From the NCBI GenBank assembly GCA_022432975.1, contig CM039514.1:9593519-9657518 (forward strand): a stretch of DNA of 64,000 nucleotides, in the 5' to 3' direction. Within the stretch, counting starts at the first letter, position 1; every line of letters starts with the position of its first letter. The stretch comes from Begonia masoniana. Lineage: Eukaryota; Streptophyta; Magnoliopsida; Cucurbitales; Begoniaceae. The notes under the pieces are model-generated. The model did no database searches and had not been told where the DNA came from. It was given only the letters and a program-made list of their open reading frames with translations. This document shows positions 1 through 64,000 of this stretch, piece by piece. Both the position numbers and the translations under genes were made by a program.

Positions 1-845
1 ACGCAGTCGTCCAAACTTAAAAGACAGACGTAGTCGTCCAAATTTACATGACAGAAACAGTCGTCCAAAGTCAAGTTGACGCAGTCGTCCAAAGTCAAGA
101 TAGACGCTGTCGTCCAAAGTACTCGTCCAAATTTCAAGCGTCAAAATGTACGAGCATGTGGTCAAAGACAGAACATCGAATTGATGCAGCTCATTCGTCT
201 AAACTCAGTCGTCCAAAGGGAGAATAGACCACGAGTGATAGCGACTCCAGAACTCAACGGATATTTTACTGCGTACGGACTCATCTCCAACGGTCATATT
301 TTGAATGAGACACGAATTACAGTCAAGAGTACAAATTGAAGAATCCGAGCCCGAGAGAAAAACTTTTTGCCAATTTTATAATTATCGCTTGACTCACACG
401 AGCAAATTGTTTTGTAATACTCTGCAATTTTCTACATCTCTCTACTCCTAAACTTGAGATTCTGTTTTGAGAGTGTAGCCTTGTGCTTAAATATTCATCC
501 TGTAAAAGTGTAAAAGCAGTGGATTGACGCCTGGGAAGATCAATCCAGAAGTGTAAAGGCAGTAGATCGATGCCCGTGAAGTTTGATCTAGGTTTCTCAT
601 GAGGAGAAGGAAAGAATCTTCAAAGGGGAGCCTTGGAGCGTGGAAGTAGGCAGGATTGGCCGAACCACGTTAAAAATCTCGGGTGTTATTTTCTCTCTAT
701 CTCTCTTACTTTAATCTGCTTACTTGTCTGAAAATCTCAGAAATTACATGCAAAGAGAGAAGATAAAATAAACCTAATTTGTATTGCTGAAATCGATTAG
801 GTTAAGAAATTATTTAAAAAAGTCTAATTCACCCCCTCTTAGACA
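1..845 (+). mobile_element. SIRE/Maximus-like copia LTR remnant (3' part)
   Basis: The first ~210 bases hold irregular copies of a roughly 30-bp unit with the core CAGTCGTCCAAA. They are followed by text typical of long copia LTR ends, including GTAAAAGCAGTGGATTGACG-like stretches and a terminal TTCACCCCCTCTTAG at about 829-843. No polyprotein follows because the next sequence is a Tekay-type LTR fragment. The short open frame at 76-339 lies inside the repeat and shows no protein similarity. The family assignment comes from the style of the LTR end only. Confidence 0.4.
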
Positions 846-1456
846 ATCACGATCCTAAACTCACTACTAGAAAATCGCGTAAAATTTAAAACTTTACTCC
901 ACACATTAAATATCATCATTTGAACACGTTTAAAAATAATTTAAAACGTTGCAGCGGAAGACTTTCGTAGAAAAATTAACTTTAATAAAATTTTGAGTCA
1001 AAATGTGGACACTCTTCGTAAAATTCAAAACGACTTTCCTTTAGAAATTTGGGCGGCATAACGCCTAATTCTCTTAGAAAACCAAAACTTTCTACAAATT
1101 TTATTCTCAAATCAATCAACCAAAACTATTATCCATAAAATTCTCATCCAGTACCAAAAGTATTTATATGCATCAAAATTAACTACTAAAAAGTTGAAAT
1201 CCAACTATAAAACCTAAAATGACTCAACACAATTCAAAATGACTCTAAACTGTTCACCCACACACCATGGTCAAAATGCCCTAACAGCCGGCCGGATCAT
1301 CCCACGAGCGCGCTTCTTCAACTGCCACCTAATCTTGGGCATGCTCTGGGTACTCACTGGGAATCACCTAGTCACCTACATCACAGAATTCATCTATTAG
1401 CCTAATGCTAAGCAAGTAATACATAATAAAAGTAAATGCTAAAAACCATGCACATC
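846..1456 (-). mobile_element. Diverged Tekay-type LTR fragment
   Basis: This stretch keeps landmarks of the solo LTRs at 2406-4505 and 15927-18009. These include the GCAGCGGAA block near 953 and the block around 1370-1420 (CATCTATTAGCCTAATGCTA). It lacks the terminal TGTAACGCCCC end and is shorter, so it is an older, internally deleted copy. Orientation is minus, judged from the TGTARCACCCGG start that complete copies show on the minus strand. Confidence 0.5.
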
Positions 1457-2135
1457 TGTAACGCCCCGAGTTTTCTAAACTAAGTTCGTTACACATAAAC
1501 CCGAACATAAATTTTGGACCAAATTTAAAACTTCGCTCGAAAGTCAAATTTGAACGTTTGCTAAAAACACAAAAAAAAAAAAAACTAGCAGCGAAAAATT
1601 TTTGAGCAAAGGAAAGTGAAGCAAAACTATAAAACAATGTTCGAATAATCAGTTAAAATATTAAGAATTAATTCGGACAAAAGAGATGAAAGCTTAAGCG
1701 TAAAATACTCAAAATTCGTAAAAAGTCAAATGCATCTGCCGCTAAACAAGGTCAAGGAAAAAGGGCAGAAATAAAACTGAAGGCTTCCACCGATGACGTC
1801 AGTCGGAAGAATCATTCTTTCAACTTCAGCCGATCGCAAAACGACAAGTTTTGCTACTCGCATCTACCGATGACGTCAGCCGGATGAATCATCCATCCAG
1901 CCTCTGCAGATCACAAAACGACAAATACACTTACTCACATCTTCCGGTAGATAAAATGCTCGACATCATCCGGTTACAAAACGACAAAAGACTTTTACCT
2001 TCATCATCCTATGGATAAATCACTCGACATCATCCAGTTACAAAACGACAAAAGACTTTTACCTTCATCATCCGATGGATAAAATACTGACTTTTACCTT
2101 CATCATCCTATGGGTAAATTACTCGACATCATCCG
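1457..2135 (-). mobile_element. Truncated Tekay-type LTR (U5 end)
   Basis: It begins exactly with TGTAACGCCCCGAG, the reverse complement of the LTR 3' terminus, and stops abruptly where Athila gag coding begins near 2136. The 1790-2130 part is an array of CATCATCCGGTTACAAAACG and CATCATCCGATGG units, also present in the copy at 15927-18009. No matching TSD can be given because the U3 end is missing. Confidence 0.6.
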
Positions 2136-2400
2136 ATGGCTCTTATGCAGTTTATGACCGAAACTCATACTGCGATGCGAAATCAATCAGCCCAAATTCA
2201 AAGTCTTGAAAATCAACTTGGTCAATTTGTGAGCGTCATAAATAGAAGGCCTCAAGGCTCACTACCAAATAACACAGAGGTGAACCCCAAAGGTCATTGT
2301 AATGCAATCACCACTCGCAAGGGAACCGTAATTGAACCAGTGCAAAAAGGGACACAAGTGCCTAAAGTTGTTAATGAGGAGTCAAATGCAGATGAAGTTC
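2136..2400 (+). pseudogene. Athila gag fragment (C-terminal part)
   Basis: The frame contains the gag stretch LMQFMTETHTAMRNQ, matching the paralogous gag on the minus strand near 15549-15660 (FMQFMAETRTTMQNQ), then a linker up to the solo LTR. Coding resumes after that insertion at 4511 with a QRLKNVKLDKQF segment that leads into protease. The N-terminal capsid part and the zinc knuckle are absent here but present in the inverted copy. It is a decayed structural gene of a retroelement. Confidence 0.75.
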
Positions 2401-2405
2401 AAAAG

Positions 2406-4505
2406 TGTAACGCCCCGAGTTTACTGAACCCGGTTTGTTACTCATAAACCCGAATATTACTAAGAAAACTTGGACCAAATTTAAAACTTCGTACAAAAAT
2501 TTAAAATTTGGACATTTGATAAAACATGTAAACTTGCAGCGGAAATCGTTTAAACAAAAATAAAATTAACCAAAACCATGTTAAAATAATCATTGGGAAT
2601 GTTAAGAAACAATCGGTTAAGAAGCGAAGGTTTAACTCGTGAAAATACTTTAAAGGTTGTAAAAGTCAAATTCATCGTCCGCTGAACAAAGTCAACGAAA
2701 AGGGGGGAAAAGCTATTTGAAGACATCCACCGGTGAAATAAGAAGACATCATCCGGTGCGCATGTGCTTCTCACGTGAGCAATTAAAACGTGGCCCGGTG
2801 ATAAACACACTTCAAATCTCACCTCACCCGAGCACTAGACGACAAAATAATACGCACATCGCCCGGTCACTAGACGACAAACGTAATTCACACATCGCCC
2901 GATCACTAGACGACAAACATAATACACACATCGCCAAGTCACTAGACGACAAACATAATACACACATCGCCCGGTCACTAGACGACAAACATAATGCTTA
3001 TATCATCCGGTGACTATTCGACAAACGACTTAACCCTTCTCATCCGACGAGCAAAACACTCGACATCGCCGGATGACTAAAACACTCGACATCATCCGAT
3101 AGACATAAAATTACATCATCCGGTGACTTTTCTGAAGTCATCTTCCGATAGAGAGGAAACACAACACCATCTATAGAAAGGAATTTACTTGTTTCTCTTA
3201 GACCATTCAGAAACAACTCCGACCATAGCATTAATCAAATCCAGTGAAAATCAGCATTTAAAACTCAACAGATTACTAGTATCAGTAAATCTCAAAACGT
3301 ATTCGAAATACTAAAATTTCTACTGTCATGAAAACTCAACATACTCAGACTTGATCATTATCAACTAAACCTCAACAACTGCCGACACCAGTTAACCCGC
3401 CTCATCAGTTTACCAAGCCGGGACATGGATGTGCTCCTCCAACCACACCTAATCATCTGTGTACTCAGGAAATTCACCTGTGGTATCCTCAACACCTACA
3501 TCACAAAACTCATCTATTAGCCTAATGCTAAGTAAGTAAAGCAATAATGAAATGATATGCTGAAACAAAATCCTAAATATGCAGTTTCTACTTTCTCATC
3601 TCGGTTGTACTTCGTTTGTTTACTGATCAGATCCCATGATTCCCTTGGGAGTGGGATCAGTTCTCTCAATGTCTACATCCTCTTCATTAATTAAGAGGTG
3701 GATGAGGTCCCTTAATAACTGTTCTGATCCCTCAATTCCCTTGGGAGTGGGATCAGTTCTCCCAATGTTATAAATCCTCTTCATCAGTTAAGGGGTGGAT
3801 TAGTTCCCTTAACCGCCAATGCCCGTCAATTTGAACTTGCCTTTCCATATGATACATGAAAATTCATTTTCGTTTTCTTTCAAATTTATGATGCATGACA
3901 TACAGAAAATACTCAAACATGCAAAAACCTACTGTTTTGTGATGTAGGCCCGAGGGCACACACAATACTTTACTTACCTGGTCTCCTGGAAATCGCTCGG
4001 CTATAGGCTACTCCAGAAATCTGCTCACCTAGAACCATCGACAGATTATAGATTAGATCTCCACTAGACTTTATCTAACTACCCTGAAGTCTAAGGAAGC
4101 CGGTTTGGGGCTCTACTGATTAAACATTCCCGATACATCACTAAACCCCAAACCCAAATCTCTCACTCGCAGCCTTTTGAAAACACATACATTGCAATCC
4201 TTCAGCTACCTAAGCACTAGAACAGCAAGTAATTTAATCAAAACTCACATTGGTTGGGGAAAATCGGAGGGGAATCGCCTAGAGGATGTCCGCCGAGCTG
4301 AGAGGTAAGAGTAATAAAATAGTGGCGGCTAAACCTCACTAAACCTTTCCTTAAATACGTTATCCACAATATAAATTCGCAATTACCATCTTGCCCCTGC
4401 CTAATCAGTTAATAACCTAATCAACATTTCCCTCAATTTTAACCATAAAATTATATACCACCGTTTGATAACTTATTTTGATTTATATTGAAACCGGGTG
4501 CTACA
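2406..4505 (-). mobile_element. Solo LTR, Tekay-type, TSD AAAAG
   Basis: A 2100-bp LTR with termini TGTAACGCCCC...GGGTGCTACA is flanked by the perfect 5-bp duplication AAAAG (2401-2405 and 4506-4510). It interrupts Athila gag. There is no internal region, so it arose by LTR-LTR recombination. On the minus strand it begins TGTAGCACCCGG like other Tekay LTRs. It holds a splice-donor-like CCAG/GTAAGT (minus, at 3977) and an acceptor-like TGTAG/GT (minus, at 3496), followed by a short acidic ORF (3449-3495). Confidence 0.9.
2844..3012. repeat. ~36-bp minisatellite inside solo LTR
   Basis: Five imperfect copies of a unit containing CACATCGCCCGGTCACTAGA followed by CGACAAACATAATA. They lie next to further CATCATCCGG units that run to about 3130. 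The array is an expansion inside the LTR. Sister LTRs carry different units at the same relative place. Confidence 0.85.
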
Positions 4506-4510
4506 AAAAG

Positions 4511-5446
4511 TCATCACCATCTCATCATTCTCCAACTCAAGCAAACTCCCCTCCAGTGCCGTTTCTGCAAAGATTGAAAAATGTGAAGCTTGATAAACAA
4601 TTTTTTTAATTCCTGGATGTCTTCAAGAAGCTCCACATTAATATTCTATTTGCCGACGCGTTGGAACAAATGCCGAGTTATGCCAAATTTACGAAAGATA
4701 TTCTTTCCCACAAGCAGAAAATAGAGGAGTGTGGTATTATTGCTCTTTCAAAAGAGTGCAGTGCCATTATTCAGAAGAAACTCCCTCAAAAACTAAAAGA
4801 TCCGAGAAGTTTTACTGTGCCTTGCGAGATTGAAAATTATGTATTTACCAGGGCACTGTGCGACCTTGGGGCGAGCATTAATTTAATGTCTTTATCTATA
4901 TTCCGAAAACTTAATCTAGGCGAAGCAAAGCAGATAAGGGTTACATTACTGATGGCAGATCGTTCTATTAAACACCCGAGGGGAATCATTGAAGATGTGC
5001 TTGTAAAGGTAGATAAATTCATATTCCCTACTGATTTTATTGTTCTTGATATGGAAGAAGATAGAATTGTGCCGATTATTTTGGGTAGACCATTCCTTCC
5101 TACGGGTCGTGCTCTTATTGATGTATAAAAAGGTGAGTTGAGCTTGAGAGTTCAGAATGAAGAAGTCACCTTTAACGTGTTCAGAGCCATGAAATATCCA
5201 AGGGAGGATAATGATGTTTTTCAGGTTGAAGTTACCGAGTCCGCGGCAGATGAAGTTGCACGTCGACCAGATGACCCTTTAGAAACATGTATGTTTGAGC
5301 AGAATTATTCTCTGGAAGAGGACAAGGAAGTACGTGGTTATGTGATGTGGATAGACTCTTATGAGCCGAATATGAGGAAATACTATGAAAATTTGGGGGA
5401 AGGCCCGTCACGCCGTTGCCATCCATTGTGCAACCACCTGTGCTAG
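4511..5446 (+). pseudogene. Athila gag C terminus and aspartic protease
   Basis: After the solo LTR, gag resumes out of frame with an in-frame stop at about 4606. A retropepsin-like domain follows (open from 4661, 155 codons) with the active-site stretch ALCDLGASINLM, where the usual DTG/DSG is DLG as in many Athila-type proteases. It continues through IPIILGRPFL-like sequence (here VPIILGRPFL) and TGRALIDV. A TAA at 5126 breaks the link to the next segment (5138-5446), which reads through EEVTFNVF. The enzyme would cleave the Gag-Pol polyprotein but is inactive here because of the stops. Confidence 0.85.
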
Positions 5447-6636
5447 AATTGAAGACACTGCCTTCACATTTAAAATACGCATATTTACAAGCTCCATCTT
5501 CCTTACCAGTAATTATCTCTGCCGACCTATCTATAAAAGAAGAAGATAAATTACTCCGAGTTCTTCAAAAATTCAAAGCAGCAATTGGTTGGACTTTGGC
5601 AGATTTAAATGGGATAAGCTCGTCATTTTGTATGCATCGAATTCTTATGGAGGAAGATCACAAACCATCAGTGGAACACCAACAACGTCTCAACCCCACC
5701 ATGAAAGAAGTAGTGCGCAAAGAAATCTTTAAGTGGTCAGATGCGGGGGTGATATACCCAATTTCTGATAGTTCATGGGTTAGCCCCGTCCAAGTTGTAC
5801 CGAAAAAGGGAGGAATGACAGTTGTGCAAAATGAAAATAATAAGCTCATTCCTACTCGCACTGTCACCGGTTGGCGCATATGTATGGACTATAGGAAATT
5901 AAACAAGGCTACAAGGAAAGATCATTTCCCGCTTCCGTTTATTGATCAGATGCTTGATAGGCTCGCAGGACATGAATTTTATTGTTTTCTTGATGGATAC
6001 TCCGGATACAATCAAATAGCCATATCCCCCGAAGACCAAGAGAAAACCACATTTACCTGCCCTTACGGCACCTTTGCATTTCGACGAATGCCCTTTGGTC
6101 TTTGTAACGCTCCTGCCAGTTTTCAACGATGTATGATAGCAATATTTTCTAACATGGTCGAACGCATTATTGAAGTATTCATGGATGATTTTTCTGTTTT
6201 TGGATCTTCTTTTGATCGTTGTCTGGAGAATCTGAATAGGGTGCTTCAACGTTGTGTTGAGACAAATTTGGTACTCAATTGGAAAAAATATCATTTCATG
6301 GTACGTGAAGGTATTGTATTAGGCCATCGGGTATCATCCAAAGGGATAGAAGTGGATCGTGCCAAGATTGATATGATTGAGAAGCTACCACCACCTATCT
6401 CAGTTAAGGGCGTGAGGAGTTTTTTGGGACACAAAGGATTTTATCGTAGATTCATCCAAGATTTCAGCAAGATCACCAAGCCATTATGTAACCTACTGGA
6501 AAAGGGTGTGGAGTTTAAGTTTGATACTGAATGCTTAAATGCATTCCATTTTTTGAAAGAAAAGCTCACTTCAGCACCAATTGTAGTAGCACCAGACTGG
6601 AACCATCCATTCCAAAATTATGAGGGATTCCAGTGA
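5416..6636 (+). pseudogene. Athila reverse transcriptase
   Basis: A 406-codon open stretch covers the full palm and fingers of a Ty3/gypsy RT. It contains WVSPVQVVPKKGG, the MDYRKLNKATRKDHFPLPFI block, the FLDGYSGYNQI block, the catalytic FMDD box (in EVFMDDFSVFG, about residues 255-265) and the connection motif SFLGHKGFYRRF. A frameshift near 6620 separates it from RNase H (the next segment starts in another frame with [13 protein letters not shown]). Catalytic aspartates are kept, so decay of this stretch is recent or mild. Confidence 0.9.
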
Positions 6637-7015
6637 TTTTGCAATTGGAGCAATGTTAGGGCAACGCAAAGATAAGACCTTCCACACTATTTATTATGAA
6701 AGTCGAGTCCTTAATGAAGCCCAGTTGAATTACGCTACAATAGAAAAAGAACTACTGGCAGTGTTATTCGTCTTCGACAAATTTCGTCCTTATCTTATCG
6801 GCAATAAGGTAATAGTTTTTACTGATCATTCAACCATTAAATACCTTATGGTTAAAAAAGATGCAAAGTCGCGCCTCATTTGTTGGGTTTTACTACTCCA
6901 AGAGTTCGATCTAGAAATTAGAGATAAAAAGGGCACGGAAAATCTAGTGGGAGATCACCTGTCAAGACTACAACCTCAAGGACATTGTGCAAGAGGATGG
7001 AGTACCAATTGTTGA
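6620..7015 (+). pseudogene. Athila RNase H
   Basis: It continues RT in a shifted frame. Visible Ty3-type RNase H landmarks are [10 protein letters not shown], the [14 protein letters not shown] glutamate block, the [10 protein letters not shown] aspartate block and [13 protein letters not shown] at the end. It overlaps the 3' end of the RT frame and the 5' end of the integrase frame, all as products of indels in one ancestral pol. Confidence 0.85.
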
Positions 7016-8339
7016 TACCTTTCCGGATGAACAACTCTTTAGTGTCAACAATACACCATGGTACAGAGATATCGTCAATTTTCTGGCTAGCGGTGTTTTA
7101 CCCATAGAGCCTTCAGCTTATAAAAGAAAAAAAAAATTTGTTGATGTTAAAAGATATTATTGGGATAATCCCTTTCTTTACAAGCACTGTGCAGATCAGG
7201 TCATAAGACGGTGTATTCCGGAAGATGAGATGGAAAATATATTAAGGCATTGTCATTCACTAGAGTGTGGGGGCCATTTTGGTGGCAAGCGAACAGCTGC
7301 AAAGGTATTACAATGTGATTTTTTTTTTGCCTACCCTTTTTAAAGATGCTCATTTCTTTGCTATGTCATGTGACCGCTGCCAACGTACCAGAAATATTTC
7401 ACGCCGAGATGAGATGCCATTGACCAATATTCTTGAAATAGAATTATTTGATGTTTGGGGGATCGATTTCATGGGTCCCCGTTTCCTACTTCTTTCAATC
7501 ATAAATATATTCTCCTGGCAATCAATTATGTGTCAAAATGGGTGGAGGCATCTGCTACCCTAACTAATGATGATAAAGTAGTGCTCAATTTTCTTCGTAA
7601 AAATGTTTTCACATGATTCGGTACTCCAAGGGCTATTATCAGTGATGAAGGTACGCATTTTTGCAATAAGCAATTTGAAGCCTTATTGTTGAAATATGGT
7701 GTAAAGCATCGCAAGGCTCTCGGTTATCATCCGCAATCTAATGGCCAAACTGAGGTTTCAAATAGAGAGATCAAGAAAATTTTAGAAAAGACGGTAAGCT
7801 CATCTCGCAAAGATTGGTCATGAAAGCTAAATGATTCTCTTTGGGCATATCGAACAGCATTCAAAACACCATTAGGTATGTCCCCATACCGTTTGATTTT
7901 TGGTAAAACATGTCATCTTCCAGTGGAATTAGAGCATTGAGCTTTATGGGCTATTAAAAAAAACATGGAGTCACAAGCAGTAGGCGAAGCGAGAATATTA
8001 CAGTTGAATGAGCTGGATGAATTTAGAAAAGAAGCTTATGAAAATTTCAGAATTTATAAAGAAAAGACAAAGGCGTGGCATGATAAACATATTGTGCCAA
8101 AGGAATTTACACTAGGACAACAAGTCTTATTATTTAATTCTCGTCTTTGGTTATTCTCTGGAAAACTCAAGTCACGATGGTCAGGACCGTTCATGATAAT
8201 TAAAGTGTTTCCTCACGGCGCCGTTGAAATTCAAGGTGAAGATCAATCTATATTCAAGGTTAACGGTCAAAGATTGAAACCGTATTGGGGCGGTACATTC
8301 GACATTGAAAAATCTATCCTCATGCTAAACAAAATGTGA
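6987..8339 (+). pseudogene. Athila integrase with C-terminal domain, multiply broken
   Basis: The N-terminal HHCC part lies in 7200-7400 (HCHSLECGGHFGGKRTA, then SCDRCQRT in another frame). The core shows GIDFMGP, then [11 protein letters not shown] and [17 protein letters not shown] near 7636-7775, so the catalytic D, D and E are recognisable but lie across frameshifts and stops (for example TGA at 7820-7822 and at 7938-7940). The last open part (7965-8339) holds the DKHIVPKEFTLGQQVLL and GPFMIIKVFPHGAVEI region of the C-terminal domain. It is inactive. Confidence 0.85.
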
Positions 8340-8606
8340 AGCAGCACAGCGTCAAGCTGACAACGTTAAAACAAGCACTTGGTGGGAGGTAATCCATTTA
8401 TCATTTATTTTTAGTATTGATTTGCTCTGTTAACATTCCGGTTAAATTTCTAAGTTTAGTTTTATTTTTTTTATTTTATTTCTATTTTTATTTATTTACT
8501 TATTGTTTTCATTTTAAGTTCTAATTTCGTAATGTCATTTTCATAGGAGTAGTTTTATTATTATTTGGAATGTTTAATTGTTTTTGGAGTTTTAAGTAAA
8601 AAAAAA

Positions 8607-8668
8607 ACAAATATTTCGACCTTCTCTGAAAAGTAAAAAAAAAACAAATATTTCGACCTTCTCTGAAA
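8607..8668. repeat. Tandem duplication, 36-bp spacing
   Basis: The stretch ACAAATATTTCGACCTTCTC is present twice (about 8608 and 8644) downstream of the Athila pol. It is a simple local duplication next to the CGATCGATCG cluster. Confidence 0.8.
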
Positions 8669-8677
8669 CAGAGAAGT

Positions 8678-8812
8678 GGCCGATCGATCGGCTCATTTGG
8701 CGAACAATCGGCTAAATGTGGCAATCGATCGGCGAAGCACAGTAATTTTGTTTCAAACAGAGAAGTTGTCGATCGATCGACTAAATGTGGCGATCGATCG
8801 GCGAAGCACAAT
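8678..8812. repeat. CGATCGATCG palindrome cluster, Athila 5' of Cassandra
   Basis: Three or four copies of a bipartite palindromic unit, CGATCGATCGGCT-AAATGTGG-CGATCGATCGGC. They are separated by AGCACAGTAATTTTGTTT-type linkers. The array is split by the Cassandra insertion and continues at 10426-10475 and 10562-10572. The same unit style recurs at 13985-14240 and, in an unrelated LTR, at 43080-43272. Confidence 0.8.
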
Positions 8813-8835
8813 AATTTTGTTTAAAACAGAGAAGT

Positions 8836-9225
8836 TGTAACGACCCATTTTTCCAGCAAGATATTGTCCGCTCTGGGGATTGGGCCTCCCCTCACGGCTT
8901 TGTTTGGCGAGAACTTCCCAGAAGGTCACCCAACCTGAAATTGCTCTCGCCGAAGCACTTTTAACTTCGGAGTTCTTATGGGATCAGTTGTCAATTGTGC
9001 TCCAAAACGCGTCTTACTATCTTGGGAGGGTCTCCTTACATATGTTTCATTTCCATATATTTCCCCAAGCGATGTGGGATTGTGACAATACCCTCTTTAC
9101 GACCCAGGATTCGCCTATATTAGAGTCTGGGATTCGCCTACACTCGGCTTAGGTCCCGAGGTTTGCCCCAAATCTCGAGCTATGCCCCTCAGTCGTACTC
9201 ATACGTGCATATTCGGGTCATCACA
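8836..9225 (-). mobile_element. Cassandra LTR with 5S rRNA-like core
   Basis: On the minus strand it runs from TGTGATGACCCG to GGGTCGTTACA. A 5S rRNA-like core lies at about 8903-8990. It includes AGAACTCCGAAGTTAAAAGT, GCTTCGGCGAGAG and GGTTGGGTGACC, which correspond to the A-box, intermediate and C-box control regions of 5S genes. It is slightly longer than the plus-strand copies (390 versus 377 bp). Confidence 0.85.
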
Positions 9226-9290
9226 ATCACCTCCCCTCGGGGGACCAACGTCCTCGTTGGCCACATTTTCAGTTGGGTACAGGCTCTGAT

Positions 9291-9380
9291 ACCATTTCTC
9301 GATTTGTGCGTGTCATCCTTGCGCAGAGGCCATGCTAATCTTCTCTGTATCATTCCAATTTTATCGGATGTCCCGAAGGA
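9291..9380 (-). ncRNA. Near-full-length U6 snRNA-derived sequence fused to Cassandra PBS
   Basis: On the minus strand this reads CTTCGGGACATCCGATAAAA, continues through the ACAGAGA box, the AGATTAGCATGG region and CGCAAGGATGACACGCA, and ends GAGAAATGGT. It matches plant U6 from about nucleotide 2 to about 96, with one missing G in the 5' stem-loop and two C-to-T changes. No U6 promoter (USE or TATA) or terminal T run is present. Upstream is a Cassandra LTR start, and downstream the AAATGGT of U6 merges into the tRNA-Met primer-binding site TGGTATCAGAGCC. It is a captured copy, not a functional U6 gene. Confidence 0.93.
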
Positions 9381-9522
9381 TTAGGTCCCGAGGTTTGCCC
9401 CACAACTCGAGGTTTTCCCTGCAGTCATACTCATACGTGCACATTCGGGTCATCACAATCACCCTCCCTATGGGGCCCAACATCCTCGTTGGCCACATTT
9501 CCAGTTGAGTACAGGCTTTGAT

Positions 9523-9579
9523 ACCATTTCTCAATTTGTGCATGTCATCCTTGTGCAGGGGCCATGCTACTCTTCTCTG
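9523..9579 (-). ncRNA. Truncated U6 snRNA-derived sequence, second copy
   Basis: This is the 3' 57 nt of U6, from CAGAGAAGA to GAGAAATGGT on the minus strand, again fused to a Cassandra PBS (TGGTATCAAAGCC). Relative to U6 its changes include three losses at CpG sites (GCGC to GCAC, CACG to CATG, TCGA to TTGA), as expected from methylated-cytosine decay, plus one T-to-G. The 5' end is cut at the inversion point with the plus-strand PPT at 9580. Confidence 0.88.
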
Positions 9580-9595
9580 CAGGGGGGTGGGTGAT

Positions 9596-9972
9596 TGTAA
9601 TGACCCAGATGTGTAAGTATGTGTACGATGGCTGCACAAACCGGAACCCGGATGACAGTACGTCAGTACGGGCGAACCGAAAGGTGACAGGTCATAAAAA
9701 AGGGGTCGTCACAATCCCACATCGCTTAGGGAAGCATGTGGAAATGAAACATAAGTAAAGAGACCCTCCCAAGATAGCAAGACGCGATTTGGAGCACAAT
9801 TGGCAACGGATCCCATAAGAACTCCGAAGTTAAAAGTGCTTCGGCGAGAGTAGTACCAGGTTGGGTGACCGACTGGGAAGTCCTCGCCAAACAAAGCCGT
9901 GAGAGGAGGATATTGGGCTACGGCCCAATCCCCAGAGCGGACAATATCTTGCTGAAAAAAAGGGTCGTTACA
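9596..9972 (+). mobile_element. Cassandra LTR (5' of plus-strand pair)
   Basis: A 377-bp LTR runs from TGTAATGACCC to GGTCGTTACA, with the 5S-like core at about 9802-9886 (ACTCCGAAGTTAAAAGTGCT, GCGAGAGTAGTACCAGG, TTGGGTGACC). It is preceded by a purine tract (CAGGGGGGTGGGTGAT) and followed by AA and the PBS TGGTATCAGAGCC (9975-9987). The open frame on the opposite strand (9709-10338) is a by-product of the repeat. Confidence 0.9.
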
Positions 9973-10043
9973 AATGGTATCAGAGCCTGTAACCAACCGG
10001 AAATGTGGCCAACGGGGACGTTGGGCCCCTGAAGGGGGGTGAT

Positions 10044-10420
10044 TGTGATGACCCAGATGTGTAAGTATGTGTACGATGGCTGCACGAACCGAAACCCGGA
10101 TGGCGGTACATCTGCGTGGGCGAACCGGAAGGTGACGGGTCATAAAAAGGGGGTCGTCACAATCCCACATCGCTTGGGAAAGTATGTGGAAATGAAACAT
10201 ATGTAAAGAGACCCTCCCAAGATAGTAAGACGCGTTTTGGAGCACAATTGGCAACGGATTCCATAAGAACTCCGAAGTTAAAAGTGCTTCGGCGAGAGTA
10301 GTACCAGGTTGGGTGACCGACTGGGAAGTCCTCGCCAAACAAAGCCGTGAGGGGAGGATATTGGGTTACGGCCCAATCCCCAGAGCGGACAATATCTTGC
10401 TAGGAAAATGGGTCGTTACA
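10044..10420 (+). mobile_element. Cassandra LTR (3' of plus-strand pair)
   Basis: A 377-bp partner of 9596-9972, starting TGTGATGACCC directly after the PPT AAGGGGGGTGAT and ending GGTCGTTACA. The 5S-like core is at about 10250-10335. The two LTRs differ at scattered positions, mostly CpG, so this is not a very recent copy. The 3' TSD GAAGT follows immediately. Confidence 0.9.
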
Positions 10421-11037
10421 GAAGTTATCGATCGATCGGCTAAATATGGCGATCGATCGGCGCTTCTGAGTTTAATTCCAGGCGATTGATCGCGTCTCAC
10501 ACTTACCCCTTTTCGCTATTAAAACCCTACCCTTTGAAATACAAATCCCTTTCTCACCTATGATCGATCGGCGCCCACATACCATATTGTCTAATGCCGT
10601 CTTCGGTGGCACACCACCGGGTTCTCTCACGACAAAAGGTAAACTTCTCCTGCTGAACCCTTTCTCTTTCTAGCAATTGGAAGGTTCCGAATTTTCGAAC
10701 TTTATCTTCCCTGCTCTAGTTTCGGTCATACTTTGACAGTTTTTCTTTAGAGTGTTAACTCTCTTCATGCTGTGATCATGAATTTGACCATTGATTTTTC
10801 ATTTTGATGGTGGTTATGAGTATAGTCCAGTAGTGGGTCAATGTGTATTCTGCATGCCCACCAGGTGTTTGATTAAATGTCTGAGTCAAGTGGAACTTCC
10901 AATTGTGCATTGTGTTTACTCCAAACTTCTTATTTGCTTCTCTCATGTGCTTAAATGTCGTGCGTGTGTATGCTGGGTTGGCTGTGTCTGCTTTGTGTTC
11001 GCAGTAACAGGTTATCTAAATCGTGTGCCATTCCAAG

Positions 11038-12039
11038 ATGTCGCCTAAACAATCAAGAGCCAAGACTAGTTTAGTATCAATCAACCTCATCCAGCAGTCA
11101 TTCCTCACCCCCACAACGGCTAACTATTTTAAAGAGTTTATGACCAAGGACAAGGCAATTATCTGTGAAGTTCAATTCCAGCCGGCAGTGACTGATGGCA
11201 ACATCTTGGCCATGCTTCGAGAAAGACGGTGGGAGACTATTGCAGTCCTCAGTGGTGATGCGAACGTAACTATCGTTGGCGAATTTTATGCAAACCTCAG
11301 AGCCGCAAATAATGATGGGCCTGTCAAAGTTAGGAACAAATTCATCGACTTCTCTACTGAAGCTATCAACACCCACCTCGGCCTCGAAAATTTAGTGGCT
11401 AACAAATATCAAACCATGATGGATGCCGAGCCGGATTACAACATGATTTTAGGAGAGATGGGCCACCGAGGGTCAACATGGATTTATTCTTCGATCAACC
11501 CCGCACAACCGTTACACCTCATCTCAAGTTGCCTCAATCGCTACGCTCAAGCGTGGTACAAATTCATTTGAGGTAATTTGATGCCCACATCTCAAAAATC
11601 TGAGCTGACCAAGGAGCAAGCGGTGTTTCTCTACTGCATTCTCATAGGGCGCTCTATAAATGTCGGACAGATTATCCACCAAAACATTCTAACCTATTGG
11701 CAAGGGTCCATAGCCGGGCACATCCATCCAGTGCTGATCACCCACCTATGTGTTGTAGCCAATGTCACTATAAGCTCCACAGACGAGCCATGGATCCAGC
11801 AGATGGTGTACAGCTCGCCGAATATTGACAGAATAGCGAATTGGCCCTATGGGATTGCCCGAGATACTGGATTAGGGTTCGATGAAAATGATGTAAATGT
11901 CGTCATCCCTCCTCAGCCACAGCCTCTGCCTCGTCTAAGGCATAATCGATCGCACGTCTTAACTTATGCGCAACATGACATGGTGCTAGAACGACAAGCT
12001 CACAGAGAGGCTCGCCTTAAACAGTGTTATGAAAGTTAG
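11038..12039 (+). pseudogene. Athila env-position ORF (plant transposon protein domain)
   Basis: Downstream of pol lies the extra ORF of the Athila branch. It reads from MSPKQSR through FQPAVTDGNILAMLRERRWE, EFYANLRAAN and DFSTEAINTHLG, stops at TGA 11569-11571, then restarts in the same frame with MPTSQKSELTKEQAVFLYCI and GRSINVGQII up to 12039. These blocks match the 'putative plant transposon protein' domain seen in env-position ORFs. No signal peptide or transmembrane helix is visible in this copy. The role of the protein is not established. Confidence 0.75.
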
Positions 12040-12078
12040 TATGCTGCACCACCCACTCTGAGCGCATCCTCTTCATCC

Positions 12079-12351
12079 ATGCCCCCTAGCTCTTATACCA
12101 TTGATGATGTAAGACATATGGTTGCGCATCTGACTATTCAACAAGAGCAGATAAACACTCGGCAAGCCCGTATGGAACAGAGATTGATGGAACTTTCACA
12201 ATTTATTGCCCATTATATAGAAGCTTTCAATGCCCACCACGGTTACTCGACCCAATCCGACCCCCCTTTTCCTACCTATCCAGAGCATCTATTGCGGCCA
12301 TATGAATATCCATGCGACAATGAAGAAGACGATATGTCGGGCTCCACATGA
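12079..12351 (+). pseudogene. Athila env-position ORF, C-terminal segment
   Basis: A 90-codon open frame begins MPPSSYTIDDVRHMVAHL and contains a glutamine-rich amphipathic stretch (QQEQINTRQARMEQRLMEL) that could form a short coiled coil. It ends in an acidic tail (DNEEDDM). It follows a stop at 12037-12039, after which YAAPPTLSASSSS bridges to it in the same frame. It is probably the C terminus of the ORF above, separated by a nonsense mutation. Confidence 0.6.
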
Positions 12352-13781
12352 GGTATGCTATTCCCTTTCACGTTTTTCTTGTTTGCTTTGTTTACATTGA
12401 GGACACTGTTTTTATTTCAAGTTTGGGGGTGGATAAATTTCAACTTACTTTATATCTGCATATATGTTGTTTCGTTATGCAATCTAAATTCTTGATTAAG
12501 GTGTCTATGACTGAATTGTTTACTACATTTATACTTTGAACCTCTAGAAAAACTCTAAGCTAAAGATGATTTGTAGTATTTCACATTGACTTGAGCTTAT
12601 GAAGTTAAACTCACAATTCTGTGCACGTTTAATTTTTGTTTGAATTCAGCTGTTGGTTTCATACATTTGTAGTCAACATTTAATGAGGGCCAAACACTGT
12701 AAGGGAGTGAAACTCCAGTCCGTGAGTGTTAGTAAGGTAAAAATCCTTCTTGGTTTTTCCCAACATCCTCGAATGAATATTGAGATTTTTCAAATAAGAG
12801 AATGACTTAGGCCATTATTGGACCAATTGAACTTTCTTAGCTTACCTTGTTATGTCATTTAATGACAACCTTTAGTCACCCTTTTGAGCCTACAATTTGC
12901 CATTCAACTGTCACCTATTTTAGGCTAGCCTCATATATTTTTCCTACCCTATTGATTGAGCACGGGGGTTTATTGATATTCATAGAGGAGATTTGGAGAA
13001 GGTGTTAAGGTGAATTATTAGAAACTCCTTTGTCATATTTTTCTTTTGTTGCATTCAGTATATTTTTATTTATGTTAGTCTATTCAACTAGTCACAAAAG
13101 TAACGATTTAAAATAAAAAATTATTTTACTAAGTTTGTATTGCTTATCTGTTGACAAAGGAGAAAAAGTTAGGTGCTATTGAACGATATAAGTTTGGGGG
13201 GACGAGAGATTAAAAGGAAGTTTGAGTTAGTTTAATGAGTGAGTCAATAGTTCGAAGGATATTCTGAGTAGGTGAAATAAGGTAGAATAAGTTGTGCTCT
13301 AAATATTCGTTTGATTCCAAAAATCCCTACCATTTAGCCCAACCTTCCATTACAAATTTTTAAGGACCTATCGACTTTTGTTTTGATTTATTGATATTTG
13401 CTATTAGTTGAATGATGGGCAAAAACTATTGAACGATGAGAGTGAACAGAGTACTCCCAAGTGAGTTGTGCGTACATCCTTTCCCAGTAGCTACAATAGT
13501 TGAGCCAACAGTTAGAGTAAAATGAAAATGAGTTCACATACACACAAGGATTTCCAAATAAGCGATGGTTAATGCACTATTATAAGTTATTTCTTTGGCA
13601 AAGTGTTCCAATAGATGGTTTTTAGCATAAATGTTTTCAAGCTGAGACGAATTACCTAAAATCTTGACTAAGATTGCTTTGCCTTACAATGTTATGTATT
13701 TTAATTGGGATTAGACTTGTTTATATTCTAGTGTTGTTTAATTTTGTTAGCTTGAGGATAAGCTTTCATTCAAGTTTGGGG
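12352..13781 (+). other. Athila 3' untranslated region with repeated PPT-like motifs
   Basis: This 1.4-kb stretch has no coding capacity. It lies between the env-position ORF and the LTR. The motif AAGTTTGGGG occurs three times: 12418-12430, 13189-13201 and, directly at the LTR, 13771-13781. Only the last can be the functional polypurine tract. The earlier two may be ancestral or auxiliary tracts. Confidence 0.65.
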
Positions 13782-15235
13782 TGTGATAAGTGTGTATTTT
13801 ACACACTTATTTGTACTCGTTTATGCTTGATTCGATAACTTTTTCTCAAGTGTTTGAAGGAATTTGACGTCTTTTGTGTAAGTGTGCAGACAATTTAAAT
13901 AAACCAGGTTGGAGCTTGAATACAAAGAAGAAAATCAAGAGGACGAAAAGAAGAAAAACAAAAGTTGGAGAAACATAAACATTGCCGATCGATTGGCCCT
14001 TTTCAAGCAATCGATCGGCTGAAGAGAAAACAAAAGAATTGAGAGCAAGGAAACAGAACAAAAGCCGATCGATCGACCATCTTCAGGTGATCGATCGGCT
14101 GAAGAGAAGATATATCGCACGAGACAAAACAAAAGCCGATCGATCGGCTAAATGAGGCGATCGATCGGCTGAAGAAAAGATTGCGTTGCATGAGCAGAAA
14201 CATTGCCGATCAATCGGCCATTTCAGGCGATCGATCAGCTACCGCTGAAAAGTCTTTACGCAAATTTGGAAATTTTAATTTATATAATCTCAGTCGTTGA
14301 TCTAATGAGAAATAAAGAAGCCAAACCTAAAAACAACAGAGGAACGAAGAGATTAGGAGAAGAAAAAGCAAAGGAGATTATGCAGAGAAAAGAGGAGAAG
14401 AGACTGCAGAATTGACGATGAAAAAGCTGGGGAACAAAAAGTGAGAGTTTGGATATCAACATAGTTTTTCTCCTCTCCTTCGATAATTACTTATGAACAT
14501 CTTTATTATTGTTGTTTCTTTTTGTTCTAGCATGAACTAAATTTCTCTTCTAGGGCTACGATGTAGCCAGACGATGTTTATTTTCTGTTTCTTTGTTTAA
14601 TTAAATTCAATAAGTATTTCTCCCAATATTGTTGACGCATTTAATTCTCGTTCTTAAAGCTTGTAAATTTCTAGCCAATCTTTACTTGATTTTTGGGGTG
14701 TTTTGAGAGTGAGAGGTGATAAACACCCGAGCAATGGAATTAATATCATAAATGTGCATAGGCTAGAGATAGTTACAGTATTGATGTGATCATTGTAATT
14801 TCTCAATTTAATTGTATTTGATTAATGTTAGAATTTAATACTGAGAAGTGATAACCCATTAATCAGATAAACTAAGTAATGCTCGAGAGAGATTGTATTA
14901 GAATTTAGCAAAATCGATCATCAACATAAGAAGAATACTGATGAATATGATTAGGAAGGAATGAAATAAATGTTGTCTTGGTGAAATCGTAGTACCTAGG
15001 CTTTTATTAATCAAATTTAATCTCATTCTATCTGTTTTATTATTTTACATTAGTTTACTTTACTTTTTTTGGTCATTCAATTTAATTTCAATTCTTGAAA
15101 CCATAAAACGTGTGTTCAATTTAGAATTAAAATTAATGAATTTGATTATTAATTAACAAGTCCTTGTGGGTTCGACACTCTAATTATCACTTTATTACTT
15201 GTTACGACTCGTACACTTGCGAACTATTTTTCACA
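13782..15235 (+). mobile_element. Athila-like LTR (plus orientation)
   Basis: A 1454-bp LTR from TGTGATAAGTGTG to TTTTTCACA. Its 3' 780 bp match, inverted, the LTR at 19003-19785. It contains a palindrome cluster (13985-14240) and ends in the GTGGGTTCGACACTCTAATT block typical of this lineage. It is followed not by a TSD but by ACAAGTTTTT, the leader bases that normally follow a 5' LTR, and then by antisense gag. Confidence 0.8.
13985..14240. repeat. CGATCGATCG palindrome cluster in Athila LTR
   Basis: Four paired units have the form GCCGATCGATCGGC ... GCGATCGATCGGCTGAAGA, with AAATGAGG or similar spacers. Each half is self-complementary and each pair is an inverted repeat. The open frames on the minus strand here (13846-14203) are repeat translations. 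Confidence 0.85.
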
Positions 15236-15240
15236 ACAAG

Positions 15241-15905
15241 TTTTTGAAGGCATCAAGGAACTTAGAAAATTGATTATCAAGCTTCACATTCTTCAGTCTT
15301 TGTGGAAAAGGCACTTGAGGTGGAATTGCTTGTATTGGCGAAGAATGAGATGGCTGAAACCTTTGAGCTTCTTTTTCACTTGAACCCCCATTATCCAATT
15401 TAGGCACACTTGGCTCTTTTTGCACCGGTTCAATCACTGTTCCATTTTGAGTGGTAACTGCATTACAATGCTCTTTCAGATTTACTTTAGTATTGCTAGG
15501 TAGTGTACCTTGAGATCTTCCATTAATGATACTAGCAAATTGGCCTAGTTAATTCTCAAGACTTCGAATTTGGGCCAATTGATTCTGCATTGTTGTACGA
15601 GTTTCGGCCATAAATTGCATAAAGGCTGATTCGAGATCATTTTTCTTCTCAGCTTGTTGAGATGGATCGGGTTGAGATGCTTGAGGCATTTGCATAACAT
15701 TTTGAGAATTGCTCCATGAGAAATTAGGATGTTGTCGCCACCCTGGATTATAAGTGTTTGAGCTGAGATTTACTTGCCGATTAAAATTCCTCATGTAGTT
15801 AACTTGTTCTGCAGATTTATTCGGCATAGGATTTCCCACTTGGTATTCTTCACTCTGATGCGGTCCTTGACACCATTGACAATTAACCATCGGCGCTTTC
15901 CCCAC
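15241..15905 (-). pseudogene. Inverted Athila gag, C-terminal half with zinc knuckle
   Basis: Read on the minus strand, this runs from GKAPMVNCQWCQGPHQSEEY (a CX2CX4H knuckle whose last Cys is Tyr), through NTYNPGWRQHPNFSW and the FMQFMAETRTTMQNQ region, to QRLKNVKLDNQFSKFLDAFK, where it meets the LTR leader at 15236-15245. There is an in-frame stop near 15548. It covers the same domain as the plus-strand gag at 2136-2400, so this is a second copy and not the displaced 5' part of the first. Confidence 0.8.
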
Positions 15906-15926
15906 ACTAGCTGCTATATGAGACTG

Positions 15927-18009
15927 TAACGCCCCAAGTTTTCTAAACTCAGTTCGTTATTCATAAACCTGAACATAACTAGGAGATTTTGGACCAATTT
16001 AAAACTTCACTCGAAAGTCAAAATTTGAACGTTTGTTAAAGACATAAAAACTTGCAGCGGAAAATCTTTGAGCAAAGCAAAGTTAAGCAAAACTACAAAA
16101 CAGTGTTCGAATAATCGGTTAAAATAGTAAGAATTTATTGAATGAAAGCTTAAGCGTAAAATACTCAAAATTCGTAAAAAGTCAAACGCATCTGCCGCTA
16201 AACAAGGTCAACGAAAAGGGGCAGAAATAAAACCGAAGGCTTCCACCGATGACGTCAGCCGGAGGAGTCATTCTTCCAGTATTAGCCGATCGCAAAACGA
16301 CAAATTTTGCTACTCGCATCTACCGATGACATCAGCCAGATGATTCGTTCATCCAGCCTCTGCCGATCACAAGACGATAAATCTTTTACTCACGTCTTTC
16401 GATAGGTAAAATACTCGACATCATCCGGTTACAAAACTACAAAAGACTTTTACCTTCATCATCCGATGGATAAAACACTCAACATCATCCGGTTACAAAA
16501 CGACAAATTTTCTACTTTTAACTTCCGATGGCTTCCACTGAAGACATCATCCGATGGCTTTACTGAAGACATCATCCGATGGCTTTACTGAAGACATCAT
16601 CCGATGGCTTTACTGAAGACATCATCCGATAACTTTACTGAAGACATCTTCCGATAGTCAACAGAACAACAACTTTATATAGCAACTCATCGAGCATTTT
16701 CAATTTACACAAAGAAAGCTCTGACTACCAAAAGAATTTGAGCATTTTACTAAAAATCGTTCAAACCTATTTAAATCCGTGTATTACTCCAAACTTTAGT
16801 AGACACCACTATTAAATCCAACAGAGTATCATTATTAGAAAAGTCTCAAATTGAGTTCAAACATCAAAAACTACCTCTGTCATAGAAACTCACAACATAC
16901 TTAAATTGAATCATAGTTCACTAAACCTTCTCATCCACTAACACCAGTTAAACCGCTTCATCAGTTTACCAGGCCAAAGCAGGAATGTACTCCTCCAACC
17001 TCATCTATTCATCTGTGCACTCAGGAAAATCACCTGCAGTATCCTCAACACCTACATCACAAAACTCATCTATTAGCCTAATGCTAAGTAAGTAAAGCAG
17101 TAATGAAATGCAATTTCTACTTTCTCATCTCAATTGCATTCACATTCATTCATAAACTGATATGATCCCTCGGTTCCCTTGGGAGTGGGATCAATCCTCC
17201 CAATGTTATACATCCTCTACTCGATTAAGGGGCGGATGAATTCCCTTAATAGTTGATCTGATCCCTCAGTTCCCTTGGGAGTGAGATCAATCCTCTCAAT
17301 GTTATAAATCCCTTCATAAGTTAAGGGGTGGATTAGTTCCCTTAATAGTTTGTCTGTCACATTCAGCTCACGCCTTACCATTCCTTACATGGAAATTCAT
17401 TTTCGTAATCTTTCAAAAAAAACATTATGCATGACATACAAACTCATTCACACGATACATAATCCTACTGTTTTGTGATGTAGGCCCGAAGGCACATGCA
17501 TACTTCACTTACCTGGCTCTCCTGGAAATCGCTCGGCTGTAAGTTACTTTAGAAGCTCGCTCACCTAAGTTCATAATAGAACATCAATCAAACCTTCACT
17601 AAACTTTACCAAAAATTAACCAGAAGAACAAGGAAACCAGTTTGGAACTCTACTGCTTGCACATTCCCATTCATCCCAAAAACCCGAACCTACTCTCATC
17701 TACAGCATCCTTGAAATCCTAACATTGTACTCCCTCAGTTATCTAACTGCTAAAATGCAAGAGAATGAGAAAAAACGTACCTAAGTTGAAAGAGAATCGA
17801 GCAAGAAAATCGCCTAGAGAGCTCTGCTGCTTGAGCTGAAAACCCGAAGAAGAAAAGTATGAAATGGTGGCGGCTACAGTGCATTAAACCCAACCCTCTT
17901 TCCTTAAATAGGTTATCCACTTAAAATTTCTAATTACCCTTATGCCCTTGCCTAGTCATCCACTAATTTAAAAGAATAGAGAATTAGTTTGATAAAACCG
18001 GGTGTTACA
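15927..18009 (-). mobile_element. Solo LTR, Tekay-type, TSD GAGAC
   Basis: A 2083-bp sister of 2406-4505 with termini TGTAACGCCCC...CGGGTGTTACA and a perfect TSD GAGAC (15922-15926 and 18010-18014). It interrupts the inverted Athila gag. It carries a 24-25-bp tandem repeat (CTTTACTGAAGACATCATCC, 16530-16650). Splice-like signals on the minus strand are a donor at 17512 and an acceptor at 17052, with the acidic mini-ORF just after the acceptor. Confidence 0.9.
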
Positions 18010-18016
18010 GAGACTC

Positions 18017-18913
18017 TTATAACTGTTTAGCCAATGAGGCAACTTGTAGTGTTAAAGCTTTTATAGCCTCAACCTCTGGGGTACCAGTTGTACGCTTCAT
18101 AATTGTGCGTTCCACAGGGCATGGGTCATTATTAAGTGCCAATTCCTCCAATAGATCATATGCTGCTTCTTCAGTTTTTCTCATTAAGACGCCACTTGCA
18201 GCTGCATTCACCAGAGTTTTAGTAGATTATGATAGTCCCACATAGAAAGTTTGAATATGCATCCATTTTGGTAGGCCATGGTTGGGGCATTTTCTCAACA
18301 TATCCTTGAATCTCGCCCATGCCTCATATAGAGTTTCCCCATCGAATTGACTGAAATTTATTATATCGTTTCAGAGCTTAGCAGTCTTCTCAAAGGGGAA
18401 GAACTTAGAAAGTAACTTCTTGCATAATTCTTCCCATGTAGTAATACAATTTGTTGGCAGAGAGTTAAGTCAATTCTTTGCATGGTCCCGTAATGAGAAT
18501 GGAAATAAACGCAGTCTTACTGCATCATCCGCCACGTTGTGGAATCTGAAAGTATTGCATACTTTCAAAAAATTTGCAATGTGATTTTTGGGGTCCTCAG
18601 AAAGTAGTCCACTGAACTGAGACTGTTGAATCATATGCAAGATGTCTAGCTTAATTTCAAAATTTGCTGCAATAACCGGCTTCCAAATAGCTGAATGAAT
18701 CCCGGATAGAATAGGTATAACGTAGTCCAGCAAGGTCCGGTTCTCAGCATTATCTTCCACATTATCTCCCATGATGGCACGCGCTTGTTGAATAACTTCT
18801 CTTCTCTCTCTACGATTTTGTCGACACATACGCTCGATCTCAAGATTAAGCATGAGAAGATTAGCGTCTCCTTCTTTACGCATACACCTGGAAGTAACAC
18901 AAAAGTTAAACAA
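18017..18913 (-). pseudogene. Inverted Athila gag, N-terminal (capsid) half
   Basis: On the minus strand the capsid part is recognisable: ENRTLLDYVIPILSGIHSAI, DILHMIQQSQFSGLLSEDPK, IANFLKVCNTFRFHNVADDA and VRLRLFPFSLRDHAK (18470-18800). A frameshifted region (18212-18470) and the block at 18017-18211 (SGVLMRKTEEAAYDLLEELA) follow. This is the normal Gag order for Athila-type elements. Stops at 18238-18480 inactivate it. Confidence 0.85.
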
Positions 18914-18973
18914 GAATAAAATAAATAGAATTCAAAATAACACTAAAAATAATTAATTTGATATCAATAATAA

Positions 18974-18996
18974 AGTCCCCGGCAACGACGCTAAAA
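18974..18996 (-). other. Primer-binding site of inverted Athila element (tRNA-Asp type)
   Basis: On the minus strand the LTR end is followed by ACAAGTTTTT and then AGCGTCGTTGCCGGGGAC. This differs by two transitions from TGGCGCCGTTGCCGGGGA, which is complementary to the 3' end of plant tRNA-Asp and is used by Athila/Tat elements. It fixes the orientation of the inverted copy. Confidence 0.75.
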
Positions 18997-19002
18997 ACTT
19001 GT

Positions 19003-19785
19003 TGTGAAAAATAGTTCGCAAATGTACGAGTCACAACAAGTAATAAAGTGATAATTAGAGTGTCGAACCCACAAGGACTTGTTAATTAATAATCGAATTT
19101 ATTAATCTTAGATCTAAATTGAACACATGTTTTATGGTTTCAAGAATTGAAATTAAATTGAATGACTAAAACAAGTAAAATAAACCAATGTAAAATAATA
19201 AAACAGATAGAATGAGATTAAATTTGATTAATAAAAGCCTAGGTACTACGATTTCACCAAGACAACATTTATTTCATTCCTTCCTAATCTTATTCATCAG
19301 TACTCTTCTTATGTTGATGATCGATTTCGCTAAATTCTAATACAATCTCTCTTGAGCATTGCTTAGTTTATCTGATTAATGGGTTATCACTTCTCAGTCT
19401 CAAATCCTAACATTAATCAAATACAATTAAATTGAGAAATCCCAATGATCACATCAATACCGTAACTATATCTAGTCTACGCATATTTATGACATTAATT
19501 CCATTGCTCAGGTGTTTATCACCTCTCAGTCTCAAAACACCTCAAAAATCAAATAAAGATTGACTAGAAATTTACAAGTTTTAAGAACGGGAATTAAATG
19601 CGTCAACAATATTGGAATAAGTACTTATTGAATTTAATTAAACAAAGAAACAGAAAATAAATATCGTTTGGCTACATCGTAGCCCTATAAGAGAAATTTA
19701 GTTCATGCTAGAAGAAAAAGAAACAACAATAATAAAGATGTTCATAAGTAATTATCGAAGGAGAGGAGAAAAACTATGCTGGGAT
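19003..19785 (-). mobile_element. Athila-like LTR, truncated, inverted
   Basis: It starts at TGTGAAAAATAG (the complement of the LTR 3' end). It matches the LTR at 13782-15235 in inverted orientation up to about 19785, 20 bp before the assembly gap. The U3 part and any palindrome cluster are missing or lie in the gap. Confidence 0.8.
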
Positions 19786-19806
19786 ATCGCCGGTATTTTT
19801 TTTTTT

Positions 19807-19906
19807 NNNNNNNNNNNNNNNNNNNNNNNNNNNNNNNNNNNNNNNNNNNNNNNNNNNNNNNNNNNNNNNNNNNNNNNNNNNNNNNNNNNNNNNNNNNNNN
19901 NNNNNN
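19807..19906. other. Assembly gap (100 N)
   Basis: Exactly 100 N preceded by a run of T. The round number suggests a gap of unknown size. Open frames crossing it are meaningless. Confidence 1.
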
Positions 19907-20556
19907 TGTAGCCAGACCAGCGCCACCTCATGCTCTATCGTATAAAGCTGAATGTGTCGCCTTCTTCATCAGGCTCCAGTTTTTTTGTTTTTTATTTTTT
20001 GACGATTTTAATGTTGCAGAAGAAGAAAAGGGAGAAACCCAGCTTGTCTCGCTCCCACTTCCACAATCTACTTCTGACTTTCCGCTTTCAAAATGTCTTT
20101 TCCGCCATTAAATCTAATCGCCTCTTAGGCTAACCGCGCTCTTCATGTTTACGTCTTGTTCCCCCCTCTCCTGCCCCTTTACCTTTTTTCCTCGCTCCTC
20201 CTGTTCTCTCGGCCCATACAAGACGTCACTTCGTCTCGCCATTGGCTTCTTCTTCCAATCCTGGTCCCGACGAAACCTTACATACGCCTCTGTATAATCG
20301 CGATTCCACTCGTGCTTTTGCATATCTAGATGCTTTATTGCCGAAGTGATCCCGAAGATCCATCTGTCCCTCCTATTGATAGTCGCCGGCGAATACCTCT
20401 GAATTTCCGTACACTTTTGTTGGAGGTCTACGATCGGCGATCCGGTGGCCCGCATGTCAAAGAGATTGTTGATCGGTGAAGCTGAGGTGCTGTGTTTCCT
20501 ATTGGCACGATGACACTTTGTTCCTTCGTGGAGAATCTGGTGAAGACGCGGGTAAA

Positions 20557-20600
<44 letters not shown>

Positions 20601-20830
20601 CTGCCTCTGACTCTTCTGAGTTATGCCTTGGTAGCGAAAGACCATCGTCATTTTTTATCGCCGCTGCCTCATCGTCGCTGCTTCATCGCCGCTGCCTCAT
20701 CGTCGTGAAAACCAGAGAGAAGCGACATGGAGGGATTGTATCATTCAGATATTGTTTCTTCTACGATCTGCTCTTTGAAATGTTGGGAATAATGTGTCCA
20801 ACAAGCAGATGTTATGAACATTTTTATTGC
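19907..20830. other. Unrecognised GC-richer segment with T39 run
   Basis: Short open frames exist on both strands (113 codons on minus at 20114-20455; 115 codons on plus at 20492-20839, which crosses the T run). None shows a family I recognise, and frame changes on the plus strand look like decay of a gene fragment. A run of 39 T (20560-20598) could be the poly(A) of a minus-strand retroposed sequence. A small repeat of CGCTGCCTCATCGT units lies at about 20659-20707. Confidence 0.3.
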
Positions 20831-20934
20831 TGTAATTAATAAATAAATTTTATGATTAATTTTTTTGTTTGCATTATTCGATATGTTTTATAAATTCAAA
20901 GAAAAATTTTTGATTATTTGTGCAATTTTAAATT

Positions 20935-21941
20935 GGGTTTTTTTTTTTAAAAAAACCTTAAGGTTTTGGTTTTTTAAAAAAAAAAAACCTTAAGTTTTAC
21001 TGTTTAACGAAAAAAACCTCCAGGTTTCGAAAATAGGCGAAAAAAACCTTCTAGTCCGGACTGGGCATCGGCCTGTACGGAGAGGCCGGCCGGTCCAATT
21101 GGACCGGCCGGCTTCCCCTTTTTTTTTACTAAATAAAATGTTAATTTAAAATAAATATCAAATGATATTCAATTTACTTGAAATTTTTACCACATGTTTA
21201 CCACATTATGGGAAGATCATGCGAAAAGTTTTGTGATTTTCTAACACTTCTACGATTTATTATAATTTTAGTTAATTCTTTTATAAAACCGTTATAATAA
21301 AACGTACAAGTGTTACAAAATTACGAAAATTCTCAGATTATCTTCCCATGATGTGGCGAACATGTGGTAAAAATTTCAAGTAAATTGAATATCGTTTGAT
21401 ATTTGTTTAAAATTTATAAATTAATTTTAAAAAAATAATAAACGATATTTAATTTACTTGAATTAATTTTAAACAAATATCAAACGATATTCAATTTACT
21501 TGAAATTTTTACCACATGTTTGCCACATCATGGGAAGATAATCTGAGAATTTTCGTAATTTGGTAACACTTGTACGTTTTATTATAACGATTTTATAAAA
21601 GAATTAACTAAAATTATAATAAATCGTAGAAGTGTTAGAAAATCACGAAACTTTTCGCATGATCTTCCCATAATGTGGTAAACATGTGGTAAAAATTTCA
21701 AGTAAATTGAATATCGTTTGATATTTATTTTAAATTAACATTTTATTTAGTAAAAAAAAAGGGGAAGCCGGCCGGTCCAATTGGACCGGCCGGCCTCTCC
21801 GTACAGGCCGATGCCCAGTCCGGACTAGAAGGTTTTTTTCGCCTATTTTCGAAACCTAGAGGTTTTTTTCGTTGAACATTAAAACTTAAGGTTTTTTTAA
21901 AAAAAAAACCAAAACCTTAAGGTTTTTTTTTTTTAAAACCC
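20935..21941. mobile_element. Foldback MITE, Mutator-like, TSD TTTTAAATT
   Basis: A 1007-bp element is an almost perfect palindrome. Its arms share GGGTTTTTTTTTT, CTTAAGGTTTT, CTTCTAGTCCGGACTGGGCA and GGCCGGCCGGTCCAATTGGA. It is flanked by the exact 9-bp duplication TTTTAAATT (20926-20934 and 21942-21950), the length made by Mutator-like transposases. Each arm itself contains a second-order palindrome around the ACCACATGTTTACCACAT block, so the core occurs four times in alternating orientation. It encodes no protein. Confidence 0.9.
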
Positions 21942-21950
21942 TTTTAAATT

Positions 21951-24900
21951 TACATATATGTTAATATATGTGTGATTAAATTTAAAAAGAAATAATCACA
22001 ATAGTCCATGATTTATATTTGAAGTAAAGGATCTTCAAATTAATAAAGTCATAAATACAGTTCACTTCGTTGAGAACGTATAGTCATATCCCGACTATAT
22101 ATGTAGTGACATAAAGTTATTGTATTTTATATAATATGATTATATAGGACTGGACCAGATGAAATTATATTGTTCTTATAATATCTGTTAAATGAAGAAC
22201 AATTAATTTTATCATAATGATGATCATATATGTATAATCTCAATTCATTGTATTTAGTAGACTCCTATTTTATTTTAATTTATTCTTTGATTTCCTCGGT
22301 ACAGTTTTGTATGAGTTGCATTACATAAATCTTGTATTTTGAGAATAAATTAAATGAGTAGCTGGAAATACTAACATTGATACAATGAAATCCATAATAC
22401 AAGATTCCCTTGTTTGTTAGTTCAGGGATTGAATAATTAGCGCGCAAATTCATAAATATTATGAATTAATTATTCAATCAAGAACTAATGGTAGTCAAGG
22501 ATAAATATGTAATATGAGATGTTAACGGATTTAATACCTAGCTCTATTACGAATCTTAATGGAGGATTAATACATATGTAATGACTATATCAATTGATAT
22601 TACTTTGAGTAAATATATTTTATAGTTCTAAGAGTGCAACTCTAGGTATTTAGTAGAATTACTCTAGAGTTAATAATTGTGTTATTTAATATAAAGAGTT
22701 TATATTAATTAACAAATATTATTGGAGCTTAAAACTATAGGTCCATCGGTGACTATGTCATCTTATATCACTATTTAATTTCTATATTACAAGAATAAAT
22801 ATATAAATGATTAATTATTACTAATCATTTATAGACACTCTGATAAATATGTTTTAATTCAAAATAGATAAATAGTTTTTTATATATTTTGAATTCAAAA
22901 TAAAATATTTCATTAGATGAGATATTTTTAAGGAATTTGAATTAGATTTTAAGAATCTCATCAGATGAGATTTGATATTCAAATTTAAATTAGTTATTTA
23001 ACAAACTATCAAATCAGATTTTTTGAAGTTTGAATAAAAGTAGATCTAGAAAATCTGATTATATTAGATTTGATCTACAATTGACTTATAGTTTGTTTAA
23101 TGTTTAAAAGTAGATCTGAATAATCTCATAAGATGAGATTATCTTGAAAAGTTGTTTTCATAAATATATTCTAAAAACTGTTTTTAGATTATATGATTAA
23201 TAAAAAAAAATTTGATTTAATAGATAAATCAATTGTTAATCAAATTTGATTTGATTTGATTAGAGGGATGGTAACATTAAGATATTTTTTCAATGCTTTT
23301 ATTTTATATTTTTTTTAAGAAAACTGAACCTGGACATTCACATTCTCAGCAAATTTCACATTCTTTTTCTTCATTTCTCTCTTCTTACCAGCTGATTTGA
23401 AAAGAGTCTGTGTTTTGAAAAACTTAAAATAAATAAAAATGAGTAGAGTTTAATTCTAGTCGGGCATATGGAGAAACCCGACAGCAGAAAACTATTGCAG
23501 AAGACTAATAATCTTACTCGCTAGAAGACAAGCAAGAGCATAAAATTTGGTTGCTTGGATTCCGAGAAAGGGGTGGCAATGGCGATGAGCAAATCTTGTT
23601 TTGAGCACAAAAAGCAAGGTAGAGAACGGTAGTCGAAACAGCCATGGCCGTGGCCAAAACCAAGCCTTGAGAGCCAAGTAGAGAAGACGTGGAGATTAGA
23701 TGTGACAGAGAGGGATGGTAACATTTCGATATTTTTTCAATGCTTTTATTTTTGTTTTTAAGAAAACCGAACTTGGACCTACCCGAACCAAACTGATAAT
23801 ATTGGCTCGGTTTTGGTCGGCTACATTCTCCAAGTTAGTTTGATTTTGGTTCTGGGTTCAAAACCAAAACCCAAATGGTTCAATTCGGCTAGGGCCCAAA
23901 ACCAACCCGGACCGAACCGTGCTCAAGCCTAGTTGTAGGTGTATATGTTTTCAAACTTTGACCCAATTTCTTAGCCTACCATTCCCAATAGTAAAAAGAC
24001 TCAATGCCATTGAAGTATGGATTCATTTTACTATATTTGCACATTTATCGTGGTTTTCAAAATTCTTATTTTCTGATATGTCACACTAAAAATTTTGACA
24101 TATCATGTCTTAAAACATGTATGTACGAAGGTTTTACATGTTTATCTTCAGCGTGTATGATATTTTTCTTTATATTTAGGACAAAATTTTCGGTTGTGTT
24201 GAACTTATGATCTGTGCCTTTTTTTATGTGCATCTATTAAGAAAGAATGTGTTGGCACATTAGCGCGATATATGTGTTTGGGGCAGTTTGTGATGCTTTG
24301 TTGCTCGGTTGTCCCTAGGTGAAAATTTGTAAATCTAGCTAGGGAATTTGTTTACATCACAAACAGGTCTTTGGCCTAGTGTATCTCTCGCTTACTTGGC
24401 TTCAGGTAACAAAGAGTAAACGTCCATGAATTGATCTTATTTTCACTAGGAATATTTTCTATGAAAAACGATGGTAACAATATTTATTGTATAGCTACGA
24501 TATAGTATATAACACTGTTTTCGTTACTCGTTCCATTAATGGCTCATGGAGCCTATTTTTAAAATGGTAAAAAAAAATTGAATATAAATCCATGCACGTA
24601 CATATTTTCCAGTCACGTTTTTAATGATAAATAATGAAACTGGTTTTCTCATGCATTGGTTATAGTGATAGAATTTCTATTGAGTTTATTTTGTTTATCT
24701 CGAAAGAATACCTATTTTTCTCGATAAAGAACTGTGGTGGCTTGGACCAGGAGAATGTATTCCCATGAGAGTTCCTTTCGTTCTTTTTTTCCTGTGTATT
24801 ATTCCTTTTCTTTCATTCAGGGCATCAAAATTAATATTTGGCGTTGCACATATTTTTACTTCCATCACAATATTTCCATTTTTGCCCGATTTAAATTATT

Positions 24901-25740
24901 GTACCATTTTATTTTCTTGTAATTACTATGTAGACCTTCAACTCATGTCACATGGATAACCATGGAACATGAGCCTTTAGTGGGCGGTTGGGTCTTCGTC
25001 GAGAATTAAGTTGTACAATTCAACATTTTTGTTTTGGACAGTCTTCGAGGAGTGACAAGACAAGTCGAGCCAACGAGCAGACCCCCGAGTCAGCTGGCTG
25101 GCGAGCGAGCATGGTACCAGGCTAGAGGGTCTCACGAGCCCAAAAGATAAAATTACTCTAGAATTTATAACTATGTCAATTAATAAAAGAGTTTTAATTA
25201 ATTGACAAAATTATTAGGGCTTAAAATAATAGATCATCAATCTTTTATCATCTTCTTTCATTATCCGAATTATTAATAACAAAGAAAAAATAATAATCAA
25301 ATAATGAATTATGAATTAATTATTAAACATTCAAATTAAGAAGAAGTTATTTTTCAAGGTATTCAAACTAATGTTGTTTGAATGAGATTGAATAATAGAC
25401 AGATTAACCAATTATTTTAGTTTCAAATTCAAAATTCTAAAATGAGTTTTGAAAACAATATCTCATGGTAATGAGATAACATTTTATCTCAAATTTCTTT
25501 CACGAAATTGAGATTAATATATTTGAAATAAGAAATCGCTAAAATTTGATTTGATCAATTATGATTTATATAAAATAATATTTTTTCTAATTATTCAAAT
25601 GACTAAATATGAATGATATAAAATATACTATATATTTGCTATCTGATATTTGAGTTTAAATAAATAATAACTTTTCATATCTTATGGGAAAAATCAAATA
25701 AATAGAATATGTAATATATTCTAGATCTAAGTTTTAAAGA
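21951..25740. other. AT-rich non-coding DNA, probable old repeat remnants
   Basis: No convincing gene is present. 22600-22780 and 25150-25260 share a similar block (AGAGTTAATAATTGTG, TTGGAGCTTAAAACTATAG versus TTAGGGCTTAAAATAATAG). This suggests pieces of one repeat, perhaps copia LTR sequence. About 70 bp beginning GAGGGATGGTAACATT is present twice (23263-23335 and 23709-23781). 23760-23930 is rich in CCGAACCAAAC and GGTTCGG words that pair with each other. Confidence 0.35.
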
Positions 25741-25889
25741 TGAGAGGAGGTACATGTCTAGAAAAAGAAGGAACGCTCTTCTATTTTTGAGTGATATGAT
25801 TTCATAAGTTGAACATATAAGTGTTCCATGTCAGTGTCATTGAGAGTGGTATGCAAGTGTTATAAGAAGTCATGCAAACTCTGGCAGTC

Positions 25890-27175
25890 TTCTTTGTGAA
25901 AGTAAGGACGATCAAATATTCTGTTAATTGTGAAAGTCAACTCATATCAGTGAGGATAACCCCAAGAACAAATACATGTGGATTCTAATTCAAAACAGAC
26001 AACATCGTACTATGAAGACTAGGGACTCCACAAATGGTATTTGAGTCAATTCTCAACTTGTGACAACTCATCATGTGAAGACAAAGAATACCTAAATGTG
26101 AGAGCCCAGCCCATATCAGTGGAGGTGTCCAATTTCACATCATTTGGGAGAGTAGAAAATACATTTTGGGCTAACTTTAAGAACAAATTTGTGCAGGTTC
26201 CGACCCAAAGTGGCCGATGTTTTACTTGAAGCACTATGTGACATTACGAATGGTATCAGGGTCACTGTCCAACTATATTTATTACTGGTCAAAATTGGAC
26301 TATAACTAAATTGCAGTCTATATTGGTACCACAATTCATATTATGGAGGAAGCTTTTGCGACAACCGTCCATGTGAAAGCTAGGACGTCTAACCTATACC
26401 AGCGTGAATGCATAATCTCAGATTGCTTGGGTTACTGAAAAATGTATGATTTATTAGTAGGGTTCACATCCCTACCTAGTACAACGCGTTTTGGGCCAAC
26501 CCCAAGAACAAATTTATGCGGGCTCTAGCCCAAAGCGAACAATATTGTATTTGAATTACTGCGAGACGTTACAAATAGTATTAGAGTCATTGTTCAATCA
26601 GAAATGTGGTCGACGAGGATGTCACGCCCCGAAAGAGTGGAGATTGTGACAGCCCACCATGTCAAGGCAAGGAGAGCCCACTTGTGAGAGCACAACATAT
26701 ACTAGGGGGTGCACAAGCCCACATTGCTTGAGATAGTGAAAAATGAATTGTATACAAGTAGAGTTCTCCTTCATACCTAGTACAAAATATTTTGGATTAA
26801 CTTAAAGAATAAATTCATACGGGCTTCGACCTAAAGCGAACAATATTGTACTATGAGCGCTAGAGGATGTTAAATAACTAGAAGTGTGGTAACGAAGACA
26901 TTGGCCCCTTAACGAGAGGAGATTTTGGTGGTCTGCCCTGTGAAGATAAAGATGACACATGATTCTATTGATTGTGAATGACCAATTCATACTAGTGTGG
27001 GTCAAAGGTTTCACATCGCTTGATAGAGTAGAAAATAAATAGTTTATAAGAATATTTCTAAAATATATTTAGTACAACGCGTTTTGGGTTAGCTCTATGA
27101 ACAAATTTGTGTGATCTCTCGTCCAAAACGGACAATATTATACTAGAAAGATTATGGACTTCACACAAATTTGAG
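25890..27175 (+). mobile_element. Decayed TRIM multimer (about five LTR copies)
   Basis: At least four to five related LTR-like units follow each other (about 25890-26032, 26058-26248, 26341-26570, 26645-26870, 26930-27175). Shared landmarks are TTCACATCGCTTG-like, CTAGTACAACGCGTTTTGGG, AACAAATTTGTGCGGG-like and AAAGCGAACAATATTGTA. Between units are tRNA-Met-type primer sites in decayed form (AATGGTATTTGAGTCA at 26034, AATGGTATCAGGGTCA at 26250, AATAGTATTAGAGTCA at 26573) and purine tracts such as GAGTGGAGATTG. No protein is encoded. The copies are strongly diverged. Confidence 0.65.
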
Positions 27176-27566
27176 GTCTTGAAATATCGAGACTTTTATT
27201 GTGCTTGAACCCAAAAAAACCAACAGATGCATCATAGCCTTTGTGATTTTCAAATCCACCATCAACCTTCTATCGAATATTGCTTGTTTGGCATACTTCA
27301 AAAATATTTTGCATAATAGCGTAATCAAGAAAATGTGAAAGCATCGAAACGATCAAAATGTTTTATCAAAAACGCTTGAATTTTCAAGAAATTTCCTAGG
27401 ATCACTCCTACAATATCAGTGGTTTTACCGCCTAAAAACTAACTTGAAGGAAACGGAAAATCATGAATCAATCTGACTCTAAGACTGCCACTAGGAACCA
27501 GCAAATGACATGCCTAACTGGCTAACTCCACTTATCACACCTTATATTGACGGGGAGAGAAAAACC

Positions 27567-28488
27567 CTAATTCAACCTAGGAAATTGAACATTGCCTTGA
27601 TTCAAGCAAGGGACGTGTGGTATAACGGTGCCGTTTCTCAGCCCATGAACGTTGATGCAATAGGAAGAAGCAGAGACAGCCTTGTGTTTATGACCATGAT
27701 GTCTCTTTATGGCCTTCAAATGGACGTCGTTCATGAAGATGTTTCTGCATGGCACTGCATTACTGCATGCCAATTCGATTGCCCTCGTATCGTCTGTCGT
27801 CCCTCGTATATGATTGTACCATACGTTGCTTATCTCCACCGCCGAAGTCTACAGCGAATTTCACAAACGTTTAGTAATTCTACTCGCTCGAATTGAAAAT
27901 ATTGAGAGTTAAAACATGAAATAAGATGTATCCTTACTTGATTAGTGCAGTGTCTTTTATCACAATAGAACTGATCGATAATGATGGGACGAGTTGATCT
28001 ACGAGAGCGTATGTTTTCGAAAATGATGTTCTGAACATGGCCCTTTCCTCCCTGCGTACGTAGAATATAAAGAAATAAAATACGAAAAAAGAAAATTAAA
28101 AAGGGCGAAGATTTCAACAAAGTGAGGTGATGATCAATAAAAAGAAGCCTTTTAACATTCAATGAGAATTTACCTGCCATGTTTTTATTCTAACTCCATT
28201 GGTAGTCTCACTAAAAATTACATCCTTAACATGAACATACTCAACAGTTTCATCAGCTCCATCTTTTCCCAGGCTTCCAATACTGAAAGAAAGTACCAAA
28301 ATATAGAAAAAATATATTAAGAAAAGTAATTATTTGATAATTTTAATAACAATTTCTTGCCTTATTCCATGACCTGGCCCGCAATAAAGTCTGCTAATGT
28401 TGAGATACGAGGTACCGTCGCCGATCGAAATGCAGTCGTCACCTGCATCCTCAACCATTAATCACATGTCTGTGGAAGAAAAAACAAT

Positions 28489-28524
<36 letters not shown>

Positions 28525-29550
28525 TACCTGTAGAAATGAGGGAGTGATGGACAGAGACATTTTGGGAGGCTTGGATGTGAATACCATCTGTGTTAGGGCT
28601 ATTGCGAGGGGCTTGAATACTTATATAACCAATATCTACCCAACTTGACCTCTCGATCGCCATGTGCATGTTAGGACTGTCCTTAAATGTAAGTCCTTCC
28701 ATTCCCACGTTGGTTGAGTGTGCTATTGTAAAACCCTACAAACAAATGAGAAATATTTCTACTTTTAAATCGTGTAATTCTCTTGAGATTTATCCGACGT
28801 CAATCAGTGTAAAATGTGATTCACTTACAGTGGGTTTTCGGCCGCAAGCCTGCGACGGAAAAAAGAAAGAGTTTTAGAATTTGGGTGAATATAAAAGGAT
28901 GTTGGAGAGAAATGGAATGGAAGGATACCCTTTTATTTTGTCGGCAAGTGAGAGGCCACCATAATTTTCCTCGGGGATTAAAGGTACCAGAGCCATGGAT
29001 GAAGAGGCCATTGAAATGCTCGAAGGAAATCCATTGACTGCAATGGTTATCTCCATTGCAGTTCCATGCAGAAGGATGACTTGGTGCGACTATCTCTCCG
29101 TCAATCTGCATCAAATGTTTCAAAATCTCTCCATGAGATCTCTCTCTCTCTCTCTCTCTGTGATCGATCACCAAAGAACAAAGCAAGTACCTGAACGGAA
29201 ATGTTGGACGACGGGCAATCATCGCCATTGAAAGTGAAGGGCTGGAGGAGGAAGGTCTTCCCCGAAGGAACATGCATGCTCGGAGAAGAAGCTTTGGAAT
29301 TGCACGTAGCATCCCATGCATTCTTAAACGCCTGAAACCAACGACGACTTCGTCGTATAAAACCGAAATAACAGTAAAAAAGAAAGCTTTAGTTTTGTCG
29401 TATAAGAACCTGAGTATCGTCTGTAACTCCATCTCCGACAGCTCCATAGTCAAGTACGTTGAAAACGCGAGACAGAGCAGGCGACACAAAGTGAGCAAAA
29501 ACAAGAAAAAACGAAAGAAAAAGCTGATTAGCGTTGCCTTTGGCGGCCAT
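27567..29550 (-). CDS. Polygalacturonase, glycoside hydrolase family 28
   Basis: The product is a secreted pectinase that hydrolyses alpha-1,4-galacturonan in the cell wall. Splicing nine exons (29410-29550, 29191-29331, 28929-29105, 28829-28849, 28528-28735, 28361-28442, 28174-28282, 27938-28051, 27567-27848) gives an open frame of about 424 codons, the normal length for the family. Residues 1-27 ([20 protein letters not shown]...) are a signal peptide. GH28 motifs are all present: SPNTDG (206-211), GDDC (230-233, the catalytic aspartates), GPGHGISIGSLG (251-262) and RIK (288-290). Exon 4 is only 21 nt and intron 6 has a GC donor. A start 31 codons upstream (29643) is in frame, but the second Met gives the better signal peptide. 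Intron 5 holds a (GA)n tract. Nothing visible is broken. Endo- versus exo-activity is not decided. Confidence 0.92.
28490..28521. repeat. (GA)n microsatellite in PG intron 5
   Basis: About 15 uninterrupted GA units start 7 bp from the exon 5 donor site. Minus-strand frames here give meaningless Ser-Leu repeats. A shorter (TC)n tract lies at about 29140-29160 in intron 2. Confidence 0.95.
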
Positions 29551-29888
29551 GAGAGATGGCCAGTTGGGATTCGAGAGGAAAAGAGCAGTCGAAAGTGGGT
29601 ACGAGGTAACGATAATTATAAGTAGTAAATATGAAATTTCCAACTACTACTTGAAATAACTTGAATATACCATCCTATCTTTACGTATCTTTCTTAACTA
29701 ATTTAACTTCAACAACGTATCTTTCTTGTTAAACAATTAAACTTCAACTTTTCAATGATTTTTCCAATAAAAAAACTCAAATATTCCATTAAATTCATTG
29801 TTTTTCCCAAACCAACCATTGACGAAGATTATAATTTGGAGAGTAAAAAAAACCGAAAAAACAAACCTTATATTATATCATGTCATAT

Positions 29889-30130
29889 ATTAATAAGTCA
29901 ATCCTTCTGGCATTAACCCAGATGCACAATTGCATGAAATTAAAGTCGCTCATTTTTTCAGTACATTTTGCACTAAAGTCGCCCATTTTTTCAGTACATT
30001 TTGCACTAATTTCAAGTGCAATATTAATAAGTTCATCCTTCTGGCATTAATCCAGATGCATCCATCTGCATTTTAAATACGAATGATTGCATGAAATTAA
30101 AATCACTCATTCCTAGGTATATTTTACACT
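29889..30130. repeat. Direct repeats between PG and CLP1
   Basis: The block CTTCTGGCATTAAYCCAGATGCA is present at about 29903 and 30037 (134-bp spacing). TTTTTTCAGTACATTTTGCA is present twice in tandem (29954 and 29985). The rest of the 1.06-kb spacer between the PG start and the CLP1 stop (29551-30612) is AT-rich. It holds the PG promoter, with a possible TATA (minus-strand TATAATTATC at 29611-29620). Confidence 0.7.
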
Positions 30131-30612
30131 AATTTTAAGTGCAGTCAACCGCATAAAGCTGAAATCAGTCGACCACATAAAGCCGAAATCACCAGTTCTG
30201 CGGTGCATTTTGCAACTATTTCAAGCGACGGCATTTTATCCGTAGACTACTGCAAATAATTAAATTATTAACTAATAATAATTTAAAATTTATTTTGCCT
30301 CTTATCCTCTAATTAAAGATTTTTATTCATAATTTCCTTAATTCTGACAATTGAAGAGATCCAAAGTTGTTAGCCACTGAAATACAACGCAGGTTAATGT
30401 CATGAAATAAATTTTTGAAAATTTAGATGATTACATTCACAAAACTGAACCTGTATAAAATTACAGCTTTTAATAAAAACAGATGTCTAATCTAAGATCA
30501 AAGGTTTAGACTACAAGAAAAGCGGGTAATTCTAGAAACGAGATTCATCGATCGACCGACCGACCCAAGCTTGAATCTCTGGTTTATGAACAAAAGTATG
30601 TGAACTGAAGCT

Positions 30613-33600
30613 TCATGTTTCAAGCCATGTCAAGGTCCCCATGATCAGATATTTGCTGGGTAGATCTCCTGCGGAGGGAGCAAGGTACGTTACCTTCTTC
30701 CTGCAAGAAAAACTATTGTCAAACCACAGCAATTCAACCATCAACTTTCTCTGGTCTCCAGTTATGAGAGGTCAGAGTAATTATATACCGCTGAATGTCA
30801 ATGTCTGTGATGAAAATAAACCCAGCAACATTGCTGCACATAAAAAGGGAAGTAGTAGTGTTAGAGAACTCGTTGATAAAAAACACAATTATATCATTCA
30901 ATAGATTATCGTTGATTTCGATACTAGAAAACTCTCTCCACAAGTGCATTGGACAAAATGGGTCTCTGCCGCATAAGGTCTCATGAAATTCGATGTCCAT
31001 GGACAGGAAAAAAAAAGGCCCAATTTTGCTAGCTAAAACTCAAATCATAACGATGAAAGAAACACTCAGTAATATGCATACTTTGGCGGACGTACACTAA
31101 ATTTCTGGTATGATCTTGCATTTGAAAGAAGTAATCTAACCAGCATGTGTGTATTTGTAAGTAATTTTTTTGCCATTTTTTATCACAACAAGATTTAAAA
31201 CTGATTAATCTCGTTTTGAAGACATAGAAATCACCTGGAAATAATTTGATCAGGCTCTTTGGCAAATGAAACAGCAAGTACTAAATGGAGTAAATCCCTG
31301 CTGATATTCACAGGCACCAGCCTCGTGGGATCTGCAGAAGGCTCTGCACCAATAGGCAGAGCTGAACGTGGGGCCTGCGGCCCACCTCCAATTCTATAGA
31401 TGCACAAATCACTGAAATTTGCAATATTAGAGTGCGGAGAAAGTTCATTTGAAAGGCCATAAAAGTATTCCTGGGAGAGCAGAAATTCAGGACGAGTTGT
31501 AATTAGAAGGACGAGCAGTAAAGAGCAGCAAAGTGTGAATCAGCACAACTTCAAACTGAAAGAAAGTCCAATCAGACTAAACTTTAACGCAAGTACACAT
31601 GTTCCAAGGCATAGCTGTTGGAACACAAATGAAGGAATTTTTTGAAAGAAAATTGATTAGAAAGAGAAAATTCTATTAAATTTGTTATTTGCCTTTTACC
31701 AAATTTCAAGACTTGCATAGTGCTTCTAGGACTCTTACATCTGTATAGCACAATGAATAAACCACTCAAATACATTCCTTCACCAATATATAAATCATCA
31801 CTTTAAAGAATACTTCCCACTCGTGCAATAATTAATTAAAAGACACATTATTTTGTTTAATTTTATTTTCCATATCTTCTTTTAAACTCAATCTATAAAA
31901 CCTGATCAACAATTTCACGTACTCGCACTTTGTTTCTGCAATCAAATCTCTAAGAAAATTATATTTTGTATCGATATATTTGCCCCTGTCAAGAAAAACT
32001 GGATTCTACACTTATGCAATAACCAAAAAAAATTTGGTTGCCTCCTCCCGTGGCATTTTTAACTCTTTCAATAATTTTTTCACTCGTATAGCATGACAAG
32101 TACAAGATGATGCATCAAATATTCGACTTCGCATGTAGAAAGTGTCACAATTGATCGTTTCTAATACTGTCAAGTAACAACCATATTACCCACAAGGAAT
32201 ATTAAGCAGGTTGATTGTCTTTCATTCATCAATTCTCTGTCTCAATAACTATCATTTTGGCCCATATGCTTAAATTATTAGAAAATAAATAAAATGCCTT
32301 GGTACTAATTGTATATTTGATGCAAAGAAATCGCTTTGCCGTCTTAAAATGTATGGTGATTGGTGACTAAATAAATTGTCAAAGTAGCCGTAACTCCAAA
32401 AAAAATATTTAGTATTGTACAAGCATAGCACCTCAAACTTCCAATAAGACATTTGAAAGTAGTAGAGTCAACATTTCCTCCTTTGACATTCTTGTATAAT
32501 TCCACTTCACATTCTACTTGAGTATTCACCAATTGACAAGTTTCTATCATAAACTTCTTAAAAGTATCTTTGCCAAAACATTCTTACTATATGAAAATGT
32601 CATCCACTCTTTGTTTGATCTCAAGTCAAAATTGTAAGACGTAACACCAATATTTGTCATCTTAAACATCTTTAGACATTGCTTTCTTAAACTCTTTTAT
32701 TGTATACTTCGATATTCCCGGTAAAAATCACATCATCAACATCTAAGGAAATAAGTAACAATCTTTACTTTTACTCACTTTAGCATAGAGACTTCGCTCA
32801 AATATTTGTTTTACCCCCCTTTAGCATAAAGACATTGCTCATGTGGCACTTGGTAAACTCATTTTCTAAAATTATTTGTAAATCCAACTATTTCAAATTA
32901 TTGGTATTTGCTTCTAGTCACACAATCCAATGAGGGTCTCTTTACTTGAACTTGCATTAGATGAGGATGAACAAGGTGTATTTAAGATAGTAATGGTCGA
33001 AGATGTAGGCTCTTGCACTTTGCTTTTTTTCTCCTTTTTATTAAGAGAAATAAGAATTCATATATCTATTTGCCTTGATTATTCCAATGTTAGGAATCTT
33101 TTAGTTGAACTCCACCTCTCAGCTGATAACCATCTTCCCAAAACTTGAATTGTATGTAGAAGCTTAAAGCCATAAAAATGTTGATTATATCCAATGAAGA
33201 TGACCTTCTAGCTTTTTTCATCAAGATTTGACTTCTATTGATCGGGCACATGCACATAATGAAAAACTCCAAAAAGTCTCCAATGGGAATCCCAAACTTT
33301 TCTTCCATTTCATGCTTCTTGAGATGTTGTCTCAAAAACTTCTCGTCGGCCCCTATTAGATAGGTATATAGTACAAACAACTATTTCTAGCAAATATTTT
33401 TGTTATCTTCATTCTTCACAACATGTTTTTCACCATATGGAGAATACTTCTATTCTCTATTTTTTTTCAAATACACCATTTTGTCAACAAGATTTCGCAA
33501 GGTCAAGAATCGTACTATTTGCTTCATAAACTCATCCAACTCATTAGAAGTAAAATCACTCACTCTATCTTATTTCAAAGCCTTAATATAATCAAACTTT

Positions 33601-36549
33601 GAAGGCAATGAGCAAGAATTTTTTTCACAACAACAAGCGTCCTCCAATCTTCTCCATGATTCTTCATTTGATTTACAATCACCAACACCCTTTAGACTCA
33701 AATTCTTGAATTCATAAAATTTCAAAATCTCCTCGCAAGATTTGTAGGCATTTTTTTCACTTCATCAACTTATTGGTAAGAGTTTCGCCCAATCTCCAAT
33801 GTTTTGTTAGGGGATGGGTTGCCCTTTGATACTCTTTCCAATGCGACTCCATCTAAATATTAGTAGAGAAGAGAAAGACCTTGTTTATATCTCTTACATA
33901 TTCTTTCCAACATCTCCCCTTGACTAGGAGTCAATGAAGATTCATCACAAAGCTCCTCATATCATCCATCTACAATCTCCTACATATCTCTCGCACTAAG
34001 CAAAACCTTCATAGAAATTATTCAATTTTCAAAATTCTCTAAATGAAAAAATAAAACGGGTCATCTCTACAAGATAAAAAAACTGGAGTTCTATACTAAT
34101 TCTTTCAAATATAAGAAGATTTTTAGAAAAATAATAAAATGAGAATATTAAAATATTTTATTACATTGGCTCTTACCACTTGCCAAACTGCTAAACCTAC
34201 ACATATATGAATCAACATTTTTAAGATGACTTTTCATCAATGCATAAATTAATCAAAAGTCACATTCTTTGAATTATGTTTATTAAAAAAAAAAAAAAAA
34301 AACTGTGACTAAGAGAGCATGAAATCACATAAACTAAAATGTTATGTTTGATGAGAGTTCTAACAACGTATGAAAGGACAAAAGACAAATAATAAACAGT
34401 CGACATTTCATTTTTAATGAAACACTACTAACCCTGATCCTGTGACTCCTGATCTTTTGACGAAATTTAGCATTCCGAGATACAACACCGCCTGACTTTT
34501 GAAGTTTTACAACATCTACATTGGGCTTGTTTCGGAGAACATCTTTAAGCATGCTGTAAAGTTTTTCCTATACAAGGGGAAAGTAAGAAGGGCAATAAAT
34601 ATAAAAACACAGAAACATAAATAGTACATAATTATAAAACATATTGTTTATGAATATCTTAACATTGATTTAGGCATTAATGGTAATAGCATTTACCTGA
34701 CCCAGAACTAAGACCACATTGGCATTGAGCGAATCAATTGCATGTAAAAGCAACTGCAAAATCCTTATGTATAAATCTCTAAAAAGGAAAACTTAAATAG
34801 GAAATAGCACAAGTTTGCCAAACAGTATGAATACCTCATAGCCGAGACCTTCAATCCATCCCATAGTGTTAATCACCATGCCTGCAGCTCGAGATTCAGA
34901 GTTTCCAGCAAATTGTCTCTCCAGCATCTGGGCTAGCTCCTTCACAAGCACTTTGTACAAATCCACATTATTGCTGCAAAATCAACATTCAAATATAACA
35001 TTATTATCGATAATATTTTGTTTGGAGGAAAATGCTGGACATATTGCTTGCGTTATACGCTGACTGAATACAAGGTCCAGAAATTACGAGAGATGTAAAT
35101 GTTAATTTTGTCACCTGGGAGTAGCATGCCCATGGAAATAAACCAGGGGCATTTCAAGAGGAATTCCTTCTACTGCATCAATGGGCATCTCAATTGGAGT
35201 AGCAGCAATACATCCAGGTATTGTAATAGATCCCTGACCAATATCCAAATCAACAAAAGTAGGTTTCCACCCCTGTTTAGCAGCCCAGCTAACAAGCATC
35301 CTAGACAAGGTACTCTTTCCAGAATCTGTAGGTCCAACAACAATCACCCTCGGACCCTGAACAATGGCAGCGTAGAGGTATTCATATTATAAATCTTACT
35401 CGAACTGCTCGTTTTTTATCAGAAGCTTGTGATTTAGTTTTTGATGCAGCAAGTAGGAGAAAATAATTCTTAATTGTAGGTACCAGAAATAAAGCAGCTG
35501 ATTTAGCATACGGGCTGCAATAAGGGCCCGGTGCCACTATGTTAATAAAAAGTGGCTCCAATAAGGGGCCGGTGCCACTATGTTAATAAAAAGTGGCTCG
35601 GTGGTACTCATGAAATTATTACTACATTCAGAAAATAAAAATTATCATAATTGCAAGATTTCTCTAAATAGTAGAGGAAAAAACAGACCTTGAAGTAAAT
35701 TTACAACAAATTGAAAAAAACAAACAATGAATAAGGAGTGTATAAAACAAGAATTACTTGATTAGCATCAGAGTCATGGGAAGAAGATGCTTTTGCACGG
35801 ATTCTTCTTGCATCTAATACAGCATGGACATTCACATAACTAACCATGGGAGTCTGTGAATCAAGTCATCCCACATAAGAAAGGTTTTTCATCAACTCAA
35901 AAATATGCTTAAGAGTCAAGATGACCATCTGAATAGATGGGCTGAAGTTAAATAAAAAATAGGGCCGAAGCTCAACCTACTATGGCTCGAATAAATACCT
36001 CATCCGCAGTATACTCAGTTTCTGTGATACCATCCATTTCAACTGTGGCTCCATACCAAGAGAAGACCTAGCATAGAAAGATTACATAAATTCCGAACAA
36101 TACCCTAATCATCTTGTCGGTATTTTTCCACAAACAAACAATGCCTAAACCATATTGGGTAAGATGAATGCAAATTTAAAGAACAATTCAGCAACCTCGC
36201 CTCAATCGATGATAGAAAAAAAAAAGTAAATTTCAACCGGCAATTTCTTCTCTAATAACAGAAACTGAAATCGGAAAATGGAAGAAAAAAAATGTTCTTC
36301 GACAAAAACTAGCAAAAAATGAGGGAAAAAGCATACGGCGAACTTCATCCTGGGAGGGAAGGAAAGCCAAATTTCAGGGGGAAGCTCTGTACCAAATATC
36401 TCAGCGGTGCCATTGAGGAGTCGCAATAGGAGAGGCGCATCATTGCCAACTTCGATTCTGAGCTCACTCTCTCTCTCCAACTTGACCTGCCTGACAGAAG
36501 ACCCAGATACCGAGGCAGCTATGGCTGGCGCTGGACCGCCGAATGCCAT
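30613..36549 (-). CDS. CLP1: CLP1 / CLPS3-like polynucleotide 5'-hydroxyl-kinase family protein, mRNA 3'-end processing
   Basis: CLP1 is a nuclear subunit of the pre-mRNA cleavage and polyadenylation machinery (cleavage factor II with PCF11) and of tRNA splicing complexes. Ten exons join to about 439 codons: 36337-36549, 35999-36067, 35758-35853, 35115-35356, 34835-34973, 34697-34753, 34433-34567, 31235-31470, 30789-30833, 30613-30700. The N-terminal domain starts [10 protein letters not shown] and has ESELRIEVG and [18 protein letters not shown]. The P-loop kinase domain has Walker A GPTDSGKS (134-141) and [10 protein letters not shown]. The C-terminal domain follows in exons 8-10 and ends GTLTWLET. 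All joins keep phase and obey GT-AG. Length is close to Arabidopsis CLPS3. Intron 7 (2962 bp) is swollen by a copia relic. The start is the only conserved Met and lies 411 bp from the divergent gene at 36961. Confidence 0.95.
31860..34040 (-). mobile_element. Decayed copia element inside CLP1 intron 7
   Basis: Minus-strand translations show, from right to left, copia Gag-like [16 protein letters not shown] (near 33930), integrase-like [14 protein letters not shown] (near 33550), the RT box [11 protein letters not shown] (near 32740, normally LYVDDLIFTGN) and an RNase H-like block ending FKCLIGSLR (near 32450). Stops and frameshifts are frequent. LTR borders and TSD were not found, so the limits are approximate. 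It has the same orientation as CLP1. The gene's splice sites are intact on both sides. Confidence 0.7.
35517..35602. repeat. 43-bp tandem duplication in CLP1 intron 3
   Basis: GGTGCCACTATGTTAATAAA followed by AAGTGGCTC is present twice in direct tandem. It is intronic and does not touch splice sites. Confidence 0.85.
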
Positions 36550-36960
36550 TTTCGCGCACCAAGAAGCAAATTTGGAGGAAATCGTGAGTAAAAGAAAAGG
36601 ATGAGTGACAGAAGAAAGAGGGGTTTAGGGTTTCTTCAGTTGTTTCCCGCGTTCACTTTGGCCACAACGTCCATTACATGACTGATGAGACACTATCTTT
36701 AATGTCAAAAAACTTCACTTCTTGAAATTAAATTTTTTCTCCAAATCTGGTGGCCATGGGCCATAGCTATTGGCTACTCTGATTTTCTATTTAAACGTTG
36801 ATTTCCTTTTCTTTAATTACGATTTCGATAATCGTCGATGTCCATGAAATAATTGATGGCATTAAAAATTCAATTTCCGCCATCAGAGGAAATTTCCGAG
36901 AACTTTCCTTTACATTAAAGTCGTTTACTTTATCATAGCTCAAACCTCATCGTCCCCCAA
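36550..36960. promoter_or_regulatory. Shared divergent promoter region, CLP1 and four-TM gene
   Basis: 411 bp separate the CLP1 start codon (minus) from the first ATG of the plus-strand gene. No other gene is present, so both promoters must lie here or inside transcribed parts. No strong TATA box stands out on either side. Both genes look like housekeeping-type promoters, but this is inference. Confidence 0.5.
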
Positions 36961-37659
36961 ATGGACGAACGAATCCACCAAGAACCTCCATTAACAATTT
37001 CCAAGAACTTGCCTTTCACACCCACCTATAAGCACACTTCCCCCACAATCCAAACTCCATTCAATTTCCATTCTGCAGAGGGGATAGCGAGGCGGAGAAT
37101 GTCGAAAAATACCCACGCAGAGAAACCAAGTTCTACTCCTTGTGCTGGCGAAACCTGCAATTCCAGGCGCAAAACGCAGAAAATGATGCCATTTTTCACT
37201 TATCTAATTCTCACGGGAAGCACCATGAGCAGCGCCTACAGTGCTTTTACAAGCAAAAACCCGTCGCTGGCAGCGTTCGTTGTGTCCCTTTATTTGAGTT
37301 ATATCGCCATGATTTGGTCTGTCTCGGCCTTGAACAGGCTGCCAGAGGAGGAAGAAAATGTTAAGAAAAGCCTGCTCAAGATCGCCGTTTGGGTTCTTGC
37401 TTCTGGAATTTTGTTTAGTTTCTCTTACCAGTTTTCCAAGTTTATGAACGTGGCCGCGACGGCCTTTGCGTTTGGGATAGCCGGGGCGACCAGCTCTTGC
37501 ATATTCTACTTCTACTTCCTCAACGAAAGCCAAATTGGTAGGAAGATTTCAAGCAGAATTGATAAAGCGCGGATGTTCCAGAGCTCACGTTCCCAGGAGA
37601 CGGTCGCTGATGACGGCGAGACACGCAAGCTTCTCCATTCTGCCCCACAACATGTGTGA
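36961..37659 (+). CDS. Unrecognised four-helix membrane protein, intronless
   Basis: I do not recognise the family. The single frame encodes 232 residues. An N-terminal polar region (1-75) precedes four hydrophobic segments at about 76-96 (MMPFFTYLILTGSTMSSAYS), 102-122, 138-156 and 162-187. An acidic cluster PEEEEN lies between helices 2 and 3. A basic/polar tail follows (RKISSRIDKARMFQSSR). A second in-frame Met at 37099 (MSKNTHAEKP) would drop 46 residues of low-complexity N terminus and is a plausible alternative start. Codon structure, length and an undisturbed frame support a real gene. It is divergent from CLP1. A copia LTR begins four bases after the TGA, so the native 3' UTR is separated from the coding region. 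Confidence 0.75.
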   Translation: MDERIHQEPPLTISKNLPFTPTYKHTSPTIQTPFNFHSAEGIARRRMSKNTHAEKPSSTPCAGETCNSRRKTQKMMPFFTYLILTGSTMSSAYSAFTSKNPSLAAFVVSLYLSYIAMIWSVSALNRLPEEEENVKKSLLKIAVWVLASGILFSFSYQFSKFMNVAATAFAFGIAGATSSCIFYFYFLNESQIGRKISSRIDKARMFQSSRSQETVADDGETRKLLHSAPQHV

Positions 37660-37663
37660 TTTA

Positions 37664-38041
37664 TGTTAGAAATAATGCAGAATTTAGTAAGTATGGTTTT
37701 TACTTACTCGTCTAGAGTTTACCAAATCAAAGATCATCAATAATCTGTCATATTATGGGTAGTTAGATTGTGTTTGAGGTTTATTAGGAGTCTGATTTCA
37801 TGTTTCTTGGTGAACTAGTGGCAACGTGAATGTGGCAGAATCTGTTGCATTTGATTTGTATAAATTTTTCAGTTTGGATAGTGAATGAAAGAGAGATGAA
37901 CATCTTTCAATCATTTGACTCTTGCCCTCAACGTGTTTGTTAAAAGTCCTGTGTGAAAGTTCCTCTTTGCGGTTGATTACCTTTCTTGATTTTGCAGTCT
38001 AAGAGAGAAGTTATCTGTTTAAACAGGTTATAAACCTAACA
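37664..38041 (+). mobile_element. Copia 5' LTR directly after the four-TM gene
   Basis: A 378-bp LTR has perfect inverted termini TGTTAG...CTAACA, followed at 38042 by TCTAGTATCAGAGTCAC, a diverged tRNA-Met primer site. Gag coding follows. No 3' LTR was found nearby, so the element is 3'-truncated and its TSD cannot be tested. Confidence 0.8.
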
Positions 38042-38059
38042 TCTAGTATCAGAGTCACT

Positions 38060-38990
38060 ACTCAGGTCTGTGAAGAATTTTTTTTCAGTGATGGCCAAAT
38101 GGAGTGAGCATCTCACAACCAACCATTCCAATTTTTCAATGCTGCAAATATAATGTTTGGAGCACAAAAATGAAAACTCTCTTCATCTCTCAAGATTTAT
38201 GGGAGTTGATAGAGAATGGCTACAATGAAGAAGAGGTAGTAATTGAAGTATTGAAAAATTTGTGAAAGAAATATGTCAAAGCACTTTTCTTCATTCAACA
38301 AGCAGTGGATAATGCTATTTTTTCTTCTCGAATTTCAATGGCAACTAAAGCAAAGGAAGCATGGGATGCACTCAAAAATGGGTATCATGTCACAACAAAG
38401 GGGCTTACAGTCAAACTTTAAACACTCAACCGACCGTTTAAAGTTTTTTGCATGAAAGAAAGGGAGTCAATACATGATTGTTCCAACAATCTTATGGGCA
38501 TTGTTAATCAAATGAGGGAGTACGGTGAGCAGATATCAGATCAAAAGGTTGTAGAAAAAATTTTGCAAAATTTGACTTGCGAATATGAGTCAGCAGTGTT
38601 TGCCATAAAAGAATCAAAAGACTTGAGTGTCTTAACCGTTGATGAACTATTTGGCTCTTTGCAATCTTATGAAGAAAGGCACAAAAGCTATGAGAAGAAC
38701 TCCACCGAGAAGGCATTTCAGGCTAAACTAAAAACTTTCCAACAATACCAAAGATGTGCATGATCGCCGCAGCAACAATAACAATCGTGGAGGTTATTCC
38801 TTCTGAGAGAAAAGAGGAGGTAGAGGAAATAGAGGGGGTGACCGTTCGAGTGATAGAAATCAGCACTCAAGTGGCAAAAGTGAAACTCAAACTCGTAAGT
38901 TTAAATGTTTGTAATAAACCTGGCTATATAGAAAAATTTTGTCGTGTGAAAGAAAAAGATTAAAAGCAAGCTAACTTCGTTGAAGAATAA
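38060..38990 (+). pseudogene. Copia gag relic
   Basis: Translations in shifting frames give a typical UBN2/copia Gag. They include KERESIHDCSNNLMGIVNQM, REYGEQISDQKVVEKILQNL, ESKDLSVLTVDELFGSLQSY and EERHKSYEK (38452-38720), then a damaged zinc knuckle VCNKPGYIEKFCRVKE near 38908. Several stops (for example at 38262-38264 and 38418-38420) inactivate it. No protease or pol follows. Confidence 0.85.
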
Positions 38991-40409
38991 GATTAAAATG
39001 AATCCAAAAATCTATTTCTTGTTTGCTATTCTGCTTCATGAGATTGAGTGACTAAGTAAGAAAGTTATACCTAGGGGTCTTTGAAGTAAGTAACTAATTC
39101 AGTAAGAAAGTTATACGTAATGCATTCTGGTTAAAACCAAGTTCTTATCTTTATTTCAAAAACGTGATTTACCTTTCAAAACTATGCATTGATTAAATAA
39201 AAGAATAATTGAAAACACGTTTTCTTTCTTTTATTTAAAACTCGGCTCCACGAGCCTTTTGTGAGGTATTTACAAAATCCTTCACATACATAGGTGACTA
39301 TACAATCAAAATACTCTCATAGTTTTTCGTAGAAAATATCCTAGTGAAAAATGAGTGTCGCACAAGAACCACTTCGGCACACCTAAAAGAAAGAATGTGA
39401 TCCGAGGAACAACAACGTCTCATGAGCCAGAAAGTAAATGGGATGGCGATCCAGAGATCCAACCCATCACTCAAGCGGTCAGTGACCAATAGCCAACAAC
39501 GACACAAACTCGCACAAGAATTCACTCTGATCAGGTTTAGGGGTTATCGAACCCAGAGCGTGTCATCACCGCTCTGTCACCCTTGTGTATACGTGCAAAC
39601 AAAACCGCCTTCACGCAGTAGAAGGAGTATGGGATGGTCTCGTGATGCTTTGGCGCCAAACAACCCAAAGCATCAAGAGGATTAATCATTTCTCTGTATC
39701 CACGGCAAAATCATCAACATATATGCTAAAATAAACGTGAGTGAAAACCATACATACATATACGTACAAAAGTCAATGTGCTGACGACAAAGCTCCGTCA
39801 TAATTTTACAAGTTGTCACCACCAAAATACATTTCTTTAAGAAAACCATGCAATGCTAATGCAAAAAATCATAAAACTCTTATCTCGACGACGGTTCCTT
39901 CGCTTCCCCATAGAAGCTGCAGCCTCAGGGATCAGCTCTAACTTGATGAAATCGTCTGAGAAATCAATGAGAAATACTGACGTTAAAAACCAGAAAATAA
40001 GAGGTAGAAAAAAAAACTGTCAAAAAATGGGTCCCGAGCACGTCCGGATCAGCTCGGCCGACCTGTCACAACAGATCGAGCCCGGGGCCTGGGCTGCGGC
40101 CCGGCCAAAAGGCCAAATCGCAGTCCTCCACTGAATCTTTTCCTCCCAAAACGCTCATAACATTGTTCCAAGTACAACCGTACCAAAAATTCAGAGTAAA
40201 ACAAGATTTTTTGGTTACAAAAATCAAACGTTTATCGTCAAAATTTTTTTATTAAAAATTGACTAACCTTTAAAACTCTCTTCACTAATGTTGTAGATCT
40301 CTTCAAGACGAATGCTTTGACTCCAAAAACATGTCGTTCGGAGGCCAATCTCTCTCTCTCTCTCTCTGTGGGAGCCAAGGGAAAAGAATAGCGAGAAGAG
40401 GGTAGTAAC
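38991..40409. other. No recognisable gene; unknown repeat
   Basis: 39235-39700 is richer in GC and has an 87-codon plus frame (39422-39685) and a 75-codon minus frame. Neither shows a known motif. GTAAGAAAGTTATAC is duplicated near 39056 and 39102. A (TC)n tract is at 40350-40368, directly beside the plastid insert. I see no further features. Confidence 0.4.
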
Positions 40410-40731
40410 CTCTTCGAATTCTACTAATTCACCTGCCTCATCATGACCATAAATACGAGCAATGCCACCGTCTACTTGAAGTACGGTACCGATATTCACA
40501 ATTTTGACTTTTTTATTATATTGCTCAATACGTTCACGTATAATATTACTAATTTCATCTGCTTGAATAGTTACCATGAGTCTTTCTTACTTCTTTTTTT
40601 TTTGAAGAAAAATAATGCTTACGGAAAATAGACTAATCAGTTATTTCTTTCTCTTTCATTGTCCCAAACATACCAATATTAGTAATAATGGTACGTAAAT
40701 GTAACTCATTATTCAAACAACTATTCAGAGT
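40410..40731 (-). pseudogene. atpA: Plastid DNA insert: atpF 3' end and atpA 5' end
   Basis: On the minus strand the end of atpF ([15 protein letters not shown]...[13 protein letters not shown], 40633-40731) is followed, after a 55-bp spacer, by the start of atpA ([20 protein letters not shown] at 40518-40577, then [14 protein letters not shown] and AGELVEFEE to 40410). This is the gene order and spacing of chloroplast DNA. Small changes (an extra KE in AtpF, two residues lost before AGEL in AtpA) and the loss of coding after residue 56 show a nuclear plastid insertion (NUPT), not a working gene. Confidence 0.9.
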
Positions 40732-41109
40732 ATTTTCTTTTAATAAAAATATTTTTATTTTAATAATAAATTTAATTATTGTATTATATAATATTATGTT
40801 AATTAATAAAAATATAATATAATAAAACCTATACACAACTATACCTTATTTTAAACTGCAACGAAACCTGATTCTAACACTCATACAGGATCCGACATGT
40901 CGAGTGATTCCTCGCACATTAAAAAATTCTACTTGGTAATGTCCAATTTTCTAATTTTAACTGATTGACTAAAAACGTACACGTGCAATAAAATGATAAA
41001 AATGGGTTAAACCCTCGACACGTCATCAGTCAACAACGCAAAAAAATTATCCATAAATTAATATCTTCAAAATTCTCAGTTTTTACACGTGATAAGAATA
41101 AATCGAAGA

Positions 41110-41225
41110 ATATAGCATGAATCAAAATCTAGGCAAGGCAAGAAATGCTTCTTTTGCAACAAAGAATGACACTTCCTGAAGGATCGCCATGAACTCAAGC
41201 GAAGGATGATCGAGAAGAATACCGA
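41110..41225 (+). pseudogene. Copia Gag zinc-knuckle segment
   Basis: Translation gives KSRQGKKCFFCNKE*HFLKD and then ELKRRMIEKNT, a CCHC knuckle with a stop inside and the last Cys changed to Arg. It joins across the ACCGA duplication to SDAFVVLYGFDSSDVLVASS at 43479, as expected for copia Gag-Pol. Confidence 0.75.
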
Positions 41226-43473
41226 TGTAACACCCGATTTTACGGGATTTTTATTATTCCAATGTAAAATGGCATTTCTGTAAATATGTCAAATTAAGTC
41301 CGTTTTGCAAACGGAAAGTTTTAATGGAGCCCCGGTAATAAATTGAAATTTATGGTGAAATATGAAAATTTGGAGAAAACGAATCGTTGGCTAAAGGACG
41401 AAACAAATATAAATCAAAGAAAGGGCAAAATAGTCATTTCGATTGGTAAAATGTTATTAAAATACCACAAATCTCTCTCTCCCTCGACACTTAACATTTT
41501 TTCCCAAAGATTTTCTCCTCCCAGGCGATTTCCTTCTCCCTAGCGCGACCCTCCTCTCCGGCGACTCAAGCTTTCCTCCGATCGACTTTTGTTCTTCACG
41601 TTTCTTCTCCATCTTTGCTCCCTAGGTAAGGCTCTAAGCTTTTGGGACGTTATATTTTCGATTTCTAGAGTTTTACGGTTAGGGTTTCGTTTAGGGTTTT
41701 GTTAGAAACGTGAACTAAGGTCGAAAATCGATAGGTTATCGTGTTTATGATTCTAATAGGCGTATTTATGGTGATTTGTGGGAGTTAGTTGGAATTAATG
41801 AGGGTTGTTGAGGTTTTAGGTGGTTGGAGGTTTTAAAAACCCCATTAATGGAGGTTTAGAAATTCATGAGCGCGAATTGCTCGATAAAATGCCTCAACGA
41901 GTTAAATTAGAGTTTTAGGAGATTTCTTTAGTTAAGGTTTCGTTAGTTTGGAAGTTTAACGGTTTAAACTCGTTTTGACGACGATTGTTGTGAATTGCCC
42001 TAAGTGAACAACGCTCGTGGACGGAGCTTGAATTGCAACGGACGCGAGGTAAGTCTTTGTGATTTGTTTGGCCGATTAGCCTACACCATAAGATATGTTG
42101 ATTGAGGAAATTGAAGATGTAAAATACGTTGGGTAAATAGGTTGGGTAGTTAGTATTAGTTTTGGTTAAGTTGTTGATTGTTTAAGTTTATTGTTTGTAC
42201 GTCTCGATTTCGTTTATGGCATAGCACATGTTCACGCATCATTGTTTTTGAACGGCATGAAAAAGGGATTTCTATGCATATTTTCATGAAAAAGAAAAGG
42301 TAAAAAGTATTTAATGATGGTCACGTCGGCGGCAGTGGTTCAGACATGGCTGTCAGACGAAGCATGTTTCCCCCCCAGTTAGATACAAGGGGCTATCCAA
42401 TCGTCGGATGTGCCGCTTCTATCTAGCGAGAGTGAAGCTCCGGTGACATAAATGAAATGAAATGAAGAGCGAAAAGGTAGAATGCATGTTTTACGAACCG
42501 CATACGCATAGCATTCACGTAGACTTACTGAGCCTCTAGCTCACATTTTAATTCAATGGTGTAGGTGATTTTGAGACAAGTGAGGACGACGTTCCTCTGC
42601 CCGAAGTATGAGCGCGTTGATGAAGGATGACCTGTGGGAGTGTGCTAGCGCAGTCGACGCTATTTTGACCCGTGGGGATGTAAGTAACTGTTTTTGGGGA
42701 ACTTGATAGATAGAGATGTAGGAAATATGTATAGTGGAACCATATTAGGATGTTTGGTGTCTGGATAGAAAATGTATAGTATTTTGTTGTATTTTTTATA
42801 ATTTCAAACAGAGGGAAAACGTTCAGTTTTTAAACGGATCCACGCAGTTCGATTTTATGAAATTTGGTTATGTTTTAAATGTGTTTTGAAACGATTTTTG
42901 GGTGAGTGTGAATTGTATGTGGATAGTAGGGTTGTTGTGTTGAAGTGTTTTTATCAAAAGTAATTAGAAGTGATGAAATGGTGAAGTGTTTAAGTACGGT
43001 GTGCAGGGCAATTGAAGGAGAAAGAAAAGGGAAGGGAAGAGAAGGGAGGCAACTCTCTGGATAAAAATCCAGAGAGCTTGCCGATCGATCGCCAGTGAGG
43101 GCGATCGATCGGCCCTCTTTGGTCACGCTCTGGAAGAAATTCTAGAGCGTGTGCCGATCGATCGCCCACAGGGGCGATTGATCGGTTGGTGATCGATCGC
43201 AGGGGCGATCGATCGCCGATATGTGGGGCGATCGATCGCCCCCATAATTTTTAACACAGTCGATCAATCGACACATGCTTTTATGGGTAGAATGCTCTTT
43301 CTGCCCTCGGTTCTGCTTGACCTATTCCTCTTCTGTTTTTAATGGTTCATTTAAATGGTTTTTAAATATATTTCAATGATTTATACTTTGAATTAACGAA
43401 AAGAGGTTCACTTGAAAATGTTTAAAAAGAAAAATTTTATGGGAAATTAAGGGTACAGATAAGGGTCGCTACA
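41226..43473 (+). mobile_element. Solo LTR 'A', Ty3/gypsy type, TSD ACCGA
   Basis: A 2248-bp LTR from TGTAACACCCG to GGGTCGCTACA with a perfect TSD ACCGA (41221-41225 and 43474-43478), inserted in copia gag. It is related to solo LTR 'B' (45602-48023) by shared blocks (AAATATGTCAAAT, CGGAAAGTTTTAAT, GGCCGATTRGCCTACACC, GACCCGTGGGG). It contains the donor/acceptor pair 42049/42564 with an acidic mini-ORF behind the acceptor, a CTCTCTGG...CCAGAGAG hairpin (43053-43076) and a CGATCGATCG cluster (43080-43272). Confidence 0.9.
43080..43272. repeat. CGATCGATCG palindrome cluster in solo LTR A
   Basis: Six to seven copies of CGATCGATCG-type palindromes occur in paired units such as CCGATCGATCGCC-AGTGAGG-GCGATCGATCGGCC. 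Two contain single changes (GCGATTGATCGG, CGATCAATCG). Confidence 0.9.
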
Positions 43474-43478
43474 ACCGA

Positions 43479-45103
43479 GACTAGCGATGCCTTTGTGGTC
43501 TTGTACGGTTTTGACTCTTCAGACGTTTTGGTTGCATCATCGAAGGATTTCGATGATCAATGGGTTCTTGATTTGAAGTTTTTTTTAATATGACTCCAAG
43601 GAAGAAGCGACTTCAAGATTTCCAGCCATGTAAAAATGGAGAGGTACTACTCGGTACCAACAAATCATGTACCATACACGGCACTAGTTCAGTGCAAATT
43701 ATGATATTCAATGGATGCATTCGGAAAATCCAAAACGTGAGGTATGTTCCTCAGCTTAAACGTAACATTTTATCAATTAGCATGTTAAATGATTTTGGGT
43801 GTATGGTGAAAATTGAAAAACGATGCATGAAAATCATTAGGGTCGATGGTTGTGATGAAGGAGGTTCAGAGAAATGGTTTATATTATCTGAACAGTAAGA
43901 CTATTTTTAGCAGGTCTGTAAATATTGCTGATAATATGAAAGAAAAAAACTCAGTTGTGACATTTGAGGCTCATACATCCTAGTGAATGCGGACTTCATG
44001 AATTATCAAAATAGAAGCTATTGGGTGATGCTGCAACATCACGGTTTGAGTTTTGTGAGAATTGTGTTTTTGGAAAGTATAGCAGAGTGAAGTTTACATC
44101 TGCTATGCATAAATCAAAAGCAGTGTTGGATTATGTTCACTCTGGTTTATGGGGACAAGCTAGGGTTGCTTCAAAGGAAGAAACACATTATTTCATGTCC
44201 ATCATTGATTACTATTAACAGAGGCTTTAGATGTACTGTCTGAAGACGAAGGATTAGGTATTTGATATATTCATAATCTGAAAAAAGATGGTGGAAACTC
44301 ATACCAATCGGAGGGTGAAGAAGTTGAGAACTGATAATGACTTGGAGTATTGCTCTTTAGAATTTGATGCTTATTATAAAAAAAGAAGGCATCATGAGAC
44401 ATCAGATTGTTAGGCACACTTCGCAATAGAATGACATGGCCGAGAGGATGAATTGAACGATCTTAGAGAGGGTAAGATATATTCTCTTTACATCGGGTTT
44501 ACCCCAAGTTATTTTGGGTAGAAGCTATCAAAACCACGGGATATCTTATTAATCTATGTTCTTCCACAACATTGGGGTTCAAAACATCGTATGAGTTATA
44601 ACATGACAATCAACAAACTATGAGGGGCTGAAGGTATTTCGGTGCGTGGCTTATGCACACATAAAACAAAAGAAACTGAAGTCTCGAGCCAAGAAATGTG
44701 ACAGACAGTGTGAAAGGGTACAAGTTGTGATGTATCGAACACGGTGAGTAGAAAATAATTCTTAGTCGTGATGTGACATTTAATAAGAAGGAACTATCAT
44801 GCAAATTACAGTCGGCTCCAGAGACAAAAGTCGGGCCGAGTGAAACTATAAAAATTGTGCTTTAAGAGGAGCTGGATGAATTTAACTTTGGAGATATGTC
44901 TCAGGTAAATGATCAACATACTGAGCAAGTTGCTTATGGGTCAGAAAGTTTAGTGGAAGAATGAGGAAGGATGGATAATCAACTCACACAGAACAAGACT
45001 AAACAAGTGATGAAACCGACTCAACGTCTCAGTTATGCGGATGTCGTTGCATATGCCCATATGGTTTCGACTGATCTTGAGAAAGGGGAACCCGTGACTT
45101 ACA
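43479..45103 (+). pseudogene. Copia protease, gag-pre-integrase and integrase relic
   Basis: Recognisable blocks are WVLDL (damaged protease site), MTPRKKRLQDFQPCKNGEVL, NVRYVPQLKRNILSISMLND (43590-43898), FCENCVFGKYSRVKF and LWGQARVASKEETHYFMSII (44021-44218), and KKLRTDNDLEYCS (near 44320). Many stops and frame changes occur. The region ends at GTAAG (45104-45108), the TSD of the Tekay-type element. Confidence 0.85.
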
Positions 45104-45601
45104 GTAAGAGTAACACCCGGCAATTTTGCCATGTAAATATTCCTTAAATTATTAGACGAAATTAATGAGAATATTTATACAATGATATTTTATAGTTTAC
45201 CGATAGTTTCAATTGAATGTGGGTGATTCATAAAACCGATTTGAGGAAACTAAATAGTAAAATAGTTACAAACCAATGGAAGGGGCAAAATAGGGAAGGG
45301 ATTAAGATAGGTGGGAGGGAGTCAATGGATGGTTGCCAAATGTCCATAACTTGTTAAGAAACCTACCTATTGTCTCCTCTTCTCTTCTATTCTACGTAAA
45401 CCTTCATTTTCATCATCCTCTCTGTTCTCTCTGTTCTCTCTTTCAGGCGATTAAGACAAACTTCCAAAAACCTTATTTCACCTATTTCTTTTGTTTCCTT
45501 CAGCAAAGGTAATCATCTAACCTAGTTAACGAGTTTGGACAAGTTAAGATGTGAGTTTTGTGGAAGTTAAAGGTTACGATAGTTTGAGAAAACTCACGGT
45601 T

Positions 45602-48023
45602 TGTAATACCCAGCTTGTACGGATTTTGGATTTAATATATTATATTCATATTTTATATAAAACGTGGCATTTTTGGTAAATATGTCAAATCAGGTCCGTT
45701 TCACGAAAAGAAAGCGTCAGTACGATCCTAACGATTTATTGGAATTTTAAAGAAATTTTGAGAATTTTCGGATTTTAGACGTTATATTCTGAGTAAATAC
45801 GCTTCTCGTAATTTAATGACGTTTTAGTAAAAATAGTAAATGAAGTCCGAATCGCGAACGGAAAGTTTTAATAAATCCCTGGCAATGAATAGGAGATAAT
45901 GGCAAAATATGGGACTTTCGAGAATCCGAATTGTTAGCCGATTAACGAAACGAAGGACGAAACAAATAGAATTAGGTGCTAAGGGCAAAATGGTAATTTT
46001 GCAAACCTAAATTTAATAAAATGAGAAATCACTTCTCTCTCCCTCGCAGAACACTTCTTCTCTGGAAATTTCTTTCCTCCCACGGCCGAGTACGATTTCT
46101 TCTCTGCCGACCCACGCCGAGCTCCGTTTTGCCTCCCGTTCGTTCCGTTTTCTTCGTGGTTTCTCCTCCTCTCGCTATCCTAGGTATGAGTCTACGTTCT
46201 TAGAGCGTCTATTTCGAGTTTTACGAAGTATAAACAATTAGGGTTTCGTTTAGGTTTTGATTAAAAATGAGATTTAGGGTTCGTAATTAATAGGTTAGCC
46301 ATGATTAAGTATATATTGCACGTATTTGACGTTAGTGGACGAAGTTAAATCAATTTGCAAAAATGTTAAAAAGTTAGGAATTTTCGGGTTTTTAAGGAAA
46401 AACTCGTCAATTGAGGTTTTGGATTATCGAGCGTTAATTGACGTTATAAACGCTTCGATTAGCTAAGTTAAGGATTTAGGAAAATTCTTTAGTTAAGATT
46501 CGTAATTTGGACTTCAATAGTTTAAATTGGTTTTAACAACGAATATCATGTTTTGCCTCAGACACACAATTTCCGTGGACGAAGCTTGAGGTTCAGTGCG
46601 CTCAAGGTAAGTTCTCGTGACTTATTCTGGCCGATTGGCCTACACCGTACGTCGATGTCGCGTCGAGGATCTTGGTGGATTGTTTGATTTAAATTGCTTT
46701 GATGGGTAGTTAGGTTTAGTCTTTTACAGGTTATAGGTTATGCTTTCGTAGTCCTTGATGGTATATATGTTGATTGTTTACTTTACATCTATATTGAACT
46801 GTTCATGCATCATGGTTTTTAAAAAACGACATGAAAATGAATTTATGCACGGATTTCATGAAAAGAACATGCATCGTAAAGGCAAGTAAAGTATCACAGT
46901 AAACAACCATGGCATGGGGTTATCGGGGATGAGGTTCAGACCTGGCGTTCTGTGGTGAGCGGGTTTCCCTCCCTTCAGATGGTGTGGGCTGTCTAACCGC
47001 TGGACGTGCCCTATCTATCTGTCGAGCGTTTCCGATAACCATAGACTGACACGTACTGATATATGAACTGACATGGACTGTTTTCATAGCATTTAGCATG
47101 CATGACCACGTATTTGCATTTACGTAGAACTTATTGAGATTTTTATCTCATAGCGTGTATTATGGTTTAGGTGACGTCTTAGGTGACATCGAGCCAGGTG
47201 AGGATGAGATTCCTCCACCTGAGGCATAACTTGGTTGATGGGTGATGCTTGCGGTGGTGTGCTGTACAGTCGATGCTTTACCGACCCGTGGGGGAAGTAT
47301 ATACGTGTTTTGAGGGTTTCGGGATGGGTATGCATTTTGAGGATTATCTGAATGTTTTGGGTTAAAATGTATAGATTTTGAGGAAATATGTATAAAGTTA
47401 GAACATATTAGGATGTTTGGAATCTGATATTGGATAGGTTTAATGGTTTTAAACGATTTTGGAACTGCTTTATAATTGCTTAGGAAAAATCTATTTTGGA
47501 ACTGTGTGGTAAAGTGAAAACAGGAAGGATTGTCGAATTTTTTAAACATATCCACGCGGTTTGTTTTTACGAAAGTATTGTATGAGTTTAGGTAGTTTAA
47601 CCGAGAGGGAATGAATGAAAATGGAATGAGGGATCGCTTGAATTGTAGGAAAATGCATGTTGGATTGCTCTCTGGAATCTCGGATTCCAGAGAGAAATAA
47701 AGGAAACTGGTCGCTGCAAGTGTAGCGACTGGTCGCTGCAAAGTGCAGCGACTGGTCGCTGCACAATGCAGCGCCCAATCGCTGCACAATGCAGCGATTG
47801 GGCGCTGCATTGTGCAGTGCCTGTTTTTTCGGTTTTGCCCCTCTGCAATTTGTTTAATGTTTTAAATAGTTTTAATTGTTTATAGTTTTAAATTAAATGT
47901 TTAAAATTGTTTTAAAAGTTTTATTTAGTTTGATTTCAAAATGTTTTCCGCATAAACGCTAAGTATAAAAGAAAATGAAAAATTTATACGGGTAAAAATG
48001 GGTACAGTATTAGTGGTGTTACA
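45602..48023 (+). mobile_element. Solo LTR 'B' nested in Tekay 5' LTR, TSD CGGTT
   Basis: A 2422-bp LTR from TGTAATACCC to GGTGTTACA. The TSD CGGTT is at 45597-45601 and 48024-48028, and the empty site is visible in the 3' LTR at 57051-57070 (CTCACGGTTTTTG). It has splice-like signals (donor 46607, acceptor 47182), the acidic mini-ORF (47183-47229), a CTCTCTGGAAT hairpin (47668-47694) and a GGTCGCTGCA hairpin array (47708-47820). Confidence 0.95.
47708..47820. repeat. Hairpin array in solo LTR B
   Basis: Tandem palindromic units of the form TGCAGCGACTGGTCGCTGCA recur five to six times with variants (GCAGCGATTGGGCGCTGC). It occupies the place that the CGATCGATCG cluster has in solo LTR A. Open frames over it on the minus strand (up to 216 codons) are repeat translations. 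Confidence 0.85.
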
Positions 48024-48068
48024 CGGTTTTTGTATGAAAACACGCTGGTTTGTTTTCTAAAGGTTTGA

Positions 48069-48773
48069 ATGGAGTTTGAAGCTTATTCTACTAAGTTATT
48101 AGTTAGCATTTGTAGCTCTGTTGATTTTCCTTACGTGCATGTTTTAGGTTTGTGTATAACCGAGACGCTCAAGACTTGCAACTCTACAACAACAGGTAAG
48201 TTCATATCCGTAGGTTGGCCCTTATGGCCCTACATCACGGAGATACTAGGTATTTCTTATGTCTGGTGGTTTCAGGTAGAGAAAGTTAGAGTTAAGTTCT
48301 GAGTTATCTGTGTCTCTCATTATGTTCTGTTGTATTATTTTTGTTGCCTGCCGCTTTATGCTTAAACACTGTAAAAGTTCATACATACACCTTTTTCCCG
48401 AAAGTTCATGCAAAATGTTTTCTGTACACGGTTTGAAGTTAAGAAAGATAAAATCTGAATGTAATGTATTGGTTAAGTGCGGGACGAGGACTGGCCTACT
48501 GTTTCTGTTCTGTTCTGTTCTGTTTCTGTTCTGTAAATCTGTTATGTGCCTGTCGTGCACTTACCAGTTCCCCTATAAGCCCCACTTATACCCCTCTGCC
48601 AATGAAACATAATGTATTGTACTGTCACCGTATTCTGAAAGTTCATGCATAGCATATGCATCATTGCATTTTATATGTTCTTATTGAGTTTTAGACTCAT
48701 AGGTGAACTCTCTGTTGTAGGTATGGATTCCCCAGATGAGGACATCGTGCCTCAAAATGATGATTTGATGTAG
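48069..48773 (+). other. Putative spliced mini-ORF in Tekay 5' LTR (59 codons)
   Basis: ATG at 48069 opens a frame (MEFEAYSTKLLVSICSSVDF...) that reaches the strong donor ACAG/GTAAGT at 48196. A pyrimidine-rich acceptor TGTTGTAG ends at 48720. Joining 48069-48195 to 48721-48773 keeps the frame and gives an acidic C terminus, GMDSPDEDIVPQNDDLM, then TAG. The same exons exist in the 3' LTR (57102-57228, 57750-57802). Related LTRs have the same signals. Whether it is translated, a leader intron with uORF, or chance is not known. Confidence 0.35.
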
Positions 48774-49221
48774 TTGGCGGATCGAGCTCATGGGGTTTGG
48801 TTGTTGCAGTCAGACAAGGGTTAACTCTGTGAGAATGTACTTTCTGAAGTTATGTTAAGTTCTGTAACATCTTTTGAAGTTTTTAAAAACATTTGAAGTG
48901 TAGGTTCTGTTCTGTAGGTTCAGTTCTGTATTGATGTCTAAAACCTCTATATTTAACAGTTGTATCTATATATTTTGAAATATTCTGGAACTGTATTGAG
49001 TTTCCTTTGATTAGTTCATGCATGGGTGGTCTCTGGTTTTAGAGCTATCCATGCAGATTGATTTTCTTAAACTTATGTCATGTTTCCTGTTATGTCCGAA
49101 AATCATGTTCTGAATCGGTTTTTGAGAATTTGAAACTTTTATACCATCTGTTTTTATGCTCCCTGTTCGTATGTCTTCCTGTTAAAAGCTGTCAAATTTT
49201 GTCTTTAAAACTACATCTTCC

Positions 49222-49455
49222 GATTACATCCACCGCTGCTTTTAAGTTCACATCCACCGGTGAACAGTAAATTTCTGTCTATAGTTCACATCCACCTGTG
49301 AACAGTAAATTTCTGTTTGTAGTTCACATCCACCTGTGAACATTAAATTTCTGTTTGTAGTTCACATCCACCTGTGAACAGTAAATTTCTCTCTGTAGTT
49401 CACATCCACCGGTGAACAGTAAATTTCTGTCTGTAATTCACATCCACCGTTCTCT
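49222..49455. repeat. 38-bp hairpin tandem repeat, five copies
   Basis: The unit is AGTTCACATCCACCTGTGAA followed by CAGTAAATTTCTGTYTGT. Within each unit GTTCACA and TGTGAAC are inverted around TCCACC, so each copy can form a 7-bp hairpin. Regular direct repeats without spacers exclude a CRISPR reading. Confidence 0.95.
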
Positions 49456-50010
49456 TTTGTTTATTCGCATCCACCGTTGCCACTGTTCACTTTTGTCTTG
49501 TTCACACCCACCGCTAGCCTATATCACCCGATTCTGTTATTCACTGTAACTTTCTCTCAGTATGCCTTTCAGTCTATATTCCTCGTTTATTTTCACTGCA
49601 TGTATTTTTATCACGTTTCTTCTGCATGGTCGTCGCCCACCCAACCTTTTATTTAAAGGTTCAAAGTGTTATGTCTCCCTGTTTTACTCCTGCCATTTAT
49701 TTCTGAAGTCTGTTTTTTTTTTAATCATGTCTTTCCAGCCCTAAATCCAAAGAATGTCTTCTCTGTGTAAAGTTTTAAAGTTCAAAAAAAAAATATACGT
49801 CCTGTTTTCTGTTAAATGTCCCGGAGTGATGGCTCCTCGGACCCCGATCGGGTCGGGGGCTGTCACAGTTATGGTATCAGAGCAAAATTAGGTTTTAAAA
49901 GCGATTCTGTAAACTGTCTGACTGCACAACCCGCCACGTGAGATCGCTCCACCAACTATAAGTTTTTAAGTTTCTGTACCTGTTTTGTTTATTAAGTTAA
50001 GTTCGTTAAT

Positions 50011-51067
50011 ATGTATAGGGTTTTCTTAGAAATGGTGAGAGGAAAACAGGATGAAGCAAGCGAAAGTTCTCGTGCCATTGACAGATTAACTGAGCTGGTG
50101 GGTGTACAGTCCCGCATGGTGGAACGTATGATGGCCCGAGAAGACAACGAGAATAATACTAATAATCAGAGGAATGCTTCATGCGACACCAGTGGAGATA
50201 GATTCAGGCGACTCCAGCCGCCTACATTTGATGGGCTATCTACTGACCCAACTCACGCTGAGGAATGGGTCCGACAGATAGAGAGAATGTTTGGATGCGC
50301 AGAGGTGGAAGAAAATAAGAAGGTTCTATGTGCCACGTATCAGCTCACCAAGAATGCAGGATTTTGGTGGGACACCGTCCAGACAACAACGGTAGCGTTA
50401 AGCTTGGAGGGATTTAAACGAATATTCTATAAGAAGTATTTTGACAGAAGTGCGAAGAAGGAAAAGATGATAGAATTCTCTCGGCTACGACAGTATGGAT
50501 CGGTGGCCGAATATGTTCAGAAGTTTGAATCCTTATCCCGCTATGCTCCTCATTTGGTGGCCACTGACGAAAACAAGGTGCACCAATTTATTCAGGGTTT
50601 GAAGCTGGACCTCTTACGAGGGATTTCATGCGGGGGATTTGACGAGGCCCCGTATATGAAGGTAGTAGCCAAGGCTTATCAGTTGGAAGCCTTAGAGCTA
50701 AATTCCCAGAGACAGCATGATTCGTTGAATAGATTTCCCCGTGATGCCCAACAACAACAACAACAACAACAACAACAAAGGGGTCAAAATTTGCAACCTC
50801 ACCAGCAACAGAACAGGGGCATCAAGAGGCCTAATGAGACCACCACTTATCAGGACAAGGGAAAGAGACCAATGGGAGCTCCTCAACTTTCAACATGCCC
50901 GCATGCTAGAAAATTTATGGGGGCGAATGTAGACTCATTACCGGCCAATGCTTCTGATGTGGCAAAGAAGACCATCACGTCCAGGATTGCCCAATGTCGG
51001 ACACGAGACCAAATCAGCCTGTACCTAGAGTTTTTGCAATGATAGAGGACGTTGATGATGCCGCTTA
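50011..51067 (+). pseudogene. Tekay-type gag with polyQ tract and broken zinc knuckle
   Basis: An open frame of 343 codons contains a Retrotrans_gag capsid (residues 66-230: FRRLQPPTFDGLSTDPTHAE, EEWVRQIERMF, GFWWDTVQT, YGSVAEYVQKFESLSRYAP, HQFIQGLKLDLL). A (CAA)n-encoded run of ten glutamines follows (near 50746-50776). The CCHC knuckle lies in a shifted frame after a +/-1 indel near 50915 and has a stop inside it (CF*CGKEDHHVQDC). Start choice is open: an inner Met at 50035 (MVRGKQDEAS) is the usual chromovirus Gag-like start. Confidence 0.9.
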
Positions 51068-51089
51068 GCACACAGCAATTACAGGTACA

Positions 51090-51353
51090 ATTTCAATATG
51101 TGATGCACCTACTTATACCTTGTGGGACACGGGGGCCACACATTCGTTTGCGGCAATGGACTTCGTAGTTAGACAGAAGTTTTGTTGTACGCCGTCAGAT
51201 CAGCCCTACGGCATTATGCTACCGTCCGGAGAGTTTATGCACTCCGAGCAGATTGTACGGGGTGATATAGTGTCAGTAGGAGACCAGAAGTTGTATGCCA
51301 GCCTTATCGTTATCGGTATGAAAGGATACGATGTGATTCTGGGGATAGACTAG
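51090..51353 (+). pseudogene. Tekay-type aspartic protease
   Basis: TLWDTGATHSF (51117-51149) is the retropepsin active site, followed by GMKGYDVILGID, the usual GMDWL position. A TAG (51351-51353) in place of the Met or Trp ends the frame. Homology continues after it ([15 protein letters not shown]), so this is a nonsense mutation within Gag-Pol. Confidence 0.88.
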
Positions 51354-51395
51354 CTGTTTAGACATCACACCACCATCAACTGCAGGTCCGGGCTA

Positions 51396-52215
51396 GTGTC
51401 GTTTAAGCACCCGAATGAGGTGGAGTTCTCCTATCAGGCAATACCAAAGAAACACCGTACGCCTGTTATATCTTCCTTGAAAGCTCAACAGTTGATGAGG
51501 TCAGGATGCGTCAGATTTCTTGCCCACGTAGTAGATGTTCGAAGGCAAAGTGGGGTGGAACTTCAAAATATTCCGGTAGTTCGAGACTTCTCAGAGGTTT
51601 TCTTAGATGACTTACCGGGATTGCCACCTGATCGTGAAATCGAGTTTGAAATTGAAGTATATCCTGGTGCTGAACCGGTATCGAAGAATCCGTATCGTAT
51701 GGCACCAATTGAGCTTAGGGAGTTGAAGGCTCAGCTAAAGGAATTGGTAGACAAGGGTTTTGTGCGCCCTAGTTTCTCTCTGTGGGGTGCTCCAGTCTTG
51801 TTTGTCAAGAAGAAGGATGGGACCCTACGCATGTGCGTTGATTACCGGAGCTGAACAAATTGACCATAAAAATAAGTACCCGTTGCCGAGGATCGACGAT
51901 TTATTTGACCAACTACAAGGGGCTCGGGTATTCTCGAAGATCGATTTGTGCTCCGGTTATTACCAGTTGAAGGTCAGGGCTGATGATATTCCAAAGACCG
52001 CCTTCAGGACCTGGTACGGAGACTACGAGTTCTTGGTAATGTCTTTTGGATTGACTAATGCCCCGGCGGCATTCATGGACTTGATGAACAGGATATTCTA
52101 AGATTTCTTGGATAAATTTGTAATCGTTTTCATCGACGACATCCTGGTTTACTCCAGAAGTGAGGCCGAGCACGAGGAGCACCTGGCAATTGTCTATCGA
52201 CTCTAAAACAGCACC
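51396..52215 (+). pseudogene. Tekay-type reverse transcriptase
   Basis: The order is [44 protein letters not shown], then a frameshift near 51850 and [59 protein letters not shown] at 52099 comes just before the catalytic box [10 protein letters not shown] (near 52130). A further TAA lies at 52204. The catalytic residues are present but the frame is broken in at least three places. Confidence 0.9.
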
Positions 52216-52217
52216 GA

Positions 52218-53267
52218 TTGTATGCCAAACTGTCGAAGTGTGAATTTTGGTTGAGCAGGATTAACTTCCTAGGCCATGTGGTGTCGGCAGAAGGAGTATC
52301 CGTGGATCCAGCCAAGATTCTAGCAGTGAAGGAATGGCCGAGACCGAGAAATGCCAGTGAGGTATGGAGTTTTATCGGGTTAGCTGGTTATTACAGAAAG
52401 TTTATCAAGGGATTTTCTGTGATAGCGAAACCTATGACCAGCTTAACGAGGAAGGACATCAAGTTCAAATGGTCTGAAGCTTGTGAGGTGAGTTTTCAGA
52501 CACTTAATCAGAAATTAACCACTGCTCCTCTGTTAGTATTGCCAGTTGAAGACGACAAATTCAGCGTATACTATGATGCGTCCAAGGTCGGATTGGGATG
52601 TGTATTAATGCAAGAAGAGAAAGTGGTGGCGTACGCATCTAGACAATTGAAGAACCATGAACAAAACTACCCTACACATGACCTCGAGTTAGCGGCAGTT
52701 GTGTTTGCGCTGAAAGTATGGAGACACCATTTGTACGGACAATCATGTGAGGTGTTTTCTGCTCACAAGAGCCTGAAGTACATATTTACCCAGAAAGAGT
52801 TAAACATGAGAAAAAGACGATGGCTAGAGTTTGTGCAAGATTACGATGTTGAGATTAGATACCACCCGGGTAAAGCTAATGTGGTAGCCGATGCACTGAG
52901 CAGGATGCCAGCTACTGTGCAACCGGCTTTGTCGGCCGTACCAATGCCTTTGAGTATAGAGATACAGAAGTTCGATATGGAGATAGTTTTTGGGCTATCG
53001 GCCATACTAGCGGACTTGACGCTACGGCCCACTGTCCTGGACCGAATTAGGGAAGCCCAGAGGACCAATTCAAAGGAGATGGCTGATATTGTGAGCAAGT
53101 TACCTATGGCCTCTTCCGATTTCAGTTATTCGGGAGATGGAATTCTGAAGTTCAAAGATAGGTGGTATGTTCCGAGAGACAAAGAGTTACGAAAGAACAT
53201 CTTGTCGGAAGCCCACTCATCTTCTTTCTCCGTGCATCCTGGTAGCAAAAAAATGTATCAAAACTTG
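52218..53267 (+). pseudogene. Tekay-type RT thumb, RNase H and integrase N terminus
   Basis: The 355-codon open frame starts with [20 protein letters not shown]. RNase H blocks follow: [37 protein letters not shown], the [14 protein letters not shown] block (normally TDH; here SAH) and [15 protein letters not shown]. The integrase HHCC start is [20 protein letters not shown] at 53206-53265. The frame is then interrupted by the Cassandra multimer at 53268. Loss of the TDH aspartate would disable RNase H. Confidence 0.88.
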
Positions 53268-55336
53268 TGTGATGACCCGACTTGACACGTATGTGGTGGA
53301 ACCACCCATGCTCCGCGGATCCCAGAGGGTTGGGCCGGAGGATTCGGTCGTTGAAAGTGGGGTCGTCGCAATACCACATCGCTTGGGAAAGTACATGGAA
53401 ATGAAACATATGTAAGAGATCCCTCCCAAGATAGCAAGACGCGTTTTGGAGTACGATTGGCGACGGATCCTATAAGAACTCCGAAGTTAAAAGTGCTTCG
53501 GCGAGAGCAATTCCAGGTTGGGTGACCTTCCGGGAAGTTCTCGCCAAACAAAGCCGTGAGGGGAGGATATTGGGCTGCGACCCAATCCCTAGAACGGACA
53601 ATATCTTGCTGGAAAAAGGGGTCGTTACAAATGGTATCAGAGCCTGTACCCAACCGGAAATGTGGCCAACGAGGACGTTGGGCCCCAAAGGGGGGGTGAT
53701 TGTGATGACCCGACTTAACACGTATGTGGTGGAACCACCCATGCTCCGCGGATCCCAGAGGGTTGGACCGGAGGGTTCAACGAAAACTCCGCGGATCCCA
53801 GAGGGTTGGACCGGAGTTACCTATGGCCTCTTCCGATTTCAGTTATTCGGGAGATGGAATTCTGAAGTTCAAAGATAGGTGGTATGTTCCGAGAGACAAA
53901 GAGTACGAAAGAACATCTTGTCGGAAGCCCCACTCATCTCTTTCTCCGTGCATCCTGGTAGCAAAAAAATGTATCAAAACTGTGTGATGACCCGACTTGA
54001 CACGTATGTGGTGGAACCACCCATGCTCGCGGATCCTCAGAGGAGTATGTGCCCGGTTGGGGTCGGAGTATGGGTTAAAACTCCGCGGATCCCAGAGGGT
54101 TGGGCCGGAGGGCTCAACGAAAACTCCGCGGATCCCAGAGGGTTGGGCCGGAGGATTCGGTCGTTGAAAGTGGGGTCGTCGCAATACCACATCGCTTGGG
54201 AAAGTACATGGAAATGAAACATATGTAAGAGATCCCTCCCCAAGATAGCAAGACGCGTTTTGGAGTACGATTGGCGACGGATCCTATAAGAACTCCGAAG
54301 TTAAAGTGCTTCGAGAGCAATTCCAGGTGGGTGACCTTCCGGGAAGTTCTCGCCAAACAAAGCCGTGAGGGGAGGATATTGGGCTGCGACCAATCCCTAG
54401 AACGGACAATATCTTGCTGGAAAAATGGGTCGTTACAAATGGTATCAGAGCCTGTACCCAACCGGAAATGTGGCCAACGAGGACGTTGGGCCCCAAAGGG
54501 GGGGTGATGTGAGACCCGACTTAACACGTATGTGGTGGAACCACCCATGCTCCGCGGATCCCCACATCGCTTGGGAAAGTACATGGAAATGAAACATATG
54601 TAAGAGATCCCTCCCAAGATAGCAAGACGCGTTTTGGAGTACGATTGGCGACGGATCCTATAAGAACTCCGAAGTTAAAAGTACGTCGGCGAGAGCAATT
54701 CCAGGTTGGGTGACCTTCCGGGAAGTTCTCGCCAAACAAAGCCGTGAGGGGAGGATATTGGGCTGCGACCCAATCCCTAGAACGGACAATATCTTGCTGG
54801 AAAAAGGGGTCGTTACAAATGGTATCAGAGCCTGTACCCAACCGGAAATGTGGCCAACGAGGACGTTGGGCCCCAAAGGGGGGGTGATTGTGATGACCCG
54901 ACTTAACACGTATGTGGTGGAACCACCCATGCTCCGCGGATCCCAGAGGGTTGGACCGGAGGGTTCAACGAAAACTCCGCGGATCCCAGAGGGTTGGACC
55001 GGAGGGTTCAACGAAAACTCCGTGGATCCCAGAGGGTTGGGCTGGAGGATTCGGTCTTTGAAAGTGGGGTCATCACAATACCACATCGCTTGGGGAAGTA
55101 CATGGAAATGAAACATATGTAAGAGATCCCTCCCAAGATAGCAAGATGCTTTTTGGAGTACGATTGGCGACGGATCCTATAAGAACTCCGAAGTTAAAAG
55201 TACGTCGGCGAGAGCAATTCCAGGTTGGGTGACCTTCCAGGAAGTTCTCGCCAAACAAAGCCGTGAGAGGAGGATATTGGGCTGCGGCCCAATCCCTAGA
55301 GCGGACAATATCTTGCTGGGAACTGGGGTCGTTACA
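53268..55336 (+). mobile_element. Cassandra TRIM multimer in Tekay integrase, TSD ACTTG
   Basis: Five LTRs (53268-53629, 53701-53816 truncated, 53983-54437, 54508-54817, 54889-55336) alternate with internal stretches carrying the PBS TGGTATCAGAGCC and PPT AAAGGGGGGGTGAT. Outer ends are TGTGATGACCC and GTCGTTACA, with a perfect TSD ACTTG (53263-53267 and 55337-55341). Complete LTRs hold a 5S-like core (for example about 53459-53543). A 44-45-bp repeat with CCGCGGATCCCAGAGGGTTG varies from one to three or more copies per LTR and is partly deleted in the fourth. 53817-53982 repeats the flanking pol sequence (see findings). The many open frames here are repeat translations. Confidence 0.9.
53817..53982 (+). 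repeat. Duplicated piece of flanking integrase inside the Cassandra array
   Basis: 166 bp (TTACCTATGGCCTCTTCCGA through AAAAAAATGTATCAAAACTG) repeat 53100-53267 of the host element with scattered single-base indels (GAGTACG for GAGTTACG, GCCCCACTCATCTC for GCCCACTCATCTTC, AAAACTG for AAAACTTG). The junction to the next LTR repeats the original insertion border. Confidence 0.9.
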
Positions 55337-55341
55337 ACTTG

Positions 55342-56535
55342 AAACTTCTTTTCTGGTGGTCGAATATGAAGAATGAAGTGGCCAAGTATGTGGAGTCTTG
55401 CATGATATGTCAACAAGTCAAAGCTGAACATCAACGACCGAGTGGAACGCTTCAGCCTCTTACGATCCCTGAATGAAAGTGGGTGAATATCGCTATGGAC
55501 TTCGTTGTTGGCCTACCGAGGACAGCTAAGGGCCATAATAGCATTTGGGTCATAGTGGACAGATTGACGAAGTCAACCCATTTTCTACCTGTGAAGACGA
55601 CATACTCCATGGATCAATACACAGAGCTATATATTAACTAGATTATTAAGCTGCATGGCATTCCTGTGTCGATCGTCTCAGACCGGGATCTCAGATTCAC
55701 TTCCAGGTTTTGGAGAAGTTTGCAGATTTCCTTGGGTACCAAGTTAGATTTCAGCACGGCATTTCATCCACAGACGGACGGACAATCCAAGAGGACGATT
55801 CAAATACTGGAAGATATGTTAAGATCGTGCGTATTGGAATTTCATGCTCCTTGGAGTAGATATTTGCCACTCGTGGAGTTCGCTTACAACAGTAGCTATC
55901 AGGCTACAATTGGCATGGCTCCTTATGAATCTCTTTACGGCAGAAAGTGTAGATCCTCATTGTGTTGGGATGAGGTCGGAGAAGCCAAGCTTATCGGCCT
56001 TGAGATATTACAGCAGATGTCCGAGGTGATAGCTGCTATCAAGCAACGAATAAAAATTGCTCAGAGTCGACAGAAGAGTTATGCGGACCATAGAAGAAGA
56101 GACTTAGAGTTCGCGGAGGGCGATGAAGTATTCCTGAAAGTGTCACCTTTCAAGGGCGTAATGAGATTCGGTAAGAAAGGGAAGCTCAGCCCACGGTTCA
56201 TTGGACCTTTTCCCATTTTGAAGCGTGTGGGAAGCATGGCTTACAGACTACAATTGCCAACGTCAATGGATGAAGTTCACAATGTTTTCTACGTTTCAAT
56301 GCTGAGAAAATGTGTACGAGATCCAACCCAGATTGTGGAACGTGTGGACTTTGATATCATGCCGACACTGACATATGAAGAAAGGCCCATACAGATATTG
56401 GATACTTCACTCAAGGTGTTGCGCAACAAGGTAGTCCCATTGGTGAAGGTTTTGTGGCGCAATCATGGTGTGGAGGAAGCCACATGGGAAAGACAACAAG
56501 ATGTTAGGGCCCAATATCCGGACCTCTTTGCTTAG
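55342..56535 (+). pseudogene. Tekay-type integrase core and chromodomain
   Basis: After the insert the HHCC zinc site closes with CMICQQVKAEHQRPSG. The core shows AMDFVVGLPRT, VSDRDLRFTSRFW and FHPQTDGQSKRTIQ. The residue that is the catalytic Glu in this family is Lys (codon 55789-55791). Stops occur at about 55474 and 55639-55641. From 55666 the frame is open to the end: SPRFIGPFPILKRVGSMAYR (GPY/F-type module) and a C-terminal chromodomain-like part with VKVLWRNHGVEEATWER. It ends DLFA* at 56535. Confidence 0.9.
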
Positions 56536-56575
56536 GAAAATTTTGGGGACAAAATTTCTGTTAAGGTGGGTGGAA

Positions 56576-59010
56576 TATAACACCTGGCAATTTTGCCATG
56601 TAAATATTCCTTGAATTATTAGACGGAATTCATGGGAATATTTATACAATATATATTTTATGAGTTTACCGATAGTTTCAATTGAATATGGGTGATTCAT
56701 AAAACCGATTTGAGGAAACTAAATAGTAAAATAGTTACAAACCAATGGAAAGGGCAAAATAAGGAAGGAATTAAGGTAGGTGGGAGGGAGCCAATGGATG
56801 GTTGCCAAATGTCCATAACTTGCTGAGAAACCTACCTATTATCTCCTCTTCTCTTCTATTCTACGTAAACCTTCATTTTCATCCTCCTCTCTGTTCTCTC
56901 TTTCAGGCGATTGAGACAAACTTCCAAAAACCTTGTTTCACCTATTTCTTTTGTTTCCTTCAGCAAAGGTAATCATCTAACTTAGTTAACGAGTTTGGAC
57001 AAGTTAAGATGTGAGTTTTGTGGAAGTTAAAGGTTACGATAGTTTGAGAAAACTCACGGTTTTTGTATGAAAACATGCTGGTTTGTTTTCTAAAGGTTTG
57101 AATGGAGTTTGAAGCTTATTCTACTAAGTTATTAGTTAACATTTGTAACTCTGTTGATTTTCCTTACGTGCATGTTTTAGGTTCGTGTATAACCGAGACG
57201 CTCAAGACTTGCAACTCTATAGCAACAGGTAAGTTCATATTCGTAGGTTGGCCCTTATGGCCCTACATCACGGAGATACTAGGTATTTCTTATGTCGGGT
57301 GGTTTCGGGTAGAGAAAGTTAGAGTTAAGTTCTGAGTTATCTGTGTCTCTCATTATGTTCTGTTGTATTATTTCTGTTGTCTGCCGCTTTATGCTTAAGC
57401 ATTGTAAAAGTTCATGCATACACGTTTTTCCCGAAAGTTCATGCAAAATGTTTTCTGTACACGGTTTGAAGTTAAGAAAGATAAAATCTGAATGTAATGT
57501 ATTGGTTAAGTGCGGGACGGGGACTGGCCTACTGTTTCTTTTCTGTTTTGTTTCTGTTCTGTAAATCTGTTATGTGTCTGTCGTGCACTTGCCAGTTCCC
57601 CTATAAGTCCCACTTATACCCCTCTGCCAGTGAAACGTAATGTACTGTACTGTCACCGTATTCTGAAAGTTCATGCATAGCATATTCATCACTGCATTTT
57701 TATATGTTCTTCCTGAGTTTTAGACTCATAGGTGAACTCCCTGTTGTAGGTATGGATTCCCCAGATGAGGACATCGTGCCTCAAAATGATGATTTGATGT
57801 AGTTGGCGGATCGAGCTCATGGGGTTTGGTTGTTGCAGTCAGACAAGGGTTAACTCTGTGAGAATGTACTTTCTGAAGTTATGTTAAGTTCTGTAACATC
57901 TTTTGAAGTTTTTAAAAACATTTGAAGTGTATGTTCTGTTTTGTAGGTTCAGTTCTGTATTGATGTTTAAAACCTCTGTATTTGACAGTTGTATCTATAT
58001 ATTTTGAAATATTCTGGAACTGTATTGAGTTTCCTCTAATTAGTTCATGCATGGGTGGTCTCTGATTTTAGAGCTATCCATGCAGATTGATTTTCTTAAA
58101 CTTATGTCATGTTTCCTGTTATGTCCGAAAATCATGTTCTGAATCGGTTTTTGAGAATTTGAAACTTTTATACCATCTGTTTTTATGCTCCCTGTTCGTA
58201 TGTCTTCTTGTTAAAAGCTGTCAAATTTTGTCTTTAAAACTACATCTTCCGATTACATCTACCGCTGCTTTTAAGTTCACATCCACCGGTGAACAGTAAA
58301 TTTCGTCTGTAGTTCACATCCACCTGTGCACAGTAAATTTCTGTTTGTAGTTCACATCCACCTGTGAACAGTAAATTTCTGTGTGTAGTTCAAATCCACC
58401 TGTGAACAGTAAATTTCTGTCTGTAGTTCACATCCACCTGTGAACAGTAAATTTCTGTCTGTAGTTCACATCCACTGGTGAACAGTAAATTTCTGTTTGT
58501 AGTTCACATCCACCTGTGAACAGTAAATTTCTCTCTGTAGTTCACATCCACCGGTGAACAGTAAATTTCTGTCATTAATTCACATCCACCGTTCTTTTTT
58601 GTTTATTTGCATCCACCACTGCTACTGTTCACTTTTGTCTTATTTACACCCACCGCTAGCCTATATCATCCGATTCTGTTATTCACTGTAACTTTCTCCC
58701 AGTATGCCTTTCAGCCTATATTCCTCGTTTATTTTCACTGCATGTATTTTTATCACGTTTTCTCTGCATGGCCGTCACCCACTCAACCTTTTATTTAAAG
58801 GTTCAAAGTGTTATGTCTCCCTGTTTTACTCCTGCCATTTATTTCTGAAGTCTGTTTTTTTTTTTAATCATGTCTTTCCAGCCCTAAATCCAGAGAATGC
58901 ATTCTCTGTGTAAAGTTTTAAAGTTCAAAAAAAAAATATACGTCCCGTTTTCTGTTAAATGTCCCGGAGTGATGGCTCCTCGGACCCCGATCGGGTCGGG
59001 GGCTGTCACG
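56576..59010 (+). mobile_element. 3' LTR of Tekay-type element
   Basis: A 2435-bp LTR nearly identical to the 5' LTR outside the nested insertion. It starts TATAACACCTGG after the PPT AAGGTGGGTGGAA and ends GGGCTGTCACG before the TSD. Eight copies of the 38-bp hairpin repeat lie at 58274-58590. The mini-ORF exons are at 57102-57228 and 57750-57802. Confidence 0.93.
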
Positions 59011-59015
59011 GTAAG

Positions 59016-59533
59016 GCTATTAGCTACAATGATAAGAGTGACTAAATTAGTGCTATGAATAAAGAAATGACATCTTTGCCGAAGAACAACAAGGGTAAAC
59101 CAAGGTTCAATACGGGATTGGTTGCCTTCAATAAAGGATAAATTTCAATGAAATATTCTCTCCGGTTGTGAAACAGATTTCAATAAGGTTGGTTTTATCG
59201 ATTGTGGCGACACCGAATCTAGAATTAGAGAAAATGGATGTGAAGGCAACATTCTTACACGTGGATTTGGAAGAAACCATTTTTATGGAACAAAAGGAAA
59301 GATTTGAGAATGAAAATTCGAATCAAGTATGTTTTCTTAAAAAAATTTCCCTGACTTTAAGTAGTCACCAAAGTAGCGGAATTAGAGGTTTGATGCTTTT
59401 ATATGTAGCATTGAGTTTGTAAAAACTAAATATGATACCCGTGTTTATGTAAAAGTCACAGCATCAAAAATAACATTGTATCTACTGTTATATGTAGACG
59501 ACATTTTGATTGCAGGAAGAACTAAACTAGACA
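59016..59533 (+). pseudogene. Copia reverse transcriptase, first part
   Basis: FSPVVKQISIRLVLSIVATP and LEKMDVKATFLHVDLEETIF (59150-59300) are the RVT_2 start. After a degraded stretch LLYVDDILIAGRTKLDIQ (near 59480-59535) carries the YVDD catalytic box. The MITE follows after the TSD. Confidence 0.88.
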
Positions 59534-59542
59534 TTCAAAATT

Positions 59543-60372
59543 GGGTAATTATCGATTTTAATCCTATACTATGCACTTTATTTCAGTTAGCCCTCTGTAC
59601 TAAAAAAACTGGCAAATCAAACCATGTACTTTGATTCTGTTATCAGTTTTGACCTTCCATCAATAATTTCGTTAAACCCTCATTTAAAAAATTACCAAAC
59701 GATATTGGATTCATTTGAAATTTTTACCACATGTTCATTACTTAATGAGAAGATAATCTGGAAATCTTCGTGATTTTTTAAGACATGTACGATTTATTGT
59801 AATTTTATGTTAATATTTTATAAAAATATTATAATAAATTATACAAATTTTAGAAAATCACGAAAATGATGTGGTGAACATGTTGAAAATTTTTCAAATA
59901 AATCCAATATTTTTGGTATTTTTTTTAAAAATTAATCTGAGTTTCTTCTTTACTTTATAAATTAATTTTAAAAAAATATCAAACAATATTTGATTTATTT
60001 GAAAATATTTCCACATGTTTACCATATCATTGGTAGATAATAGAAAACTTTTCGTGATTTTCTAAAACTTGTATGATTTACTATAATATTTTTATAAATT
60101 ATTAAAATAAAATTACAATAAATTGTACATGTCTTAAAAAATCACGACAATTTTCAGATTATCTTATCATTAAGTAGTGAATACACGGTAAAAATTTCAA
60201 GTGAATCCAATATCGTTTGGTAATTTTTTAAATGAGGGTTTAACGAAATTGTTGATGAAAGGTCAAAACTGATAACAGAATTAAAGTACAGGGTTTGGTT
60301 TGTCGATTTTTTTAGTACATGGGCCTAACTGAAATAAAGTGCATAGTACAATGTTAAAATCGATAATTACCC
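59543..60372. mobile_element. Foldback MITE, Mutator-like, TSD TTCAAAATT
   Basis: An 830-bp palindromic element begins GGGTAATTATCGATTTTAA and ends with its complement. It is flanked by a perfect 9-bp TSD (59534-59542 and 60373-60381). The interior has the same ACCACATGTT / AAGATAATCT / ACGATTTATTGTAATTTTA core found in the MITE at 20935-21941, again in alternating orientation. The terminal ~120 bp are unrelated. Confidence 0.92.
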
Positions 60373-60381
60373 TTCAAAATT

Positions 60382-60572
60382 TAAAGGAGGAACTCGAAAA
60401 ATAGTTTAATATGAAGAATTTGAATGCGACGAAGAAAATTCTCAGAATTCAAATTTTGAGAGATAGAGAAAGAAGTATTCTAGAACTTTCTCAAGGAGAA
60501 TACTTGAACCGTGTCCTCAACAAGATTGATATGCAAAATCTAAAGTTTGTTAGCACGCCATTGGATAAATGA
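60382..60572 (+). pseudogene. Copia reverse transcriptase, second part
   Basis: It continues after the MITE with MKNLNATKKILRIQILRDRE, RSILELSQGEYLNRVLNKID and FVSTPLDK, the usual copia RT end. A stop follows at 60570-60572 and homology is lost beyond it. Confidence 0.88.
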
Positions 60573-61097
60573 ATTATATAAATACTAACTAGGCATTTTG
60601 AATACTAACTAGGCAATTTACTAATCGGGTATAAATCTACTAATTGAATTATAAATTATCACAATTCAATAATCTTATTATTAATTAGGTAATAATTTAC
60701 TCACGAATTAGCACAATTTAATGTTTAACTTGAAAATAATTCAATTACTATTTAAGTAACAATCAAATAATTTGAATTTTTGACCGTTGTAGGATTTGAA
60801 TTTTGATCCTAGAAATCATTTTTTATTGAATAATTTTTTAGCAATTACTTTTATATATACTTTTCTCTCTAGACTTGTCACCCACAATTTTCTCGTTATT
60901 CTTAAGTGTGATGTCTACAATCTTCTTTATATATTTGCTTTTTATCTTCTTATAGATAATTAGTCAATATTCAATATTATACATTTAGTTTTTATCTATT
61001 CATAAATAAAGTGTCAAAGTCTACTAATCGTATTTATTTTCAAAAATGATTTAGAATTATTTTTCTTATTTTATTTGAATCTTACTATTCTTGGTGA
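60573..61097. other. AT-rich spacer, no feature seen
   Basis: Short words such as ATACTAACTAGGCA repeat locally near 60580-60615. No gene or element border can be supported. Confidence 0.5.
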
Positions 61098-62636
61098 GTG
61101 TTAGTGATGTTATACACTCTAACGCAAGTGCACTTGTCGCTAACAAAGTAATAAAGTAAGTAAAAATCGATCCCACGAGGATATACTTAATCAAATTTAA
61201 TTGCTATAAAATTCTATAAAAATAAAAATGAGAATAATGAAAATAGATGAGTGGCAAGGAATGATAAAATAAAATTACTCAGAATTAATAAAGACTCAAA
61301 TTGAAATGAATTAAGAAGATAAATATGGTAAAAGCCTTGGTTATGGTTGATTTTCTAATTACATGCATTTTACTACTGATGCTACGGGAATGCTACAACA
61401 TTTATCACAGAACATCAATAATTCATAACATTTCTAGGGTTCTATCGAATTGCCTAGATGAATCCGTTTCAAAATTTCTTTTCAGCTTTGAAAAGACAAA
61501 AACTTAATCTGAATTTTTTTGTAATTCTATTCTTAACGTCAAATAAATTAATATTAGCGACTTTGCAACAAATTTAATTTATTTAATTACTCATGCATCT
61601 TACAATTCCTATTTACCTATCGATACAATAGGAACATGTGACATTAAATCTGCCTATCGACACAATTCAAATTACGCAATAAAAATCATTAGAAATTGTT
61701 TAGTGAAAAATACATATTCATAGATCAAAATAAAAACATGTAATAAGTTCTTTCTCTCCTAACCAAAATAAAAAAAAACTTTGGCCTAAAATCATAATAA
61801 TAAAATCTAAATTAATAATATTCATAAAAGAAAGAAAATAAATAGTAGAAGAAGAGGAGTTGAAATCAAATCTGAAAGCATTCAGAATCGCCCTCTAGGT
61901 CTTCATCCCCAGGGTGGCGTTCTTCAAGTTGCGTCTTCGTCGTGAGTTTTCGTCCTCTAGTAGTGATCTTCCCCTTCAGAATTGGTGAGGGTTTTGCCTC
62001 CCCTGGTCTTTGTCCCAGGTTTGCATCCCCCACCAATTTTTCTTTTTGCCCTGGGGTTATGTCCATTTCTTCCTTTTCTGCATGTTTTTCCTTCTGCCTA
62101 GGGTTTATTCTTTTATATCTTCCTTTTAGAGTTACCTCGTCAGCTTTTTTTTTTCTAGATCTTTGAAGACTTCTTTTTATATTTCCCTCCTTGATTCTCG
62201 TTATTTCTCCACTGCCAAAATATCCTCTTTATTGTTATTTTCTTTTTCATCAGCCCCCCAAAAATCTTCTTTTTCCTTGATTCTGTCCTTTATTTCTGGT
62301 AAAAATAATCTCCTTTAATGATTTATCTTCTCTCTCTTCATAATCTTTATCATTTTAATTTGCTTATCTATTAAAACATCAATCTTTCCTTTTGTATTTT
62401 CCAGCTAATAAATCTACATTCAAATAAGAAAATATAAAATTCGAATTAGTGATACAAATCTGCTTGTTTTTCCGAGAATATGCATGAAATACGTTAAATT
62501 TAACCAATCTCTTGATGCTGCAGCAATTATAGTAAATTCCATTAATTTCTTTTTTACATTCACTCAAATCATACAAGTTCTATCAATTAAAAATTGTCTA
62601 AAATAACTTTAATTTAAGAATTATCAAATACCCCCA
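61098..62636 (-). mobile_element. Athila/Tat-type LTR, inverted
   Basis: On the minus strand a purine tract CAAGTTTGGGGG (62631-62642) is followed by about 1.5 kb. This ends in a block with ATCCTCGTGGGATCGATTTT, GACAAGTGCACTTGCG and a terminal TAACATCACTAACA. Size and the 'hard-G, ATCG, TTTATTACTTTG' style agree with the Athila-type LTR at 13782-15235, but they are not close relatives. Exact ends are uncertain. The 66-74-codon frames at 61866-62166 are inside the LTR. Confidence 0.55.
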
Positions 62637-63767
62637 AACTTGAACGTTCTCGAGTGATGTAAAACAAAATCAAATTTAAAGAATTTCCAAGGTAACATTA
62701 ATGAATTTCAGGCACTTTTCAGGATATTTCGAAACTTGTAATCTTAAAAAAAATTCCTCTATCACAATTATAAGCAATTAACATAGAATTATTCTCAATA
62801 AAATAATTTTTCAAAGTATGTGTGTGCTCAAACTCCTCTTCAACCTGCTAAGTTCAATCATCAAAACTAAAGTTCATAGTTAATATTAGATTGCTAACTC
62901 TTCAATGCTTTTCCTAAGTTAATTAGATTTCAAAGGTTCTCATTTTGTGTTTTTTTAATAAATAATAAGTAAGGGGAATATAGTTTTGTATTGACTTTCT
63001 CTTATAAGTCACACTACCTTTTTACGCGATTGACAACATTGGTCATGAAGGTCTCCAATTACTCAGTAGTGTCACCTAAAGATACATACTCGTATAGAAT
63101 TATAGAGGCGTATAGTCAATATTATTGCAACGGAGTTCCTCCCAAAGTTCCTCTAATTAAATTCTACCAATCGAGTATCCAAAAGGCTCACTAGATATTG
63201 AAAGTAGATTAGGAAATTGCAATTATTCTTTTTTTCAATTTTTTTTTCGATAACCCCCCAAACTTATTATTTATTATGTTATTAATTAAATAATTTTTTT
63301 TAAGAACTTCCTATCTCTAATTTTCTTCGATTAACATTAAATTGTTCTCATCTAAATAAAACTATGAAATCTAATTAGGATAATCTCCCTAAGCAACTAA
63401 AAAAGAGTTTGTGTGTTATGAAGGAAATTTATACTAAAGGGAATAATTCTTAGTTAAATGCTATTAATGTATGATAATGAAATGTTTCGACAGAATTACA
63501 AAGTTAGGAAAATTAAAATTTTTTTATTGTTATTATTATTATCAGATTATAATACTTTTCCATTATCATTTTCTACTCAATCATAGTACATCCCTACCCC
63601 CAAACTCAAACTCGACAGTGTCCCCACTGTCGAACAAAATAGAGTTCAAAATTCAAACAAAACAAAGCAAAACTAGGGGGTAAGTACTTTCCTGGAGTCT
63701 CATTTTTCGTTCCATTAGATGCAGAGTGTCGTGTTGCTGTGCAATTTTATTTTGCAGAAACAGCAAG
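62637..63767 (-). other. Athila/Tat-type 3' untranslated region, inverted
   Basis: A non-coding AT-rich stretch upstream (minus strand) of the LTR above. Further purine tracts in the same orientation are at 63254-63265 (complement TAAGTTTGGGGGG) and 63596-63609 (complement GAGTTTGGGGG). This parallels the three tracts at 12418-13781. The env-position ORF, if it existed, would lie beyond 63768 and has been displaced by the next LTR. Confidence 0.5.
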
Positions 63768-64000
63768 TGTAACACCCGGCATTTTTGCCACGTAAATATT
63801 CTTGGAATTATTCAATGGGATTAATGAGAATATTTATACAATGTATGTTTTTACTAAATTGCCAAAGATTTTCAATTTAATATGTATAATGCATAAAACC
63901 TAATTGTGAAAACTAAATAGCAATTAGTTAAAATTGCATGGGAGGGCAAATTGGAGAGAAATTAAGGTTGGTGGGAGATAGCCAATGGATAGTTGACATC
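63768..64000 (+). mobile_element. Start of another Tekay-type LTR (cut by window end)
   Basis: TGTAACACCCGGCATTTTTG followed by GAATATTTATACAATG, CATAAAACC, AACTAAATAG and GGTGGGAGATAGCCAATGGA parallels the LTR at 45109 with moderate divergence. The likely 5' TSD is GCAAG (63763-63767). This copy keeps the canonical TG start, which confirms the starts assigned to the mutated LTRs. Confidence 0.88.

Follow-up and report, generated by a model that had tools for sequence, protein, structure and literature searches.

U6 snRNA copies joined to the primer-binding site of Cassandra elements in a composite insertion of Begonia masoniana

Results

A composite Cassandra insertion

The window, which is the whole stretch of 64,000 nucleotides analysed here, holds a composite of Cassandra elements at 8836-10420. 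It is one 1585-bp insertion, with the 5-bp duplication GAAGT on either side (8831-8835 and 10421-10425). When the flanks are joined, the empty site aligns without gaps across the joint to the adjacent, paralogous minisatellite unit at 8700-8790. On each side, at 8836 and at 10420, the composite terminates in an LTR U5 end that reads GGGTCGTTACA outwards.

The left part lies on the minus strand. It starts with a full Cassandra LTR (8836-9225), recognised by its ends and its 5S region (8896-9008, Rfam, 42.4 bits), whose U5 end forms the left border of the composite. Then come a second internal domain and PPT (9226-9290), with a PBS at 9282-9294 overlapping the end of a long U6 copy (9291-9380), the initial 77 bp (U3) of a Cassandra LTR, upstream of that copy and in sense (9381-9457), the first internal domain (9458-9522) with its PBS (9514-9526) and PPT, and a 5'-truncated U6 copy (9523-9579). 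Read along the minus strand, the truncated U6 (nt 35-91) comes first, followed by PBS, internal domain and PPT; then stand the 77 bp of LTR, the long U6 (nt 2-91) and again PBS, internal domain and PPT, before the full 5S-bearing LTR that runs to 8836. The original prediction gave this order and its coordinates correctly as far as it went, including the 77 bp before the full-length U6, and it overlooked the plus-strand element and the fact that everything had been inserted as one piece.

At 9580-9595, a head-to-head joint connects the truncated U6 to the PPT side of a plus-strand Cassandra, with the common letters CTG (by eye). This plus-strand element (9596-10420) consists of a 5' LTR (9596-9972, 5S region 9788-9892), an internal domain (9973-10043) with PBS (9975-9987) and PPT, and a 3' LTR (10044-10420, 5S 10234-10346) whose U5 end closes the composite on the right; LTR ends and Rfam matches define these parts.

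The features of Cassandra are present: a 5S-derived region in each of the three full LTRs, the PBS TGGTATCAGAGCC, which we take to be of the initiator tRNA-Met type, a short non-coding internal domain, and a PPT. Cassandra elements have LTRs in direct repeat, with one U3 and one U5 outer end; the plus-strand half alone has two direct LTRs, whereas the whole composite has two U5 ends. Identity between the two plus-strand LTRs is 93.1% (K2P 0.0735), and the minus-strand LTR shares 81.5% and 83.2% identity with them; thus, the two halves probably derive from different Cassandra copies.

Elsewhere in the window, a second Cassandra array lies at 53268-55336 (+), with the duplication ACTTG and, by eye, segments of its surroundings in repeated form, and a snoR71 C/D-box snoRNA at 18273-18379 (+, 59.7 bits).

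The U6 copies and the host U6 genes

Both U6 segments of the original prediction were confirmed by Rfam RF00026 on the minus strand: 9281-9387 with 84.4 bits and 9513-9582 with 49.1 bits, for a gathering score of 44. Local alignment to an Arabidopsis-type U6 sequence scored 81 and 48 at these copies and at most 16 in the tiles of the reversed window (n=492), which excludes a chance likeness.

A U6 family search of the assembly gave at least 31 matches, 48 of 68142 first-look candidates having been scored. Among the U6 matches listed are seven host U6 genes (L048-L054) of 106.7 bits, identical over their first 101 nt. Against these genes, the long copy covers nt 2-91 with two changes, close to the three predicted, and the short copy covers nt 35-91 with four changes, three of them at CpG. 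Both meet the Cassandra PBS at AAATGGT, as predicted.

The joint recurs in the assembly

We searched the 795-Mb assembly to which the window belongs (C13:9593519-9657518). With 9200-9620 as the query, the DNA search gave at least 79 matches, many spanning only query positions 92-243 and stopping at the U6 start; these have the same LTR start without U6 at that place. For the joint itself, we used AAATCGAGAAATGGTATCAGAGCC, allowing 3 mismatches at most, and found 72 matches, against 0 with the reversed pattern. Twelve of them are U6-PBS joints, in nine loci (window, L004, L005, L006, L007, L018, L020, L025 and L027) plus L003. In the remaining 60, the matched letters are not U6-like, and the two examined further (L028 and L030) had no Cassandra or U6 match. 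Since the search tolerates 3 mismatches, older or shorter U6 pieces are missed.

L003 (C13:4.456 Mb) matched the whole query at 95%, with 96% identity to the window locus over 4990 bp. Its left side is altered and it shares the right flank with the window; it is therefore a duplicated locus, not a second transposition. On the left side of L003, near position 7668 of L010, sequence resembling a Ty3-type PBS and leader replaces the left part of the composite (by eye).

The other eight loci are different constructions. Beside U6, L005 (C12:26.25 Mb) has an inverted 40-bp U5 end, L007 (C3:20.41 Mb) an inverted Cassandra arm, and L025 (C13:34.02 Mb) a whole inverted Cassandra extending about 15 nt beyond its PBS. 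L006 (C2:44.26 Mb) and L018 (C2:36.78 Mb) present the inverted U5 end of a Ty3-type LTR, L020 (C7:42.78 Mb) a Ty3-type LTR in sense, and L004 (C2:45.22 Mb) other repeats. Thus, outside the window, L003 and L027, the partner of U6 is inverted Cassandra cDNA, a Ty3-type LTR or other sequence. L027 (C4:4.45 Mb) is an ordinary two-LTR element in which 40 nt of U6 replace the last ~20 bp of the 5' LTR; positions 1-357 of the 377 in this LTR remain, and with them the 5S part, before the U6 piece.

The U6 3' end is nt 91 (AAATGGT) in all nine loci. The 5' ends vary: nt 2 in the window, 11 in L004, 13 in L005, 12 in L006, 5 in L007, 54 in L018, 47 in L020, 53 in L025 and 52 in L027, besides nt 35 in the second copy of the window. 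They form two groups, nt 1-13 and nt 47-54, presumably the 5' stem-loop and the stretch before the internal stem-loop, with nt 35 apart. Uniform draws were as tight in 375 of 100000 cases for the nine ends and in 3934 of 100000 when nt 35 was included, so the clustering is modest and suggestive only.

Exact 5-bp duplications flank six of the nine loci: the window, L005 (GAGCC), L006 (GTTGT), L018 (GGTAG, with a truncated LTR as the right end and the right border picked after seeing the match), L025 (TACTG) and L027 (GATTT). In L007, four of five letters agree (CTATC/CTATT). L004 and L020 showed no target-site duplication, and no left border was readable there when sought. Inverted U5 ends stand at both borders in five of the nine (window, L005, L006, L007 and L025). 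In the six loci with an exact duplication, the window among them, a U6 copy and element cDNA lie within one target-site duplication, as in a U6 retropseudogene made by the reverse transcriptase of an LTR element.

The U6-PBS loci are few, nine versus 4334 exact ordinary Cassandra joints plus 358 Cassandra PBS sites where AAATGGT is preceded by a base other than C (about 0.2%). Twenty of these 358 were read, picked non-randomly from 100: nine with G outside the known U6 loci and 11 with A or T. Ordinary Cassandra LTRs account, by eye, for 11 (ten with a point change, one with an extra A); of the others, one is a Cassandra LTR with a deletion, two are Ty3-like U5 ends joined to the Cassandra PBS (L087 and L096), one is a Ty3 leader (L095), two are other LTR ends (L086 and L089), and three have no assignment (L082, L083 and L091).

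The U6-PBS joint thus reflects a recurrent process, with varied U6 5' ends, partners and sites.

Two further U6 copies came up. At L055 1500-1615 (C12:30.78 Mb), a complete U6 with a 3' tail lies between two head-to-head Cassandra arrays, at the LTR starts. This tenth, different case shows that U6 can also be captured through the extreme 3' end of the RNA, with no PBS involved, and it counts against the account favoured below. The copy at L059 1514-1600 (C15:34.66 Mb, U6 nt 9-94), in sequence with gatcgatcg repeats, was set aside, with no match to the Ty3 copy and no Cassandra beyond U6.

Discussion

U6 as a probable bridge during reverse transcription

We consider it likely that the composite in the window is a single integrated Cassandra cDNA for which U6 snRNA served as a bridge template. 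Minus-strand Cassandra cDNA would have reached the PBS, leaving a 3' end in ...ACCATTT (or ...ACCA). Instead of pairing with the PBS of plus-strand strong-stop DNA, this end would have annealed to the AAAUGGU close to the 3' terminus of U6 RNA, and reverse transcriptase would have copied U6 toward its 5' end. The joint is observed; the pairing and the replication step we infer. The enzyme, or later repair, would then have shifted to another strand through 0-4 common letters. In several loci, the new strand would have been a second minus-strand cDNA, giving a head-to-head molecule with U5 at each outer end. Integrase inserted the molecule, as the 5-bp duplications show. In the window, U6 would have been captured twice in one molecule, or once and then duplicated. 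L027 shows a case where copying returned to an LTR in sense after U6.

The order of the pieces bears on the step involved. In eight of the nine loci, what follows U6 is the PBS, then the internal domain and then a Cassandra LTR that lacks U6 and, in L018, is truncated; therefore, minus-strand synthesis had run from the LTR through to the PBS. A different possibility is that U6 RNA itself was the template on which the initiator tRNA primed, through the four letters UGGU, and that a minus-strand strong-stop DNA of U6 replaced R-U5. The joint starts exactly at the tRNA-complementary TGGT, and in the window the long U6 has U3 immediately upstream, and the unit that begins with the short copy ends in U3-U6, as this priming predicts. 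However, a strong-stop also makes the 3' LTR end, so U6 would be expected there, and in the eight loci other than the window the 3'-side Cassandra LTR lacks U6 (it is complete in seven and truncated in L018). This fits the second strand transfer better, and we regard tRNA priming on U6 as unlikely. As for the window itself, the long U6 fits the strand-transfer account; the short one, followed by the internal domain and U3-U6, fits other models too.

More than one template per molecule is indicated by two loci. The inverted 40-nt U5 stub of L005 is identical (40/40) to the LTR end of L004 and needs 4 gap columns against its own LTR end, and in L025 the two LTR arms show 12 substitutions and 16 gap columns between them, around an unchanged U6. 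Moreover, these letters served on an RNA other than U6 as well: L095 joins the leader of a Ty3 family (83.8% over 130 bp) to the Cassandra PBS at an AAAATGGT in the leader. Whether seven letters paired or just the four of the PBS, the joint would read the same, since its sequence fits both.

Regarding the source of U6, the copies of L004, L005 and L025 are identical to the host genes over 81, 79 and 39 nt, and the other captured copies show 1 to 4 changes. By eye, no U6-gene flank was seen beside the captured copies, as expected from an RNA template. U6 is enriched in retroviral particles, and its presence is reported for RSV, MLV and HIV-1, according to passages of PMC3185662 and a table of PMC4997597.

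The pieces could also have met as genomic DNA, if already inserted Cassandra copies recombined with U6 pseudogenes or were end-joined to them. Recombination has been reported for Cassandra arrays (passages of PMC7215508), and the second joints have just 0-4 common letters (by eye). We hold this to be very improbable: all nine loci have the PBS after AAATGGT and never the U6 3' sequence, no flank of a U6 gene accompanies them by eye, and six of nine composites lie within one exact 5-bp duplication, with a clean empty site in the window. An assembly artefact is scarcely credible. Repeats are difficult to assemble, but the two copies of the window carry private changes, a 94-96% identical second locus lies on the same contig, eight further loci lie elsewhere, target-site duplications are present, and the sole gap in the window is a run of 100 N at 19807-19906.

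A Cassandra family driven by U6 is not supported

The original prediction combined two ideas. One was a template switch of reverse transcriptase at the seven letters AAATGGT, common to U6 and to the border of LTR and PBS; with the same joint in nine loci, it is well supported. The other was a Cassandra form whose LTRs carry U6 in place of 5S, and it is not supported. The genome search for the U6-PBS joint gave 12 matches, in the nine loci and L003, and among these the only further copy with U6 directly after an LTR start was the duplicated locus L003. The segments are U6, and their joint with the PBS exists elsewhere.

In its full form, this second idea is a U6-bearing TRIM: one founding switch would have made LTRs of U3-U6, and the element would then have transposed as such. 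The order U6-PBS-internal-PPT-U3-U6-PBS in the window is what a full replication cycle would leave. Between the two U6 copies, 5 of 57 positions are different, which is not detectably above the divergence of the plus-strand LTRs (26 of 377, Fisher p 0.58); the copies could thus have been twins at insertion. Against these points, the PBS-internal-U3 parts of the two units differ at 19 of 145 positions, more than that LTR pair (p 0.035). U6 directly after an LTR start occurs only in the window and in L003, a single further copy duplicated together with its right flank. Moreover, wherever borders could be read, in seven loci, LTR sequence forms the outer ends and U6 never does. Integrase requires CA at the LTR end, whereas a U6-LTR would end in GA. 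We find such an element rather improbable.

The promoter question points in the same direction. Plant U6 promoters lie upstream, and the U6 body has no promoter. By eye, no U6-type box as in the host genes was seen in the 77 bp upstream of the long copy. The plant snRNA upstream element is RTCCCACATCG; its exact form is absent before the captured U6 copies and, in the window, present only in the three 5S-bearing LTRs. Members of the TRIMp3 group, Helenus (tRNA) and Ajax (5S), are likewise short LTR elements with a pol III small-RNA sequence, as described in passages of PMC10886601. However, the RNA sequence there is a presumed promoter in the LTRs of a family, whereas here each locus has a one-off U6 without an internal promoter. 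A TRIMp3 element with U6 as promoter would bear a pol III small-RNA promoter in both LTRs; here there is only the U6 body, with its 3' end replaced by the PBS. Besides, such a family would consist of independent copies with the same LTR, and we found one duplicated locus and eight loci of other construction. No spread U6-bearing Cassandra family was found in the 795-Mb assembly. The best reading is that the U6 pieces are captured bridges or passengers, not a replacement promoter.

A separate observation concerns the 5S-bearing LTRs of the window, which carry ATCCCACATCG at 9714-9724 (+), 10162-10172 (+) and 9070-9080 (-). By eye, it resembles the box upstream of the seven host U6 genes, CCACATCG in four of them and CCACATTG in three, and it agrees with the plant snRNA upstream element RTCCCACATCG. 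Thus, Cassandra LTRs may have an snRNA-type promoter box in addition to 5S.

A candidate helper of the Ty3/gypsy type

The partners of U6 lead to another element family. A Ty3/gypsy-type LTR is the U6 partner in L006, L018 and L020, with its U5 end in the first two. In L006, the U6 bridge links Cassandra to a Ty3-type U5 end within one 5-bp duplication. One copy of this type, L079, encodes Retrotrans_gag, Ty3_capsid, RVP_2 and RVT_1, and reads GGGTCGTTACA-GTTA-TGGTATCAGAGCC, that is, a U5 end and a PBS as in Cassandra. The left end of L006 is 95.6% identical to L079 over 45 bp. The left part of L018 has no L079 match and shares 73% over 234 bp with an LTR at 42.5-43.5 kb of the window. That LTR in turn shares 75% identity with L100, the LTR lying upstream of L079; L020 shares 70% with L100 over 979 bp. 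In the assembly, the Ty3-type LTR end followed by TGGTA occurs exactly 104 times, against 0 for the control. At C1:7351141-7351176, with overlapping sites at 7351141 and 7351155, a Ty3-type U5 end runs into the Cassandra PBS.

Against the helper idea, BLAST found no similarity between the Cassandra LTR and the L100 LTR, and the PBS alone is not specific because other LTR types in the assembly carry TGGTATCAGAGCC too. The joint of the Ty3 leader seen in L095 was tried as a second recurrent class; it gave 75 matches, many of which end in or near ACAAATGG like ordinary LTRs, and 2 in the reversed control, and we claim no recurrence for it.

From these sequences, the Ty3/gypsy-type family would be a candidate helper of Cassandra, not a proven one, with which Cassandra may have shared particles. 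A broader reading, that U6 was packaged with Cassandra and that the bridges record RNAs sharing a particle, naming the Ty3/gypsy family of L079 as helper, is tentative; we give it somewhat less than an even chance.

Relation to known elements

With its 5S-bearing LTRs, PBS, short internal domain and PPT, the composite resembles known Cassandra TRIMs, for which passages of PMC7215508 also describe tandem forms with multiple LTRs. It differs in the U6 fused at the PBS and in the head-to-head elements with two U5 ends. In a term search, snRNA was not mentioned in the main texts of PMC7215508, PMC10853983 and PMC4717578, nor in PMC10886601, and 'inverted' and 'template switch' were absent from the main text of PMC10853983. 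A literature search, judged from titles and the beginnings of abstracts, gave no report of U6 in Cassandra. The U6-PBS joint gave 0 matches in viral collections and 1 in prokaryote collections; the latter is bacterial, without Rfam U6 and not Cassandra-like by eye, and we attribute it to chance.

Also related are the vertebrate chimeric pseudogenes of LINE and U6, where U6 RNA is captured by template switching of reverse transcriptase (passages of PMC4476161); the enzyme there is of the non-LTR type, whereas here the element has LTRs and the joint lies at the PBS. Human snRNA copies associated with LTR retrotransposons were described by Giles et al. 2004, as cited in passages of PMC4476161 and PMC4997597. 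By the description in PMC4476161, they are few and ancient, and some perhaps formed with the LTR insertion. Compared with these copies, as the citing papers describe them, we report nine loci in one plant with one common joint. Capture of U6 by reverse transcription is thus already known; what the present case adds is an unusually exact and recurrent joint and a lead to the Cassandra helper.

Conclusions

Cassandra is widespread in plants, and the element that replicates it is unknown (passages of Kalendar 2020, PMC7215508, and Kojima 2024, PMC10886601). The recurrent, exact U6 joint most likely dates from reverse transcription, and it therefore points to the faulty step, the strand transfer at the PBS. 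It also points to a cellular RNA at hand, to two RNAs copied together and to a larger element copied along with them. Finally, the U6 joints suggest how head-to-head Cassandra composites can originate and yet integrate: two U5 ends are kept.
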